Shown here in pieces: positions 1-64,000 of a stretch of 64,000 nt of DNA. The translations under genes and the position numbers were made by a program. Source of the stretch: Oscillatoria sp. HE19RPO (GTDB lineage Bacteria; Cyanobacteriota; Cyanobacteriia; Cyanobacteriales; Laspinemataceae); assembly GCF_024220515.1 (NCBI RefSeq), contig NZ_JAMXOT010000019.1:1-64000 (forward strand). The letters run 5' to 3'. Position 1 is the stretch's first letter. Each line of letters starts with the position of its first letter. The notes under the pieces were generated by a model that worked only from the letters and a program-made list of their open reading frames with translations, ran no database searches and was not told where the DNA came from.

Positions 1-53
1 CCAACAAATAAATCATCCTTGCTTTGATGCGATCGCACCTAACAAGGCTCTTT

Positions 54-111
54 TAGCCCGCGCAGGCGGGCTTTGTCCGTGTAGCCCCAGGCTTGAGCCT
101 GCGGGTTTTTT
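54..111 (+). repeat. Double-hairpin intergenic repeat, copy 1
   Basis: Two adjacent hairpins: AGCCCGC/GCGGGCT, then CCCcAGGCT/AGCCTgcGGG, followed by a run of T. The same unit recurs in either orientation at about 1123-1179, 1231-1285, 1429-1490 and 7307-7358. The T run makes this copy a plausible terminator for a plus-strand gene outside the window. Confidence 0.75.
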
Positions 112-145
112 GAAGGTTTTATTTTTTGGAGTTCCCTAAGCAGAT

Positions 146-718
146 TTACCCTTGAGTTGCCCATAAGTCGGTTAACACTTCACCCTCGGTGGGAGCGATT
201 TTTTCCTCAGTTTTCTGTGGGGTTAGATCCGATTTCTGTTCTACCGGCATCACGGGGTTAACCTCGGATTTGAGCTCATCCAACCGCACCTTGACCACTT
301 GGGGTTGTTGGGCGGAAAATTTCGGCAAGGTTAAGGTGAGAATGCCATCGTTTAACTGAGCTTCGATGCGGTCCGGCACAATGGGTTTCGGCAAGGGGAC
401 GACCCGCTTTAACTTGCCATAACGGAGTTCGGAACGGAGGTAACCGCTGTTCTGACTCACGGGATTGGGGGTCTGACGGTGGGCGGCGATCGCCACTTGA
501 AAGCGACTCGCTTGCACATCAATCTCCTCTCCAGTTAACCCGGGCAGTTCCACCCGCAATACAAAGCTATTTTCAGTTTCTTCCAGTTCGATCGCCGGTT
601 GCCACACTCTACCCATTTCGGGACGTTGGCACGGGGGTTGTTCAGTTAAGAGTTGTTCAAATTGACGTCCCCAGGCATCGACCTCGCGTAACAGGTCCAA
701 ATTCATTAATGTTCTCAT
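146..718 (-). CDS. hspA: Small heat-shock protein, Hsp20/alpha-crystallin family
   Basis: ATP-independent holdase chaperone of 190 residues that binds unfolding proteins during stress. The alpha-crystallin domain spans about residues 40-148; it begins with the usual E-x-x-x-x-F-V-L-R-V-E-L-P-G strand and ends with the diagnostic LNDGILTLTLPK segment (residues 122-133). The N-terminal arm is short (about 38 residues). The C-terminal tail after residue 150 is long, polar and probably disordered, which is longer than in many 145-160 residue family members. The ATG at 718 is preceded on the minus strand by GGAGAGGAAA. A second Met four codons in is also possible. It stands alone with repeats on both sides. 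No heat-shock operator or RNA thermometer was recognised in the leader. Family assignment is secure; the hspA symbol follows cyanobacterial usage. Confidence 0.93.
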   Translation of the reverse strand: MRTLMNLDLLREVDAWGRQFEQLLTEQPPCQRPEMGRVWQPAIELEETENSFVLRVELPGLTGEEIDVQASRFQVAIAAHRQTPNPVSQNSGYLRSELRYGKLKRVVPLPKPIVPDRIEAQLNDGILTLTLPKFSAQQPQVVKVRLDELKSEVNPVMPVEQKSDLTPQKTEEKIAPTEGEVLTDLWATQG

Positions 719-1519
719 CGGGTTTCCTCTCCAAAAAAAGAGTGAATTCTGAAATCGGTAGAGTGGGCAGAATCGGGTTTTATCGAACCAGTGGGCGATT
801 AAAACACCGATAATTTTTTATGTAACCTCGGGAAACTAAAATGTTTCCTCCCTATTTTTAGGGTAATTATGTTGCCTATTTCGAGGGGTTACTTCTTTCT
901 AATGTAAGCGAACTGACACTCTATTTACCAGGGGGTAAACCGTAAGAAGACTGTTGTATTTGCCGCCGATGGGCGAAAAGTTTTAAATCCTCTTTCCGGT
1001 TTGACCATGACTCTAGGATAGGAAAATCTAGGTTGACGCTCAGGGGGGCAAACCGTAAGAAGACTGTTGTATTTGCCGACAAAATCTAGTCTGGATGTTG
1101 ATGGGAATAATCAGGTCTGGTTTAAGCCCGCAGGCTTTAGCCCGGAGGCTATACGGACAAAGCCCGCCTGCGCGGGCTCATACAGAAAATTAACTTTTAA
1201 TACGGAATCCGGTTGTCAAAGGTCTGCTTTCGCCCGCACCCTAAAGGGTGGGGCTATACGGACGAAGCCCGCCTGCGCGGGCTCATACAGAAAATTGACT
1301 TTTAACAATCAGATTTGGTAGAAAACAGGGCAAGACAAAACCCTCCGAGTTTCTGAAACTCAGAGGGTTTAAATCCGGGGAAGACTAATTTATAGCAAAT
1401 CCGGTTGTCTTAAGTGGTCTTTCTCCATTAGCCCGCGCAGGCGGGCTTTGTCCGTATAGCCCCAGGCTTCAGCCTGCGGGATTTTACAACCCGATCGCCA
1501 CCGGATAGAGTATTAACCG
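719..1519. repeat. Repeat-filled intergenic stretch (direct repeats and hairpins)
   Basis: No credible gene. A direct repeat of about 35 bp, with core AAACCGTAAGAAGACTGTTG, occurs at 931-965 and 1044-1078. Double-hairpin repeats lie at about 1123-1179 and 1231-1285 (inverted orientation) and at 1429-1490 (same orientation as copy 1). A palindromic hairpin, AAACCCTCcGAGTTTC paired with its complement, lies at about 1339-1371. Confidence 0.7.
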
Positions 1520-2707
1520 CTAACCACGCCCGTTCCGGATGGGCGTACCACAGGGATAAGTGGCAACAGGTTCGGGTCTTTCAGAAACCGGGGGGGCGGT
1601 GCGTTCGGATTTTTTCGCTTGCGCCAATTGGTAGTCTAATTGCAGTTTAGTCAGCATTTCCTGACGGCGATCGTACAATCGCTTGAGGGAACGCGCGGGA
1701 CACTGATTCATCACATAAGCGGTGAGAATTGGCAGGGCGATCGTGCTGTCGGTATAGCAAACCACGGTATTGGGCAGTTCATTGGGATCGACTTTGCCCC
1801 AGCTTACTGCTTCAGCGGGGGTGGCCCCAGATAAACCGCCGGTATCGGGACGGGCATCGGTAATCTGGATGAAATAGTCATGTCCCCGTTCTTCTAAACC
1901 CAGGACCTCGTGAATTTGGGGTTGGGTTTGCAGGAGGAAGTTTTTGGGAGAACCGCCACCGAGAATGAAGGCGGCACTTTCTCCGGGGAAGTCTTGGTTG
2001 GGGTCCCGGGCACCATAGGCGATCGCCGCTGTTTCGTTGACATCGATCGCCGGATCAATGATTAATTGCGACCCTTCTAAGGCAAGCGCCGCCACATTCA
2101 TCCCGATCGAGCTATCTCCCGGCGACGAGGTATAAATCGGCACCCCGCACTCATACGCCGTTGCCAGCAAGCAAGAATGCTCTACCCCGCGCTGCTTCTC
2201 AATTTCCCGGACATATTTGCCCAGCAGATAATGAAATTCTGCCGTTCCCATCCGCTTCTGAAAGGGTTCGGCGCGCAAAATCGTCCGAATAAAGGCATCG
2301 GTTTCTAACAAGACATCGTAGTCAAAAATGATGTCATAGATCCGAATATGACCGTCTTCGCGCAGTTTGATATCATCCACGAACGGATTTCCCGCATAGA
2401 GGTTTAATCCCAGTCCGTAATGGATATCGTGATACAGATTTGCGCCGGTACTGATGATGTAATCAATAAAGCCGTTGCGGATCAGCGGTGCTAAGGCTGA
2501 CACCCCAAATCCCGCCGGAGTCATGGCCCCAGATAGGCTCAGTCCCACAGTCACTCCTTCCCGCATCACCTTTTGGGTCAGCAGGTGACAGATTTCCCGC
2601 AACCGAGCGGAATTATAAGCGGTGAAGTAACCATCAATTAAGTCCACGACGCTCACGTTCTCGGTCATGGGGGCGGGGGCAATTTTGCGATCTATCATTT
2701 GAGACAT
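1520..2707 (-). CDS. Deoxyhypusine synthase-like protein (probable homospermidine/polyamine enzyme)
   Basis: A 395-residue member of the deoxyhypusine synthase fold. The family transfers the aminobutyl group of spermidine, with NAD, to an acceptor. Bacteria lack eIF5A, and bacterial homologues are usually thought to make homospermidine or related polyamines, so the substrate here is inferred. Recognisable segments are [16 protein letters not shown], the NAD-binding [18 protein letters not shown] and [10 protein letters not shown]; the last carries the lysine (about residue 255) at the position of the imine-forming catalytic lysine. I place the start at the ATG at 2707, because GGAGTGG lies eight bases upstream on the minus strand; a longer form from 2740 lacks such a site. 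The gene stands alone. Its 5' region contains a folded RNA-like element. Confidence 0.85.
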
Positions 2708-2800
2708 TTTTCCACTCCAAACGGTTGAAATACAGGGCATAGTAGCCTTAGCAGACCAAGCCCCTAAGGCGATTGACTATGTTCAATCATGAATATTTAA

Positions 2801-2990
2801 GTTGATTGACATCGCTGCCGGAGGTGAAGGATTGGGTCAGGTTCGTGGGAACCTACCTCATCCCTAGGCAGTAGCTGAAAGATCTCAACCGGACGCTCTA
2901 TCGCGCAAGCATGATGCTTAATGAGTGGATCTGACAGATGTTTCGTTCGTCTGATGCGAGTTTCTCTGTCATGAATCCGCTCCCTTTTTG
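2801..2990. ncRNA. Unassigned structured element upstream of the DHS-like gene
   Basis: About 190 bp that can fold into a closed multibranch structure. An outer stem pairs GACA-TCG (2808-2814) with CGA (2957-2959) and TGTC (2967-2970). Inside are three arms: CTGCC/GGCAG (2815-2819 with 2867-2871), AGATC/GATCT (2880-2884 with 2928-2932) holding an AAGCAT-g-ATGCTT hairpin, and CAGATG/CGTCTG (2935-2940 with 2948-2953). Strand is unknown: it could be a free small RNA, or the leader of the DHS-like mRNA on the minus strand. It does not match the SRP RNA, RNase P RNA or tmRNA consensus I know; 6S RNA was considered but not supported. Confidence 0.35.
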
Positions 2991-4082
2991 ATAGAGCTAA
3001 GGCAGGAAAAATCCAGCTTGTTTAGAGACGGTTATCGGAATGCCGTCTCCTTGTCAAAATTTTGTGGGTCTATAACCCCGATCGACCTAGTTTGCGGACC
3101 CCTCAAGTCTTAGGGTCTTAACAGCAGCTTACAAGAAGCTTCAGAAGTACCGAGCGCAAACCTTATCTAACAGGCCGATCGGACCATACTAGGCGCTTCA
3201 CATCGATCAGTCCAGGACAGCGCCGGGTCGCAATGCCGTTTACGCTTCAACTGCATATCCAGATACCAAAGGCCACGCCAAGGGTAGCCAGTTAGAGCAA
3301 AGAGTTTCAACGTTGTTATGCAACCTCTCTTGAGAAGACAACATTTTGAATACATTCTAGCACTAAAATTCCCGGGCTGAAATCTTAAAATTGAGATTTT
3401 TGAGGTTATTTCGGTCTTGAGGCTTAGAACATATAGGGTTATCGACTTTTTTGGCATTTTTTCGGCTTTTCAGGAGTGTAAAGCTCTTTCTTGAGCAGTA
3501 GGACTCTAGAAAGAGCGGATGGGAAGGGCTGAAATGCCGACAATAGCAGGGTCTGACAAGGGTAGGTTGCTTACGCTTAACTGCACTTGCGGTCCCCTCC
3601 CCGATGTCTTGGGGAGGCGTCAGGTGGGGTTCTTCTGAGGCGCTCGCCACCTCAAACAATCTTGGAGGTTTAAGCATTAACCCGGTCAAGGTGGTAAATT
3701 TAATGACGAAAAATCGCTATTTCTTGTAGGGGCGTATTGCATACGCCCTCTTGGGCGCAAGCATTGCGCCCCTACAAGAAACTGAGGATGAGGCGGGATT
3801 TCATTGCCGGATAAAGAGGGCCTGCGCATTGCGCCCCTACAAGAAACTGAGGATGAGGCGGGATTCCATTGCCGGATAAAGAGGGCGTATGCAATATGCC
3901 CCTACAAGAAACTGAGGATGAGGCGGGATTCAGTTTTGAGATGCTGCTGGGCCCGCTTATCTAGGTAGAATTCGCGGACAAATCCCGGGCAAGAGAGGGG
4001 GAAAAAAACTCCTAGAGATTTGGCTAGACTGAAATGCCAATTGAGGGGTATGATGGGAGATTGTGAGTTAAAAACCATAACT
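2991..4082. repeat. Intergenic region with a 65-bp tandem repeat
   Basis: No gene recognised between the DHS-like gene and rplS. At 3726-3930 there is a tandem array with a 65-bp period: CCTACAAGAAACTGAGGATG begins at 3771, 3836 and 3901, separated by short palindromes such as GGGCGTATTGCATACGCCC. Related sequence recurs near 30290-30316. An inverted pair GAGACGG/CCGTCTC lies at about 3024-3050. The minus strand of 3167-3689 is open but shows no recognisable protein. Confidence 0.6.
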
Positions 4083-4445
4083 ATGAAGGCTGAACAGATT
4101 ATCCGTGACATTGAAGCGGAACAGTTAAAAACGGACCTCCCGCAGATTTACGTCGGTGACAGCGTAAGAGTGGGCGTCAGAATTAGAGAAGCGGGCAAAG
4201 AAAGAACCCAGCCTTACGAAGGCGTGGTGATTGCCATGCGCAATGGTGGGATTAACGAAACCATTACCGTGCGCCGCGTGTTCCAAGGAGTTGGGGTGGA
4301 ACGAGTCTTTTTGCTGCACTCCCCCCGGATTGAGAGCATCAAAGTATTGCGTCGGGGTAAAGCGCGACGGGCGAAGCTGTACTATCTGCGCGATCGCGTG
4401 GGTAAAGCCACCCGCATCAAACAACGGTTTGACCGCCCTATCTAA
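4083..4445 (+). CDS. rplS: 50S ribosomal protein L19
   Basis: L19 lies at the 30S-50S interface of the ribosome and contacts the 16S/23S bridge. The 120-residue protein is full length. It shows the typical segments [50 protein letters not shown] and the basic end [21 protein letters not shown] chose ATG 4083, which gives the standard N-terminus [11 protein letters not shown]; an upstream in-frame ATG at 4020 would add 21 residues not typical of L19. It heads the cyanobacterial cluster rplS, tRNA-Trp, secE, nusG, rplK, rplA, rplJ, rplL. Confidence 0.97.
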
Positions 4446-4546
4446 GACCAATCCAAAAAAATTGCCCCGGGTGGGTTGACGCGATCGCAATCTTAGGTAT
4501 AGGATAGGAAATGGGTGAATCGCTCTAACCAGCAGATTCAACCCGT

Positions 4547-4619
4547 GCGCTCTTAGTTCAGTTGGTAGAACGCAGGTCTCCAAAACCTGATGTCGGGGGT
4601 TCAAGTCCTCCAGGGCGCG
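4547..4619 (+). tRNA. trnW: tRNA-Trp (anticodon CCA)
   Basis: A 73-base cloverleaf. The acceptor arms GCGCTCT and AGGGCGC pair (one G-U), followed by discriminator G. The anticodon loop is CTCCAAA with CCA at positions 34-36, and the T arm carries GGTTCAAGTCC. The 3' CCA is not encoded. It lies between rplS and secE, a conserved cyanobacterial arrangement, and may be co-transcribed with them. Confidence 0.96.
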
Positions 4620-4813
4620 CTGAACCATCTTCCGAAAGATATCTGCCCGAAAGTATGTCTGCTGCAAAAACAGCAAACAACCTAAAAACTTTCGGGTAGA
4701 ATTATTATCTGGGTGGTTCGTACCAAGTATTGCAAGAACAAGAAAAAGTTTAAGCTAGAACGGCGACGAGTGCAGCCACCCAATCTGGAGTGGCGTAATT
4801 CACTGGCGATCGC

Positions 4814-5098
4814 ATGAAAGCTGTTGCCAAGAAAAAACTACCTGTTGTTGCGTTCAGTGGGAGAGGGAAAACAATTGTGGCAAAAAACAACGAAGCAAAC
4901 CAAGAAACAGCAAGCGGTTTCAATCCCGCAGAGTTTTTCCAGGAAACAAAAGAAGAACTGGCGAAGGTAGTTTGGCCATCTCGGCAGCAGGTGATTAGTG
5001 AATCCTTGGCCGTCCTCTCGATGGTCGCCTTGATTGCCAGCTTAATCTATTTCATCGATAAATTTTTTGGTTGGGCAGCTACACAGGTGTTCGGATGA
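4814..5098 (+). CDS. secE: Preprotein translocase subunit SecE
   Basis: Small membrane subunit of the SecYEG channel, which clamps SecY. The core is in the C-terminal half: FFQETKEELAKVVWPSRQQV is the conserved amphipathic segment before a single transmembrane helix (about residues 65-85). The 94-residue reading starts at ATG 4814. A shorter 73-residue form from GTG 4877 (VAKNNEAN) is closer to many cyanobacterial SecE lengths, so the start is uncertain. The stop codon overlaps the start of nusG (ATGATG), which implies translational coupling. Confidence 0.94.
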   Translation: MKAVAKKKLPVVAFSGRGKTIVAKNNEANQETASGFNPAEFFQETKEELAKVVWPSRQQVISESLAVLSMVALIASLIYFIDKFFGWAATQVFG

Positions 5099-5733
5099 TG
5101 TTTGCATCGGACGACGACTCTCAATATCCAACTCAACCGTCAGAAACCGACGAAGCGGAAGAAACCAAATCAACGGGCCGTTGGTTTGCCGTTCAAGTTG
5201 CCTCGGGCTGTGAAAAGCGCGTCAAAGCGACCCTAGAACAGCGAATTCAAACCCTTGATATGGGCGATCGGATTTTTCAGGTTGAGATTCCCCAAGCTGC
5301 TGCATTTAAAATCCGCAAGGATGGAAGCAGACAGCAAACGGATGAAAAAATCTTCCCCGGTTACGTCCTCGTCCAAATGGACATGGACGATGAAAGCTGG
5401 CAGGTTGTCAAAAACACCCCCCATGTGATTAACTTTGTGGGGGCAGAACAAAAACGCCGTTACGGACGCGGACGCGGTCACGTCAAACCCATGCCCCTGA
5501 GTTATTCGGAAGTTCAACGGATATTCAGGCAACGGGACGAAGCAGAGCCAGTAGCAAAAACTTATCTGACTCCCGGAGAAAAAATTGAAGTGGTCTCTGG
5601 ACCCTTTAAAGATTTTGATGGGGAAGTCATAGAAGTGAGCCCAGAGCGCAGTAAGCTCAAAGCACTCCTGTCTATCTTCGGACGAGATACGCCCGTCGAA
5701 CTGGAGTTTAATCAAGTCCGCAAATTGAGTTAA
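5095..5733 (+). CDS. nusG: Transcription termination/antitermination factor NusG
   Basis: NusG binds RNA polymerase and modulates pausing and elongation. The NGN domain (about residues 28-150) is recognisable from [32 protein letters not shown] and TPHVINFVG. The C-terminal KOW domain begins at [19 protein letters not shown]. The acidic N-terminal extension of about 27 residues is common in cyanobacteria. The start is ATG 5095 or 5098; both overlap the secE stop. A longer reading from 5071 lies inside secE and is not needed. Confidence 0.97.
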
Positions 5734-5750
5734 AGCAGCTAACACAGCAA

Positions 5751-6176
5751 ATGGCAAAAAAAGTAGTTGCGGTGATTAAGTTGGCGATTAATGCCGGAAA
5801 AGCCAACCCCGCACCCCCGATCGGGCCAGCGCTCGGTCAGCATGGCGTGAACATCATGATGTTCTGTAAAGAATACAACGCCAGAACTGCCGATCAAGCG
5901 GGTCTCGTAGTGCCGGTAGAAATTTCCGTCTTTGAAGACCGCAGTTTCACCTTCATTCTCAAAACCCCTCCCGCCTCTGTCTTGATTCGCAAGGCAGCAG
6001 GGATTGAAAGAGGTTCAGGGGAACCCAATCGCAAGAAAGTGGCCGAAATCTCCCGGGATCAACTCCGCGAGATCGCCCAAACTAAAATGCCTGACCTCAA
6101 TGCCAATGACATTGAAGCGGCCATGAAAATTGTCGAAGGGACCGCCCGGAATATGGGTGTGACCGTCGCCGATTAG
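5751..6176 (+). CDS. rplK: 50S ribosomal protein L11
   Basis: L11 forms the GTPase-associated centre of the large subunit with 23S rRNA and L10/L12. The 141-residue protein has the standard length. Its N-terminal domain carries [22 protein letters not shown], with the proline turn that binds thiostrepton in other bacteria. The C-terminal RNA-binding domain ends in [20 protein letters not shown]. It follows nusG by 17 bases and precedes rplA by 170 bases. Confidence 0.98.
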
Positions 6177-6346
6177 GAACCGATTGGAGATTTTAGAGTT
6201 TAGATTTTTAGAATTCTCTTAAGATTCTAGGAACTGGGGTTTGAAATCTCTGGATTGAGCTCAATGAGATTTCCAAAAAAATCTCAACCGCATGACCCAT
6301 AACAAGGGGCAGAGGCATCGCCTCGTTATGACCCCAGGAGAGAAAA

Positions 6347-7063
6347 ATGCCCAAAAAAATCTCGCGTAGATTACAAGAACTCACTAAAAAGGTTGAAGAG
6401 CGCCCTTATCAACCCTTAGAGGCCCTCAACCTTTTAAAAGAGACCGCTACAGCTAAATTTCCTGAATCCGCCGAAGCTCATATTCGCTTAGGCATCGATC
6501 CCAAGTACACCGACCAACAACTGCGGACCACCGTAGCCCTCCCCAAAGGAACGGGTCAAACCGTCCGCGTGGCGGTAATTGCTCGGGGGGAAAAAGTGAC
6601 CGAAGCCACCAATGGCGGTGCAGATTTGGCCGGGTCTGAAGACTTGATTGCCGAAATCCAACAAGGCCGGATGGACTTCGATAAACTGATTGCCACCCCG
6701 GACATGATGCCCCAAGTGGCCAAATTAGGTAAACTCCTCGGTCCCCGGGGGTTGATGCCTTCGCCAAAAGGTGGTACAGTAACCTTTGACCTCGGTCAAG
6801 CAATTAACGAGTTCAAAGCCGGTAAACTAGAATTTCGGGCCGATCGCACGGGCATCGTCCATGTCATGTTTGGGAAAGCCGCTTTTCCAACTGAAGATCT
6901 CCTAGTTAACCTCAAGGCGTTGCAAGAAAGCATTGACCGCAACCGTCCTTCCGGTGCTAAAGGCCGCTACTGGCGCAGTGTGTATGTCGCTTCTACGATG
7001 GGTCCCTCCATTGAAGTCGATATCAGTGCCTTGCGAGATCTCAAGCTGACAGAAATCGCCTAA
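6347..7063 (+). CDS. rplA: 50S ribosomal protein L1
   Basis: L1 forms the mobile L1 stalk that helps release E-site tRNA; in many bacteria it also represses its own operon by binding mRNA. The 238-residue protein is full length. Diagnostic segments are the N-terminal [16 protein letters not shown], the central [20 protein letters not shown] and the C-terminal [20 protein letters not shown] Shine-Dalgarno-like AGGAGAG precedes ATG 6347. The 170-base gap after rplK contains a short hairpin GAGGC-ATC-GCCTC that could be a regulatory site, but nothing definite. Confidence 0.98.
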
Positions 7064-7124
7064 GGGCGAGTTCAAATTTTGAGGCAACTCAAAATTCATC
7101 CCTTCAAACCCCACAATTAAATAG

Positions 7125-7275
7125 CACAGTAGCCGGAGACAGTAGGTGTCCAACAGGGCTTAATTTCCTACCTAGGTTTGCGTTATCGTTCCCCTTGTGC
7201 TGGTCTTGTCATGAGTTGACAAGATTGCCATCGGGATCTGACAAAACCCCGGCTACCCTGCTGGGGTTTTTGATT
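7125..7275 (+). promoter_or_regulatory. L10 leader with attenuator hairpin
   Basis: The untranslated leader of rplJ contains the L10-leader pattern GGAGACAGTAGGTGTCC followed by TTTCCTACCTAGG, the kink-turn region bound by L10(L12)4 in many bacteria. It ends in a strong hairpin AAAACCCC/GGGGTTTTT (7243-7271), which can act as a terminator. Excess L10-L12 would be expected to reduce rplJ-rplL expression. A double-hairpin intergenic repeat follows at about 7307-7358, before the rplJ ribosome-binding site. Confidence 0.8.
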
Positions 7276-7470
7276 GGGTCGGGGATAGGGGAGCAGGGAA
7301 TAAAAACCCACAGGCTGAAGCCTGGGGCTACACAAACGAAGCCCGCCTGCGCGGGCTAAGAGGGAAAACTGACTGTTTACAATCGGATTCCGTATCCTAT
7401 TCCCAGGGGATGAATGCTCCCAAATGTCTCTAAATTCTTAATCTTCATCCCAATCAGGAGGTGAAAACGA

Positions 7471-8022
7471 GTGGGTAAAACGCTAGCCGATAAACAAGCG
7501 ATGGTGACGGAGCTCAAACAAGAGTTGAGCAAGTCCCAGATGACGCTTGTGATTGATTACAAAGGGTTAACCGTGGCGGAGATTACCGATTTACGTCGGC
7601 GTCTACGCGAAAGCGGTGCAACCTGTGCCGTTGCTAAAAACACCCTGATGCGACGGGCTGTTGATGGCGACGAAAACTGGCAATCTTTAGGGGAATTCCT
7701 GAAAGATTCCTCTGCCTTTTTGTTCCTGAAAGATGACCTGAATGGTCCGATTAAGGCGTATCAAGACTTCCAAAAAGCGACCAAGAAGAGTGAACTTCGT
7801 GGTGGTGTATTAGAAGGAAAGGCGCTGACTTTCGAGCAAGTGAAGGCGATCGGAGATCTTCCCTCCAAAGAAGAACTCATGGCGCAAATCGCCGGTGCCC
7901 TCAATGCAGTGGTCACCAAGATTGCTGTGGGTATCAAAGAAGTTCCTTCGGGTCTGGCCCGAGGTCTCCAAGCCTACGCCGACAAAGACGGCAGCACCAG
8001 CGACGAAGACCAAGCGGCCTAG
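7471..8022 (+). CDS. rplJ: 50S ribosomal protein L10
   Basis: L10 anchors the L7/L12 dimers to the ribosome stalk. The 183-residue protein carries the N-terminal 23S-binding domain (VTELKQELSKSQMTLVIDYKG, TDLRRRLRESGA, VAKNTLMRRAV) and the C-terminal helix that binds L12. The start is GTG 7471; AGGAGGTG at 7457-7464 gives clear support. The short acidic tail DGSTSDEDQAA is lineage-specific. Expression is probably controlled by the L10 leader upstream. Confidence 0.97.
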   Translation: MGKTLADKQAMVTELKQELSKSQMTLVIDYKGLTVAEITDLRRRLRESGATCAVAKNTLMRRAVDGDENWQSLGEFLKDSSAFLFLKDDLNGPIKAYQDFQKATKKSELRGGVLEGKALTFEQVKAIGDLPSKEELMAQIAGALNAVVTKIAVGIKEVPSGLARGLQAYADKDGSTSDEDQAA

Positions 8023-8029
8023 GGTCGTT

Positions 8030-8138
8030 GGTCATTGGTCGTTGGTCATTGGTCGTTGGTCATTGGTCATTGGTCGTTGGTCGTTGGTCGTTAGTCAAAC
8101 AACAAATGACAAATGACAAATGACAAATGACAAATGAC
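8030..8138 (+). repeat. Seven-base tandem repeats between rplJ and rplL
   Basis: About ten copies of GGTCGTT or GGTCATT are followed by about five copies of the near-complementary AATGACA. The two blocks can pair into a long imperfect stem with a mismatch each turn of seven. Similar heptamer runs occur at 41338-41370, 60297-60335 and 62785-62825. Confidence 0.8.
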
Positions 8139-8181
8139 AACCCTTGTCTATTCCATTTATATATTTGATAGGAGTCAATCC

Positions 8182-8571
8182 ATGTCTGCAGCAACTGATG
8201 AAATTCTCGAAAAGCTAAAATCCCTGACCTTGTTGGAAGCTTCTGAACTGGTCAAACAAATTGAAGAAGCCTTTGGCGTGAGCGCTGCTGCACCCGCAGG
8301 CGGCATGATGATGATGGCTCCTGGCGCTGCGGCTGCTGCTGAAGAAGTCGAAGAGAAGACTGAATTTGATGTCATTCTCGAAGAAGTTCCGGCAGACAAG
8401 AAGATTGCCGTGCTCAAAGTTGTCCGTGCTTTAACCGGATTAGGTCTGAAAGAAGCCAAAGATATGGTGGAATCTGCACCGAAACCGATTAAAGAAGGCA
8501 TCGCCAAAGATGCAGCGGAAGATGCTAAGAAGCAACTGGAAGAAGCAGGCGGAAAAGTCAGCATCAAGTAA
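8182..8571 (+). CDS. rplL: 50S ribosomal protein L7/L12
   Basis: Stalk protein that recruits translation factors and stimulates their GTPase activity. The 129-residue sequence has an N-terminal dimerisation helix pair ([20 protein letters not shown]), an Ala/Gly/Met-rich hinge ([20 protein letters not shown]) and the globular C-terminal domain ([33 protein letters not shown]). The start is ATG 8182 with AGGAG nine bases upstream; an upstream ATG at 8134 lies in the repeat and would add a non-family sequence. It is the last gene of the operon and is followed by a terminator. Confidence 0.98.
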
Positions 8572-8634
8572 GATTTTCCCTTGGGGAATTAATACCAGAG
8601 TGGCAGAATATTATATTTTGCCACTCTACCGGAT

Positions 8635-8662
8635 AAGTCCACGGCAGTGGGCTTATTTTTTT
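8635..8662 (+). terminator. Rho-independent terminator after rplL
   Basis: An 8-bp stem AAGTCCAC/GTGGGCTT with loop GGCA is followed by ATTTTTTT. A second inverted repeat, GAGTGGCA/TGCCACTC, lies just before it (about 8600-8627). It marks the end of the rplS-rplL cluster. Confidence 0.85.
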
Positions 8663-8700
8663 GATGGAGTGCAGGACTGACGTAGATCTTGAGAATCTAC

Positions 8701-8742
8701 CCGAAATGTAGAGGCGATTCGCGAATCGCCTCTACATTTCGG
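8701..8742. repeat. Palindromic intergenic element, copy 1
   Basis: A perfect 42-bp palindrome centred on GATTCGCGAATC, with arms CCGAAATGTAGAGGC and their complement. Other copies are at 15776-15819, 20899-20932, 39872-39919 and 56072-56113; arm bases vary in compensating pairs. Confidence 0.9.
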
Positions 8743-8778
8743 ACTCACTGGGAAAATATGCGTAAGTCCTGGAGTGGT

Positions 8779-10059
8779 TCAGTTGGGATGGCCGATCGCC
8801 TCTATCATCTGTCGCTCCACTACCCTCTGCTCTGTGGGTACCGTAAAATAAAATGTGGACCCCTGACCGACTTGAGATTTGATCCAGATGGAACCCCCAT
8901 GCCGTTCGACAATTTTGCGGCAAGTGGCTAATCCGATGCCGGTCCCGGGATAGTCTTGGCTGTGTAAGCGTTTAAAGATTTGAAAAATATACTGGGAATA
9001 TTCTTCATCAATCCCAATGCCGTTATCTTGAATTGAAAATAAATAATGATTGTCTTGGAGTACCGCACTCAGATGAATTCTGGGCGACTCTTCCCGACGG
9101 TATTTAATAGCATTTCCGATTAAATTTTGGAAGAGTTGGACGAATTGAGATTCAGTGCCGATGATTTCCGGTAACGGGTCATAAGTCACCTGAGCTTGAT
9201 TTTGATAAATCTCCGTCCCTAGATTTTCCAGGGCCTGCTGGACAAGCCGATCGCACGATAGGAGTTGTAACGGCTCCTGCACCTGATTCAACCGAGCATA
9301 GGAGAGTAACTCTCCAATTAATAAATCGGTGCGATCGCAAAGCTTTAAAATTTGCTTCACAAAATCGTTACATTTATCATCCAGTTGTTCCTTTCCACAC
9401 ATTTGCAAGAGTTGGGCATAGCCATTGATGGTGGCTAACGGTGAGCGCAAGTCGTGAGAAGCAATTCCGGCAAATTGTTCTAAATCCGCATTAGAGCGAG
9501 CGAGTTCTTGGTTGGCTTTTTCCAGGGCGAGTTCTGTGAGTTGCCGTCGTTCAATTTCCCGCCTTAGCTGTTCATTCTGCTCCTGTAGGGCTTTTTCAGC
9601 AGCGTTGCGCTGACAAATTTCTGCTTGCAATTGATAGTTTTGTTTCTCTAGCTTCATTTGCAAGTAATTCAGTTTCAGATGACAGTCGATGCGGGCAAAA
9701 ACCTCTTCGACTTGAAACGGCTTGGTAATATAGTCTACTCCGCCAACCGCAAAAGCCTTTACCTTGTCAAATCCTTGGTCCTTGGCGCTCACAAAAATCA
9801 CCGGAATTTGACAAGTGGCTGATTCATGTTTTAACTGGTGACAAACTTGATACCCATCCATCTCAGGCATCATGATATCGAGCAAAATCAAATCCGGTGG
9901 CGTTGATCTAGCAGCCGCTAAAGCCCTATCTCCCGAGAGGACGGCGCGGACCTTATAGCCGTGTTTTTTTAGCAAATTCGACAACACCCGTAAATTATTC
10001 GGTTCATCGTCCACAATTAAAATATCGGCTAAATTTCCGAGAGGTTGAGCGCTATTCAT
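8779..10059 (-). CDS. Response regulator-histidine kinase hybrid (REC-HisKA-HATPase)
   Basis: Cytoplasmic signalling protein of 426 residues without membrane segments. The N-terminal receiver domain (about residues 12-130) starts ILIVDDEPNNLRVL, has the phosphoacceptor Asp in LILLDIMMPEMDGYQ and the conserved lysine in YITKPF. A coiled coil (about 135-190) leads to HisKA with the phosphorylated His in FAGIASHDLRSPLATINGYA. The ATPase follows: QNLIGNAIKYR (N box), DNGIGID (G1) and GTGIGLATCRKIVERHGG (G2). Its start overlaps the stop of the larger upstream kinase by eight bases, so the two are co-transcribed and probably translationally coupled. The kinase could pass phosphate to or from the upstream protein; the input is unknown. 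Confidence 0.93.
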   Translation of the reverse strand: MNSAQPLGNLADILIVDDEPNNLRVLSNLLKKHGYKVRAVLSGDRALAAARSTPPDLILLDIMMPEMDGYQVCHQLKHESATCQIPVIFVSAKDQGFDKVKAFAVGGVDYITKPFQVEEVFARIDCHLKLNYLQMKLEKQNYQLQAEICQRNAAEKALQEQNEQLRREIERRQLTELALEKANQELARSNADLEQFAGIASHDLRSPLATINGYAQLLQMCGKEQLDDKCNDFVKQILKLCDRTDLLIGELLSYARLNQVQEPLQLLSCDRLVQQALENLGTEIYQNQAQVTYDPLPEIIGTESQFVQLFQNLIGNAIKYRREESPRIHLSAVLQDNHYLFSIQDNGIGIDEEYSQYIFQIFKRLHSQDYPGTGIGLATCRKIVERHGGSIWIKSQVGQGSTFYFTVPTEQRVVERQMIEAIGHPN

Positions 10060-13000
10060 AAAGCAGTTCCTGGGTCAGTTCGGTAATTTTGTCAAATCGG
10101 AAGTTATCGGTCCAGTCTTGGAGACAGTGCGCGATCGCCCTCGAACCTTCCGGAATTTCCTGAATGAGTTCCTCAATGGCTTCACTATCCGCCGCTAGGG
10201 CAGCATTGTGTAACGCACCAATCCAAGTGAGTGCCATCCCTTGCAGCGCCGCAGGGCCTGGAATAAAGGCGGCATCCCGTGAATCACCCCTGTCTTCTAT
10301 TGCCGACTCCAGATCTTGATATTGATAGCGTACCCCTAAGTGTTGAGCAAAGGTTTCCAAGAGTACCTCTTGTCGGCAAGGCTTTCGTAAGAAATCATCA
10401 CAACCAGCGGACAAAATCAAGCTGCGATTTTCCTCAAAGGCACTCGCCGTTAATGCAATCACCACCGTCGCCTGACCCTTTACATGACATTTGATCTGTC
10501 GAGTGGCTTCGTAACCATTCATCACAGGCATTTGCATATCCATTACTATTAAATGGGGTTCCCAATTTTCCCAGACTTCTAACGCTTGTTTGCCATTTTC
10601 CGCTTCCCGAACCTCAAATCCCAGGGGTTCGAGGTAGCAGCGAATTAAGCGGCGACTTTCAGGGCGATCGTCCGCTACCAGAATCCGATAGGTGGGCTGA
10701 TCGGGTTCTAATCCGATAATGCGCTGAACCTGTCGGGCGGTTGTGAGGTCACTCGCTTGAGCAACGGAGACTTGAAGGGTAAATTTAACCAAGGTCCCCA
10801 CATCAAGGCGGCTGCTCACCTCGATATCACCGCCCATCATTTGTACGAATTTACGGCTAATGCTCAATCCTAAACCCGTTCCTTCTGAGGCGGTTTTGCC
10901 GGTGGCGGTTTGATGAAAGGGCATAAATAATCCCGGCAACTCCTCCTCAGCGATTCCCATGCCTGTATCTTCGATTTCAAAGTAGAAACAGAACCGAGAG
11001 GCGGGTTCTAAATTGGCCTCTTTGAGTTCCCTCGCTCTGACTCGCAGGGATACCCCACCTTCGCGAGTAAATTTGATGGCATTTCCTACCAAATTGGTCA
11101 AAACTTGGCGCAATTTGCTCTCATCGGTGGTGATATATTGGGGGACCTTATCTGGGTCAAAAATCATCTGTAACCCTTTAGAAGCCGCTTTGAGTTGGAA
11201 CATGGCTTCTAAGGCGGTGAGTAGAGCATAGAAGTCAAAATTGCTGAGATGAAGGGCCGATCGCCCCGCTTCGATTTTGGAGATTTCCAGGACATCGTTA
11301 ATCAAATTCAGCAGATGCTCCCCACTACTATTGATAATGGCAATTTGTTCTTGTTGTTGGGGATTTAAAGACGAGTCCTGAGCTAAGATTTGGGTAAAGC
11401 CCAAAATCGCATTCAGAGGGGTTCGCAGTTCATGGCTCATATTGGCCAGAAAAGCGCTTTTAGTCATGTTGGCTGCTTCCGCCACTTCTTTCGCTTCTAG
11501 TAAGGCTATTTCAGCCCGCTTGCGATCGCTGATATCCGTGGAAATTCCACATAAAGCGTAGGGTTGACCGCTCAAATCTTGGAGGATTAACTTGACCGTA
11601 TAAAAAGGATGAATGCCATCGGGCAGGGGGATGTCTTCTTCAAAATAATAAGGCACTCCCTTTTCGACCAGGTTTCGTTCATTGGCCTCAACTTGTTCGG
11701 CAAACTCTCCGGGGAAGAATTCGGCAAAGGTTTTACCGAGACACTGCTGTTCTGAAACCTGTAATAAATCCAGGAAATACTGATTGACTAATAAAAATTT
11801 GCCTTCCAGGTCTTGCAAATAAATTCCCGCTGGAGCATTATCTAAAATGGCTTTTAGCTTCGCTTCACTTTCTCGCAAAGCTTTCTCGGCTTGAATTTGG
11901 TTGGTAATGTCGAGTCCAACTCCTCCAACTAAATGCTCTCCTCCGTCTATTTCTATGGGAAATTTATAGACCAAAAACTCACCGAGGGAACCATGGGAAC
12001 GAAATGCGGATTCGATCGCCTCGACGACTTCACCGCCATCAGCCACTAAGCGAGTGTTGGCAATGTGCTGTTCGGCTATCTCCCGGGGGTGGAGGTCAAA
12101 GGGGGTTTTACCCAGCAACTCATCCACAGGCTGAAGGAATACATTCGCCACGTTCTGATTGCAGTAAACGATTTTGCCATCGCGATCGCTAATCCAGGCA
12201 AGGGCCGGACTGTGGTTCATAAATGCCTGAAATCTGGCTTCGCTTTCGCGCAAAGCTTGATCGGCTTTAATGCGATTATTTACATCTCTACCCATGAGAG
12301 ATGCACCCAAGATTTTTCCACTGGGATCTCGCATTGAACTGTAGTTCATTTCATAATAGTGACGGTCCTGGTTTAATGCTCCTAATTCCAGAATCAGGCT
12401 AAAATGTTCGCCTCGAAATGCTCGTCCCCAAACTTCTCTAGCATTAGCCTGTTCCCTGGGTAAATGGGATAAGGCTTCAATCAGGTTATCCCCCACTTCA
12501 AAGCGGCTGCCAAACAGTTTGCTAAATTCGCGTTTAGCCGTCTCATTCGCCACCATACAAGTGAAATTTGTATCCATCGCGGCAATAATGTCGGGGGTGC
12601 ATTCTATCAAACTATTCAAAAGTGCTTGATTGCTTCTTAATTTAGCCTCGATTTGCTGTCGCTGGTGCAATTCTTGTTCGAGTTCAACTGTTCGCTCGGC
12701 GATGCGATGTTCTAAAGTTTGATTTAATTCCCGAAGGGCTTGCTCGGCTTGCCTGCGATCGGTGATATCAACGGCGGTAGTCATCGTAAGTCTTCGGCGA
12801 TCGCCCGTTTTTTCTAACCTCACCGCATAGAAGTACCAAACACGGTTTTCGCCGATTTTTGTGCGAATGGTTTTCTCTTTTTCCAGGACCTGGCTTGCTT
12901 CTAAGGCGTCAATATTCTGGATAGGTTTTCTGAAGGGTTGAGTTCTTTCCAGATCGGCTTTTTCAGTCCAGTCGTTGAGGGTGGGAATATCCGCAAGCTG

Positions 13001-13975
13001 ATAGCCACTAATCCTGGACCAAGCGAGATTAAGTTGCAGCACTTCTCCATCTTCGGCGTGCAGCATGATCGGGACTGGGGAATTCATAATGGCAGATTGG
13101 AACCAGCGCTGTGACTCCTGGCGATCGCCCTCGATGCGATTGAGCAATTGTGCCAGGATATAAATCCCTGTGGAGAAGAGGGTAACCTCGCCGATCATCA
13201 GAATGGCATAGGCGGTGGGTTCGTCATACCAGTCCCGTTGATGACCCTGAAAGAGCAACCAACCCAGGACCAAAGGCAGGGCGATCGCCCAAGGCAAAAC
13301 TCGCCGCGCCATCATTCCTCCGAGTAGAGGACTGAGGATCGTCGGCATCAGCCCCTGTTCTGGACGACTAAATAATATCCCGAGGCTCAGGACGAGAAAT
13401 GTGACTGCGGTACTGAAGGCCGTGGTAGTTGTCGGCACCCATAACTCATATAACACCTGAGCATTAAACAAGTAACAGGAGAGACCCACTAATGCAATCA
13501 AAGCCACCACCAGACTCACGATCTGAGCGAGTCGGTCCTTGTCCTTTTGCGGGGTTTGCTGGGCCAACAGCAACAGGGAAATGCCGCTCAAGATAAAATT
13601 CACCGCAACGCTTGCGCTCATCCTTCCGGGATAAGGGACTGTGACGGAGGCCCTAAGATCTGGAACCAGGAGTTCATCAATGCCGAAGTTCCAGCGAAAA
13701 AGATACTGGAGTAAGGTGAGAGTGGCGATCGCAATCACGAACCCGGCCAATCCCCGAACTATCCGTTGCCACCGTCGAGGAAGTCGCTGTCGTTGTAACA
13801 ATCCCAGAGCAATCCCACTGAGCACAAAGCACAAAGCGGCATTGGGTCTCATGCTGTAGGGGTTGCCCAGAAAACCGTTGATAAACCATTCCGGATGAAA
13901 ATGCCAACCCAGCAAATGGATGGCTCCCATGAGGATGACAAAGGCAGCGGCGACCCGAGAGATCCGGTAAGTCAT
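10052..13975 (-). CDS. Membrane-bound multi-PAS hybrid sensor histidine kinase
   Basis: Sensor kinase of 1307 residues. About seven hydrophobic helices occupy residues 7-275 and form a membrane sensor region of unknown ligand. Four PAS domains follow, at about 290-410, 450-570, 580-705 and 710-825 (for example NSPVPIMLHAEDGEVLQLNL and DNAPAGIYLQDLEGKFLLVN). Then come HisKA with SAFLANMSHELRTPLNAILG, HATPase with NLVGNAIKF, DTGMGIAEEEL and GTGLGLSISRKF, and a receiver domain starting ILVADDRPESRRLI with Asp in LIVMDMQMPVMNGYE. The receiver would relay phosphate to a downstream protein, plausibly the overlapping REC-kinase. The PAS series suggests redox, light or small-molecule input, but no cofactor-binding Cys or His is evident by eye. 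Confidence 0.93.
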   Translation of the reverse strand: MTYRISRVAAAFVILMGAIHLLGWHFHPEWFINGFLGNPYSMRPNAALCFVLSGIALGLLQRQRLPRRWQRIVRGLAGFVIAIATLTLLQYLFRWNFGIDELLVPDLRASVTVPYPGRMSASVAVNFILSGISLLLLAQQTPQKDKDRLAQIVSLVVALIALVGLSCYLFNAQVLYELWVPTTTTAFSTAVTFLVLSLGILFSRPEQGLMPTILSPLLGGMMARRVLPWAIALPLVLGWLLFQGHQRDWYDEPTAYAILMIGEVTLFSTGIYILAQLLNRIEGDRQESQRWFQSAIMNSPVPIMLHAEDGEVLQLNLAWSRISGYQLADIPTLNDWTEKADLERTQPFRKPIQNIDALEASQVLEKEKTIRTKIGENRVWYFYAVRLEKTGDRRRLTMTTAVDITDRRQAEQALRELNQTLEHRIAERTVELEQELHQRQQIEAKLRSNQALLNSLIECTPDIIAAMDTNFTCMVANETAKREFSKLFGSRFEVGDNLIEALSHLPREQANAREVWGRAFRGEHFSLILELGALNQDRHYYEMNYSSMRDPSGKILGASLMGRDVNNRIKADQALRESEARFQAFMNHSPALAWISDRDGKIVYCNQNVANVFLQPVDELLGKTPFDLHPREIAEQHIANTRLVADGGEVVEAIESAFRSHGSLGEFLVYKFPIEIDGGEHLVGGVGLDITNQIQAEKALRESEAKLKAILDNAPAGIYLQDLEGKFLLVNQYFLDLLQVSEQQCLGKTFAEFFPGEFAEQVEANERNLVEKGVPYYFEEDIPLPDGIHPFYTVKLILQDLSGQPYALCGISTDISDRKRAEIALLEAKEVAEAANMTKSAFLANMSHELRTPLNAILGFTQILAQDSSLNPQQQEQIAIINSSGEHLLNLINDVLEISKIEAGRSALHLSNFDFYALLTALEAMFQLKAASKGLQMIFDPDKVPQYITTDESKLRQVLTNLVGNAIKFTREGGVSLRVRARELKEANLEPASRFCFYFEIEDTGMGIAEEELPGLFMPFHQTATGKTASEGTGLGLSISRKFVQMMGGDIEVSSRLDVGTLVKFTLQVSVAQASDLTTARQVQRIIGLEPDQPTYRILVADDRPESRRLIRCYLEPLGFEVREAENGKQALEVWENWEPHLIVMDMQMPVMNGYEATRQIKCHVKGQATVVIALTASAFEENRSLILSAGCDDFLRKPCRQEVLLETFAQHLGVRYQYQDLESAIEDRGDSRDAAFIPGPAALQGMALTWIGALHNAALAADSEAIEELIQEIPEGSRAIAHCLQDWTDNFRFDKITELTQELLYE

Positions 13976-14320
13976 AGGAACAGTTTCCTCTCACAGTTCG
14001 AGGTGGGGTATTGCTAGAAATAACTCAGGCGAGAGTAGAAACACTTTTCGCGAGTGGTTTTTAGCCCTTCTTTATTGTACCTTTTTACGGGCTTGAAACT
14101 TTCTGAAATTAAGCAAAAACCCCACACCCTCAAGGGTAAAGGCTCACAGGACGGAGCCTCACCTATGCGGGCTAAGATAGAAAACCGACTGTTTACAACC
14201 GGATTTGTGTTCAGGAGGAGTTAGAAACCGGGTTTCTTGCCCAAATTGTTGCTGATTCACCATCCATTACGGTCAGAAACCCGGTTTCTTCTTGTTTGAC
14301 TTAAGACAGTGAGCGTTCCC
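13976..14320. repeat. Intergenic region with AGAAACCGGGTTTCT repeats
   Basis: No gene seen. Two copies of a 15-16 bp palindromic motif, AGAAACCGGGTTTCT and CAGAAACCCGGTTTCT, lie at about 14224-14240 and 14273-14291. A degenerate double-hairpin repeat lies at about 14122-14175. A related GAGTTTCTGG fragment is near 20884. Confidence 0.6.
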
Positions 14321-15700
14321 CTATTGTTTAACGATTTCACTGCGGGAGGTTTTGGTTTTTCGCAGGGGATTTGGGCTTAGTTCCGGAGGAAGGGCGGTGA
14401 CGGAACCCCATTGGCTGACAAATTGAGTGAGTAGCGCTTCTTGTTGCAGGCGGAATCCCTCCAGGTTACTGCCGCCATTCATAATCACAAACCAGACGGA
14501 ACCCTGGGTTTGGGTGGGTAATGCACCAGCTAAGGCACTCACATAGTTAAGACTGCCGGATTTGACGACGGAGAAGCGGGGAATTTGCCGTTGGTTGAGG
14601 ATGCCTTCATCTTGTCCGACAATGGCGATCGCATCTCCAATGGTCAGGTTATGGGGTTGTAATTCCCGTTCTAAGGCCAAAAATAGACCACAAGCGGCGC
14701 GAGGGGACATGATATTTTCTTCCCCTAATCCGGACCCGTTGATCAGTTGGATTTCTTGGGAGGGAACTCCCGCAGCAACTGCCGCTTTTTGGGCGACGAC
14801 TTGGGCACCTCCCACGGCGTCAGCAAACATTTCTGCCATTGGGTTGTTGCTGTATTGATTCATCCGTTTGAGGAGTTCCACCACGGGAAGGGAATAATGG
14901 CGTACCAGGGGTTGAAGTTCCGCAGGGGGTGCAGCAGCGACTCGGACTGTACCAGCGATCGCCACTTGGGGTCTGGGAGTACCGGGGGGTAAGGTTTGAT
15001 ATTGGGTTTCTGCTTCCCCGGGCCAAATTTGCCCATTGATGCCTTCAAAAAAGAGGTTCCCGGCGATGGTTGGATCGGTCTCGAAGTTCATATAAAATTT
15101 GTCCAGAATCACCAAATCCCCTGTCACCCGTTGAATTCCCATTTCATTGAGGCGATTGCCGATCGCCATTGCTTCTTCCCAAACAAATAGGGGGTCGCCT
15201 TCTCCTTGGATGACTAAATCCCCCTGTAATTCGCCATTTTCGATGGGTCCGGTTGCCCCAATTTCGGTGACGAATTCGCGATCGGGACCGTAGGTTTGCA
15301 AAGCAACCAGGGAGGTGGCGATTTTAGTGAGAGAAGCAGCAGGTAGGGGGGTTGTGCCTTGATGTTGGGCGAGGAGGGTGTCCCCAGTTTGCATCCAGAT
15401 GCCTTGATTTTCCGAGGCAAATCCTTGGGAGGAGAGGCTGTTGATATATTGGGCGATCGCAGCAGTAACCGTGGGGTCGGGATTATCTAAGGGGGCGATC
15501 TTCGGCGTTTGTGGGGGTTCGGGAGTTGCAATTTCTGTCACTGAGGCTTCTGCCGGGGGGACTTCAGTTTGGGCGGTTTCTGAAGGATTGCAGGCAGTCA
15601 TGAGTGCCGAGAGGGTGACCAATACAGCAGCAGTCAAACGGGGAGTTCTTAGCATAGGGAGGGATGAAGGAGGTGCAGGTTTCGAGACAGAGGATAGCAT
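14321..15700 (-). CDS. dacB: D-alanyl-D-alanine carboxypeptidase/endopeptidase, PBP4 (peptidase S13) family
   Basis: Penicillin-binding protein of 459 residues that trims or cuts peptidoglycan cross-bridges in the periplasm. The three S13 signatures are present: SxxK in AASLTKIAT, SxN in QYSNNPMAEMF and the KTG-type box KSGSLNYVSALAG (KSG here). The N-terminus has a hydrophobic segment ending LSALMTAC (Cys 37), a plausible lipobox, so it is probably a lipoprotein, followed by a Pro/Glu-rich linker. The protein is shorter between SxxK and SxN than E. coli PBP4, suggesting a reduced inserted domain. It stands alone between repeats. Active by all visible motifs. Confidence 0.92.
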   Translation of the reverse strand: MLSSVSKPAPPSSLPMLRTPRLTAAVLVTLSALMTACNPSETAQTEVPPAEASVTEIATPEPPQTPKIAPLDNPDPTVTAAIAQYINSLSSQGFASENQGIWMQTGDTLLAQHQGTTPLPAASLTKIATSLVALQTYGPDREFVTEIGATGPIENGELQGDLVIQGEGDPLFVWEEAMAIGNRLNEMGIQRVTGDLVILDKFYMNFETDPTIAGNLFFEGINGQIWPGEAETQYQTLPPGTPRPQVAIAGTVRVAAAPPAELQPLVRHYSLPVVELLKRMNQYSNNPMAEMFADAVGGAQVVAQKAAVAAGVPSQEIQLINGSGLGEENIMSPRAACGLFLALERELQPHNLTIGDAIAIVGQDEGILNQRQIPRFSVVKSGSLNYVSALAGALPTQTQGSVWFVIMNGGSNLEGFRLQQEALLTQFVSQWGSVTALPPELSPNPLRKTKTSRSEIVKQ

Positions 15701-15775
15701 AAGCCTTGAAGATTCATCCTATCAAATCGTCAGACTATTAGCCGCCGGTGGCGATTGATCGCTTTTGAAAACAAA

Positions 15776-15819
15776 CCCTAAATGTAGAGGTGATTCGCGA
15801 ATCACCTCTACATTTAGGG
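15776..15819. repeat. Palindromic intergenic element, copy 2
   Basis: A perfect 44-bp palindrome with the same GATTCGCGAATC core as copy 1; the arm reads GAGGT...ACCTC where copy 1 has GAGGC...GCCTC, a compensated change. It lies downstream of no plus-strand gene and upstream of dacB. The rest of 15701-16007 holds nothing I recognise. Confidence 0.9.
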
Positions 15820-16007
15820 CTTAACTTGAAAGATTGAGTAAGTCTTGAAAACTTGGGCATTACCTAACCTCACTTCAAAAAACTCACTTTTTATCAAGCT
15901 TTGCCCATTCATCTCTAGCAAAGTTGCGGATTGCCTGGAGAGAACCCGTATGATAAAGTGAGATTCAATTTCAAAACATAGGTAAAATCCGGAGGCTAAA
16001 CGCACCA

Positions 16008-16595
16008 ATGAACCGCAGATTTGGACAACTATTGAACGGGAGAACCCTCCGTCAAATCGGGATAGGCGCAGTCGTCTGTTTGCTAGTGGCTTTGTGTCAG
16101 GGGATAGCACAAGGCCAAGGCATCAATTGTGGGAGTTCATCCCATTGGGTAACCGCTTATAATAATCAGCAGGTGAATCACGCTCACATTTTTTGTGGGG
16201 AGGTGAATCGAGAGGGGCGCTTGGTGGGATTTCATGCGCGACCCCGAGGACAAAACCCCTCTACCGTCCGACAATTTAGAGTCACCCAATCCGTGAATAA
16301 TCAGGGGATTTACGGGGGAGAATGGACTCATACCTCCGGAGGCGGAACCAAATTCTCAACCATGTTTCCCGATCGCTGTACTACAGAACAAGTGCTCAAT
16401 TCCATTGCTTATGCAGAAGCGAATCGGGTACAATGTCCGAACGGCGCACCGAATTGGGCTTGGTGCGGATTGAATGCGCCAACAGACAGCAGCCAGCAAA
16501 CTCGGTTTTGTAGCGCAAATAATGGCAGTTCTTATCGAATTGCTGGGGCAACCAATCGAGATGGTAAAATTAATACAGGCTTTCCGTTAAGGTAA
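16008..16595 (+). CDS. Secreted EndoU-like nuclease
   Basis: A 195-residue precursor. Residues 1-38 form a signal peptide (basic start, then GIGAVVCLLVALCQGIAQG). The mature part resembles the bacterial EndoU RNase domain of polymorphic toxins: VNHAHIFCGEV supplies His60, VGFHARP supplies His76, and the segment GGTKFSTMFPDRCT matches the C-terminal half of the catalytic site. Six Cys in the mature region (41, 63, 124, 143, 153, 168) could form disulfides, which fits an exported protein. No large delivery domains are fused, so it is a stand-alone effector. The gene immediately downstream (8 bases) encodes a likely immunity protein. RNase activity is inferred from the family, not shown. Confidence 0.78.
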   Translation: MNRRFGQLLNGRTLRQIGIGAVVCLLVALCQGIAQGQGINCGSSSHWVTAYNNQQVNHAHIFCGEVNREGRLVGFHARPRGQNPSTVRQFRVTQSVNNQGIYGGEWTHTSGGGTKFSTMFPDRCTTEQVLNSIAYAEANRVQCPNGAPNWAWCGLNAPTDSSQQTRFCSANNGSSYRIAGATNRDGKINTGFPLR

Positions 16596-16603
16596 TCAAG
16601 ATT

Positions 16604-16939
16604 ATGACTGAAAAAGCGTGTAATGAAGTGGACTGGTTTGACCAAAGTAGCGCTCATCGTCGGGTTTTAGAGTTTCTGACTCTAGATATTCAAAACAGCC
16701 CTGAATGGGTCCAGCAGTTATTAGACCAAATAGCCGCACTGGAGACGGGAGAACTTCAGGAATGGACGCGCTCAGGAAATGCCTACTATTTAATTTTTTC
16801 ACCCCAAACCGTGACCCTAGAGAATCTCTTGGTGGACGCCGAACCCATCGAAACGATTTCTCTCCAGGAGTTCAAAGAAGCGGTTTTAAGATGGCAAGAG
16901 CAGCTTGATAATTCTGTTTCCGACTTCAAAAACGTTTGA
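16604..16939 (+). CDS. Small YacL-like protein, probable immunity partner of the EndoU protein
   Basis: A 111-residue acidic cytoplasmic protein with no signal or membrane segment. By eye its pattern LLDQIAALETGELQEWTRSGNAYYLIF and the C-terminal SLQEFKEAVLRWQEQL follow the layout of the YacL/UPF0231 family (W-x-R-x-G-x-x-Y-x-L). YacL-like proteins occur next to EndoU toxins, as I recall. It starts eight bases after the EndoU gene and in the same direction, the usual arrangement of toxin and immunity genes. Function is inferred from position and weak similarity; a profile search is needed to confirm. Confidence 0.6.
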   Translation: MTEKACNEVDWFDQSSAHRRVLEFLTLDIQNSPEWVQQLLDQIAALETGELQEWTRSGNAYYLIFSPQTVTLENLLVDAEPIETISLQEFKEAVLRWQEQLDNSVSDFKNV

Positions 16940-17132
16940 AGGACTCACCGAGGATTTTAGGGAGGCTTAAAAAAAGCTAAAATTGCTGATTTTCAGGGCG
17001 AATCCAGAAGCGATATCGGTTACAATAGATTGAGCCGGGGGAGAATAGGGGAAGATAGGGCAGTGCCTTGTCCCTACCCTGTCCCTCGGGTCAGTGAAAA
17101 ACATCATGATTTAATAATTGGTGGGGAATTTT

Positions 17133-17945
17133 ATGACGAAAGCTGAACTCACCCCAGAACTGCAAACTCCGATATGGGTGGAGGATGAATGGACTCCGCC
17201 GATGCCACCTACGGATTTAATTTTTGATGATGGAGAACCCTTGGAAAGTAATCGTCACCGCATTGCCATGAATGTGCTGATTGCCGCAGTACATGAAGCC
17301 TTTGCTGGGCGGCAAGACTATTTTACGGGGGGCAATATGTTCGTTTATTTTAGTAGCGAACAAGCCCTAAATCGGGATTTTAAAGGCCCGGATTTCTTTG
17401 TTGCCCTCAATGTTGATGGGACAAAGGAACGGCAAGGTTGGGTCGTTTGGAAAGAAGAAGGACAGTATCCCAATGTGATTGTAGAGTTCCTGTCCCCCTC
17501 TACAGCCCACGAGGATCTCGGCAACAAAAAGGACGTTTATGAACGGACATTTAGACTTCCTGAGTATTTTGTCTATGACCCCTTTGCCCCAGATTCATTG
17601 CGGGGATGGCGGTTAAAGGGACAAAGGTATGAGGAGTTAACGAAGGACGATCGCGGCTGGTTATGGTGCGATTCTCTCGGGTTCTGGTTGGGAACTTGGG
17701 AGGGAACATTGCAACAGGAAACAGCAACTTGGTTAAGGTTTTTTGATGCCGAGGGAAATTTGATTCTGTTGCCCGAAGAACTGGCTAAAATTGAACGCCA
17801 ACGGGCTGAAAATGAAGCACAACGGGCTGAAAATGAAGCACAACGAGCTGAAAATGAAGCACAACGAGCTGAGGAAGCTCGCTCGGAATTGGAGGCACTT
17901 AAAGCCCGACTCCGGGAGAAGGGAATCGATTTAGAGTCCCTCTAA
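17133..17945 (+). CDS. Uma2-family (DUF820) putative endonuclease with heptad-repeat tail
   Basis: A 270-residue protein of the large cyanobacterial Uma2 family, which has a PD-(D/E)XK nuclease fold; no cellular role is established. The core (about residues 35-190) shows GPDFFVAL, NVIVEFLSPSTAHEDLG and KKDVYERTFRLPEYFVYDP, giving the Asp, Glu and Lys of the nuclease site. The tail contains four near-identical seven-residue units (QRAENEA), a coiled coil also repeated at DNA level (17798-17875), followed by LKARLREKGIDLESL, common in this family. I prefer ATG 17133 (GGGGA seven bases upstream) over 17118. A hairpin terminator follows. Confidence 0.88.
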   Translation: MTKAELTPELQTPIWVEDEWTPPMPPTDLIFDDGEPLESNRHRIAMNVLIAAVHEAFAGRQDYFTGGNMFVYFSSEQALNRDFKGPDFFVALNVDGTKERQGWVVWKEEGQYPNVIVEFLSPSTAHEDLGNKKDVYERTFRLPEYFVYDPFAPDSLRGWRLKGQRYEELTKDDRGWLWCDSLGFWLGTWEGTLQQETATWLRFFDAEGNLILLPEELAKIERQRAENEAQRAENEAQRAENEAQRAEEARSELEALKARLREKGIDLESL

Positions 17946-17976
17946 TTGGGGTCATGAAATTTCAATAAATCCGATG

Positions 17977-18006
17977 TAGGGGCGATTGATAAATTGCCCC
18001 TATTTT
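17977..18006 (+). terminator. Terminator after the Uma2 gene
   Basis: The stem TAGGGGCGATT pairs with AATTGCCCCTA (one G-T wobble), with a four-base loop, followed by TTTTC. Confidence 0.75.
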
Positions 18007-18064
18007 CTGTATAAAAAGAACAGGATTTGATGCATTTTTTGGGCAACTAGGGACGCAGCCCAAT

Positions 18065-18174
18065 GGGAGCATCTCAATTTTGCCTAAAAGGGGAATTTAC
18101 ACCTCTTGCTCCCCCTGACCTCGTAGGGAAGGGGGTTGGGGGGTTAGGTCTCTTGGACAAATTGAGATGTTCCC
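18065..18174. mobile_element. 110-bp MITE-like element, copy 1
   Basis: Terminal inverted repeats GGGAGCATCTCAATTT and AAATTGAGATGTTCCC (one mismatch) bound a 110-bp element without coding capacity. It is flanked by a 9-bp near-perfect target duplication: CAGCCCAAT (18056-18064) and CAGCCCGAT (18175-18183). A second copy in the opposite orientation lies at 36819-36928. It abuts the stop codon of the following minus-strand gene. Confidence 0.85.
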
Positions 18175-18182
18175 CAGCCCGA

Positions 18183-18893
18183 TTAATTCAAAGTACGATT
18201 TTGCAGGCGACGAATTTCGCGATCAACGCTGACGCCGATTTTGAGGGCTTGATTGAGCAGTCGCCCATATTCGGTGGCTTCGTCGCTAATTTTTAAGTGG
18301 TTTAAGGTGGCTAGATTATTTTCTATTTTAGCAAATAATTCATAGCGACGGTCGATGAGGTCTTGATTTTCTCGGAGGATTCGATCGGTTCGTAAGCTGG
18401 CGAGTAAACTCTCTCGGGTAATGCTGAGGGCTTCGATTACTTCCTGGCGATCGCTGAGTTGGATTTCGCCCCCGGCTGCTTCTATTTTATCTAAAATATC
18501 GAGCGATCGCACCACTTCGTTATATTTTTGGATTTCATCAATCAGGGTTAAAAAGGTCTGGAATTTTTGGGCGCGCCTCCATAAAAAAAAGTTGAGGGAG
18601 AGGGAGGCGACACTAGCGATTCCACCGCTGAATAAGAGAAAATAAAACGTTGTCGCCATTTCTTGCCCAGAGAGTCCGGAATTGCGAACCATTAAAATGC
18701 CAAGAGGGGTGAGTAAAATGAAGAAGAGACCCAAGATAAACAACTGGGCGATCGCAAAGGATATCAGTTTGTTCAAATTTTGGAGGAAAGACAGGCGGAA
18801 AGCTAGACTTAACCCAATATCGTTCACATCCACCCCAGCGATCGCCTCTAGTTCGCTTTCGGTGACGATGGCATTTTCTAAATCGGGGCGCAT
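18183..18893 (-). CDS. Two-helix membrane protein with coiled-coil tail, unknown function
   Basis: A 236-residue protein that I do not recognise. The N-terminal 45 residues are soluble (TESELEAIAGVDVNDIGLSL). Two transmembrane helices lie at about 46-70 (FAIAQLFILGLFFILLTPLG) and 82-105 (TTFYFLLFSGGIASVASLSL). The rest is a long charged helical region with Leu-rich heptads, likely cytoplasmic. It is followed 66 bases upstream by another minus-strand membrane protein gene, so the two may form an operon. The stop codon borders a MITE target duplication, so the extreme C-terminus could have been set by that insertion. Confidence 0.7.
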   Translation of the reverse strand: MRPDLENAIVTESELEAIAGVDVNDIGLSLAFRLSFLQNLNKLISFAIAQLFILGLFFILLTPLGILMVRNSGLSGQEMATTFYFLLFSGGIASVASLSLNFFLWRRAQKFQTFLTLIDEIQKYNEVVRSLDILDKIEAAGGEIQLSDRQEVIEALSITRESLLASLRTDRILRENQDLIDRRYELFAKIENNLATLNHLKISDEATEYGRLLNQALKIGVSVDREIRRLQNRTLN

Positions 18894-18959
18894 AAACTAT
18901 TTCATCCTCCTATTTTCTCCTAATTTTGTCAAGGGTTGTCCCCGGCGATCGCCCTTGTC

Positions 18960-19634
18960 TTAATAACCCAATAACCGCCCCACAATTTGCAAGACATTCA
19001 CATAAAAGTTGCCTTCTAAATCTCTAAACAGTTGAAAATCTCCGGAAGTTCCAAAAAAGGGTCTTAGAGTCCAAGCCATTTGGGTCCCCACAAAGGCATA
19101 GAGCAGTAACCAAAATTGGAGCAGTTTAGTTCGCGTATTCTGCCCGCTTATTTCCGGTTCGGCGAGTAGCTGCATCCCTTCATAAAAGAATTTGATGCCC
19201 AAAAATCCAGCTAACCCTAAAATGGCGACATTCAGCAACAGAAAAAAGTCATAACTTTGGGTACTAATCAGGAAAAATAGGGTGATTGGCGCAAATCCAA
19301 AGAGGATGGCGCTCATAATTGCTTCCGCAGTCATCAGTAAGGTTAAATACTGGGTAAAGCTCCGTTTTGACCCAAAAATAATACTGAAAATGTATAACGT
19401 AGGAAAGCAAATCAGCAGGGTCAGCAGATAAAGCGCCGGTAATTTAAAGAATGAAGAAATGACTTGCATCCAACTATGAGATGCTCCGATAATTGCCCCA
19501 TAAACTCCAAAAAAAACGGCACTGGATATCAGTAAAGCAACAATTTTGTTGTTGAGCTTTATGCCTTTGTGGATTTCTTCCAGAAAGGATTGGCGGTCTT
19601 GAAGCAGTTTAACCAACACTGAAAAGTAATTCAT
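18960..19634 (-). CDS. Multi-pass membrane protein, Yip1-like
   Basis: A 224-residue integral membrane protein with about six hydrophobic segments (for example IVALLISSAVFFGVYGAIIG, ALYLLTLLICFPTLYIFSII, LLNVAILGLAGFLGIKFFY). The layout resembles the Yip1-domain proteins of bacteria, some of which are labelled 'actin-binding WH2' in cyanobacterial annotations without evidence. The soluble N-terminus contains DRQSFLEEIHKGIKL. It precedes the two-helix membrane protein gene in the same direction. Function is unknown; the family label is a judgement by eye. Confidence 0.65.
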   Translation of the reverse strand: MNYFSVLVKLLQDRQSFLEEIHKGIKLNNKIVALLISSAVFFGVYGAIIGASHSWMQVISSFFKLPALYLLTLLICFPTLYIFSIIFGSKRSFTQYLTLLMTAEAIMSAILFGFAPITLFFLISTQSYDFFLLLNVAILGLAGFLGIKFFYEGMQLLAEPEISGQNTRTKLLQFWLLLYAFVGTQMAWTLRPFFGTSGDFQLFRDLEGNFYVNVLQIVGRLLGY

Positions 19635-19898
19635 GATACTTCCTGTCAGGTAAGGCTTTGGCTTTTATTTTTGGATTTTAGCATCTCGGTTCTGGATTGT
19701 CAGGGATTATTGCAAATTCTTAACAGTCGTTTGCAAAAAGTAACGAAGTCCGGTGGGCCGATCTCCTGGGGTTGATTCTGCACTAAACCGGGAGATTAAC
19801 CGTTGAACTGTACATAGGATACCCAAAAAAATGTCTAGCTTTTCTGAAAATGAATTAAAATAGAAAGAAACTGTTTTATTTTTTTAGGAGGTAGGACC

Positions 19899-20846
19899 CT
19901 GAATCCCTCAGATTTTTCTGTCATTCCCGAACCCCCTGCCGGGTTTAAATCCGGATTTATCGGGATTATTGGACGGCCCAATGTGGGCAAGTCTACCCTG
20001 ATGAATCACCTGGTGGGACAAAAAATTGCGATTACTTCCCCGGTGGCACAGACGACCCGAAACCGTTTACGGGGAATTTTAACCACCCCGGAAGCACAAT
20101 TTATTTTTGTGGATACTCCCGGGATTCACAAACCCCATCACCAACTGGGAAAGGTGTTGGTAAAAAATGCGATTGGGGCGATTTCTACCGTAGATATTCT
20201 GCTGTTAATGGTGGATGGTTCGGTGGAGGCGGGGGGTGGCGATCGCTTTATTACGGAAATGCTTACCCAAACCAAAACGCCGGTTATTCTAGGTCTAAAT
20301 AAAATCGACTTACGGTCGAGTTTATCCCGTCCGCGAGATGTAGAGGTGATTGACCGCAGCTATCAAGAACTCGCGGAAAATCTTAAGTGGCCAGTCGCCA
20401 GATTCTCAGCCACCACTGGGGAAGGACTGCCAGATTTATTAACCTTACTGGGCGATCGCTTAGAACCCGGCCCTTATTACTATCCCCCAGATTTAGTCAC
20501 CGATCGCCCAGAACGCTTTATCATTGGCGAACTGATTCGGGAGCAAATTCTCTATTTAACCCGAGAAGAAGTCCCCCATTCTGTTGCCATTAGCCTGGAT
20601 CTCATGGAAGAAACAAAGGATTTAACCCGAATTTTAGCAACCATTTATGTAGAACGTCCCTCTCAAAAAGGAATTATTATCGGCAAAGGTGGACAAATGC
20701 TCAAAGCGATCGGATCGGCGGCCCGAGAACAAATGCAAAAACTCATTGAGGGTAAAGTTTATTTAGAAATCTTTGTCAAAGTCCAACCGAATTGGCGGCA
20801 ATCTCGCATTCAATTGGCTGAATTGGGGTATAAATTAGAAGATTAG
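19899..20846 (+). CDS. era: GTPase Era, apparently starting at CTG
   Basis: Era is an essential GTPase that binds the 3' end of 16S rRNA and aids 30S assembly. The 315-residue reading contains G1 GRPNVGKST, G3 DTPGIHKP, G4 NKID and G5 SATTGEG, then the KH RNA-binding domain with KGGQMLKAIGSAAREQMQKL. There is no in-frame ATG, GTG or TTG ahead of the G1 loop back to the stop codon at 19851; the first such codon, GTG 19983, would remove half the P-loop. AGGAGGT at 19886-19892 is correctly spaced for CTG 19899, giving an N-terminus of about 25 residues before the G domain, as in other cyanobacterial Era proteins. The gene is monocistronic. Confidence 0.9.
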   Translation: MNPSDFSVIPEPPAGFKSGFIGIIGRPNVGKSTLMNHLVGQKIAITSPVAQTTRNRLRGILTTPEAQFIFVDTPGIHKPHHQLGKVLVKNAIGAISTVDILLLMVDGSVEAGGGDRFITEMLTQTKTPVILGLNKIDLRSSLSRPRDVEVIDRSYQELAENLKWPVARFSATTGEGLPDLLTLLGDRLEPGPYYYPPDLVTDRPERFIIGELIREQILYLTREEVPHSVAISLDLMEETKDLTRILATIYVERPSQKGIIIGKGGQMLKAIGSAAREQMQKLIEGKVYLEIFVKVQPNWRQSRIQLAELGYKLED

Positions 20847-20898
20847 CGCATCGGCACAGCATTCGCTTTTGAGGATAAAAAACCGAGTTTCTGGACGA

Positions 20899-20932
20899 AA
20901 TGTAGAGTTGATTCGCGAATCAACTCTACATT
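20899..20932. repeat. Palindromic intergenic element, copy 3
   Basis: A perfect 34-bp core palindrome; the arm reads GAGTT...AACTC around GATTCGCGAATC. Flanking GGAC and GTCC extend the pairing with a two-base bulge. It lies 52 bases after the era stop and could act as its 3' hairpin. Confidence 0.88.
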
Positions 20933-21000
20933 GTCCGCATACATCATCCGAGACCGACGCTGTAGTACAATAGGTAAGGGATTGAACAAGTGATGAACTG

Positions 21001-22647
21001 ATGGGCCGCATACCAACGATTACATTTGACCGGGGAACTTTGTTGCTGCATCCACCCCCGCGAGGGAAAGGGTGGATTGATTTTGCTGCTTGGGATGAAC
21101 GGGTGGAAAAGTTTCGCGTGCGTGCGATCGACTATCGTCCCTTGATTGAGACGCTCAAAGCGGAGGGGACAGAATTTATTGATGAGGCGAAGGGGTTTGG
21201 ACCATTGGAGTTGGTCCCGAGCTTTGAAATGCCGCCTTATCAACATCAGGAAGAGGCGCTGACGGCATGGAAACAGGGGGGACGATGGGGAGTGGTGGTG
21301 TTGCCGACTGCGGCAGGGAAGACCTATTTGGCGCAGTTGGCGATGCAGGCGACTCCGCGCACGACCCTGATTGTGGTGCCGACGTTGGATTTGATGCATC
21401 AGTGGTACGCACATCTGGCAGCGGCGTTTCCTGATGTGGAAGTGGGGTTATTGGGGGGCGGTTCTCGGGATAAAAGTCCGATTTTGGTGGCAACGTATGA
21501 CAGTGCGGCGATCCATGCGGAGGCGTTGGGGAATCGCTATGCGTCGATTGTGTTTGATGAGTGTCATCACTTGCCGACGGATTTTAATCGGGCGATCGCG
21601 GAATATTCGATCGCACCTTATCGGTTGGGGTTAACGGCAACTCCTGAGCGATCGGATGGGAAACACGCGGATTTGACGCAGTTAATCGGTCCGGAAGTCT
21701 ATCGCAAAACGGCGGAAGATTTAGCCGGTGGTGCTTTGGCGGAACATGAAATTGTTCAGATTAAGGTGAAACTCTCTAAGTTAGAACGCGATCGCTACGA
21801 TCGCTCAATTAAAACTCGCAATGAATTTTTACAGCAATCTCACATTTCCCTGGGCAGCCTCCAAGGATGGCAGCACTTTGTGCAAGCTTCCGCGCGATCG
21901 CCTGCGGGACGTCGGGCGATGTTAGCGCACCGGGAAGCCAAGGAAATCGCCCTAGGAACCGATGGCAAAATGCGGATTCTCGCGGATTTATTGGCCCAAC
22001 ATTCCCCCGAACGCATCCTGATTTTTACCGCAGATAATGCTACAGTTTATCGCATTTCTCAGGATTTTTTAATTCCCGCCTTGACCCATCAAACCCCGGT
22101 GAAAGAACGTCATGAAATTCTGACCCGATTTAAAGAAGGAATTTATAAAACGATTATCGCATCTCATGTTTTAAATGAAGGAGTAGATGTGCCAGATGCA
22201 AGAGTGGCAATCTTGCTATCGGGAACGGGTTCAACGAGGGAGTATATTCAACGATTAGGTCGAATTTTACGCAAAGGAACCCAGAAAAATAAACGAGCAA
22301 TTTTGTATGAAGTGGTGGCAGAAGATACTGCAGAGGAAGGGACCTCGAAACGGCGGCGTGGGATGACTGAACCCAGGCCCCAAAATCCTCAAACTCGACC
22401 GGAACCGCCGGGGTCAAAACCCCAGCAGTTAACAATCCTACCGGGTTCCTCGCCGCCGACTCCCGCACCGACGCCGATTTATGGGGTGGGTAAAGCCCCG
22501 AGGAAAAAAGCGGCGGAACGGGCCTCAGAATGGGGGGAGAAACAGCCGAAATCTTCCGAACATTCGGAACAGGTTTCGAGTCAAGACTATCTAGAGAATG
22601 AGTTTCCTAAAAATACTTCTGAATCGGACGAAGGAACCGATAACTAG
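21001..22647 (+). CDS. XPB/Rad25-like superfamily 2 DNA helicase
   Basis: A 548-residue ATP-dependent helicase. The N-terminal damage-recognition-like region (residues 1-80) precedes RecA domain 1 with Walker A TAAGKT, the DECH box in IVFDECHHLP and motif III LTATPERSDG. RecA domain 2 carries ILIFTADNATVYRIS, SHVLNEGVDVPDARVAIL (motif V) and YIQRLGRILRKG (motif VI). The core ends near residue 445. The last 100 residues are Pro-, Ser- and Glu-rich and probably disordered. Bacterial XPB proteins often lie beside a Bax1-like nuclease gene, which is not present here. A repair or transcription-coupled role is inferred from the family. The TPR lipoprotein gene starts 13 bases downstream. Confidence 0.88.
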   Translation: MGRIPTITFDRGTLLLHPPPRGKGWIDFAAWDERVEKFRVRAIDYRPLIETLKAEGTEFIDEAKGFGPLELVPSFEMPPYQHQEEALTAWKQGGRWGVVVLPTAAGKTYLAQLAMQATPRTTLIVVPTLDLMHQWYAHLAAAFPDVEVGLLGGGSRDKSPILVATYDSAAIHAEALGNRYASIVFDECHHLPTDFNRAIAEYSIAPYRLGLTATPERSDGKHADLTQLIGPEVYRKTAEDLAGGALAEHEIVQIKVKLSKLERDRYDRSIKTRNEFLQQSHISLGSLQGWQHFVQASARSPAGRRAMLAHREAKEIALGTDGKMRILADLLAQHSPERILIFTADNATVYRISQDFLIPALTHQTPVKERHEILTRFKEGIYKTIIASHVLNEGVDVPDARVAILLSGTGSTREYIQRLGRILRKGTQKNKRAILYEVVAEDTAEEGTSKRRRGMTEPRPQNPQTRPEPPGSKPQQLTILPGSSPPTPAPTPIYGVGKAPRKKAAERASEWGEKQPKSSEHSEQVSSQDYLENEFPKNTSESDEGTDN

Positions 22648-22660
22648 CCTAGATAAATCT

Positions 22661-24820
22661 ATGAAAAAATCAGTCGTTGGGACCGTGGGATTGGGGTTAG
22701 GGATGATGGTGTTCATGAGTGGCTGTAAGCTGTTGGAACCGTTGGCGATCGCCCAGGGGGTGAGTTGTCAGCAGGAACAGAATCAAGCCAGTCAAAACCG
22801 CCTGTTTCAATTACGCGATCGCGCTCAAGATCATATCCACCACTTCGGTAAACTGGATCGGGCAACGGAGGACCTGATTGAGCTATTTCAAGGGATGCAA
22901 GGGGTCAGTCCTAATCGAGATACAGTCCTGATGCTGATTGAAATTGTCAATGGCACTCAGGGACAAGGGGGACTGTTAGACATCCTAGTTAATCGCCTGG
23001 TGGAACAGGGAGAGGGTTCTCAGGCAGAGTCAGTCCTGGATGCAGCAGCGGAAGTGAGTCATTGCTTGGATACTGGATATAGCTATGGCAAAACTCGGAC
23101 TTTGGCCGGAATTGCGCGGATGTATATCCAAACGGGTCAGCGCGATCGCGCCCGGTCAACCCTCGCCCGTGCTATTCTAGCAGAAACGGGGATCCGAGGT
23201 GCGGCCTTTAAAACCAAGGGATTAACGGAAATTGCTCGCACTTATATTGCTTTAGGAGATACCATTCAAGCCTCACAAATGCTGGGGCGATCGCTCCATT
23301 ATGCCCAATCCATTGTCTATCAGGATGTCTACAATCAAGCTTGGGATTTCCAACCCCTCGCCATTTATTATGGTCAAGTGGGACAACTGGATAAAGCTTT
23401 AGAGATTGCCGGGACGATTTCTGCGGATTATTATCGCAGTGAGACTTTTGCAGATATTGCTAAAAATTTGGCGGACCAAGGTAACATTGAACGCGCCCAT
23501 AAACTTGTTTTGGATCGCGTCAGTGACACGGAACTTAAAGCCAAAGTTTTAGCCGAAATTGGGTGGCGATCGGCCAAACAGGGACAAAGCGATCGCGTGA
23601 TTCCTTTATTTACGGAGGCGTTGCGTCAGGCTAATTTAATCTCGGATCAAAACCTGCGGATGATAGCCCTTTCCCTCATCTTAATCCGCTATGCCGAGGC
23701 TGGATATCCGGACCGAGCTTTACAGGAAATTGCCCCCCTAGAAATGTCAGAAATCAAAGCTAAAGTCCTCAATGCCATTGCGATTGAATATGCCACCCAA
23801 GGACAACGGGAGCAAGCCTCCACCATTGCCGGACAAGCGTTAGAAATCGTAGGAACAATTCCTGAAACCTATGAACAAGAAATTCTCCTGGTGGATATGG
23901 TTCGAGATTATACTCGGATGGGGCTTTATGAGGTAGGGGTTCAAGCGGCTCAACAAATTCCCTCTGCTGAAAAAAAACAGGAGCTTTTGTTAGCCTTGGC
24001 AACTGAAGCCGCAACCCGAGGGGATGATGAAATTGCGGTGAAGGCTGCTGAAATCATGCCGATTAACTTAGTGGCAATCGCTTTTGTCTACCAAAATATC
24101 GGCCAAACTGAACGGGGAACTGAACTCTTAACCCGAGGGATGAAAGCAGTTGAATCCCTAGAAACTAACGAGCAAAAATTTGAAGTGTTCGCCGCGATTG
24201 CGGTGGAATATGCCAAAGCTGGACAACAGGCTAAAGCGGAAGAATTCTTTGCCCAAGCCTTATTAATGAGCAACCAGGTTCAAGAAAATTCTTATATCTG
24301 GGTCACGGTGTTTGATCGGCTTGTGGAGGGTGGACGTAACGACTTTGCCTTGCAGCTAGTCCGCACCATACAGGATGAATATTTCCAAAGCACCTTAATT
24401 GATCGGTTGGTGGAGACGTTCATCCAAGAAAGACAAATTGAACAAGCCTATCAGGTGATAGAATGGTTGAAATCACCGGCGGAAAAAGTCAGGAATTTAC
24501 TCGTCATAGCCGATAAAAATCTGAAGGCGGGAGAGCGAGAGGTTGCCCGGGAAGCTTTAGAAAAAGCCTTTGATAGGGCACAGACCATTCCTGGGGAAGA
24601 ATCTAATATTATGAGATTTGGGGGACAGTGGGATGCCGAGGGGAATTGGTTTGGTTATACAGAAGTAGAGGACCCGATGGATCGCGGGAGTTTGTATGAA
24701 GAAATCGCTATCCGGTACGGGCAATTGGGGGAATATCATTCGGCGATGCAGGTGGTGCGATCGCTGGAAAGTCCGACTCTGCAAACCCAAGTGCAACAGC
24801 GATTAGCCTGCTATCGGTAA
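22661..24820 (+). CDS. TPR-repeat lipoprotein
   Basis: A 719-residue protein with a signal sequence ending in the lipobox FMSGC (about residue 22), so probably anchored to a membrane on the periplasmic side. The rest is a long array of helical repeats of 34-37 residues rich in A-x-x-Y and G-x-x-x-x-A patterns (for example TLAGIARMYIQTGQRDRARS, IAIEYATQGQREQASTIAGQ, AIAVEYAKAGQQAKAEEFFA), typical of tetratricopeptide proteins. These act as protein-binding scaffolds; the partner is unknown. I prefer ATG 22661 over an upstream ATG at 22598, which would overlap the helicase gene and place residues before the signal peptide. Confidence 0.85.
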   Translation: MKKSVVGTVGLGLGMMVFMSGCKLLEPLAIAQGVSCQQEQNQASQNRLFQLRDRAQDHIHHFGKLDRATEDLIELFQGMQGVSPNRDTVLMLIEIVNGTQGQGGLLDILVNRLVEQGEGSQAESVLDAAAEVSHCLDTGYSYGKTRTLAGIARMYIQTGQRDRARSTLARAILAETGIRGAAFKTKGLTEIARTYIALGDTIQASQMLGRSLHYAQSIVYQDVYNQAWDFQPLAIYYGQVGQLDKALEIAGTISADYYRSETFADIAKNLADQGNIERAHKLVLDRVSDTELKAKVLAEIGWRSAKQGQSDRVIPLFTEALRQANLISDQNLRMIALSLILIRYAEAGYPDRALQEIAPLEMSEIKAKVLNAIAIEYATQGQREQASTIAGQALEIVGTIPETYEQEILLVDMVRDYTRMGLYEVGVQAAQQIPSAEKKQELLLALATEAATRGDDEIAVKAAEIMPINLVAIAFVYQNIGQTERGTELLTRGMKAVESLETNEQKFEVFAAIAVEYAKAGQQAKAEEFFAQALLMSNQVQENSYIWVTVFDRLVEGGRNDFALQLVRTIQDEYFQSTLIDRLVETFIQERQIEQAYQVIEWLKSPAEKVRNLLVIADKNLKAGEREVAREALEKAFDRAQTIPGEESNIMRFGGQWDAEGNWFGYTEVEDPMDRGSLYEEIAIRYGQLGEYHSAMQVVRSLESPTLQTQVQQRLACYR

Positions 24821-24832
24821 GTCTAACCCGGA

Positions 24833-27800
24833 TTAGGGGGTCTGACGCGATCGCGCTGCCAGACGTTCAACTACAGCGATTAACTCCGCTGTATCCACAG
24901 GTTTCGGGAGGTGGATATCATATCCGGCTTTGAGGGCGCGGGTGCGGTCTTCTGAGCGTGCATAAGCGGTGACGGCAGCAGCAGGTAAATATCCCCCTTC
25001 GGATAATTCCATCTTCCTAATGTGATGAATCAGGGTATATCCATCTTCTTCCGGCATGGCAATGTCGGAAATCAGCACTTGGGGGTAAAATTGGGGAATG
25101 GCAATCAGGGCTTGGCGGACCGACGCCGCTGCCTGGACCTGTGCACCGCACTCTTCCAGGACGAGAGTGAGTAGACCCCGAGTATCGGCTTCATCATCCA
25201 CCACTAGCACTCTCACTCCCTCCAGAGAAGTCATCGGGTTTAACTCCGGGAAAGGCTCTACATTCAGAACATGAGATTCGGCTCGGTCCGGAAGCTCACA
25301 CCGAGGCATCAGAGGCAGTTCCACCGTAAATATCGCACCTTGCCCCAATCCAGGACTATCCGCCGACACGGTACCCCCGTGGAGCTCCGTGAGGTGTCGC
25401 ACGATCGCCAGTCCGAGTCCGAGTCCATTATAGGCGCGGGTGCTAGAACTGTCCGCCTGCCGGAAGCGGTCAAAAACATAGGGTATAAATTCCGGTTTAA
25501 TCCCTTGACCTGTATCTCTAACCCGGATTTGTATAGAAGTCTGGAACTGCTCCAAAATCACCGTGACGCAGCCTTCCGGGGGGGTAAATTTAATGGCATT
25601 GGAGAGTAAGTTCCAGACCATTTGCTGCAAGCGATCGCGATCGCCAGAAACAGGACCCGCATGGCGATCCAGTTCCGTCTTCAGTTGAATATGTTTAGCC
25701 TCTGCCGCAGGACGAACCGACTCGATCGCCTCTTCGATCGCCTTGAGCAGGGAAACCGAAGTTACATTCAGGCGTAATTTACCCGTAATGATCCGGGATA
25801 CATCCAGCAAATCCTCGATCAGTTGAAACTGTAATCGGGAGTTGCGTTCGATGGTTTCCAAGGCTAATCCCATTTTTTCCTCAGACAGTCTGCGATTGCG
25901 TAAAATCTGCGCCCATCCCAGAATGGAATTGAGGGGGGTTCGCAACTCGTGAGAAAGGGTCGCCAAAAACTCATCTTTGAGCCGGTTGGCATCTTGGGCT
26001 TCCCGATAGAGACGGGCATTATCTAAGGCGATCGCCGCCCGATGCGCCAGTTTTTCGGCTAACATCAGGTCCGTGCGATCGTAACAACGACTGCCTGCCT
26101 CTAGCACAAACGCGATCGTTCCGAGGGTTCGTCCTCGGGCTTTGAGCGGCACACACATTCCGCTATTGAGGCGCAACTCGCGCAAAATTTGCAAATGTTC
26201 GGCATCGGCGGCGGCCTCCACCAACACCGAGTCGGGAATATGAGGATACAGTTCCGATTGTCCTGTACGCAAGACGTTAGCTTGTCCCATTGTCGCCTCT
26301 TTTTTCGGGGGATAGCGGCGATGCAGTTCTTGGGCGAGTTCTTCTTTGGCTGGGTCAGTGTGAGCTACCGCCAGCCGCTCAATTGTTCCATCTTTTTCCA
26401 CCACATCGATCGCACACCAGTCTGCTATACTGGGAACCGTGAGATGAGCCAGACTATCCAAGGTGGTTTGGTAATCGAGGGAATTCGCCAGAACACTACT
26501 CGCCCTGGCTAAAAACCGCTCTTGCTCTCGCGATCGCTTGCGATCGTCAATATCTGTGGCTGTTCCTAACCACTTGAGCAGGCGATCGCCCATTCCGGCG
26601 ATCGGATTCATACGCAGACTGTGCCAACGGTAGAGTCCATCGGACCTCTGCAAGCGCACCTCGATTTCGTAGGCGGTTTCCGTGGCGATGGCGTTGCGCC
26701 AATGGACGAGCGCTTCTGCGCGATCGCTTGGATGAATCCACTCTAGGGGCGATCGGCGTAAAATTTGCTCTAAATTTAGCCCAATATAATTCACCGCGCT
26801 GGGATTGCAATATTCCAGCTTTCCCCCACGGGTACATAAAAATATCATTTGGGGGAGCGCTTCCGCCAGGGATCGATACAGTTCTTCGCTGTGGCGGAGG
26901 GCTTCTTCGATCTGTTTGCGGTGGGTAATATCCACAAAAGCTCCCACCGCGCCTCGGGTTTGTCCCTCTTCATCAAGGATTGGCGCAGCATAAGTCAGGA
27001 ACTCGATCGTTCTCCCATCTTCATAGATAGCATCCACTTCAAACTCTAGCACTTCTACCTGATGTGTAGCTGCATAGCGCATGGGGAACTCTTCGGGAGC
27101 GAGTTCCCGGCCATTGTGATAAAGCTTAAATCCATCGGCCCTAGCTTCAGGTAGCGGATTAAAATGGGGCAGAACCGGGGAGGAAATCCCCAAATTGTGA
27201 GCCAAAACCGAATTAAACCGGATCCTTTCACAGTGCGGATCTTCGGAAATGGCAATGCCAATCGGGATAAACTTGAGGAGGGTTTGTAACTCTTTAACCC
27301 GGCGCTTCAAGGTGCGATTCAGCTTGATAATTTCAGTTTGCGCCCACTGCCGCAACGTGATATCCGTTGTAGCCCCGATCCATTTATAAGGTCGTCCCTG
27401 GTCATCCCATAGGGCGGTTCCCCGATCGCTCCAATAAAGATAAATCCCATCGCCACGCTGGATTTGGTACTCTTCATCAAAAGGTTCTCTCGTCTGCAAA
27501 TGCCGGTCTATGGCATTTTCGACTCGCTCGCGATCGCTCGGATGGAGGCGATCGAGCCAAGCTTGGCGAGTGCGGGCAAATCCTCCCTCCTGATATCCGA
27601 GTTGTTCGTCAATGTTCCCAAACCATTCCACTCGTCCCGTGGCAATCTCCCATTCATAGATCAGATCGCTGGTGTTTTCCGCTGCAATCCGAAACCGTTC
27701 CGTGGATTGGCGCAAGGCCGCTTCCGCAGCATAGCGATCGCTGATATCAATGCCGGTGCCGATGATATACTCCATCTCCCCTTGAGCATCGCGCAGGACC

Positions 27801-29446
27801 GTATTCGACCAGGCGATCGCTCGTCGGTCCCCCTCTTTGGTTACCCAGTCGTTGATATACTCCAGAGGCGTCGCCGTTGAGCGCAGGTTTTCAAATACTC
27901 CTTTGATGGATTCGATTTCTTCGGGAACCACCAACCGCTCCCAAACATACAGACCCTGCACTTCCGCAAAGGAATAACCCGTGGTGGTTTCGCACGCTTG
28001 GTTGAAACTCACAATCCGACCTTGGCGATCGAGAATCACCACTAAATTGGGAATCGCATTCACCACTGCCGCCAAAAAATCTCGTTCTTGATGAAGTTCC
28101 ATTCTCGCTGATTCCGCACTCTCACTCCGGTCTCGAAAATAAGCACAAAGCCCTTCTTGGTGAGGATAGAACCGCACTTCAAACCGTTTCTGTAACGGGG
28201 GATAATCTGCTTCCAGTCCGATGGTTCTTCCCTCTACCAAGGCTCGATGATACCCGCGATAAAAAGAACTCCCCACGCTTTCGGGAAAGACATCCCACAG
28301 ATACTGTCCCACCAGATTTTCCACCCGGTGATTGAGTAGTTTCGCCCCGGCTGGATTAATATAAGTATAGCGACCCTGGCGGTCAAAACAGGCCAACCCA
28401 TCGCTGATGCTGTCGAGGAGGGTTAGGGTTTCCTCTGGAGGCGTTGTGGTTAATTGGGGTCGGGTCTGTTTCCGGGGTTCGGATTCTTCCGTCAGTTCAG
28501 CAATCTCTAAGTGAGTGCTGACCCGAGTCAGCAATTCATGGAGAGAGGATGAGTGGTGGAAAAACTCTGGGTCCCAGTCGCTTTCTGCCCTCACTTCCAC
28601 AGAGTCCCCTTCGATGACTGGGTTGGGAAACCGGATCACCGGGATATCTTTTCCATTCACTTTCGCCCTTAATTGCTGTACCCACTCTAAGTCCTCGATT
28701 TCTGGGGCGATCGCCTCGGTGAGAATCGCGCAGGGGTAGAAATCCTGGGCGGCATCTAAGGCAGTTGTGCGATCGCCGGCAGTTTTGACTTGATACCCTT
28801 GGCGGACCAGTTGGGACTCCAGATAATCCCGGCGGACCTCGTTCTCATCCACCAGCAAGATCCGCGCCGGGGGTGCAGACTCCCTCTCGCGAACCTCTAA
28901 TGATTCGGGGAGTTGTTCCTCGTGTTCAGGGGGGTCATTCCGGGCCGTCGGCAGGGCGATCGCTGTCGTCAAGACCCCACAAACTTGATGGTCTTCCGTA
29001 TATATCGGACTGTGAGACAAATTAAACCACCCCACCACCTCCGACCCCGGGCGATCGAACACCAACCGACAATTCTCTATCCCTCTGCCTTCTCCACTGC
29101 TGAACACTGCTTCTAACATTGGAGAGAGGACCTCCCAGGTTTCCCGGTTGAGGACCTCTCGTCCCGGTTGACCCAGGGAATCGGGATAATTGGCGTCACC
29201 CACCCACCCGAGGGCCGCCTCGTTGTAAATGAGGAGCAGTTCTGGACCCCACCAGAGCAGGGTCGGAAATTGGGACGCTAGACCCAAACTCACCGCTGTA
29301 CGCCAACTGGGTTCCCAAGTCTCCATTGCACCCAGAACTGTGCTGGACCAGTCACGAACCTTTTTGAGGCGGTCCAGATCCGCGCTACCTGTCCATCCCA
29401 ATTGTTCTGTCTTGTTCTTCCGCTTGGCTGGTTGCTGTTCCATCAT
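24833..29446 (-). CDS. Giant multi-PAS/GAF hybrid histidine kinase
   Basis: A 1537-residue cytoplasmic hybrid kinase. Order by eye: an N-terminal PAS-like sensor (about 15-165, FPTLLWWGPELLLIYNEAAL), a receiver-like domain (about 190-305), five PAS domains (about 330-870), a GAF domain (about 885-1065), HisKA with DEFLATLSHELRTPLNSILG, HATPase with NLLSNAIKF, DTGQGIKPE and GLGLGLAIVRHL, and a final receiver with VLISDIAMPEEDGYT. The first receiver keeps the ILLVDENEVRRDYL start but has ILTEAIAPEIED where the phosphoacceptor Asp is expected, so it is probably not phosphorylated. There are no membrane segments. It stands alone and converges with the TPR gene (12-base gap), so its target is unknown. 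Confidence 0.92.
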   Translation of the reverse strand: MMEQQPAKRKNKTEQLGWTGSADLDRLKKVRDWSSTVLGAMETWEPSWRTAVSLGLASQFPTLLWWGPELLLIYNEAALGWVGDANYPDSLGQPGREVLNRETWEVLSPMLEAVFSSGEGRGIENCRLVFDRPGSEVVGWFNLSHSPIYTEDHQVCGVLTTAIALPTARNDPPEHEEQLPESLEVRERESAPPARILLVDENEVRRDYLESQLVRQGYQVKTAGDRTTALDAAQDFYPCAILTEAIAPEIEDLEWVQQLRAKVNGKDIPVIRFPNPVIEGDSVEVRAESDWDPEFFHHSSSLHELLTRVSTHLEIAELTEESEPRKQTRPQLTTTPPEETLTLLDSISDGLACFDRQGRYTYINPAGAKLLNHRVENLVGQYLWDVFPESVGSSFYRGYHRALVEGRTIGLEADYPPLQKRFEVRFYPHQEGLCAYFRDRSESAESARMELHQERDFLAAVVNAIPNLVVILDRQGRIVSFNQACETTTGYSFAEVQGLYVWERLVVPEEIESIKGVFENLRSTATPLEYINDWVTKEGDRRAIAWSNTVLRDAQGEMEYIIGTGIDISDRYAAEAALRQSTERFRIAAENTSDLIYEWEIATGRVEWFGNIDEQLGYQEGGFARTRQAWLDRLHPSDRERVENAIDRHLQTREPFDEEYQIQRGDGIYLYWSDRGTALWDDQGRPYKWIGATTDITLRQWAQTEIIKLNRTLKRRVKELQTLLKFIPIGIAISEDPHCERIRFNSVLAHNLGISSPVLPHFNPLPEARADGFKLYHNGRELAPEEFPMRYAATHQVEVLEFEVDAIYEDGRTIEFLTYAAPILDEEGQTRGAVGAFVDITHRKQIEEALRHSEELYRSLAEALPQMIFLCTRGGKLEYCNPSAVNYIGLNLEQILRRSPLEWIHPSDRAEALVHWRNAIATETAYEIEVRLQRSDGLYRWHSLRMNPIAGMGDRLLKWLGTATDIDDRKRSREQERFLARASSVLANSLDYQTTLDSLAHLTVPSIADWCAIDVVEKDGTIERLAVAHTDPAKEELAQELHRRYPPKKEATMGQANVLRTGQSELYPHIPDSVLVEAAADAEHLQILRELRLNSGMCVPLKARGRTLGTIAFVLEAGSRCYDRTDLMLAEKLAHRAAIALDNARLYREAQDANRLKDEFLATLSHELRTPLNSILGWAQILRNRRLSEEKMGLALETIERNSRLQFQLIEDLLDVSRIITGKLRLNVTSVSLLKAIEEAIESVRPAAEAKHIQLKTELDRHAGPVSGDRDRLQQMVWNLLSNAIKFTPPEGCVTVILEQFQTSIQIRVRDTGQGIKPEFIPYVFDRFRQADSSSTRAYNGLGLGLAIVRHLTELHGGTVSADSPGLGQGAIFTVELPLMPRCELPDRAESHVLNVEPFPELNPMTSLEGVRVLVVDDEADTRGLLTLVLEECGAQVQAAASVRQALIAIPQFYPQVLISDIAMPEEDGYTLIHHIRKMELSEGGYLPAAAVTAYARSEDRTRALKAGYDIHLPKPVDTAELIAVVERLAARSRQTP

Positions 29447-30643
29447 TTACAGAGGTCCTGGTGGTTTGGGTGTTCAGACTCGCTCACTTGCTAATCGTCG
29501 TTGATCTGCTAATCTTGGGTGTACATTTTTTTGGGGAAGTTTACATCTACCAAAGGAAGGATTCACTATTGACAAGGGATTCACGGCCTTGATTTGATGG
29601 GTTGAGTTGTCGTTTTTTTTGCAATAAATTTCGCCATCATTGAGGGCGGGCGATCGCCATCAACTCCCTTCATCCCTCCTTGGCCTCCGGATGGGCGACT
29701 GCACCGCCTATCAATGGCGAAGATGGGGGAGATGGGGGAAATATGTCTTGACGGGTTCAGTCTATAATTTTTAGGTTTTAACTGCTGACTAACCCCGTGA
29801 AAGATAGGTTTGATGATGACGGGCTGTTACTCCCGGGTTGATTAACATTCCGGGGCGATCGGTGAGCGGAGATAACAGAATCTATCAAGGGATGGCCGTT
29901 CCTGTGGAGGTCCCCAAAATGAGTAGTCCTGGCCCTATTTTCCTGGGAATTGAGTTAGGGAAAGGGTAGGCATCAGAGGCAGTCCCCTTTCATCATTGTT
30001 CTCTAACTTTGTAAAAAAAAAACGCGATTGCTCTTAACTTTTTCTGGGATTTGCCCTACAATATAAATAATAAAAACTTTGCGCCCATATAGGCCCTATT
30101 TGTGATAAAAATTTAGAGTTTGAATACCGATATAATTAGGCAAGCAGGGTGTCAACTGATGCCGATTATGCTGAGGGGATTAGAGCGGATTAAGGTGTTC
30201 AGTTGATGACAGTTATAAGGGGATTGCAAAATATAAATCATCCAACCGTTCAACTGAAAGAAAGGTATCTGTCGGAGTAAATGCTTGCGCCCTGGGGCGT
30301 ATGCAATACGCCCCTACATTGACGGTGCTATTCCGTTGAGCATTCACTACGAACGAACGTTTTGGAGATTTTATTTTTTGGAGTTCCCTAATTCTGATGT
30401 TGGATGAACTTTAAAACGGCGAAGTGGGGGGGAACGACTGAAGTCGTTACTACAAACATTGGGGAACGACTTCAGTCGGGACGGTGAACAGGGGAGGGCC
30501 TCGGGTTGGACTGGGCGGTATCTGGGAGGAAAAATTTCACTGACCCCTTGACAAACCCCGGGACAGGAGTTATATAATAGTTCTCTAGTCTCATCGTTAT
30601 CCGTTAAGTGCCGAAGAGCACAGGTTGTAACGAGGACTGAGAT
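29447..30643. repeat. 1.2-kb intergenic region with scattered repeats
   Basis: No gene recognised. A 23-bp stretch with core TTTTTTGGAGTTCCCTAA at about 30367-30391 is shared with 115-138. An ACGACTGAAGTCGT palindrome lies near 30435-30480, related to the array at 60392-60851. A repeat with GGGGCGTATGCAATACGCCCC lies near 30293-30315. The segment around 30040-30180 is AT-rich. Confidence 0.55.
30548..30578 (+). promoter_or_regulatory. Sigma-70-type promoter of tRNA-Gly
   Basis: TTGACA (30548-30553) and TATAAT (30573-30578) are perfect -35 and -10 boxes, 19 bases apart, ahead of the tRNA gene. Confidence 0.75.
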
Positions 30644-30715
30644 GCGGGCGTAATTCAGTGGTAGAATGTCAGCTTCCCAAGCTGGACGTCGTGGGTTCGA
30701 GTCCCATCGCCCGCT
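30644..30715 (+). tRNA. trnG: tRNA-Gly (anticodon CCC)
   Basis: A 72-base cloverleaf with acceptor GCGGGCG/CGCCCGC and discriminator T. The anticodon stem TCAGC/GCTGG encloses the loop TTCCCAA with CCC at positions 34-36. The T arm carries GGGTTCGAGTCCC. The 3' CCA is not encoded. Confidence 0.95.
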
Positions 30716-30827
30716 TTTTGTTTGATTGAATGTTAGGACTGGCGCCGAGGGTGGCGAGTTGCTTTGCTGCTTTCCCGGGTTTCACTACAATGGGAAGATT
30801 GGCAGTTTAGCAACTTCAGAAGAGACG

Positions 30828-31649
30828 ATGGGATATTCGATTGAGGTCTATGACCACAACTTTGAGCAAGAAGTCTTAGAAAAGTCTTATGAAATTCCGG
30901 CGATCGTAGACTTTTATGCGGTTTGGTGCGGTCCTTGTCAGATGTTAAAACCGATGTTGGAAAAGGTCGCCCTAGAATATGATTGTGTAGTGGCGAAGGT
31001 GAATATTGATGAAAATCAATATTTAGCACAAGCCTTTCGGGTTGAGGGAGTTCCGGATGTGAAAATTATCCGGAATGGGGAAGTGTTGGATGGGTTTGTG
31101 GGGGTGTTACCCGAACCGCAACTGCGAGAATTTTTGGCAAATTGTGATATTAAGTCCGGTTTAGATGAAGGGTTGGAGGCAATTCGTCAGGCACTTTTAG
31201 GAGAAAAGCACGCCGAAGCTGAGGCGATGTTTGCATCCCTACTAACAAAATATCCAGAGAATAGACGGTTGCGATTAGAAGCGGCCAAGTTTTATATCAG
31301 TGAGGATGAATTCGCAAAAGTTGAGGAACTTTTAGGGGTCATTCAAGCAGATGAACCGGAATTTTTTGCCGAAGCGCAAGCGGTGAAGGCGTTACTTGAG
31401 TTTAAGAGGGAATGCAATCATCCGTCAGGAGAGGGTGAATTGGACCAGATGTTTACTCAGGCATCTTGTTTGGCGGTAGCGGGGAATTATGAGGAAGCGT
31501 TGCAACTTTTCCTCAAGATTGTGGAAAGCGATCGCAGTTATAAAAAGGATGGCGGGAGAAAGGCGATGTTGTCTATTTTTGACTTATTGGGAAATGACCA
31601 TCCTCTGACGAAGGTTTATCGCCGGAATTTAATGACGGTGCTATTTTGA
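30828..31649 (+). CDS. Thioredoxin-domain TPR protein, CnoX/YbbN-like
   Basis: A 273-residue cytoplasmic protein. Residues 1-110 are a thioredoxin domain with the intact active site WCGPC (Cys 34 and 37) and the cis-proline segment EGVPDVKI. Residues 120-273 are helical repeats ending in KDGGRKAMLSIFDLLGNDHP, the C-terminal signature of the YbbN/CnoX co-chaperonin group. E. coli CnoX has lost the first Cys of the motif, whereas this protein keeps both and may act as an oxidoreductase as well as a holdase. I use ATG 30828; an upstream in-frame ATG-like start at 30726 would add residues unlike the family. It lies 112 bases after tRNA-Gly. Confidence 0.88.
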   Translation: MGYSIEVYDHNFEQEVLEKSYEIPAIVDFYAVWCGPCQMLKPMLEKVALEYDCVVAKVNIDENQYLAQAFRVEGVPDVKIIRNGEVLDGFVGVLPEPQLREFLANCDIKSGLDEGLEAIRQALLGEKHAEAEAMFASLLTKYPENRRLRLEAAKFYISEDEFAKVEELLGVIQADEPEFFAEAQAVKALLEFKRECNHPSGEGELDQMFTQASCLAVAGNYEEALQLFLKIVESDRSYKKDGGRKAMLSIFDLLGNDHPLTKVYRRNLMTVLF

Positions 31650-31956
31650 GGGTTCTGGGTCATTCGGTGCATTCTGGATTGAGAATGCACTGACTTCGGG
31701 ACCCGTCGCACCCGGGATGAGCAAAAATTCCGGGATTGGTGGCAATTTTTCCAAAAAGTTGAGTGAAACTCATACTGGGGATCGGTGCGATCGCCAGTTT
31801 CCTGATGTCAGGATCGAGGATATGAAGAAATGAGTTGCAGATTTAGGCAGTTTACCTCAATTCCAATTTTTTGACATCTACCATTGGGTAGAGTTGGGTT
31901 GAAGAATCATTTGCCTAGGAATTCATGAAATGCTCGATCGCTAACAGGTGAGATTG
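31650..31956. other. Intergenic region, nothing recognised
   Basis: About 300 bases between the CnoX-like and DUF4278 genes. I see no gene, repeat or clear terminator in it. Confidence 0.5.
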
Positions 31957-32250
31957 ATGAAACTTTATTATCGTGGTGTCAGCTATGATTTAACTCCTCC
32001 GGTGAAAACACCACCGGGGGAAATTTCCGGAACCTATCGGGGTAAGTCTTGGCAGTTCCAACAAGGGGACTTATCCGGACAACTAACAGAGTGCGATCGC
32101 TGTCACTTTTACTCGGGAGATCCACACTTACTCTGTGCCGTCCATCCCCAAGGTCCCAATTCGGAAAGTTGCCCAGATTTCCGGTTAAATCTTCAGACAA
32201 AACCTTTGAATCAGCCAACTTTAAAAAGCCATAAATTCTCCAACTTTTAA
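31957..32250 (+). CDS. DUF4278-domain protein
   Basis: A small protein of 97 residues. The N-terminal MKLYYRGVSYDL and the later GTYRGKSWQF are the hallmark of DUF4278, a short beta-rich domain found mainly in cyanobacteria with no known function. A four-cysteine stretch follows (CDRCHFYSGDPHLLC and SCPDF), which could bind a metal. The start at ATG 31957 gives the canonical N-terminus; one three codons upstream is also possible. A terminator hairpin follows the stop. Confidence 0.8.
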   Translation: MKLYYRGVSYDLTPPVKTPPGEISGTYRGKSWQFQQGDLSGQLTECDRCHFYSGDPHLLCAVHPQGPNSESCPDFRLNLQTKPLNQPTLKSHKFSNF

Positions 32251-32265
32251 ATCGGTTTATATCTC

Positions 32266-32302
32266 AAAGGAGGATAAGGATTGCCCATCCTCCTTTTGTT
32301 TT
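32266..32302 (+). terminator. Terminator after the DUF4278 gene
   Basis: The 10-bp stem AAAGGAGGAT/ATCCTCCTTT with an 11-base loop is followed by TGTTTT. Confidence 0.8.
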
Positions 32303-32336
32303 CCGGCATTCCCGGTCAGTTTAGTCAATTTTTTGT

Positions 32337-33065
32337 TTAATAAATAGCGGTCTTGGGTTTATATTTAACCAACAGGGAAACTAATCCCGCTCCGATGAAT
32401 AATCCGACTCCATTCGCCCAATAACCCAAGCTGGTGGGATTGACCATTCTCAGGACCGTGAGTTGACCAATGCCATAAAATGCCTGTTGAATAAACCACC
32501 ACATTAGATAAAACAAGGCGGGAACTTCGATGGGAATAAATAGGATGAGTAAGGGTAAGAGAGTTTCAATTTTAGCTTTGGGAAAGTTCAACAAATAAGC
32601 GCCCAGAATGGCAGAAATAGCCCCATTGGCCCCGATAACGGGGACCCCTAAGTTCGGGGCGATCGCCACCTGGGCGATCGCCGTGAGAATGCCACAGACG
32701 AGATAAAACAGGAAAAACCGGCCATGTCCGAGAATCTCTTCAATCCGCTTGCCAAACACCCACAAAAACAGCATATTCCCCAAAATTTGACTAAAACTGC
32801 TGTGGAGAAACATGGAGAAGAGTAAGGGACCGGCAGACATGACAATTAAGGCAACCCAGGCGGCAGGACTAGGATTGCGAATCGCATCAGTGACAACCGA
32901 AGTCATGCGATCGCTGACGACCCCCCAACTTTGCAAAAAGGCCCCGAGTTGGCCCGTTGCCTCTAATTTGAGTTCCATCACAAACAGGGCCAGATTTAAC
33001 CCAATCAGGCCGTAGGTTGCCAAGGGGGGATAACGATTGGGGAGATTATCATCAATAGGTATCAT
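32337..33065 (-). CDS. Rhomboid-fold membrane protein lacking catalytic residues
   Basis: A 242-residue protein with six to seven membrane helices in the rhomboid layout. The family signature FLHSSFSQILGNMLFLWVFG and the following helix pattern are clear. In active rhomboids the nucleophile lies in GxSG and the general base in a late A-H motif. Here the first reads GANGA (about residue 147) and the second WANGVG, so both Ser and His are Asn. The second His of the H-x-x-x-x-H-x-x-x-N segment is also replaced by Gln. It is therefore predicted to be an inactive pseudoprotease; it may act by binding membrane partners. Each change is one base from the active codon. It converges with the DUF4278 gene. 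Confidence 0.85.
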   Translation of the reverse strand: MIPIDDNLPNRYPPLATYGLIGLNLALFVMELKLEATGQLGAFLQSWGVVSDRMTSVVTDAIRNPSPAAWVALIVMSAGPLLFSMFLHSSFSQILGNMLFLWVFGKRIEEILGHGRFFLFYLVCGILTAIAQVAIAPNLGVPVIGANGAISAILGAYLLNFPKAKIETLLPLLILFIPIEVPALFYLMWWFIQQAFYGIGQLTVLRMVNPTSLGYWANGVGLFIGAGLVSLLVKYKPKTAIY

Positions 33066-33779
33066 TGCTAAAGGTTATGATTTTTCTCAATCTTGACTCC
33101 CTATTATGGACGTAAAAACAGGGAGGCAATATCCGAGGGTGACGCTTTCGGGTTTGTGATCCAGGGGCGATCGCCGCAATTTTTCAGGATTTTACTCCTT
33201 TTGATCGATGCAATCCCTGGGATTTGGAGGAATTTATCCTTTGCGATCGGGCCAAAACCCTCGAATTCTCTAGGTTTTAACCGGATCCCCTCTCTCCATT
33301 CCCTTTTCTTGAATTGCCGCCTGTTGTTGATAAATGCTGTAAACAAAAACTTTTTTTTTCGCTATTCCGGGCGGATTTTCCTCCATTCACCAAAAATTTA
33401 AAAAATTCATCTTAAACTTTATCAAAAATTTATATAAAATATCTCTCAAATTGATAACTAATTAAAAACCGCCAGATAAGGCTAGTCGGTTGATTCATGG
33501 CAATCTTTCGTGATGATTGAGCCAATCGGCTTTTTCCGACTTCAAGGGGAAATGTTGTTAGGCGATTTTTAGCAATCTTTCGATAGATAGATACAGACTA
33601 ATTCTATATGGGTTTACATGGAAAAGCATAGACGGGCAACTCAACCGGGAAATCTAATTTCCCTCTAAATTAAATCTACCTAGCTCAAGTTGATAGTTTG
33701 TTATAAAAAATGACAGACTATTAAATTTTCACACTTATCTGTTAAAACCACTACTTGAAATAACCGGGAGACAATTAGG
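33066..33779. other. AT-rich intergenic region upstream of the RTX gene
   Basis: About 700 bases with long A/T tracts, especially at 33340-33470 and 33690-33750. No gene or repeat recognised. It probably contains the RTX gene promoter. Confidence 0.5.
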
Positions 33780-36632
33780 ATGGTATGGAGCCTCGATTCA
33801 TCAATTTATCAAATTCTAGCGGGACTGTCTCAAGCAGATATCTTGCGATCGCTAGTCGGGAAGTCTATCCAAATCGGAGTGGAAACCCAAGAGGCGATCG
33901 GCGGTGAATCAAGCCATGATTTGCTATTGGGAGGTCCTGAGAATGACCTATTAATTGGTGATATCGGCAACGATACCATTTATGGGGGAGCAGGAAATAA
34001 CACCCTGTTTGGAGGAACAGGTCATATAATCGTCGAAGATTGGGAAGGACAGGACTTTTTAGTAGGGGGTTTGGGAGAAGATTTAATCTTTGGAAATCAA
34101 GCGGATGATACCCTCTATGGCGGTGATGGAGACGATACTCTGTATGGCGGTAAAGATAGGGATTTCTTATCGGGAAATGGCGGAAATGATGTCCTCTTTG
34201 GTGACTTAGGAAGCGATACCCTCTGGGGAGGTGAAGGACAAAATCGCTTTCAAATCGGCAGACGTTTCGCTGTTCCTGGATTTCTCAGTACAGGAGGACC
34301 GACCCTAGCTGATGCAGACTGGATTATGGATTTTACCCCGGGTCAAGACTTAATTGGACTGCAGGGGGGACTCAGCTTTGATGAATTGAATATTTTCGCC
34401 GGAACCGGAGAAAACGCCGGGGATACTATCATTCAAGATACAATTACTCAAGAGTATTTAGCCATTGTCAAAAATATCTCTCCCGAGGCGATCGTCCGAG
34501 ATAATTTTTGGCCAACTTCTCAACCCCCCCTCCCCTCAGTACCCCCTCCGAATCCGCCGATTAACCCCCCTGCAACTGTGGAGGATACTTCTCCGTTTCA
34601 AGAACAAGTTTCTCGGGTTCAAATTGCTCTAAATCATCCCATTTTTGGCACCCTCCCAGAACAGCAAAAACCCGACTCGATTATCTTCCCTGACGACAAC
34701 TTGAGTGAAACAGAAGAAGAGGAACCCTCCAATTTGCAACCGGATGTTCCTCCTGAAACCGAAGAAGAACCCTCAGATTCGCAACCGGATGTTCCTCCGG
34801 AGACAGAAACCGAAGAAGAGGAACCCTCCGATTTGCAACCGGATGTTCTTTCAGAAACCGAAACAAAAATAGAAATAGAAATAGAAATAGAAACCGAAGA
34901 AGAGGAATCGTCGAATTTGTTGCAACCGGATGTTCCTCCTGAAACCGAAGAAGAAAAACCCTCGGATTTGCAACCGGATGTTCCTCTGGAGACAGAAACC
35001 GAAGAAGAGGAACCCTCGGATTTGCAACCGGATGTTCTTTCAGAAACCGAAACAAAAATAGAAATAGAAATAGAAACCGAAGAAGAGGAACCCTCGGATT
35101 TGCAACCGGATGTTCCTCCAGAAACCGAAGAAGAGGAACCCTCGGATTTGTTGGAACCGGATGTTCCTCCAGAAACCGAAGAAGAGGAACCCTCGGATTT
35201 GCAACCGGATGTTCCTCCGGAAACCGAAACAGAAGAAGAAGAAGAGGAAGAGGAAACCTCGGATTTGTTGGAACCGGATGTTCCCTCAGAAACAGAAGAA
35301 GAGGAACCCTCAGATTTGTTGGAACCGGATGTTCCTCCAGAAACGGAAACAGAAGAAGAGGAGGAGGATGCAGAAGAACCCATCCCTGACGAGGATGAAA
35401 CTCCCCCTATTGAAGATGTACAGGGGGATGATAATAGTGGTGAAATAGAAGATGAACCGCTGGATGAGGACGGGGAAGATAGTAGTGGTGATGACAGTCA
35501 AATCAGCGTCACCGTGAATTATTCTGATGCTACGAGTGGGATTATTGCCAACCTGTCAGAAGGGAGTGTGACCCGTTTATTTACCACCGATGCGGATGTT
35601 CCTTTTAAGATTTTGCCTTTAGGAGATTCCAATACCAGGGGTTTTCCGAATCAGGCGAGTATTGGAGGATATCGAACCCGTTTGTGGGAAAGATTAGTGG
35701 AAGATAATGGGTTTAATATTGACTTTGTAGGTCAAGCTCAAAGTGGACCGGGAGATATTGATAGAGACCATGAAGGCAGAGGTGGCTTTACCATCACGGA
35801 ACTCATTGATAATAGCGAAAAATTTTCCGGCTATAATCAGCCTACAGCACCTCTTTACACGACCATAGAAGATGTATTAAATTATGCTCAACCCGATGCC
35901 GTTTTATTGATGGCGGGGACCAATGATATTCTACAGAATAAACCTGTAGAAACAGCCCTCACCGATTTGGGAATTTTGGTAGATCGGATTGTTGCAACTA
36001 TGCCAGATACACAAGTGCTAGTTAGTTCGATTATTCCCAATACGTCTAGTAATGTAGCTCGACAACAACGAACCACCGAGTTTAGTGAACAAGTGGAAGA
36101 AATTGTTGTAACACCCCGAGCCAATACTAACCCGAACATCCGGTTTGTAGATATATTTAATCTGCCGTTCGTTGCTGGAGACTATGCCAACGATGGCATT
36201 CACCTAAAAGCTAGTGGGTATGATAAACTAGCGGATGAATGGTATTCCGAGATTCGGATGTTACCGAGCGGTGAAGAGACCCTCACCGATGTTCAAAATA
36301 TCATCGGTTCCGCTTATGATGATACCCTCATCGGCGATAACCAATCCAATGTCATCCGAGGTGGTGAGGGGAATGACTGGTTGCTCGGGGATGCTGGTGA
36401 AGATACCTTTATTTTAGCGTCCGGGGAAGGAACGAATACGATCGCTGATTTTGAAACCGGCATCGATCGCATCGGACTATCGGACGGATTAGAGTTTGAG
36501 CAGCTTCTGATTTCTCCCGGGAGTGATGCCAATCAGACTCAAATTGCGATCGCCGATACCGGGGAATCCCTAGCACTCCTCCTCGACATCGATGCCACCA
36601 TGATTAACCCTGATGATTTCATCCTCGTTTAA
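33780..36632 (+). CDS. RTX-repeat protein with acidic repeats and an SGNH hydrolase domain
   Basis: A 950-residue probably exported protein without an N-terminal signal peptide. Residues 46-155 hold calcium-binding GGxGxDxLxG repeats (GGDGDDTLYGG, GNGGNDVLFG). A Pro-rich linker leads to about 230 residues (roughly 306-535) of imperfect repeats built from PETEEEEPSDLQPDV, strongly acidic. An SGNH/GDSL hydrolase follows (about 608-830), with block I ILPLGDSNTRG, block III LMAGTND and block V NDGIHLKASGY, giving the Ser and the Asp-His pair. C-terminal RTX motifs (GGEGNDWLLGDAGEDTFIL) suit type I secretion, with calcium-driven folding outside the cell. It is likely a surface or matrix esterase; the substrate is unknown. 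The acidic segment is also a DNA tandem repeat and so prone to length change. Confidence 0.85.
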   Translation: MVWSLDSSIYQILAGLSQADILRSLVGKSIQIGVETQEAIGGESSHDLLLGGPENDLLIGDIGNDTIYGGAGNNTLFGGTGHIIVEDWEGQDFLVGGLGEDLIFGNQADDTLYGGDGDDTLYGGKDRDFLSGNGGNDVLFGDLGSDTLWGGEGQNRFQIGRRFAVPGFLSTGGPTLADADWIMDFTPGQDLIGLQGGLSFDELNIFAGTGENAGDTIIQDTITQEYLAIVKNISPEAIVRDNFWPTSQPPLPSVPPPNPPINPPATVEDTSPFQEQVSRVQIALNHPIFGTLPEQQKPDSIIFPDDNLSETEEEEPSNLQPDVPPETEEEPSDSQPDVPPETETEEEEPSDLQPDVLSETETKIEIEIEIETEEEESSNLLQPDVPPETEEEKPSDLQPDVPLETETEEEEPSDLQPDVLSETETKIEIEIETEEEEPSDLQPDVPPETEEEEPSDLLEPDVPPETEEEEPSDLQPDVPPETETEEEEEEEETSDLLEPDVPSETEEEEPSDLLEPDVPPETETEEEEEDAEEPIPDEDETPPIEDVQGDDNSGEIEDEPLDEDGEDSSGDDSQISVTVNYSDATSGIIANLSEGSVTRLFTTDADVPFKILPLGDSNTRGFPNQASIGGYRTRLWERLVEDNGFNIDFVGQAQSGPGDIDRDHEGRGGFTITELIDNSEKFSGYNQPTAPLYTTIEDVLNYAQPDAVLLMAGTNDILQNKPVETALTDLGILVDRIVATMPDTQVLVSSIIPNTSSNVARQQRTTEFSEQVEEIVVTPRANTNPNIRFVDIFNLPFVAGDYANDGIHLKASGYDKLADEWYSEIRMLPSGEETLTDVQNIIGSAYDDTLIGDNQSNVIRGGEGNDWLLGDAGEDTFILASGEGTNTIADFETGIDRIGLSDGLEFEQLLISPGSDANQTQIAIADTGESLALLLDIDATMINPDDFILV

Positions 36633-36706
36633 TCAATCCCCTGGTGTTTTGTAGCTTCAGCAACAAACAATTGCGAATCTAAATCAATTGGACAATTCCT
36701 CATGGC

Positions 36707-36761
36707 GGAGTGGGAGCATCTTGCTCCCTACTGCTAGTCGGGAGTAAGATGCTCCCACTCC
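36707..36761. repeat. Long hairpin after the RTX gene
   Basis: The 22-base arm GGAGTGGGAGCATCTT-GCTCCC pairs almost perfectly with its downstream complement across an 11-base loop. It shares GGGAGCATCT with the MITE ends nearby but is not the same element. It could terminate or stabilise the RTX mRNA. Confidence 0.8.
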
Positions 36762-36818
36762 TCAATTCTGTAGTCAGACTGCTGCAAGACTTGCTAGATC
36801 CGGTTAAAGCCCCAAAAC

Positions 36819-36928
36819 GGGAGCATCTCAATTTGTTCAAGAGACCTAACCCCCCAACCCCCTTCCCTACGAGGTCAGGGGGAGCAAGACCTGTCAATTC
36901 CCCTTTTAGGCAAAATTGAGATGCTCCC
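36819..36928. mobile_element. 110-bp MITE-like element, copy 2
   Basis: Reverse-oriented copy of the element at 18065-18174, with perfect 16-bp ends GGGAGCATCTCAATTT/AAATTGAGATGCTCCC. It is flanked by an 8-bp perfect duplication CCCAAAAC (36811-36818 and 36929-36936). No transposase is encoded. Confidence 0.88.
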
Positions 36929-37043
36929 CCCAAAACTAATAGTTTACTCCAAACTTTCCAACCAAACAACCCCTGAGAGCGGATGACGATCTAAATAATT
37001 TCAGACACAATAAACCTGTTGAAAAAAAACATCGGAAAAAACC

Positions 37044-38516
37044 TTGTTATTCAACTCTTACGAATTCATTTTTATCTTTTTACCCCTTGCTCTGATTGTT
37101 TTCTTCGGTTTAAGCGCCTATCGTCAGGTCAAGGCTGCAACCCTCTGGCTCCTCTTAGCCTCCCTCGTGTTTTATGGATACTGGCGAATCAATTACATTC
37201 CCCTATTGGTGATTTCTGTCCTGGGTAACTATTACTTTGGGCGGTGGATAGACGGGGTACAACCTGGAACTCCAAAAGCCAAAACCTTATTATGGGGCGG
37301 AATTCTCTTTAATTTAGGAATTCTGGGATATTACAAATATGCAGGGTTTTTGATAGCCTCTATCAATGGACTATTTCAGACTCAGTTTCCCGTTCCTGAC
37401 ATTGAATTGCCGTTAGGAATTTCCTTCTACAGCTTCACTCAAATTGCCTATATCGTCGATGCTTATCGGGGACAAACCAAAGATTATCAATATGACTTGG
37501 CGTCCTATAGCCTATTTGTCACCTTCTTTCCCCAACTGATTGCGGGGCCGATTTTACGACATAACGAACTCATTCCACAATTTAAAAAACTCCGCAAGTT
37601 CGTATTTTCTCATAAAAATTTTGCCATTGGCTTAAGCTTTTTCATCCTAGGATTGGGTAAAAAAGTGCTGATTGCCGATACCGTATCCCCTTGGGTGGGA
37701 ACCGTGTTTGCTCAAGCGGATTCAGTCACCTTTATCGAAGCTTGGGTGGGGGCGATCGCTTATACCCTCCAACTGTATTTTGATTTTTCGGGCTATTCCG
37801 ATATGGCGATCGGATTAGGATGGATGTTCAACTTCCGCCTCCCCATCAACTTTGATTCTCCCTATAAATCCACCTCCATCGTAGACTTCTGGCGACGGTG
37901 GCACATTACCTTATCTTTCTTTCTGCGAGATTACCTCTACATTTCTCTCGGGGGCAGTCGTCGAGGAGAAGTACGCCGATATATCAATCTGCTGCTCACC
38001 ATGCTACTCGGTGGATTGTGGCATGGGGCGGGATGGACCTATATTCTCTGGGGCTGGTTGCATGGCAGTTTCCTCGTCATCAATCACGGGTGGCGACGCT
38101 TGGGACTGAAAATGCCCGGGGCGATCGCCTGGGCAATTACCTTTATCGCCGTGGTGTTGAGTTGGGTCGTATTTCGGGCTGAAAATATCACCCAAGCTGG
38201 ACAACTTATCCAAGCCGCCGTGGGCTTAAAAGGAATTGTTTTAACCCCAGATTTTCAACCCCTCTTAGGCTGGTTACCTCAATCCGTTGTCCAGTTTCGG
38301 GAAGTCGCGCAACTCCCTGCACTCCCACCCAATTACCGCCAAAGCTTTGTAATTTTGGCAGTAGTATTAATGGGAGCGGTTTTGTTACCCAATACCCAAC
38401 AAATAGTTGAACGCTTTAAACCAACTACCGCCTGGGCTATGGGACTCAGTGCAGTGGCGATCGCCTGTCTACTTTCCCTAAACCGAATTTCTGAATTTCT
38501 CTACTTCCAGTTTTAA
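37044..38516 (+). CDS. MBOAT-family O-acyltransferase (AlgI/DltB-like)
   Basis: A 490-residue polytopic membrane protein that moves acyl groups across the membrane onto a polysaccharide or similar acceptor. The N-terminus LFNSYEFIFIFLPLAL is the standard AlgI-like start, here read from TTG 37044 (no ATG in frame nearby). Conserved segments are LPLGISFYSFTQIAYIVD, PQLIAGPI, YFDFSGYSDMAIGLG, DFWRRWHITLS (His 287) and the catalytic GGLWHGAGW (His 327). The adjacent downstream gene, 15 bases away, encodes an SGNH-like partner, as in alginate and cellulose acetylation systems. The acceptor is unknown. Confidence 0.92.
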   Translation: MLFNSYEFIFIFLPLALIVFFGLSAYRQVKAATLWLLLASLVFYGYWRINYIPLLVISVLGNYYFGRWIDGVQPGTPKAKTLLWGGILFNLGILGYYKYAGFLIASINGLFQTQFPVPDIELPLGISFYSFTQIAYIVDAYRGQTKDYQYDLASYSLFVTFFPQLIAGPILRHNELIPQFKKLRKFVFSHKNFAIGLSFFILGLGKKVLIADTVSPWVGTVFAQADSVTFIEAWVGAIAYTLQLYFDFSGYSDMAIGLGWMFNFRLPINFDSPYKSTSIVDFWRRWHITLSFFLRDYLYISLGGSRRGEVRRYINLLLTMLLGGLWHGAGWTYILWGWLHGSFLVINHGWRRLGLKMPGAIAWAITFIAVVLSWVVFRAENITQAGQLIQAAVGLKGIVLTPDFQPLLGWLPQSVVQFREVAQLPALPPNYRQSFVILAVVLMGAVLLPNTQQIVERFKPTTAWAMGLSAVAIACLLSLNRISEFLYFQF

Positions 38517-38531
38517 TCCAGGGGGCTTCTC

Positions 38532-39659
38532 ATGAAAACCTATCGTCGATTTAACCGCGCCTTTTTTGGCCTCACCATACCCGGATTATTAGCCGTTGGC
38601 TTATTCAATGTTGGCGTTGATCCCTACGGGGTGATGAATAGTCCTCAATGGCGGCTGAATCGCTTAAGAACCGAACAATTTAATCATGTTCGCCTGTTTA
38701 AAGCCACTTCAGTCACGCGCATCGCCCCGAAAACTGTATTATTAGGCTCATCCCGCACCGATTTAGGACTGGACCCGAAACATCCGGCCTTGGCTGAAGG
38801 AAAACCCGCCTACAATTTAGGGCTGGTGGGTCCGAATATGTATGAAGTCAAACGCTATTTTGACCATGCCCTCGCCATTCAACCGGAGTTGCAAACGGTG
38901 GTTCTGGGGGTGGATTTCTTCATGTTCAATGAATATAAAACCCATCCAGCGGACTTTGAAGAAGCCCGCTTAGAACGAGAGACTCTCACCCCCCAAGAAT
39001 TGCTGAATGTTACCCTATCTTTAGGAGCAACGCGGTCCAGTTTAGGGACAATCAAAAATAGCTGGCGATCGCAAGCGAATTTTCTCTACCATGACAATGG
39101 CTTTCGCTACGTTCATAATAACGAACCGGACAATCCCCTGCCCCAGGAATTTAAAAACATGATTCATGGATTTTTCCGAGAAGAAGGATATTATCCTCAG
39201 TTCAAATTATCCCAAGGGTTTTTAAATGACTTGCGAGAGTTAGTCGCCATTTGTCAAAGCCGAAATATCGACTTAAAAATATTTATTTCCCCCTCTCATG
39301 CCACCCAATGGGAAGCCTTACGGATGGCGGGACATTGGGAGGAGTTTGAACAGTGGAAACGGGAACTGGTTGCCATTGCTCCAGTTTGGGATTTTTCCGG
39401 CTATCATTCCATTTCCACGGAACCCATCAGCGAAAAGATGACTTATTATTGGGACAGTTCCCATTATCGACAAGAAGTCGGCAATCTCATCCTCAATCGC
39501 CTGTTTGACTATGAACCCGCCTCAGTTCCCCCGGATTTCGGACCCTTGCTGACCCCAGAAAATGTCGAGGAACACTTAGTGGAGATCCGGCGCGATCGCG
39601 AATCCTGGGCGAATGCCAATGCAGAGGCGATCGCCTTCGTAGAGGAGTTAAAACCTTGA
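38532..39659 (+). CDS. SGNH-like membrane-anchored partner of the MBOAT acyltransferase
   Basis: A 375-residue protein with an N-terminal membrane anchor (FFGLTIPGLLAVGLFNVGVD), the remainder probably outside the cytoplasm. LLGSSRTDLGLDP (about residues 71-83) fits the nucleophile block of SGNH hydrolases, and YWDSSHYRQEVGNLIL (about 306-321) carries the D-x-x-H pair. This matches the role of AlgJ, AlgX or DltD-type proteins, which transfer acetyl groups delivered by an MBOAT protein to a polysaccharide. It starts with a clear ATG; the spacer contains GGGGG. It is the last gene of a two-gene operon followed by a strong terminator. Function is inferred from the motifs and the neighbour. Confidence 0.8.
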   Translation: MKTYRRFNRAFFGLTIPGLLAVGLFNVGVDPYGVMNSPQWRLNRLRTEQFNHVRLFKATSVTRIAPKTVLLGSSRTDLGLDPKHPALAEGKPAYNLGLVGPNMYEVKRYFDHALAIQPELQTVVLGVDFFMFNEYKTHPADFEEARLERETLTPQELLNVTLSLGATRSSLGTIKNSWRSQANFLYHDNGFRYVHNNEPDNPLPQEFKNMIHGFFREEGYYPQFKLSQGFLNDLRELVAICQSRNIDLKIFISPSHATQWEALRMAGHWEEFEQWKRELVAIAPVWDFSGYHSISTEPISEKMTYYWDSSHYRQEVGNLILNRLFDYEPASVPPDFGPLLTPENVEEHLVEIRRDRESWANANAEAIAFVEELKP

Positions 39660-39809
39660 GAAGTGCTGGATTTGGGGGAACCTGGACAGAAGACTGTGCC
39701 GCTTTGAAAGGGCGATCGGCGGGCAATCCTGCATCCAGGTCCCCGGTCCTCCGCCCATCCCCAAGTCGCCCAAATATATATAGCCAGTTTTGGAAGAATT
39801 TGTCATAGA

Positions 39810-39834
39810 GAAAGCGAGCAAAATGCTCGCTTTC
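39810..39834. terminator. Strong hairpin terminator
   Basis: The perfect 11-bp stem GAAAGCGAGCA/TGCTCGCTTTC with loop AAA is followed by TTTAT on the plus strand. It ends the MBOAT operon. Confidence 0.8.
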
Positions 39835-39871
39835 TTTATGACGTTCTATATATACCTTTTACTCGATATTA

Positions 39872-39919
39872 CCCAAATAATGTAGAGGCGATTCGCGAAT
39901 CGCCTCTACATTATTTGGG
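39872..39919. repeat. Palindromic intergenic element, copy 4
   Basis: A perfect 48-bp palindrome, the longest of the family: CCCAAATAATGTAGAGGC, then the GATTCGCGAATC core and the complementary arm. The rest of 39920-40155 shows nothing recognisable. Confidence 0.92.
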
Positions 39920-40155
39920 GTGGATTCGTAAAATCTGCATAAATCCTGAGACTGTGCGGATTCCCGAGGTTAACTGTGGAAGACTTCTAAGGAACGACTC
40001 CGTGAAAACCAGAGTCTATCCGGTCAATTCCCGCAGAGTCCCCCGGACGATCGCGCCTATTCCAGAGGTTAAATTTTGAAAGGAATCTCAACTCTAGGTT
40101 AAGATATCCGGATGCCTCTGGAAACCAATGCCCCTAACCCCCAAGCGATTCTCTC

Positions 40156-41148
40156 ATGCCACCGACAAGCTCCATCTCCCACCGAATCGATTCGCAAACC
40201 CGCCAACCGCTGCCCTTAGAAGGCGATCGCCAGGGACAATCCACCCCAGGAATGGTCCCCTTAAGAGAACTAGCGGCCCAAATTAATCGCGAACACGAAC
40301 GCTGTCAACAATCGGTGGCGATCGGACTTTTGCACGCTTGCACCGCTGGACAACTGCTGATCCAGGCCAAACTTCGGGTCCCCGCGCAAAAATGGCAGGT
40401 CTGGTTAGCCGGTTATTGTAACGTTCCCGAGGCCACCGCACAAACCTATATGGAAATGGCTCAGGGATGGCCCTCCGTGAAAGACGACCCGGCGATCGCT
40501 CCCAGACGGGAAATTGACGCGATCGCAGAGGAAACCCAGGAAACTGAAGATTCACAAACCCGGGGCGAATTCAGGCAAGAAGAGTTAGAACCGCCTTTAA
40601 TCGTGAATGCTCAACTGATGTCAGAGACAGCACAGCGGCTCACTTTTGTGTCCCTTCTCCAACGCTCCAAACCGGAAGGGCGATCGCGAATTTTGCGAAC
40701 CGAACCGAGAAAAGCTAAACCCAGTGAAGTCCAGAAAGAGACGCAACCGGAGAGTGTAAATATCCGGAAAACCTTGACCTTGTGGATTCCCGGGCCCGTC
40801 ATTCCCAAAGCGCGTCCTCGGGTAACTGCCAACGGCACCTATTTACCCAAGCGATATCGGGAATGGAGACTGCGTGCGGAAGGGGAGATCATCATGCAAG
40901 TGCATCAGATGAATCCGTTACCGCAGTTACCTCTTGAACGAGCAGCCGTGCGGATTATCTTACGGGGTAAACATAGAGGAGATGGGGACAATGCGATCGG
41001 CAGTGTGTGCGATGCCTTAGTCAGTGCCGGAATCTTCTCATCCGACAGCCTCAAACAGATTCCCTTCGGCAGTTGGCGGCACATCCCCGACGGAGAAACC
41101 GGCGTCAAAATTCAAATCGAAGCGATGGAACACCTGATGTCCGCATGA
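40156..41148 (+). CDS. DUF3102-RusA fusion, putative Holliday junction resolvase
   Basis: A 330-residue protein of two parts. Residues 35-105 (ELAAQINREHERC, TAGQLLIQAKLRV, WQVWLAGYCNVPEATAQTYM) resemble DUF3102, a helical domain of phage and plasmid proteins with DNA-binding character. Residues 205-322 form a RusA-type resolvase: GPVIPKARPRVTANG, YLPKRYREWR and GDGDNAIGSVCDALVSAGIF, with the acidic residues Asp 276, 278 and 286 matching the catalytic Asp triad. The linker is charged. RusA is usually phage-derived and cuts four-way junctions. The gene lies next to the old end of the CRISPR array, transcribed towards it. A role in CRISPR is possible but unproven; a prophage remnant is the alternative. 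Confidence 0.78.
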   Translation: MPPTSSISHRIDSQTRQPLPLEGDRQGQSTPGMVPLRELAAQINREHERCQQSVAIGLLHACTAGQLLIQAKLRVPAQKWQVWLAGYCNVPEATAQTYMEMAQGWPSVKDDPAIAPRREIDAIAEETQETEDSQTRGEFRQEELEPPLIVNAQLMSETAQRLTFVSLLQRSKPEGRSRILRTEPRKAKPSEVQKETQPESVNIRKTLTLWIPGPVIPKARPRVTANGTYLPKRYREWRLRAEGEIIMQVHQMNPLPQLPLERAAVRIILRGKHRGDGDNAIGSVCDALVSAGIFSSDSLKQIPFGSWRHIPDGETGVKIQIEAMEHLMSA

Positions 41149-41376
41149 GATGAGTTGAAACTCAGGCCATCAGATAGGTGTAAAGTATATTCGTTCAATC
41201 ACAATACTGCTCAAATAAGATTCAGGTTTCATCCAGGTTAAATTTTATACAAAAGCCTCAGTTCCCCCCCACAACTCTCGAAACTGAGCATAGCAAAACC
41301 AGAGGGCAACTCACACCCCCCCTCAGCACAAGTATTAACAAATGACTAATAGCCAATGACCAATGACCAGCCCCAG
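41149..41376. other. Region at the distal (trailer) end of the CRISPR array
   Basis: No gene or promoter recognised. A run of AATGACC/AATGACT heptamers at 41338-41370 belongs to the family also seen between rplJ and rplL. Confidence 0.5.
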
Positions 41377-44300
41377 GTACTCAACGCCTTGCGGCATCAG
41401 AGGTTCAAACGGTGGGTTTAGAACATCGTGAGACCGTTCGATCCAGTTGTGCTCAACGCCTTGCGGCATCAGAGGTTCGAGCGGTTGGACTTGATGTGTC
41501 GCCACATCTGGTTTTGTAGTCGGTGTTCAACGCCTTGCGGCATCAGAGGTTCGAGCGGTCAGGAGCGTCAATCCCACAGAATCTAATTTTCCGCTGTGCT
41601 CAACGCCTTGCGGCATCAGAGGTTCGAGCGGAGCTTCCAAGCGCTACCTGTGGTCAACATATAAACCCGTGTGCTCAACGCCTTGCGGCATCAGAGGTTC
41701 GAGCGGGGTACGATGCCTTGATGAACTTGGGTCCATTGGTTCCGTGCTCAACGCCTTGCGGCATCAGAGGTTCGAGCGGGGATGCTTCGTGGAGAACCCA
41801 GTATATTTGGACCGTGCTCAACGCCTTGCGGCATCAGAGGTTCGAGCGGCCTTTGTAAGCATTAATAAGGTCGGGGTAGCGCATCCGTGCTCAACGCCTT
41901 GCGGCATCAGAGGTTCGAGCGGGATTGCTGGGGCCGTCCGGTCCGGTTCCGACACCACGTGCTCAACGCCTTGCGGCATCAGAGGTTCGAGCGGCTACAA
42001 CACCCGCCGCACTTTGAGCGGCACTGTAGAGTGCTCAACGCCTTGCGGCATCAGAGGTTCGAGCGGTTAGTGCGGTTGTGCAGACTCCCATAAAAAAACC
42101 GTGCTCAACGCCTTGCGGCATCAGAGGTTCGAGCGGAGAGCTAGGTTCTCGCCGAGTTATCCCGGGTGCTGGTGCTCAACGCCTTGCGGCATCAGAGGTT
42201 CGAGCGGAACGATCGCGTCGTAATCGAAGTCTGCCGAAACATAGTGCTCAACGCCTTGCGGCATCAGAGGTTCGAGCGGGATCGTCTCGCGGTACGCCTT
42301 AACTGCATTCGTTACGTGCTCAACGCCTTGCGGCATCAGAGGTTCGAGCGGTCCTAAACCCGTGATCTCAGAGAATCACGGGTTTTCGTGCTCAACGCCT
42401 TGCGGCATCAGAGGTTCGAGCGGGGGAATTAGCATTGGGGAAATTACCAGCTTATTTACGTGCTCAACGCCTTGCGGCATCAGAGGTTCGAGCGGCCGTT
42501 CCAGAACGAGAGGGTGGGCAATGCTTGGAGTGCTCAACGCCTTGCGGCATCAGAGGTTCGAGCGGGACCACAGACGCGGAACTGATAATTTCTTTGATAT
42601 CGTGCTCAACGCCTTGCGGCATCAGAGGTTCGAGCGGGGAAGCCAGCGCCGCTTCTTGCCACTTCCCGGGATAGTGCTCAACGCCTTGCGGCATCAGAGG
42701 TTCGAGCGGGGGCCATGCGGATCGGATATGAACAACGACCTAACAGTGCTCAACGCCTTGCGGCATCAGAGGTTCGAGCGGGTTTGCTTGGGCCAATCCT
42801 GAAAACTACCCAGTTGTGCTCAACGCCTTGCGGCATCAGAGGTTCGAGCGGGGTTTATCTGGTATCTGGGGTGCTTCCCCGTATTGTGCTCAACGCCTTG
42901 CGGCATCAGAGGTTCGAGCGGATTCTCTCCCTTTCCCTGCTGCTACACTACTAGAGCGTGCTCAACGCCTTGCGGCATCAGAGGTTCGAGCGGGATATTC
43001 CTATCCCTGGTATCTCATCTATGTATCTGTGCTCAACGCCTTGCGGCATCAGAGGTTCGAGCGGTGTCCTCATAGTGGTAGCTAATTTGTCCGGCTACTG
43101 GGTGGTGCTCAACGCCTTGCGGCATCAGAGGTTCGAGCGGAATACCTTCGGGATACCGCTGGCGTGCCTCCTGAGGTGCTCAACGCCTTGCGGCATCAGA
43201 GGTTCGAGCGGGGTGGCGACGAAGTAATAATCAGGGGAAGTAACAGTGCTCAACGCCTTGCGGCATCAGAGGTTCGAGCGGATTTATGGGCGATCGGCAT
43301 CAATCATTGTTGACTAACGTGCTCAACGCCTTGCGGCATCAGAGGTTCGAGCGGTCTGGGAAAGCGCGCGGACCCGGAGCAGATCCGGAGGTGCTCAACG
43401 CCTTGCGGCATCAGAGGTTCGAGCGGGAGCGATACGGTACTAACCAATGCTGAAAGCATGGGTGCTCAACGCCTTGCGGCATCAGAGGTTCGAGCGGGCG
43501 GAAAAGCGGGTTTTACATTGAAATACCTGAGTGTGCTCAACGCCTTGCGGCATCAGAGGTTCGAGCGGTATATACCCGCCGTGTACTCAGGCTGACCGCC
43601 GGTCGTGCTCAACGCCTTGCGGCATCAGAGGTTCGAGCGGAGATATCAGCCAAGATACGCTCTTGACGGGTCAACAGTGCTCAACGCCTTGCGGCATCAG
43701 AGGTTCGAGCGGTTTTTCTAACCCTGAATTGATAGTCAGTTTCATCGGTGTGCTCAACGCCTTGCGGCATCAGAGGTTCGAGCGGGAGTTCAGAATACTC
43801 GGTAAAAAGAGGCAATCTTATGTGCTCAACGCCTTGCGGCATCAGAGGTTCGAGCGGCGGATTGCTTGCAGTAGACTTGCTTGCAACGCAATGTGCTCAA
43901 CGCCTTGCGGCATCAGAGGTTCGAGCGGTCTGACCCATAAGCGTCTCTTGCTTTTTACGGATATCTTGTGCTCAACGCCTTGCGGCATCAGAGGTTCGAG
44001 CGGTCGCTGGGAATGCCTCAGCGCAACGACTGGGAAAGTGCTCAACGCCTTGCGGCATCAGAGGTTCGAGCGGGGGGATCCCCGACGCCATCAAGGAACT
44101 GATTGAGAAAGTGCTCAACGCCTTGCGGCATCAGAGGTTCGAGCGGCAACCAGGCGGGAATTGCATCATTGCCCGAGGGAGTGCTCAACGCCTTGCGGCA
44201 TCAGAGGTTCGAGCGGAAATATTTGCCCGCAATCTCCATCCCTTTATCTACGTGCTCAACGCCTTGCGGCATCAGAGGTTCGAGCGGGAATTTTCGTAAT

Positions 44301-46664
44301 CGTCAACACTAAAAATCAGTTACGTGCTCAACGCCTTGCGGCATCAGAGGTTCGAGCGGTCAATCATGCTGACAAGCATGGCGCGAAGTTTGTGTGCTCA
44401 ACGCCTTGCGGCATCAGAGGTTCGAGCGGGATATCGCCCTGCGGCTTGTGCCGTTCGCAGGTTGGGTGCTCAACGCCTTGCGGCATCAGAGGTTCGAGCG
44501 GTGTAGGTTCTACCGCCGCGATCAGCAGGATGATCGGAAGTGCTCAACGCCTTGCGGCATCAGAGGTTCGAGCGGCGGTTATAACAAAAGTGTATTCGTT
44601 GTAAGAAGTGTGCTCAACGCCTTGCGGCATCAGAGGTTCGAGCGGTGATGAGCCGAATCACCCTCCGGCGAGAGAGAATGTGCTCAACGCCTTGCGGCAT
44701 CAGAGGTTCGAGCGGCTCTTTTCTTCTGGCTGCATATTGCGATCGCGGGGCGTGCTCAACGCCTTGCGGCATCAGAGGTTCGAGCGGTCGAATTTGGTGA
44801 GTTGACCGGAAACCCGGGACCCTCTCGCGTGCTCAACGCCTTGCGGCATCAGAGGTTCGAGCGGTTTAGTCAAACGAGTGCTAGGGTCTGGTTTGAGGAT
44901 GTGCTCAACGCCTTGCGGCATCAGAGGTTCGAGCGGATAGTATCGAATTATCAGCCCGAAATACGATTAACTCGTGCTCAACGCCTTGCGGCATCAGAGG
45001 TTCGAGCGGTGTTGATAGCGCTTGTGGAGAGCGTTTTATTCAAGTGCTCAACGCCTTGCGGCATCAGAGGTTCGAGCGGCTTTGATTGTGAAGGTGTCGC
45101 TAACGATGCTCACGAAGTGCTCAACGCCTTGCGGCATCAGAGGTTCGAGCGGAGGCAGTTGACCCGCTATCCATTCGGAGAATCCAGAGTGCTCAACGCC
45201 TTGCGGCATCAGAGGTTCGAGCGGGTCGAACTCGGTAGCACGTTCAACTTCGCTATAATGTGCTCAACGCCTTGCGGCATCAGAGGTTCGAGCGGAATGC
45301 TATCAACGTTTTTCTCAGCAGCCTCTACCGGTGCTCAACGCCTTGCGGCATCAGAGGTTCGAGCGGGACTGAGTTCCTGATGCTGATTCTTCCAAATCTC
45401 GGTGCTCAACGCCTTGCGGCATCAGAGGTTCGAGCGGTTAAAAATATTGTAAAGAAATATTAAATTGGGTTGGTGCTCAACGCCTTGCGGCATCAGAGGT
45501 TCGAGCGGAGCTAGAAACTGTCAGGTTCACCCGGTGACGACGGTGCTCAACGCCTTGCGGCATCAGAGGTTCGAGCGGGTGTCCATACTCCAGCCATTGC
45601 GATCGCAAGTAATGTGCTCAACGCCTTGCGGCATCAGAGGTTCGAGCGGTCTTCCCAAATCTCGGGAAGTGTTGGGGCGGTTGAAACGTGCTCAACGCCT
45701 TGCGGCATCAGAGGTTCGAGCGGACATCCCCGGATTATTTGGGGTCTCAGTTACAATCAGTGCTCAACGCCTTGCGGCATCAGAGGTTCGAGCGGTTGGT
45801 AGAATGCATTGCTTTGTGACATAATTGAATTAGTGCTCAACGCCTTGCGGCATCAGAGGTTCGAGCGGTATAAAGGCCATTGGCGCTGTGTCGCCCTGAT
45901 TCCCAGTGCTCAACGCCTTGCGGCATCAGAGGTTCGAGCGGTCACGCGATGCGATCGCACGATCGCACTCTGTGATGTGCTCAACGCCTTGCGGCATCAG
46001 AGGTTCGAGCGGGTCTTTAAGATCTATAAGATCTAGAGCGTTCTGGAACGTGCTCAACGCCTTGCGGCATCAGAGGTTCGAGCGGTTTAGGATTGTATCT
46101 AGTCCAATGCCGGATTTACAAAGTGCTCAACGCCTTGCGGCATCAGAGGTTCGAGCGGACCGCAATGAGGAAGGCTTCCGCAAAATCATTCCTGTGCTCA
46201 ACGCCTTGCGGCATCAGAGGTTCGAGCGGTAGCAGTGATTTTTAGCAGAAACGTAAACCGCTATGTGCTCAACGCCTTGCGGCATCAGAGGTTCGAGCGG
46301 TGGTTGACGGGTCTTTTTTAGTCCCCTTTAGCAGTTTATGTGCTCAACGCCTTGCGGCATCAGAGGTTCGAGCGGCCTCTCCGATTTGCCAACCCAACTC
46401 ATAAAAATTCATGTGCTCAACGCCTTGCGGCATCAGAGGTTCGAGCGGACTAATATGATGCACCCAGAACTGACCATCTGGGATAGTGCTCAACGCCTTG
46501 CGGCATCAGAGGTTCGAGCGGAAAGTAATCAAAGGAGCCGCGTAAGTGCCAACCCGTGCTCAACGCCTTGCGGCATCAGAGGTTCGAGCGGTCGTGGAAC
46601 ATCCGAGAGGGCGAGAGGGGTTGTACCAGTGCTCAACGCCTTGCGGCATCAGAGGTTCGAGCGG
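41377..46664 (-). CRISPR. CRISPR array, 74 repeats and 73 spacers, type I-B associated
   Basis: Repeats are 36 bases, beginning GTGCTCAACGCCTTGCGGCA and ending GAGGTTCGAGCGG on the plus strand, with the small stem GCC-ttgc-GGC. Spacers are 34-41 bases, mostly 34-37. Almost all repeats are identical. The third (41523) has GTGTTC, and the first (41377-41412) differs at three positions (GTAC start, TTCAAACGG end), which marks it as the old end. The leader is therefore at the right, beside cas2, and the array is transcribed on the minus strand, like the cas genes. Cas6 cleavage would leave the 8-base handle TTGAGCAC on each crRNA. Positions were traced by eye, repeat by repeat. Confidence 0.98.
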
Positions 46665-46915
46665 GGCGCGCCCCAGAGTCCTCAGATGGACATTGCTCTG
46701 AGTCGATTTTACACGCACCCTGGACTGAATCATCATCCCTTCACCTCCATCCCTCGAACCTCTGTGTTCACCCATCCCTCAAACCCTTACCCTCCCTTCA
46801 TTCTACCCAAATTCAAGCATCATCACCACCCTGAAACCACCTCCCAATCTAAACCCCATCAGTCTTTCACCGCATCCCAGCAGACAACACCCGGTCACAA
46901 CCCCAGGTGCTTGCA
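46665..46915 (-). promoter_or_regulatory. CRISPR leader
   Basis: A 251-base non-coding stretch between cas2 and the newest repeat, purine-rich on the minus strand. A possible -10 box TAAAAT lies at 46706-46711 on the minus strand, about 40 bases ahead of the first repeat, with only a weak -35. New spacers should be inserted at 46664. Confidence 0.65.
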
Positions 46916-47215
46916 TCAAATCACCCGATGGGACTCCTCCGGCAAGGGCCAGGAGCCAGGACGGTTATAAGCGGCAAGGCCCTGCACGCACTGGTTCGGT
47001 AACCGGATCAACAGCAAACTATCCTCCTCTGCCAACACCTTCTCTAACTCCCAGCGCAATTTCTCCCGTCCCCGTTGATTCAACCAACAGCGAAACATCG
47101 AATATTGGATCCGTTCCCCATAGCCTTGTAACAGCTTATATGCCTTCCGCCAACGCTTCGGATTCCGGATGTCATAACAAACCAAATACCAATTGTGAGC
47201 CTCACTCATCGCCAC
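46916..47215 (-). CDS. cas2: CRISPR-associated endonuclease Cas2
   Basis: A 99-residue ferredoxin-fold subunit of the Cas1-Cas2 integrase that fixes the spacer length and bridges the Cas1 dimers. The N-terminal WYLVCYDIRNPKRWRKAYKL carries the conserved Asp of the first strand and the Arg after it. YGERIQYSMFRCWLNQRGRE and the strand LLLIRLP complete the family pattern. It starts three bases after the stop of cas4-cas1 and lies directly next to the leader. The extension after GLAAYNRPG is short and polar. Confidence 0.95.
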   Translation of the reverse strand: MAMSEAHNWYLVCYDIRNPKRWRKAYKLLQGYGERIQYSMFRCWLNQRGREKLRWELEKVLAEEDSLLLIRLPNQCVQGLAAYNRPGSWPLPEESHRVI

Positions 47216-47218
47216 ACC

Positions 47219-48883
47219 TCAACGCAACACCAATTGACCAAATAACCCCCCTTCCCCGCACCACTCTTTTTCCAAAAGTCGCACCTCTAACTCCAACAAC
47301 CGCCGATAGGTGAGGGAATACCCCGTTACCGGATGTTTCCAAGTTTCTTCCTTGCGCCGTTCGTACAGATTCACCAACTTGCGCCGTCCGGAATCGCTCA
47401 ACCACACTTGCTCCCCGCGCACCTCAAAGTCTTCTCGCACCTCCCACTGCTGGCGATTCACCGATGCCATCACCGGCATATCCACCAAGGGCACCCGAAA
47501 AATCTCCATCAAATCCAGGGCCAGGGGCGGCGCTTGGGTGCGCGGTTGATGGTAAAATCCCAGGGCCGGTTCTAACCCGACGGTGAGGATGGCATTCATC
47601 ACATCTTTCATCAGTAACGCATACCCAAAACTGAGCAAAGCATTAAACCGATCCTTGGGCGGACGACGGTTGCGCCCGGAAAACCCCATTTCTGCAGGCG
47701 CTTCCGTGGAAATCAGGCAAGGTAAGGCCCCAAAATAAAGGGCGGCTAAGTTCCCCTCTAACCCCAGCAGGGATTCTAGGGAAGTCGCCTGGGGAACTTG
47801 CTTGAGGACTTTCTTCATCTGAATGATGGTCTCATTCAACCGCGCGGCAGGTTGCTTTAAACCCCGTTTCCCGCGCATCAAAAATTTACGCTGTCCTTGA
47901 GCCCGACACAGCACCAGTTTCCGGGCCAATTCCAGACAAAATCCCCCATCGGATAAGGCGCTATACTGGCGAATCCGCCGCTGGATACTGCCCTGACGGC
48001 TGTCGAAACTGCCAATATACCGGCCACCCCCAGAGACAAAATGTACCCCAATGCCATGATGGGCGCAAAAATGCAGGGCTTGAGTTGACAATTGTGAGAA
48101 ACTATGCATCACCAGTTGCCCGACTTGCTGCACCGGCAGGGTTTCTGGAGATTGACCCCGGCGGGTAATTTTCAGTTGTTCTCCGGTGCGCCCTACCGCC
48201 GTACCCGGTTCGAGAATATGCAGCACTTGGCGGTCATCATCTTCGGGAAAGAGGCGAATCGGTTGCCATTCGCGGTTATGTGCGAGCCTTGCTTCTTCCG
48301 GTAAACAGACCGGGGCCAGGGAACATCGGGCACATAACCGCTCGTTTTCGGTGACAGGAGGACGCTGAGGGGAGACCCGCAGGATTCGCGCCCGGTGGAT
48401 GGCATCCCGAACCGTTTGACGTCCGGCATCATCCAGGGGAACATGAACCAGGACGTTATCGGCATGGTAGCGAATCCGTCCTTCTTTGACGGGAATTTTG
48501 AGGGCGGATTCGATGAGATAGGCGTAGGCGAGGACTTGCAGGCGATCGCTCTCCCAGGGAATGGGTTTTTTGTCAGCATCCCGATTACAACGTCCCCGCT
48601 TATGTTCATAGGGAATCGTCTCCCCATCCCGAGTCCGCAAAGCATCCACCGCCCCGCGCAATCCCAATTCTGCGGATTCCAGAAACAATTCTTCCCAGGT
48701 TTCATCCTCCTGTTTTTCCAGTTCCGCGTGCAGTCTTCGTCCAGCAAACACAGCAGCATTTTGGGTATAGAGTTCCTCCACTTCTTCCAGATAGAAAAGG
48801 CGAGGACAATAGGCAAGGGCATGGAGGGCAGAAACGCGCAGGGTTTCTGATTGAGTTACAGGATTATTGTCGATTAATTGCAT
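47219..48883 (-). CDS. cas4-cas1: Cas4-Cas1 fusion protein
   Basis: A 554-residue fusion. Residues 1-200 are Cas4, a RecB-like exonuclease that trims prespacers and checks the PAM: Cys 26 (AYCPRLF) with Cys 184, 187 and 193 (CARCSLAPVC) should hold an iron-sulfur cluster, and GAVDAL (Asp 80), YEHKRG (Glu 93, Lys 95) and Gln 116 form the nuclease site. Residues 205-554 are Cas1, the integrase: Glu 376 in GLEGNLAALYF, His 445 in LGFYHQ and the acidic DLMEIF segment (Glu 460) are the metal ligands. Cas4-Cas1 fusions are known in several type I subtypes. A lone degenerate repeat lies just upstream (48917-48952). Confidence 0.95.
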   Translation of the reverse strand: MQLIDNNPVTQSETLRVSALHALAYCPRLFYLEEVEELYTQNAAVFAGRRLHAELEKQEDETWEELFLESAELGLRGAVDALRTRDGETIPYEHKRGRCNRDADKKPIPWESDRLQVLAYAYLIESALKIPVKEGRIRYHADNVLVHVPLDDAGRQTVRDAIHRARILRVSPQRPPVTENERLCARCSLAPVCLPEEARLAHNREWQPIRLFPEDDDRQVLHILEPGTAVGRTGEQLKITRRGQSPETLPVQQVGQLVMHSFSQLSTQALHFCAHHGIGVHFVSGGGRYIGSFDSRQGSIQRRIRQYSALSDGGFCLELARKLVLCRAQGQRKFLMRGKRGLKQPAARLNETIIQMKKVLKQVPQATSLESLLGLEGNLAALYFGALPCLISTEAPAEMGFSGRNRRPPKDRFNALLSFGYALLMKDVMNAILTVGLEPALGFYHQPRTQAPPLALDLMEIFRVPLVDMPVMASVNRQQWEVREDFEVRGEQVWLSDSGRRKLVNLYERRKEETWKHPVTGYSLTYRRLLELEVRLLEKEWCGEGGLFGQLVLR

Positions 48884-48916
48884 AGTAAAGATGCCGATAA
48901 GTTGAGATGAAATTTA

Positions 48917-48952
48917 GTTTTCAACGCCTAACGGCATCTGAGGTTAAACAGG
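48917..48952 (-). repeat. Lone degenerate CRISPR repeat ahead of cas4-cas1
   Basis: Aligned without gaps to the array repeat, about 27 of 36 bases agree, including TCAACGCCT, CGGCATC and GAGGTT. The minus-strand 3' end reads TTGAAAAC where array repeats have TTGAGCAC. It keeps the GCC-N4-GGC stem. It lies in the 121-base gap between cas5 and cas4-cas1, in the same orientation as the array. Confidence 0.85.
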
Positions 48953-49004
48953 ACGACTTGCTCGACCGTTAATGCTTAATCGCTTCCGAACCTGCTTTAT
49001 CGAT

Positions 49005-49637
49005 TCAATCTGACTTGATGACAGTCCAAGCTAAATCGGGAGGTTCCCATTGTTGGGAGGGGTCGAGTAGTCGATAATTCTGCCAGCGCGTTCCCCGAGA
49101 CCCTAGATGATCGACCCAATAGGGTAAAGTGAGCAAGCCATTTTCATCTAGGACAATCCAGGATAAAGACTCGCCGGTATAGTCTGGGGGTAATAAAGTC
49201 ACTGCATTGACTAAATCCCGACTTTCTCCTAAGCATAATCCACCAAAGCGGGTGATGGCCTGGGGGTTGGCAAGGGCTTGTTGGAGGCGTTCGGTTAAGG
49301 TAGGCTTGGCTTTATCTTTACCCGTAGCAATCCAGACGATAAACTGAATATCCGTCAGGAGTTCTTGATAGTCAGGTCTGGCATTGCTGGGGTCATGGAT
49401 ATCTTTTTTCTTGAATCGGCGAAACGTGCGAATGACTCGGGATTTTTGGGGGTGAGACAAAAGGCCGATCGCCAATTGAATGCCGCAATGTTGATAGCGA
49501 TCGGTTTCGCCCACCATTGAGAGTAACATTCCATAGACGGTCGATGGTGGAGGGACGGGATAGGTTTCGGCATATTCCCGCGCCCGAGATTGGCGAAAGC
49601 AGGCGATCGGGACTTCTACTTGTAAGGCGATCGTCAT
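49005..49637 (-). CDS. cas5: Cas5 of type I-B (Cmx5/DevS-like)
   Basis: A 210-residue RAMP protein that caps the 5' handle of the crRNA in the Cascade complex. The N-terminal ALQVEVPIACFRQSRAREYA followed by PPPSTVYGMLLSMVGE is the Cas5 signature, with the glycine-rich turn in GLCLGESRDLVNAV. The pattern fits the DevS/Cmx5 group of the Myxococcus-type I-B system. It overlaps the end of cas7 by four bases (ATGA), implying coupled translation. Confidence 0.92.
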   Translation of the reverse strand: MTIALQVEVPIACFRQSRAREYAETYPVPPPSTVYGMLLSMVGETDRYQHCGIQLAIGLLSHPQKSRVIRTFRRFKKKDIHDPSNARPDYQELLTDIQFIVWIATGKDKAKPTLTERLQQALANPQAITRFGGLCLGESRDLVNAVTLLPPDYTGESLSWIVLDENGLLTLPYWVDHLGSRGTRWQNYRLLDPSQQWEPPDLAWTVIKSD

Positions 49638-50542
49638 GCTAAATCCTCCAGATCCAAATCTTCGGCAATGACTCGTTTCACATTTTGAACAGCGGTTTTA
49701 AGGCCTACAAATACATTGGCCCCCAATTCTTCTAGCATTTCTCCCGCATCTGATTGGGCGATCGCACCGGCAATCCATAACTCATTCGCCTCAATATCTC
49801 CCGCCTGAACCCGGCGCAATAAATCCGGTATGGAAATCTCCCCATCCTCTTCTTGGAAGCAATATAAAAACCGAGGAGAAAAATCATGGGTCCAGCGCAA
49901 CACTAAACTTTCTGGCGAGAAATCATACAAAAACCGCGCTTGATTCCCCCCCACTTCTCCAATCGAGGTTAATCCATCTAAAACCCCGATAATCCGGGAT
50001 TTATCTGTGAGGCGATCGGGGGTTAAAGCAAACCCATATTGATAACGAGTCGCATGAACTTCGGTTCCATACAATGAGGTTGTTCCTTTTTGACCACTTT
50101 TGGCATTAAAGGTAATATCCCCTTCAAAAGGAACCATTGAAACGGCCCGAGTCACTTCTAACACTCCTCGTTTTGCTGTGGTGGTTCCCTTCTCTCGCTT
50201 TTTCCCTTTTTTGGGTTCATCAGACCCTTCTGACTTGGCTGCCTCTGCTTTCATATATCCCAAGACATCATCATCAATATAGGTTTCCTCATCAAAATTA
50301 TCATTCTGCCAAATATTATCATTTTTAGCATCATTCCATTGACGATTGACCTGATAGCCATTTCCGCAGGTTTGCCAGTAATAGCGTAATGCCCAGCGAA
50401 TGGCTTCTGCTGAAACGGTCGTATGAACATCTCCTTTCCAGAACAACTTTTGCAGGGTGGTGATATTCCCTTCATTTTCACCGCGATTGTTGGCTGCTGT
50501 ACCGTAGGCAGTTAAAATGTTTCCAAACAAGTGAAAAGACAT
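49634..50542 (-). CDS. cas7: Cas7 of type I-B (Cst2/DevR-like)
   Basis: A 302-residue backbone subunit that polymerises along the crRNA spacer. The start MSFHLFGNILTAYGTAANNR, followed by TVSAEAIRWALRYYW, is typical of the Cst2/DevR branch of Cas7. A charged loop at about residues 95-125 (SEGSDEPKKGKKREKGTTT) lies in the thumb or palm insertion and is low-complexity. GTEVHATRYQYGFALTPD and the glycine-rich GEVGGNQARFLYDFSP are family segments. The gap to cas8 upstream is 66 bases. Confidence 0.93.
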   Translation of the reverse strand: MSFHLFGNILTAYGTAANNRGENEGNITTLQKLFWKGDVHTTVSAEAIRWALRYYWQTCGNGYQVNRQWNDAKNDNIWQNDNFDEETYIDDDVLGYMKAEAAKSEGSDEPKKGKKREKGTTTAKRGVLEVTRAVSMVPFEGDITFNAKSGQKGTTSLYGTEVHATRYQYGFALTPDRLTDKSRIIGVLDGLTSIGEVGGNQARFLYDFSPESLVLRWTHDFSPRFLYCFQEEDGEISIPDLLRRVQAGDIEANELWIAGAIAQSDAGEMLEELGANVFVGLKTAVQNVKRVIAEDLDLEDLA

Positions 50543-50608
50543 GATTAAATTTCCTCAAAATAATGACAACAAGTAGACAAGTGACAAACTTAGACGATTA
50601 ACCCGTAT

Positions 50609-52201
50609 TTACTCCTCAAAATTAAATTCCTCTTCTTCATCGATTTCTTCCTCCGGTTCATAAGCATCAGTACCAGTCATGTCATCTTCTTCCATGTCTT
50701 CTTCTAGCTCTGAGCTTTTTTTCTTAGAACTCTTATAGCTGGCTAGGGCTAACAAAAACAAATCTCGGCCTAATTTCCAGTTATCTTCCCCGGTAATTAA
50801 CTCCATTAACTCTCTCCAATTGTCTTGGACGAGGCTGACCTTTCCTGCCCTCCACCAAAAATCTGTAATAAAAGCTCGGAAAGATGCCGCATTTTTGCAC
50901 CGTCCTAACTTGCTCCGGATTTTGACATTAATTCGGTCAAAATCTGGTTCTTTCTTGCTATCTTCTGCCCGTCCTGCCGCTTTTCCATAAGTATTGCCAA
51001 TGGCTTGATGACAGGCTTGAACAAATAACTGTTTAGACTCGGTATCCCATTTCGATTTTTGAACCATTTGGTACAATCCTTCTCGGTCGTAGGTTAATTT
51101 TTGAAACAATTCCCAGCTCTTGACTTTTGTGGAAAAGCCTTGATACCACTCGTGCGAGTGAGCCAGATTTTCCGTAATCAACTCCCGGGCAAAACTGACA
51201 GTAATAAATCCGCCTTTATCTCCGGGTCTGACTCGGTTTTTAAAAAAAGGAATCTGACGCAAAATCTGGTAGTTTTCACAAGCGCGATCGCTGGCTTCAA
51301 TGAGATGCAATTCCGTTCGTGTCATCTGCTGACTGGACCAAGCAACTGAGCCAAAGGTAATCACCTGGCAGGACTTCACTTGATACTGTTGAGCAGTTTG
51401 AGCAACGGATTCATGGGTTAAAAACTGTAATCCCGCATCCCCCAACCCCGTTGCACAGAAATCTTTATAGCCGGATTTTCTCCACTCTCGATGTTGTCGG
51501 ATTCTAGCAAATGCTTCTAAATCCACAATTTCGGGAACGACTAAAGCATATTGCGCCCGTTTATCTCGCAATTTTGAGCGAAGCAAAAAATAATAGCAAG
51601 CAACCGGGGCAAATAGCAACAGCAAAGCATCCGTGGGATTTTCTTCAAAACTGGTGGAGGAACTAAAGGCCGTATGTCGCACCACGGCCCCAGGATTCAA
51701 CCAACCCGCCACGCCAATCGTTTTATTCAACAGGTTGCCCTGTTTATCACAGAGATTCTTGGCAAAGTCCTGATGAGCATAACTTTTGATAGATTTGTAA
51801 GAAAGAGGAATTTCTACCTCATCTATTGTAAATACGATTGAGACTTTTCCATCAGACTTGTGAGTGCTGGTATGTTGCAAAAAGGTTCGCAGCATTCCTT
51901 GATGCAGCACCCATTTTTGGTCCGGTGGTAAGGTGTCTGAATTCAATCCTCGCAAACTGATAAATCCCTCTGGACTGGTTTGAAAAGATTGTTTCAATAA
52001 CCAATCCAATACTTCAAAATCATGGCCTTGCCAATTGATTAAAATCTGACGAGGATTGAGTTGCCAATCCAGTTGACCGGGCCGATCGCCTTTGGGGATA
52101 TCTTTGCCTAACTGCTGTAAAGTCATCCATAATCCCGCCATTCCCGCCCGATGCAACCCAGTGAGGTGGGGATTACCCAAATTTAAGGTGATGGTTTGCA
52201 T
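50609..52201 (-). CDS. cas8: Cas8 of type I-B (Cmx8 family)
   Basis: A 530-residue large subunit that recognises the PAM and opens the target DNA. The N-terminus TLNLGNPHLTGLHRAGMAGL is the marker of the Cmx8 (Csx13, 'MYXAN') group. IGVAGWLNPGAVVRHTAFSS and DALLLLFAPVACYYFLLRSK fit the same family. The C-terminus is very acidic (EEDMEEDDMTGTDAYEPEEE). In type I-B systems the last part of this gene can give a separate Cas11-like small subunit by internal initiation; I could not single out a start. It overlaps the end of cas3 by 19 bases. Confidence 0.9.
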   Translation of the reverse strand: MQTITLNLGNPHLTGLHRAGMAGLWMTLQQLGKDIPKGDRPGQLDWQLNPRQILINWQGHDFEVLDWLLKQSFQTSPEGFISLRGLNSDTLPPDQKWVLHQGMLRTFLQHTSTHKSDGKVSIVFTIDEVEIPLSYKSIKSYAHQDFAKNLCDKQGNLLNKTIGVAGWLNPGAVVRHTAFSSSTSFEENPTDALLLLFAPVACYYFLLRSKLRDKRAQYALVVPEIVDLEAFARIRQHREWRKSGYKDFCATGLGDAGLQFLTHESVAQTAQQYQVKSCQVITFGSVAWSSQQMTRTELHLIEASDRACENYQILRQIPFFKNRVRPGDKGGFITVSFARELITENLAHSHEWYQGFSTKVKSWELFQKLTYDREGLYQMVQKSKWDTESKQLFVQACHQAIGNTYGKAAGRAEDSKKEPDFDRINVKIRSKLGRCKNAASFRAFITDFWWRAGKVSLVQDNWRELMELITGEDNWKLGRDLFLLALASYKSSKKKSSELEEDMEEDDMTGTDAYEPEEEIDEEEEFNFEE

Positions 52202-54612
52202 GGTTCTGCCCCGGTTTCTTCGCTATATTGAATGACATCAGAGGGTGCGCAACGATAAAACTTCTTGCGCTTCCATTTCTGAAATCCTGGAGTTGCTCGT
52301 ATGGATATGGCCCAATTTTGAGCCTCTTTCATAAACGAGCGATCGCTTTGTTTCGCCGCTTTTTGAATAGCGGGGATGTCATCTGCTAGTAAAACCGTAA
52401 TCGTATAACCCGCCTCCCGTAAATTACCGGGTTGAGTACACCAGATGCCATCCAACCACTCACAGTCAACAGGTGAGTAAGTCATCGATCCGAGTTCTGC
52501 CGCCACGCGGGATAGATCCGCCTGGGAAATTTCCTCTCCGGCGAGGCGATCGAGTAACTGCTTTCCCGTCTCCAGTTCAGACTGTTTATAGGGTTGCTTT
52601 GCATCCCAAGCATAAATGATTCCATCGCACACTTGACCCGAAACTAGGTGATATTCTCCCGTCGTTTCATCTTGCCTCACTCGCCGGTTAAGACGTCCCA
52701 GACGTTGGATTAAAGCCGGTGCCGGTGCGATCGCCGACACCAGCAGATCAGCACTCAGATCCAGCGACATCTCGCACACTTGGGTAGTAATTGCCAACAC
52801 CGGATCGCTTCCCTGAAATGCCTCGATCACCTCTTGATGTTTCACTTTGCGATCTTTATAGCGAAACCGACTGTGATAAATCAATCGCTTCACTGCCACT
52901 CCAGGCAGATGTTGCGTCAGTTGATTTTCGGCTAACCGATATAAATCAATACAACTTTGCACCGAATTAGTGACCCATAGCACTTTTTTCCCCTGATGCA
53001 ATGTCTTTAAAATCGAATCCCAAACTTCCGGCGCTGTTTCTAAATCTGATACCTGGGGAAGATACTGTAACCGATATCGTTTCAGTTCTTCCAGTTCTTG
53101 GGGTCCGTGAATAACGGTAATCTCTTCTCCCAACTCATCTTCTACCACTTGGCGAATGGCTTGTTCTTGTTCTCGGGTTATGCTGGCACTCATTAATAAA
53201 ATTTCGGACCGAGAAAACGTTTTGAGAAATCTTAACAACGTCCCAAATAACATCGGGTCATACGCATGAACCTCATCAAACACAAACGACCCTAGACTAA
53301 TCGCAGGCCACGAATATAAAGGTTTTCGGTTATTTTGCATTAAACCCAAAACCGTATCTACCGTACAAACCATCAGTTTATTTTGCCAAGCCAACAACGA
53401 ACTTAATCGAGCCTGAGCCTCCCGAAATTCTTCATTCTTTTGTTTTTCCTCCTCGGTTTCCTCTATTTCATTCGTGGTTAAGAGTTCCTCTAAATCAATA
53501 TCCGCATGAGAATGGATTAAAGTCGCCTCAATCTGGCTATCGTGGGCATAATCTAAATACCCTTGAGAGGCAGTTCCCATCGTGGGATAGCAGAAAAAGA
53601 GTTTGTGGTTTAATGCTCGGGTTTTCGCCCAAGCATAAGCGCCAATGGTTTTACCCGTTCCGCATCCGGCTTTTACCAGTTTAATCCGGCTACCCGGTGC
53701 AGCAATTTTCTTTTGAAACTCTCGTAACTCCTGACCCTCCAGGCGATCGGTCAGGACATTTTGCAACTCTTCCTCAGACAAAACCCGGGATAAGACTTCT
53801 TCAACCCACTGCTCAATTTCATAGTTTCCCCCCGCTAATGCTGAACCGGCAACATCAGCCGCTAGAACAGTCGCTTTCACTGCCGCAATAAACTTATGCT
53901 GCTGCCAGTCCATTTGTTCTTCAGCTTCACCAAAGTCCCTAACTAGCGTATTTAATGCCTCTTGCAGTTGAGAAATTGACCAATATTCCGGGGGTGGTTT
54001 TTTACAACTTTTTGGCAATCCTAGAAACTTATGGCCCATCATTAAGACTTTTTTAAAATCAGGGTGATGGGTGTAAATTTTTAAGCCATCTCCAGTTTCC
54101 TCTCGAATTTCGGTAACCTGACCCCCCATTTTCAGATGATGTCCCATTGCCGCCCAAACCGCCAGACGCAAATCAGCATTCGGACAATGATTTAACCAGT
54201 CTCGAAAACCCTCCACTTGCAGCGCCAAAATGCCACTAATCACTTCATGGCGAATCATTTGTCTTTCCCCATGTTCTTTCCATGCCTTTAGGAGTTGCTT
54301 TCGACCCTGGGGAATTTTGTCATCTTCTGATTTCAGATGCACCATTTCCTGAAAATGCTGATTCGCCTTCCCCCAGTCATGCAGATAAGCGCCTAATTTC
54401 ACCGTCGCTGCAAAGCGGTCTGGTTCAATGTCGTTCAAATCTAATTGTTCTAAAATCCTGGCTCCTAATTTCTCGACCAGCACCTCAGCAGACTTGAACA
54501 CTGCATGAATGTGACCTGTATAGGTAGCGGCACCTTCAACTTTCGGATGCCGCTCTTTCTGCTTCGGCAATGACTTTGCCAGCAGTTTGGGAAATTCATG
54601 AGATTTCATCAT
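52183..54612 (-). CDS. cas3: Cas3 helicase-nuclease
   Basis: An 809-residue effector that unwinds and cuts target DNA marked by Cascade. The HD nuclease is N-terminal: His 34, the HD pair 78-79 in AYLHDWGKANQHF, His 122 in RHEVISG and His 158-159 in AMGHHLK. The SF2 helicase follows, with Walker A KAGCGTGKT (about residue 325), DEVH box in FVFDEVHAYDPMLFG, motif III LMSASITREQ and motifs V-VI in TQVCEMSLDLSADLLVS and IQRLGRLNRR. All catalytic residues are present. A 6-base gap separates it from orf109. Confidence 0.95.
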   Translation of the reverse strand: MMKSHEFPKLLAKSLPKQKERHPKVEGAATYTGHIHAVFKSAEVLVEKLGARILEQLDLNDIEPDRFAATVKLGAYLHDWGKANQHFQEMVHLKSEDDKIPQGRKQLLKAWKEHGERQMIRHEVISGILALQVEGFRDWLNHCPNADLRLAVWAAMGHHLKMGGQVTEIREETGDGLKIYTHHPDFKKVLMMGHKFLGLPKSCKKPPPEYWSISQLQEALNTLVRDFGEAEEQMDWQQHKFIAAVKATVLAADVAGSALAGGNYEIEQWVEEVLSRVLSEEELQNVLTDRLEGQELREFQKKIAAPGSRIKLVKAGCGTGKTIGAYAWAKTRALNHKLFFCYPTMGTASQGYLDYAHDSQIEATLIHSHADIDLEELLTTNEIEETEEEKQKNEEFREAQARLSSLLAWQNKLMVCTVDTVLGLMQNNRKPLYSWPAISLGSFVFDEVHAYDPMLFGTLLRFLKTFSRSEILLMSASITREQEQAIRQVVEDELGEEITVIHGPQELEELKRYRLQYLPQVSDLETAPEVWDSILKTLHQGKKVLWVTNSVQSCIDLYRLAENQLTQHLPGVAVKRLIYHSRFRYKDRKVKHQEVIEAFQGSDPVLAITTQVCEMSLDLSADLLVSAIAPAPALIQRLGRLNRRVRQDETTGEYHLVSGQVCDGIIYAWDAKQPYKQSELETGKQLLDRLAGEEISQADLSRVAAELGSMTYSPVDCEWLDGIWCTQPGNLREAGYTITVLLADDIPAIQKAAKQSDRSFMKEAQNWAISIRATPGFQKWKRKKFYRCAPSDVIQYSEETGAEPCKPSP

Positions 54613-54618
54613 TTGCCT

Positions 54619-54948
54619 CTAACGCGAATCCTCAAAATTGCAAACGGCATCCCCATCCAAGGAATCAGGATGCACCAAACACTCAAGTTCGGCAATTTTA
54701 TCCGCCTGGGTATGAGTAACAATTCGCACTTGTGCTTCCACAGCCTCTACCCGCTCTTGAACATCGAAATCTCGATTTTGCTGGATTTGCAACCAGTGAC
54801 CTAGCCTCGAAAATTTCTGCTCTAAGGCATTAATCTGCTGATCTTGAACGGCATTGTGTTCTTGTTCAGCTTCAATTAAATCGATAATGATCTGATTCTC
54901 TCGATGCAGGCGACGCAGAACCGAGAGTTCACCATGATTTTGTAACAT
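54619..54948 (-). CDS. Unknown coiled-coil protein in the cas operon (orf109)
   Basis: A 109-residue protein between cas6 and cas3, transcribed with them. I do not recognise the family. The sequence is almost entirely helical with heptads: RRLHRENQIIIDLIEAEQEH, QDQQINALEQKFSRLGHWLQ and VQERVEAVEAQVRIVTHTQA; the tail is acidic. There is no signal peptide or membrane segment. I place the start at ATG 54948, because AAGGAGA lies five bases upstream; a longer reading from 55011 would overlap cas6 and lacks a binding site. Tight spacing (32 bases after cas6, 6 before cas3) suggests a role in the system or in its regulation. Confidence 0.8.
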   Translation of the reverse strand: MLQNHGELSVLRRLHRENQIIIDLIEAEQEHNAVQDQQINALEQKFSRLGHWLQIQQNRDFDVQERVEAVEAQVRIVTHTQADKIAELECLVHPDSLDGDAVCNFEDSR

Positions 54949-54980
54949 GATTCTCCTTCGATACCAATGAATGACCCGAT

Positions 54981-55622
54981 CTATCGCGTTGCTGGTAAAA
55001 AGTACCCACAACCCATGTGACGACGGCCCCCAATTCCTTCCTCTTGTAATATCAAGGAGTCTTCGTCACTTAATCCGGTGACGAGGGTCGTAAAACCGAC
55101 GATGGTAAATCGCTGAATTTTGATAGTTTTGCGACTGGGGGTTCCATCTTGATCCGTTACTACCGAGAGTTTGCCTTTCACCCCTAAAGCCTCCAGTTGC
55201 CGTCGCGCTGTGTTTAAAAACGACTCGACATCGATGCCATTTTTAATGGTGACAATTCGCGCCTTGAGGGTCGATGCCGGTTGCAGCAGTGTTCGGGTGG
55301 GAATCCCTACGCGCATTTGATGTTTCCCAACCCGCAGGATTTTCCCGGCAAGCTGATACACCAGATGACTTTGAGAGGCACGCATTCGGATCCGAAAATG
55401 CGATCGCTCTGTCAGTAGAATCTTTCCTCGTTGTTCTGGAATGCCTGGAATCGTCAGCAAACCCCAGTGGTCAAGCTGCCGCAGTTCTGGGATTTGATGA
55501 ATCAAGGCGGAGTAGAACCCGTAATTGCTATCACTCGGCCATAACTCTCCCCCGACTCCCTGGACTCCAAAACGCGACTCTAGCACCGGATCGTTTTGCT
55601 TATCAGATTTACTTCGCAACAT
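54981..55622 (-). CDS. cas6: Cas6 crRNA endonuclease (Cmx6-like)
   Basis: A 213-residue RAMP protein that cuts the repeat RNA and stays on the 3' hairpin of the crRNA. The central TERSHFRIRMRASQSHLVYQ and the C-terminal glycine-rich EEGIGGRRHMGCGYFLP are the Cas6 fingerprints, and the family pattern is that of Cmx6 in Myxococcus-type I-B loci. It is the first gene of the cas operon; no strong ribosome-binding site precedes ATG 55622. Codons 2-7 (LRSKSD) match two upstream sequences in the leader, see the element at 55689-55832. Confidence 0.92.
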   Translation of the reverse strand: MLRSKSDKQNDPVLESRFGVQGVGGELWPSDSNYGFYSALIHQIPELRQLDHWGLLTIPGIPEQRGKILLTERSHFRIRMRASQSHLVYQLAGKILRVGKHQMRVGIPTRTLLQPASTLKARIVTIKNGIDVESFLNTARRQLEALGVKGKLSVVTDQDGTPSRKTIKIQRFTIVGFTTLVTGLSDEDSLILQEEGIGGRRHMGCGYFLPATR

Positions 55623-55688
55623 ATTTTTTTAAAAGGAAACTGACAAGGGAAATACCTGAAAACGATGATTCCAGGCATTTCTACTCAT

Positions 55689-55832
55689 GTGTTAAACGCC
55701 CAAAGGCAATCAGAGGTAAGGAGAGCGAGCAAGGGATAATAAGCCTTACCGCTCTAAGCGCCTGCTTTTTGGCAATTCAGACTTACTCCGCAAGTGCTCA
55801 ACGCTGACGTTTTCAGAATTGCTTCGCAACAT
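55689..55832 (-). ncRNA. CreR-like element: degenerate CRISPR repeats with a cas6-matching guide
   Basis: On the minus strand, degenerate repeat a (55829-55794) ends GCGTTGAGCAC, identical to the end of array repeats. The bases directly after it (55793 down to 55777) read TTGCGGAGTAAGTCTGA; the cas6 gene right after its ATG reads TTGCGAAGTAAATCTGA. They differ only at positions 6 and 12. A further degenerate repeat lies at 55725-55689, keeping AACGCC, GGCA and TCAGAGGT on the plus strand. Repeat a itself begins TTGCGAAGCAATTCTGA, again like the cas6 start. A 28-codon reading frame (55832-55746), in frame with cas6, covers the first part. This is either a guide RNA that represses cas transcription or a partial duplication of the cas6 start. 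Confidence 0.55.
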
Positions 55833-55851
55833 CTGCATCTTAGGTGAATCG

Positions 55852-55881
55852 ATTCTAACGTAGCTCGTTTTGAGTTGTCAA
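55852..55881 (-). promoter_or_regulatory. Probable cas operon/CreR-like RNA promoter
   Basis: On the minus strand TTGACA (55881-55876) and TAGAAT (55857-55852) lie 18 bases apart. Transcription would begin near 55845, about 15 bases before degenerate repeat a, and could continue into cas6. Confidence 0.65.
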
Positions 55882-56226
55882 GGGTGAGCGTCAAATGCCT
55901 CAAGGTTCACCATTCGGCAGATAAATAGCCCCAGTAAAAACCCGTATCCTTAAGGGCTAAAGCGTTTGCGGACGTACCCCAAGAAGCGCTTTTCTTCGAG
56001 AGAAACCCGACTGTTGATCACCGGATTTGGAATCAATCATTCGGTTAAAACCGGATGCCTAGCTAAAAAAACCCCCCTGGAGGGGCGATTCGAGAATCGC
56101 CTCTCCAGGGGGGTCAAAACTTCCGGTCCCCCCCTCACCTCTTAGGAGAGGGGGGCTAGGGGGGAGAGGTCCTCTTATCCCCCCCTCACCTCTTAGGAGA
56201 GGGGGGCTAGGGGGGAGAGGTCTCCC
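55882..56226. repeat. Intergenic repeats between the cas promoter and rpoC2
   Basis: No gene seen. Palindrome copy 5 of the GATTC family is at 56072-56113 (CCCCCCTGGAG arms; centre reads GATTCGAGAATC). Two direct copies of a 45-bp G/C-tract unit (CCCCCCTCACCTCTTAGGAG) lie at 56127-56170 and 56178-56222, each nearly palindromic. Confidence 0.75.
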
Positions 56227-59200
56227 CTACTCAAAATCATCATCAATGTCATCATCATCATCAAAATCATCATCATCCTCGAAATCTTCCTCAAGGATAG
56301 AAATCGATCGCACATCTTTGCTTGCCTTCACCCCCAAATCCGGTAGAGCAAACTCATCGTCCGTCTCTTCATCATCAGGAGTCAAAATCTCCTCCTCTAA
56401 CTCCATCCCCGTATTCCGGTAAGCCCGGGCCGTATGGTCATCCAGGACCACATCAGGAAACTCCTCCTCTTCCTCCTCTAGCACCCCATCATAAGCACTA
56501 TCATCCGGAAGCAGCATCATATCCTCATAGGCATTAAACCCAGTCCCGGCAGGAATCAGACGTCCGATAATCACGTTCTCCTTCAACCCGCGCAACCAGT
56601 CGGATTTGCCCTCGATCGCCGCTTCAGTCAGCACCCGAGTGGTCTCCTGGAAAGAAGCCGCCGAAATAAAGCTGTCCGTATTCAACGACGCCTTAGTAAT
56701 CCCCAACAACAGCGGAGTATATTTCGCAGGCGCACCGCCGGTAATCGACATCGCCTCATTCACCCGTTCCACCTGTTGCAGTTCAATCAACTCCCCAGGC
56801 AACATGGTTGTATCTCCGCCATCATCGATTCGCACCTTGTTCGTCATCTGACGCACAATCACTTCAATGTGCTTATCACTAATATCAATCCCTTGGGACA
56901 GATATACAGACTGCACCTCACTCACTAAGAACGTTTGCACCTGCTGGAAACTCAACAGCGTATGCTCATAATTCCGTTCCCCGGGCAGATTGAAGAAAAT
57001 CTCCAAAATCTCATGAGGATTGCTCGGTCCATCGGTGAGCGGTTCCCCGGCTTTTACCCGTTGACCATCACTCACCAGCAGGGTCTGACCAGGGCCAAGC
57101 TCATAATCCGTAACGGCCCCGTCCTCTTCCACCACCTTCAAAATGACCGTATCATCATCCCCATAAACCACCTGGGCCACCCCGGGCAACGCGGCCAAAA
57201 TGCAGCCCTCTTTCGGCTTACGGGCCTCCAGCAATTCCTCAATCCGAGGCAACCCTTGAATAATATCCCCAGTCTTGGTGCGCTCAAACACCAGCAGCAC
57301 CAGGTTATCCCCCCGCTGCACCAAGGAGCCATCATCCACATGAAGCACGGCCCCTGGGGACACCCGGTAAGGACGCGCCAGTCGCAACTTCATGCGGTAA
57401 TTCCCCTGGGACAAGGCGGAGTCATCGGAAGGCTCCAGGGCAGTCACTTCGACGACCTGACCTGAATCCGGTATCCGCAACCCGGGGGCGACTTCGGTGT
57501 TTTCCACCACAAAATCCCCCACTTTGACGGCGGGTTCTTCCGCCGTGTCCACGGTCATCACATCATCATCCCGGACCACCAGCACCCGGCGAATGGCTTC
57601 TGCCCCTTCGCGAATCCCACGAATTTCACCCGCTTCTTTGCCGAGAATTTCCGTGCGGGCAACGACGGCCCCAGGGGGAATCCGGTCTCCATCTTTCACC
57701 AACAGGCGAGTTTGGGTACTGCCTTGGGTGGTATCTGCCACGACATCCCGGCGAATCACTAAGGATTCGAGGATCACCAACTGCAAGCGCATGGGCGCAC
57801 CTTTCGAGGGGTCTAACTCCTCGGAGGAGAGCAGTTCTTCTTCCTCGACGGGCACTAATTCGATGTCTGCGGCTAATCCGGGGGCATCTTTATCAATTTC
57901 CAGCACCAACTGGGTCCGCAGCAATTCCAACCCTTCTACGGATTTGACCCGTTCCCCATCTTTATAGGGCAAGCGCTGGACGGCGCGCAGTTGAATCATG
58001 GCCTCTTCCCCATTGTTCAGGGATTCCTGAGAGGGAATGGCGGGCTCATCCAATACGGGATATTCCACCGCAGGACGCAGCAACAAGGCCGGACCTTCGG
58101 GAGTTTCCAGGATTTCGACATAGCGCAATTCCTGGGCGACGACTCCGGGGATAATTTCTTGACCGGGATTGACGAGACTGCCATTGGCGATCGCCACTTC
58201 CTCGGGGTCCTCAATCATAATCAACTCCCCGGGCTTGATGGTCACTTCCCGGAGAATGTCATTTTTCTGGGTGACTTCCACCACCCCACTGCTGGCGCAT
58301 TTGATGTCTTTAACGATTTCCGTCGCCGCTTCCACAAATTGGCCGTCTTCCACCAGCAACAAGGAAATATCCTTGTTGATTTCGTGGCATTCTTCGGGAA
58401 TCCACAGCAAGGTGCCGCCTTTGACGACTTCATAGCCTTGTTTAGCTTTGCCTCGTTTCTGGACTTCCACTCCGGCATATTTGATAATCCCCCCGCTGTG
58501 GGTGCGGTAGGTTTCATCAATTAATTCAGCCACCACTTGATGATTCAACACCTTGGTTCCCGGGGTAGCTTTCAGGGAGAATAACTGTTTGCCAACGGTT
58601 TCAATGGTGTAATGGTCCCGACCTCCGGTGGAGGTGGCATAGACGGTGGCGCGGTCCAGAGTCACCGACGCGGTGATAATTTCCACTTCCCGAGGCATGG
58701 AAGAGGGGCGGTTTTCCATTTCTTCCGGCAGACGGACTATCCCGCCATTGTCCGTGACGAGCTTGGTTTCGGCAAGGACGCCACCGGGTTGGATGCGATC
58801 GCCGTTCTTAACCACAGGTTCAGCCCCTGGGGGTAGGTTATAGACCTCCCCGGACAAAATCCAGACTAGACCCCCCCGGGTAGCCGTGCGGGTGGCATTA
58901 CCTTGGCGGTCCTTCTTCTCTTCTGGCATCAAGTCGGCAAAAACGACTTCCCCAGCTAAGTCGGTGGCAACGTCTTTGGTGGCTTTCTCCGTGGTTCGGC
59001 GAGTGCGTCCGGGTAGGGGGACTTCGGCCAACAGGGTCAACCGTTCCACTACAGCGCCATCGGGAACTAGGAGCACGGTACCTTGGAAGACATCAAAGAC
59101 TTCCTTGCGGCCCTCAGCTTGCAGGGTGATTTCTGATTTGGCATTTTCCACCACGAAGGCATCTTCCCCATGACGAGTCCGGAATGCCCGTGCCCGCATG

Positions 59201-60300
59201 GTGGGGGAATAATGGACGGTGCCGGAGAAGGTGGCGGTTACAGTCCGGGCAACTTCAGCAGTGAAGACCCCTCCGGTGTGGAAGGTCCGCATGGTGAGCT
59301 GGGTCCCGGGTTCGCCGATGGATTGGGCGGCGATAATCCCGACGGCTTCGCCCATGTCTACGAGTTTGCCATGAGCTAGACTCCAGCCATAGCAAAGCTG
59401 ACAGACGGAACGAGAGGCTTCGCAGGTGAGGGGCGATCGCACCATCACTCGTTCTACCCCATGTTTCATGATGTTTTCGGAGATATCATCATCCATCGGC
59501 TGATTGCGCGCAGCAATTACTTCGCCGGTTTTGGGGGAAATCACGTCTTCGGCGGCGACTCGACCAAACAGGCGATCGCTCAAAGGAATCAGAATCCGGT
59601 CCTCATCTTTCATCGACTCCATCGGAATCCCGCGAGTCGTGCCGCAGTCCACTTCCCGGACAATCACATCTTGGGAGACATCCACCAGACGACGAGTCAG
59701 ATAGCCGGAATCTGCCGTCCGTAGCGCCGTATCGACTAATCCTTTGCGCGCCCCGTAGGAGGAGATGATATATTCCGTAACGGTCAGACCTTCGCGGAAA
59801 TTGGTTTTAATGGGTAAGTCAATAATTTCCCCCTGGGGATTTGCCATCAACCCCCGCATCCCCACCAACTGCCGCACCTGAGAGACGTTCCCCCGCGCCC
59901 CAGAGAAGGCCATCATATAGACGGAGTTCAGGGGGTCGGTTTCTTTGAAGTGACGCACCACTTCATCCTTGAGGGATTCACTGGTACTATTCCAAGTATC
60001 AATAACTTTCTGGAAACGCTCGACTTCGGTGATTTCTCCTCGGGCATAGCGGCTTTCGGTTAAGGTGATTTCCCGTTCCGCCCCTACCAATAACTCGCGC
60101 TTCGAGGGCGGAATCATCAAGTCATCCACACTAATGGAGACCCCGGCTTTTGTGGCATAGCGAAATCCCAAATCTTTGAGGCGATCGGCAATTTGTGCAC
60201 TCCGGGCCGTCCCATGCTGCACAAAAGTTCGGGAAATTAGGCTTTTAATTTGGCCTTTATTAATAACTCGGTTGTAGAAAGTGAACTTCTTTTTAGTCAT
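56227..60300 (-). CDS. rpoC2: DNA-directed RNA polymerase subunit beta-double-prime (RpoC2)
   Basis: C-terminal part of the split beta-prime subunit of cyanobacterial RNA polymerase, 1357 residues. The N-terminus [19 protein letters not shown] leads into conserved core regions with [20 protein letters not shown], a cysteine cluster in [15 protein letters not shown], and [20 protein letters not shown] at the trigger loop. A long cyanobacterial insertion (SI3, about residues 350-980) splits the trigger loop. The C-terminus ends in an unusually acidic run of Asp and Glu. It is the last gene of rpoB-rpoC1-rpoC2, but is separated from rpoC1 by a 593-base repeat-filled gap. Confidence 0.98.
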
Positions 60301-60391
60301 TTGTCCTTTGTCCTTTGTCCTTTGTTCTTTGACTGATGAGAGGAGATGGGGGGGATTAGTTTTCCCGATCTTCCCCTGCCTCGAACAATTG

Positions 60392-60851
60392 CCTCAACTT
60401 CTTCGTTCGTAGTGACGAGCTCCGTCGTCATTCCGGATAACGACTGAAGTCGTTACTACAAACAATGGCCTCAACTTCTTCGTTCGTAGTGACGACTTTA
60501 GTCGTCATTACCGGATAACGACTGAAGTCGTTACTACAAACAATGGCCTCAACTTCTTCGTTCGTAGTGACGACTTTAGTCGTCTTCCGGAGTAACGACT
60601 GAAGTCGTTACTACAAACATTGGCCTCAAGTTCTTTGTTCGTAGTGACGTTTAGTCGTCTTCCGGATTAACGACTGAAGTCGTTACTACAAACAATGGCC
60701 TCAACTTCTTCGTTCGTAGTGACGACTTTAGTCGTCTTCCGGATAACGACTGAAGTCGTTACTACAAACATTGGCCTCAAGTTCTTTGTTCGTAGTGACG
60801 ACTTTAGTCGTCTTCCGGATTAACGACTGAAGTCGTTACTACAAACAATGG
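60392..60851. repeat. Six-unit hairpin array between rpoC1 and rpoC2
   Basis: Six tandem units of 75-78 bp start at CCTCAA (60392, 60469, 60547, 60624, 60699, 60775). Each unit holds two inverted pairs, GACGACTTTAGTCGTC and AACGACTGAAGTCGTT, joined by TTCCGGA. Single copies of the second palindrome occur at about 30430 and 62865. The whole gap 60301-60893 holds no gene; heptamer repeats (TGTCCTT) flank its left end. Confidence 0.88.
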
Positions 60852-60893
60852 CCTCAATCCTAGCTTCCGGAAGCTTCCCTATTTCCTCTTGCT

Positions 60894-62768
60894 TTAACTC
60901 AACACATCCGCGATCGTTTTATTAAAGATAATTCGGCCTGCGGTGGTGTGAATATATTGGGACAGGAGATTGCCATTGGCATCTTCTCGGATGCGGCGAT
61001 CGCCATAGAGTTTCGTCACCGTTCCATCGGAATGCTTGGTAATTTCCGGTTCTGTTTCTTTCGTTTCTGAATCGATATCCCAGTTCAAATCCAGCCGCAC
61101 CCAAATCAAGGCGTGTAACTCAATCAACCCTTGCTCATAGGCAATAATCGCATCCTGCAATGAGGCAAAATAACCCCCTGCACCCTTATGTGCTTTGGGA
61201 TTATGGGCGGTCAAATAATAACAACCCAACACCATATCCTGAGAGGGCGTAACAATAGGCCGTCCCGTTGCCGGAGACATGATATTGTTAGAAGCCAACA
61301 TCAACAATCGGGCTTCCGCTTGGGCCTCTAAACCCAGAGGAACGTGGACCGCCATTTGGTCTCCGTCAAAGTCAGCATTAAATGCCGGACAAACTAAGGG
61401 GTGCAATTGAATGGCTCGTCCATCTACCAAAATGGGTTCAAAGGCTTGAATCCCTAAACGGTGGAGGGTTGGTGCGCGGTTTAAGAGGACGGGGTGGGAT
61501 TCAATCACCTCTTCCAACACATCCCAAACACTCGGATCGGCTCGTTGAATCAGCTTTTTGGCCGCTTTAATATTGTTCACCAAACCCTGACGAATCAGGC
61601 GGTGAATCACGAAGGGTTGGAAGAGTTCGATCGCCATTTCCCGAGGCAATCCGCACTGATGAATCTTCAGTTTCGGACCGACAACAATGACAGAACGTCC
61701 GGAATAGTCCACCCGTTTTCCGAGTAAGTTTTGCCGGAATCGACCTTGTTTCCCTTCGATAATATCGGACAAGGATTTCAGGGGTCGGTTATTCGCACCC
61801 ACCACAGTCCGTCCCCGACGACCATTATCAATTAAGGCATCCACCGCCTCTTGCAACATCCGTTTTTCGTTCCGAATGATGATTTCCGGGGCCAAAATCT
61901 CTTGTAATCGGGCCAATCGATTATTCCGGTTAATCACCCGTCGGTACAAATCATTCAAGTCACTGGTGGCAAACCGTCCCCCATCCAACTGCACCATCGG
62001 GCGCAAGTCTGGGGGAATCACGGGAATGTATTCCAGAACCATCCAATCCGGTTGCGATCCGGTTGCGATAAAGTTATCAATGACTCGCAAGCGTTTAATC
62101 AGTTTGGCCCGCTTTTGCCCTTTAGAATTGGCGATTTCTTCCCGTAACTTTTCCGCTTCGGTTTCTAAGTCGAGGTCTTGTAATAACCGTTGCAACGCTT
62201 CGGCACCAATCCCCACTTCAATGCCAATGAGTTCGGTATCCTCACTGTAGAGTTGGTCCTCGATTTCCATCCAGGCATCTTCACTCAGCAGTTGTTTGTA
62301 TTGCAGATTGTCTGCATTTCCGGGACTGAGAACACAATAGGCATTGAAGTAAACAATTTGTTCGACATCCCGCAAGGGCATATCGAGGAGAATGGCGATA
62401 TAGCTGGGAATCCCTTTGAGATACCAAACATGAGCAACGGGTGCAGCTAACCGAATAAAGCCCATGCGATGGCGACGCACCCGAGACTCAGTAACTTCTA
62501 CGCCGCATCTCTCACAAACAATGCCGCGATGGCGGACCCGCTTATATTTACCGCAATGACATTCCCAATCTTTGGCAGGCCCAAAAATCCGCTCACAAAA
62601 TAAACCGTCCATTTCCGGTTTTAAGGTGCGGTAATTAATGGTTTCTGGTTTAGTGACCTCGCCGACAACTTGACCATTCGGCAGAGTTCGTTCACCCCAT
62701 TGCCGAATTCGGTCTGGGGAGGCGATCGCAATCTTTACATAATCAAAGCGTTGCTCAATCTTTGGCAT
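60894..62768 (-). CDS. rpoC1: DNA-directed RNA polymerase subunit gamma (RpoC1)
   Basis: N-terminal part of the split beta-prime subunit, 624 residues, standard cyanobacterial length. It carries the zinc site [20 protein letters not shown], the lid and clamp segments, and the catalytic [15 protein letters not shown] with the three Asp that bind magnesium. [18 protein letters not shown] is the conserved switch region. It follows rpoB in the same direction by about 150 bases. That gap contains one copy of the AACGACTTCAGTCGTT palindrome and heptamer repeats. Confidence 0.98.
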
Positions 62769-62918
62769 TCGATGATATCCCCTTGTAAACTTTGTCCTTG
62801 GTCGTTGGTCTTATGTCCTGGGTCATTTGGAATAAAAGGTGGGAAGGAGAAGTCACAGTTTGTAGTAACGACTTCAGTCGTTATCCCCCCTCTCCTTTCC
62901 ACCTCAATTCAGAAGCCG

Positions 62919-64000
62919 TTACTCTTCCTCTTCCTCCTCTAACGCTTCCCGAGAGACAGACTCATAAGTTGGACGAGAGGGGGTGCGACGATTGGCCACA
63001 TCCGCCATTAAGTCCACTTCGACATCCCGAGAAGTGCCATCCTCCTGAGTCTGCACTTTATGCACCGCAATATCCAAACAAAGCGACTGCAACTCTCGCA
63101 TCAGCACTTTGAAAGACTCAGGAGTTCCCGGACGAGGAATTGCTTTTCCTTTGACGATCGCATTCAACGCTTCATTCCGTCCCTGCATATCATCGGACTT
63201 AACCGTTAGCAATTCCTGCAAGGTATAAGCGGCCCCAAATGCCTCCAATGCCCAAACTTCCATTTCTCCAAATCGCTGGCCCCCTTGTTGCGCTTTACCG
63301 CCGAGGGGTTGCTGGGTGACCAAAGAATAGGGTCCCGTAGAACGGGCGTGAATCTTGTCATCCACCAAATGCACCAGCTTGAGCATATAGGCCTTACCCA
63401 CAGTAATCGGACGGTCAAATGCCTCTCCAGTCCGGCCATCATAGACGACGGTTTTCCCAGGGTGGTCTTCGTTAAATATCCAATCCTTACCCGTCTTATT
63501 CCGCGCTTCTTGTAACTTGCCATGCACGCTTTCCCGCGACTTTTCGGGCCCGTGCATTTCATCAAACGGCACAACTTTGAACCGGGAACCGAGGTTTTGT
63601 CCGGCCCATCCCAGGAGGCACTCAAACACCTGACCCACATTCATCCGCGAAGGCACACCCAGAGGATTCAACACGATATCCAACGGGGTCCCATCAGGCA
63701 GATAGGGCATATCTTCAATCGGTAAAATCCGAGAAATAATTCCCTTATTCCCGTGACGACCGGCCATTTTGTCTCCGACCTGGATTTTCCGCTTCTGGGC
63801 CACATAAACCCGCACGACCATGTTCGCACCGGGGGGCAGTTCATCCCCTTGTTCCCGGGTAAACACCCGCACATCCACAACCCGGCCTTTTTCTCCGTTC
63901 GGAACTCGCAGGGAGTTATCCCGCACGTCCCGGGCTTTTTCCCCGAAAATCGCCCGCAGGAGTTTCTCTTCTGGGGGTTGGTCCGACTCCCCTTTGGGCG
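62919..64000 (-). CDS. rpoB: DNA-directed RNA polymerase subunit beta (RpoB), C-terminal part
   Basis: Only the last 360 residues lie in the window; the gene continues beyond 64000 on the minus strand. Visible segments include [56 protein letters not shown] and [20 protein letters not shown], the well-known beta-subunit C-terminal region that contacts beta-prime. The reading frame runs unbroken to the window edge (preceded by [16 protein letters not shown]), so an apparent start at 63926 is internal. The C-terminus is acidic. Confidence 0.97.

Follow-up and report, generated by a model that had tools for sequence, protein, structure and literature searches.

A candidate CreR-type guide element upstream of cas6 in a cyanobacterial type I-B CRISPR-Cas locus

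The long-form tracrRNA of type II-A systems autorepresses cas9, and so is a guide-like RNA that turns the effector on its own cas promoter; unlike the locus described here, this is a Class 2 system with Cas9 and an unrelated RNA. CreR (Liu et al. 2023, Cell Host Microbe 31:1481) is, as PMC12737573 and PMC12948488 describe it, a crRNA-like RNA from a mini-CRISPR beside cas that partly matches its own cas control region, with no coupled toxin in those descriptions; it is an autorepressor that senses free Cascade (PMC12737573). In the CreTA system of type I-B Haloarcula, the highly divergent repeats of CreA are cut by Cas6 to leave an 8-nt 5' handle, and the downstream creA auto-represses the operon promoter (PMC8501985).

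The window analysed here is the first 64,000 nucleotides of contig NZ_JAMXOT010000019.1 of Oscillatoria sp. HE19RPO. It carries on its minus strand a complete and open cas gene set of the MYXAN/I-B type. The first gene of the operon is cas6 (Cmx6/Cas6b, 54981–55622; TIGR02807, 8.5e-60; PADLOC Cas6b, 2.2e-72), and cas3, cas8a1/cmx1, cas7, cas5, a cas4-cas1 fusion and cas2 (46916–54612, all open) supply, among other things, the effector with which the guide described below would act. The Cas8 protein matches Cas8a1/Cmx1, and its match to Cmx8 is weak. The interval from cas6 to cas3 holds a 109-aa coiled-coil-like ORF (54619–54948) that has no NCBIfam match. The CRISPR array (41377–46760, same strand as cas) has about 74 repeats of 36 nt, CCGCTCGAACCTCTGATGCCGCAAGGCGTTGAGCAC, 72 of 73 identical, and spacers of 34–41 nt that gave no protospacer match in a phage collection. 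The upstream neighbour of the locus is a large rpoC-type ORF with terminator-like sites, and tandem 76–78-nt repeats with AACGACT/AGTCGTT inverted parts (60356–60857) lie between two large rpoC-type ORFs.

Between this neighbour and cas6, the minus strand reads TTGACA, 18 nt, TAGAAT, GCAGATGTTGCGAAGCAATTCTGAAAACGTCAGCGTTGAGCAC, the guide TTGCGGAGTAAGTCTGA and ATTGCC, with the cas6 ATG about 155 nt past the guide core. The degenerate repeat psiR1 (55794–55833) ends by direct reading in AACGTCAGCGTTGAGCAC, with its last base at 55794, and it keeps the last 11 bases of the array repeat. The initial annotation had noticed this array-like ending, and GCGTTGAGCAC is indeed common to psiR1, where it is intact, and the array repeat; the shared end is real, given how uniform the array repeat is. 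The predicted psiR1 hairpin is GAUGUU/AACGUC (GAUGUU/AACAUC, also predicted, in the near relative G003). A Cas6 cut in psiR1 is predicted, by analogy, to leave the 8-nt handle TTGAGCAC (55801–55794); since psiR1 shares the 3' end alone and has a different hairpin, such cutting is an assumption on our part. The 17-nt guide core (55793–55777) lies directly 3' of psiR1. About 60 nt of long spacer separate it from a second degenerate repeat, psiR2 (55717–55689), ACCTCTGATTGCCTTTGGGCGTTTAACAC, which retains a GCC/GGC stem and has counterparts in the other survey loci.

The predicted promoter of the CreR-like RNA (55881–55852, minus strand) has TTGACA at 55881–55876 and TAGAAT at 55857–55852, matches the consensus at 11 of 12 positions in a consensus scan and has a predicted start at about 55845. 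The stretch from psiR2 to cas6 yielded no convincing promoter for cas6 alone, so this one probably serves the cas operon as well. It is conserved between genomes G000 and G003, whose sequences can be aligned only inside a point at about 55889; the flank of G003 differs, so that promoter, CreR and cas genes seem to move as one cassette. The guide stretch is 100% identical in two Laspinema species whose cas6 proteins are 88% identical.

The guide has two target copies in the window. At T2 (55603–55622, minus strand) the cas6 start codon itself (ATG, 55622–55620) is in the PAM position and is followed by the protospacer TTGCGAAGTAAATCTGA (55619–55603). As first annotated, with all coordinates holding, the only mismatches to the guide within positions 1–17 are at 6 and 12, and position 18 also differs; so do 19, 20 and 23, and guide-target matching in the window ends after position 17. 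The start codon as PAM thus stands for T2, with the amendment that T2 is one of two copies, the other being near the promoter. This copy, T1 (55813–55832, minus strand), consists of a PAM ATG at 55832–55830 and TTGCGAAGCAATTCTGA at 55829–55813, overlaps the 5' part of psiR1, lies 19 nt past the -10 and differs from the guide at 6, 9 and 12; its ATG sits within the psiR1 stem. T1, psiR2 and the promoter had not been included in the initial annotation. A search of the whole 7.67-Mb genome for the pattern, allowing 0–1 mismatch, found it four times: in the guide itself, at T2, at T1 and once on a different contig. By chance, a 17-mer that follows ATG and has no more than two mismatches is expected at a rate of 7e-8 per site.

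Comparison was the decisive test. The search for cas6 took in 59 relatives together with 390 genomes from the class and 391 from the order, and the upstream DNA was read in about 120 loci. The 17 bases after each site resembling the repeat 3' end were compared with ATG-preceded sites 60–260 nt downstream, all positions being weighted equally. By this test 20 of 107 candidate guides reach at least 12/17 at an ATG-PAM site, where shuffled sequences give an expectation of 0.04; L072, which is counted in the 20, is an artefact from inside an array. Candidates discarded as artefacts are L057, L072, L073 and L080, which lie inside real arrays, and the one at 267 in L086, a simple repeat. A degenerate repeat plus guide is present upstream of cas6 in 32 cyanobacterial type I-B (MYXAN) loci, 30 after removal of near-duplicates. 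In this hand-assembled set, in which every pair has at least 12/17 and the loci are partly related by phylogeny, guides of the 30 loci match their own targets at 13.9/17 positions on average (12–16/17) and the targets of other loci at 5.5/17; the guides themselves differ among loci. Changes in guide and target are paired in the related loci L017/L091 (position 11), L019/L089 (position 14), L027/L028 (positions 13–14) and L050/L120 (positions 2 and 4), which argues for selection on the guide/target pair. Thus in 30 non-redundant loci the guide tracks its own target, the comparison of guide and cas6 in related loci that the initial annotation had proposed. The same kind of element is found in the plasmid records of Nostoc sp. 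MS1, Gloeothece citriformis PCC 7424, Nostoc sp. CENA543 and Synechocystis PCC 6714. A WYL regulator lies upstream of cas6 in 55 of 122 loci, seven of which have the CreR-like element too; the idea that regulator and CreR are mutually exclusive was rejected because of these seven.

The PAM is ATG at 29 of the 30 loci and TTG at the other, and with no condition set on the PAM, ATG still preceded 22 of the 23 targets that match at 14/17 or better 60–260 nt downstream. ATG as PAM, which the initial annotation named for some cyanobacterial type I-B systems, is supported by the literature on close systems, where the PAM is AYG in Synechocystis PCC 6714 I-B and ATG in cyanobacterial I-B CASTs (PMC13199841, PMC11096372). 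Mismatches are concentrated at position 6 (24 of 30 loci), 12 (21) and 18 (25), and are few at positions 1–5 (0–2 each), 7 (none) and 8 (one), with eight at position 9; past position 18 they occur in 15–20 of 30 loci, near the background (to 24). Positions 6 and 12 hold 45 of 92 mismatches, where 10.8 are expected (0 of 20000 permutations). I-B Cascade flips every sixth base (PMC11096372), as the initial annotation had supposed in proposing that such positions do not pair; in Thermotoga maritima I-B a position 6 mismatch is without effect and a position 9 mismatch binds like a full match (PMC13199841), and close systems have 5+1 pairing, a seed of 1–5 and 7 and tolerance at 6 and 9 (PMC13199841, PMC11096372). 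The pattern is as would be expected of a guide selected to pair within a Cascade that flips every sixth base. The guide/target match, its co-variation, the 6/12/18 mismatch pattern and the sequence parts of the element are established.

The targets are not placed identically in all loci. In most relatives the target is downstream of psiR2, 87–223 nt past the guide; in many its start is 8–14 nt past the -10 of a TTGACA-type promoter, near the transcription start, and in the remainder it is placed otherwise relative to the best promoter call. T1 of the window has nearly this usual geometry and is closer to it than is T2. Genome G078 (L018), with an unrelated guide, has a T1-type site alone; G466 (L086), with a third guide, has a T1 13 nt past a -10 and a T2 within the 5' coding part of cas6, each with an 11-nt seed match; and the sole site in G011 and G012 lies in that same part of cas6. 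Judged from site placement, action at the start of cas6 therefore looks recurrent, and use of the start codon exactly as PAM is found, among the survey loci so far, in two Laspinema genomes only. One further locus, L041 (G063), has two ATG targets (822–841 and 1386–1405), one before cas6 and the other about 400 nt upstream of the guide. The latter overlaps what resembles the promoter of a small ORF of HTH-like type (MKQLSIWDHSHLPF...), which is possibly a second regulated gene.

The long spacer has a structure of its own. At 55722–55755 (minus strand) it can form a 12-pair stem, AGAGCGGTAAGG/CCTTGC-CGCTCT, with a 9-nt loop; its pair probabilities are mostly 0.97–0.99 and its z is -2.5. About 20 relatives have a hairpin at the same spot in the long spacer, often with a TTAACA-like loop. 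Two classes of loci can be distinguished, one of about 22 loci with long spacers (guide start to psiR2 core about 70–86 nt, where array spacers of the window have 34–41 nt) and the hairpin just 5' of psiR2 (mean folding z = -1.6), and one with short spacers and no hairpin. In a rough alignment there are compensatory changes at 6 of 10 predicted pairs, three of the 10 being psiR2 pairs that are invariant, and this is moderate evidence suggesting that the hairpin is conserved by compensatory change. An Rfam scan of the region returned one sub-threshold chance match and nothing else.

The element is very probably a CreR-type, crRNA-like autorepressor of the cas operon, and the feedback reading of the initial annotation draws support from the co-variation, the ATG PAM and the 6/12/18 pattern. 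We infer its transcription, Cas6 processing, loading and repression, as well as use of both sites, to run as follows. The promoter at 55881–55852 would transcribe a crRNA-like RNA, which Cas6 would, by analogy, cut within psiR1 and psiR2; the locus's own type I-B Cascade would take up the processed RNA, whose 17-nt guide would pair with local DNA adjoining the ATG PAMs. Cascade would then occupy the target and block transcription with no cleavage, since so short a stretch of pairing falls short of the full R-loop required for cleavage by Cas3. The stop in matching at about 17 bases fits such binding and might explain why a self-targeting guide is tolerated. The predicted start of the CreR/cas transcript would lie about 14 bases upstream of T1, and T2 is the cas6 start codon; with one site beside the promoter and the other at the cas6 start, the RNA probably represses its own and the cas promoter and acts as a block where cas6 begins. 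Guide-loaded Cascade would in this way damp its own RNA and the cas operon, and the brake would ease once array crRNAs or anti-CRISPRs draw Cascade off.

The window and its relatives offer arguments for and against joint action of the two sites. Tentatively, the locus could be a "double-lock" CreR, with one promoter, the guide in the leader RNA and Cascade at both T1 and T2: binding at T1 would limit the guide itself, T2 would be an elongation roadblock with the start codon as PAM, and the spacer hairpin, known from some 20 genomes, would serve the leader as a structural element. If this were true, the self-limited guide level would make the element a homeostat for Cascade occupancy, not a simple off switch. 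In a possible sub-variant, to which we give comparable and equally guarded credence, CreR has a single site, either T1 with T2 left over from duplication, or T2 with T1 being just part of the psiR1 hairpin. The T1-only site of G078, the cas6 5' coding sites of G011 and G012 and the T1 ATG within the psiR1 stem fit one site; on the other hand, T1 and T2 of G003 are identical over ATG plus 17 and differ from the guide only at 6 and 12, and the two sites recur with another guide in G466.

Three further explanations would do away with a cas-regulating guide or make it secondary. The alternative that the initial annotation raised is a partial duplication of the cas6 start that encodes a 28-codon peptide (55832–55746) and has no guide function. 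This frame is open, is the only ORF in the window between guide and cas6 (it overlaps psiR1 and the guide), and puts T1, guide and cas6 in one shared frame. The mismatches do fall at third codon positions, but they are no hint of a peptide, being arithmetic: counted from a start codon that serves as PAM, each sixth base necessarily falls on the third position of a codon, and the frame's ATG at 55832 is the PAM of T1. Within five codons, in the phase of the ATG, 10 of 30 guides have stops, unrelated guides elsewhere match mostly non-coding targets with the same 6/12/18 pattern, and two of three changes in the frame between the two Laspinema species alter the amino acid rather than being synonymous. 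A conserved cas6 peptide duplication is ruled out, since guides differ between genomes yet match their own local sites, and we regard the peptide reading as extremely improbable. Just as improbable is a dead relic, a decayed array end with a past chance match: the repeats are degenerate, but the guide stretch is unchanged between species whose cas6 proteins have diverged, and the paired changes in relatives show selection. An antitoxin RNA like those of CreTA/CrePA, with a toxin gene repressed by the guide and cas control secondary, has the precedent of CreA, which has the same two degenerate repeats and seed pairing (PMC8501985), and some relatives have a small ORF between target and cas6, with hicBA there in Synechocystis PCC 6714. 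In the window, however, no toxin-like gene lies between the targets and cas6, inspection recognised no creT-like small gene there, and T2 is cas6 itself, so that we consider this reading unlikely, though a little less so than the peptide or the relic.

In the pSYLB plasmid of Synechocystis PCC 6714 (L134, 41173–42740), hicB-hicA lies between a WYL regulator and cas6, downstream of the guide and its ATG target, and the guide might control this pair as well as cas. Loci L006, L007, L028, L050, L105 and L120 have ORFs of 71–103 aa with a C-terminal ...H(K/Q)G-NSW/RW--I motif between target and cas6, and L026, L027, L031, L049 and L119 have short coiled-coil-like ORFs there. These small ORFs are possibly Cre-controlled proteins.

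With these findings, probable autorepression of cas by a guide RNA extends across the type I-B systems of cyanobacteria, among them that of Synechocystis PCC 6714, whose structure has been solved. The 6/12/18 mismatches in about 30 natural pairs are evolutionary evidence that flipped bases are free of pairing selection, and the same pairs suggest that repression in nature can work with about 17 nt. For tunable CRISPR circuits, a dual-site form that uses the start codon would be a compact design.

The Synechocystis PCC 6714 type I-B system (pSYLB, PMC11096372) has the same Cas6 family (40% identity) and an ATG-type PAM, and its own element (guide 41173–41189, ATG target at 41260) has mismatches at 6, 8 and 18; it differs from the window in having Cmx8 in place of Cas8a1/Cmx1 as large subunit and its target upstream of both hicBA and cas6. 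CreA (PMC8501985) shares the psiR1-psiS-psiR2 build and seed-only complementarity, but CreA silences a toxin RNA and the only target gene in the window is cas6. Like CreR, the window has a mini-CRISPR of degenerate repeats outside the array and adjoining the cas operon, a guide with partial complementarity to the control region of its own cas genes and an ATG PAM at T1 and T2, no coupled toxin gene, and co-evolution of guide and target. Unlike CreR, it has its target in duplicate, the cas6 start codon being the PAM of one copy, and a long spacer with an internal hairpin, and repression is here what we infer. CreR is already known, and the window's arrangement of two sites with a start-codon PAM looks like a variant of it.
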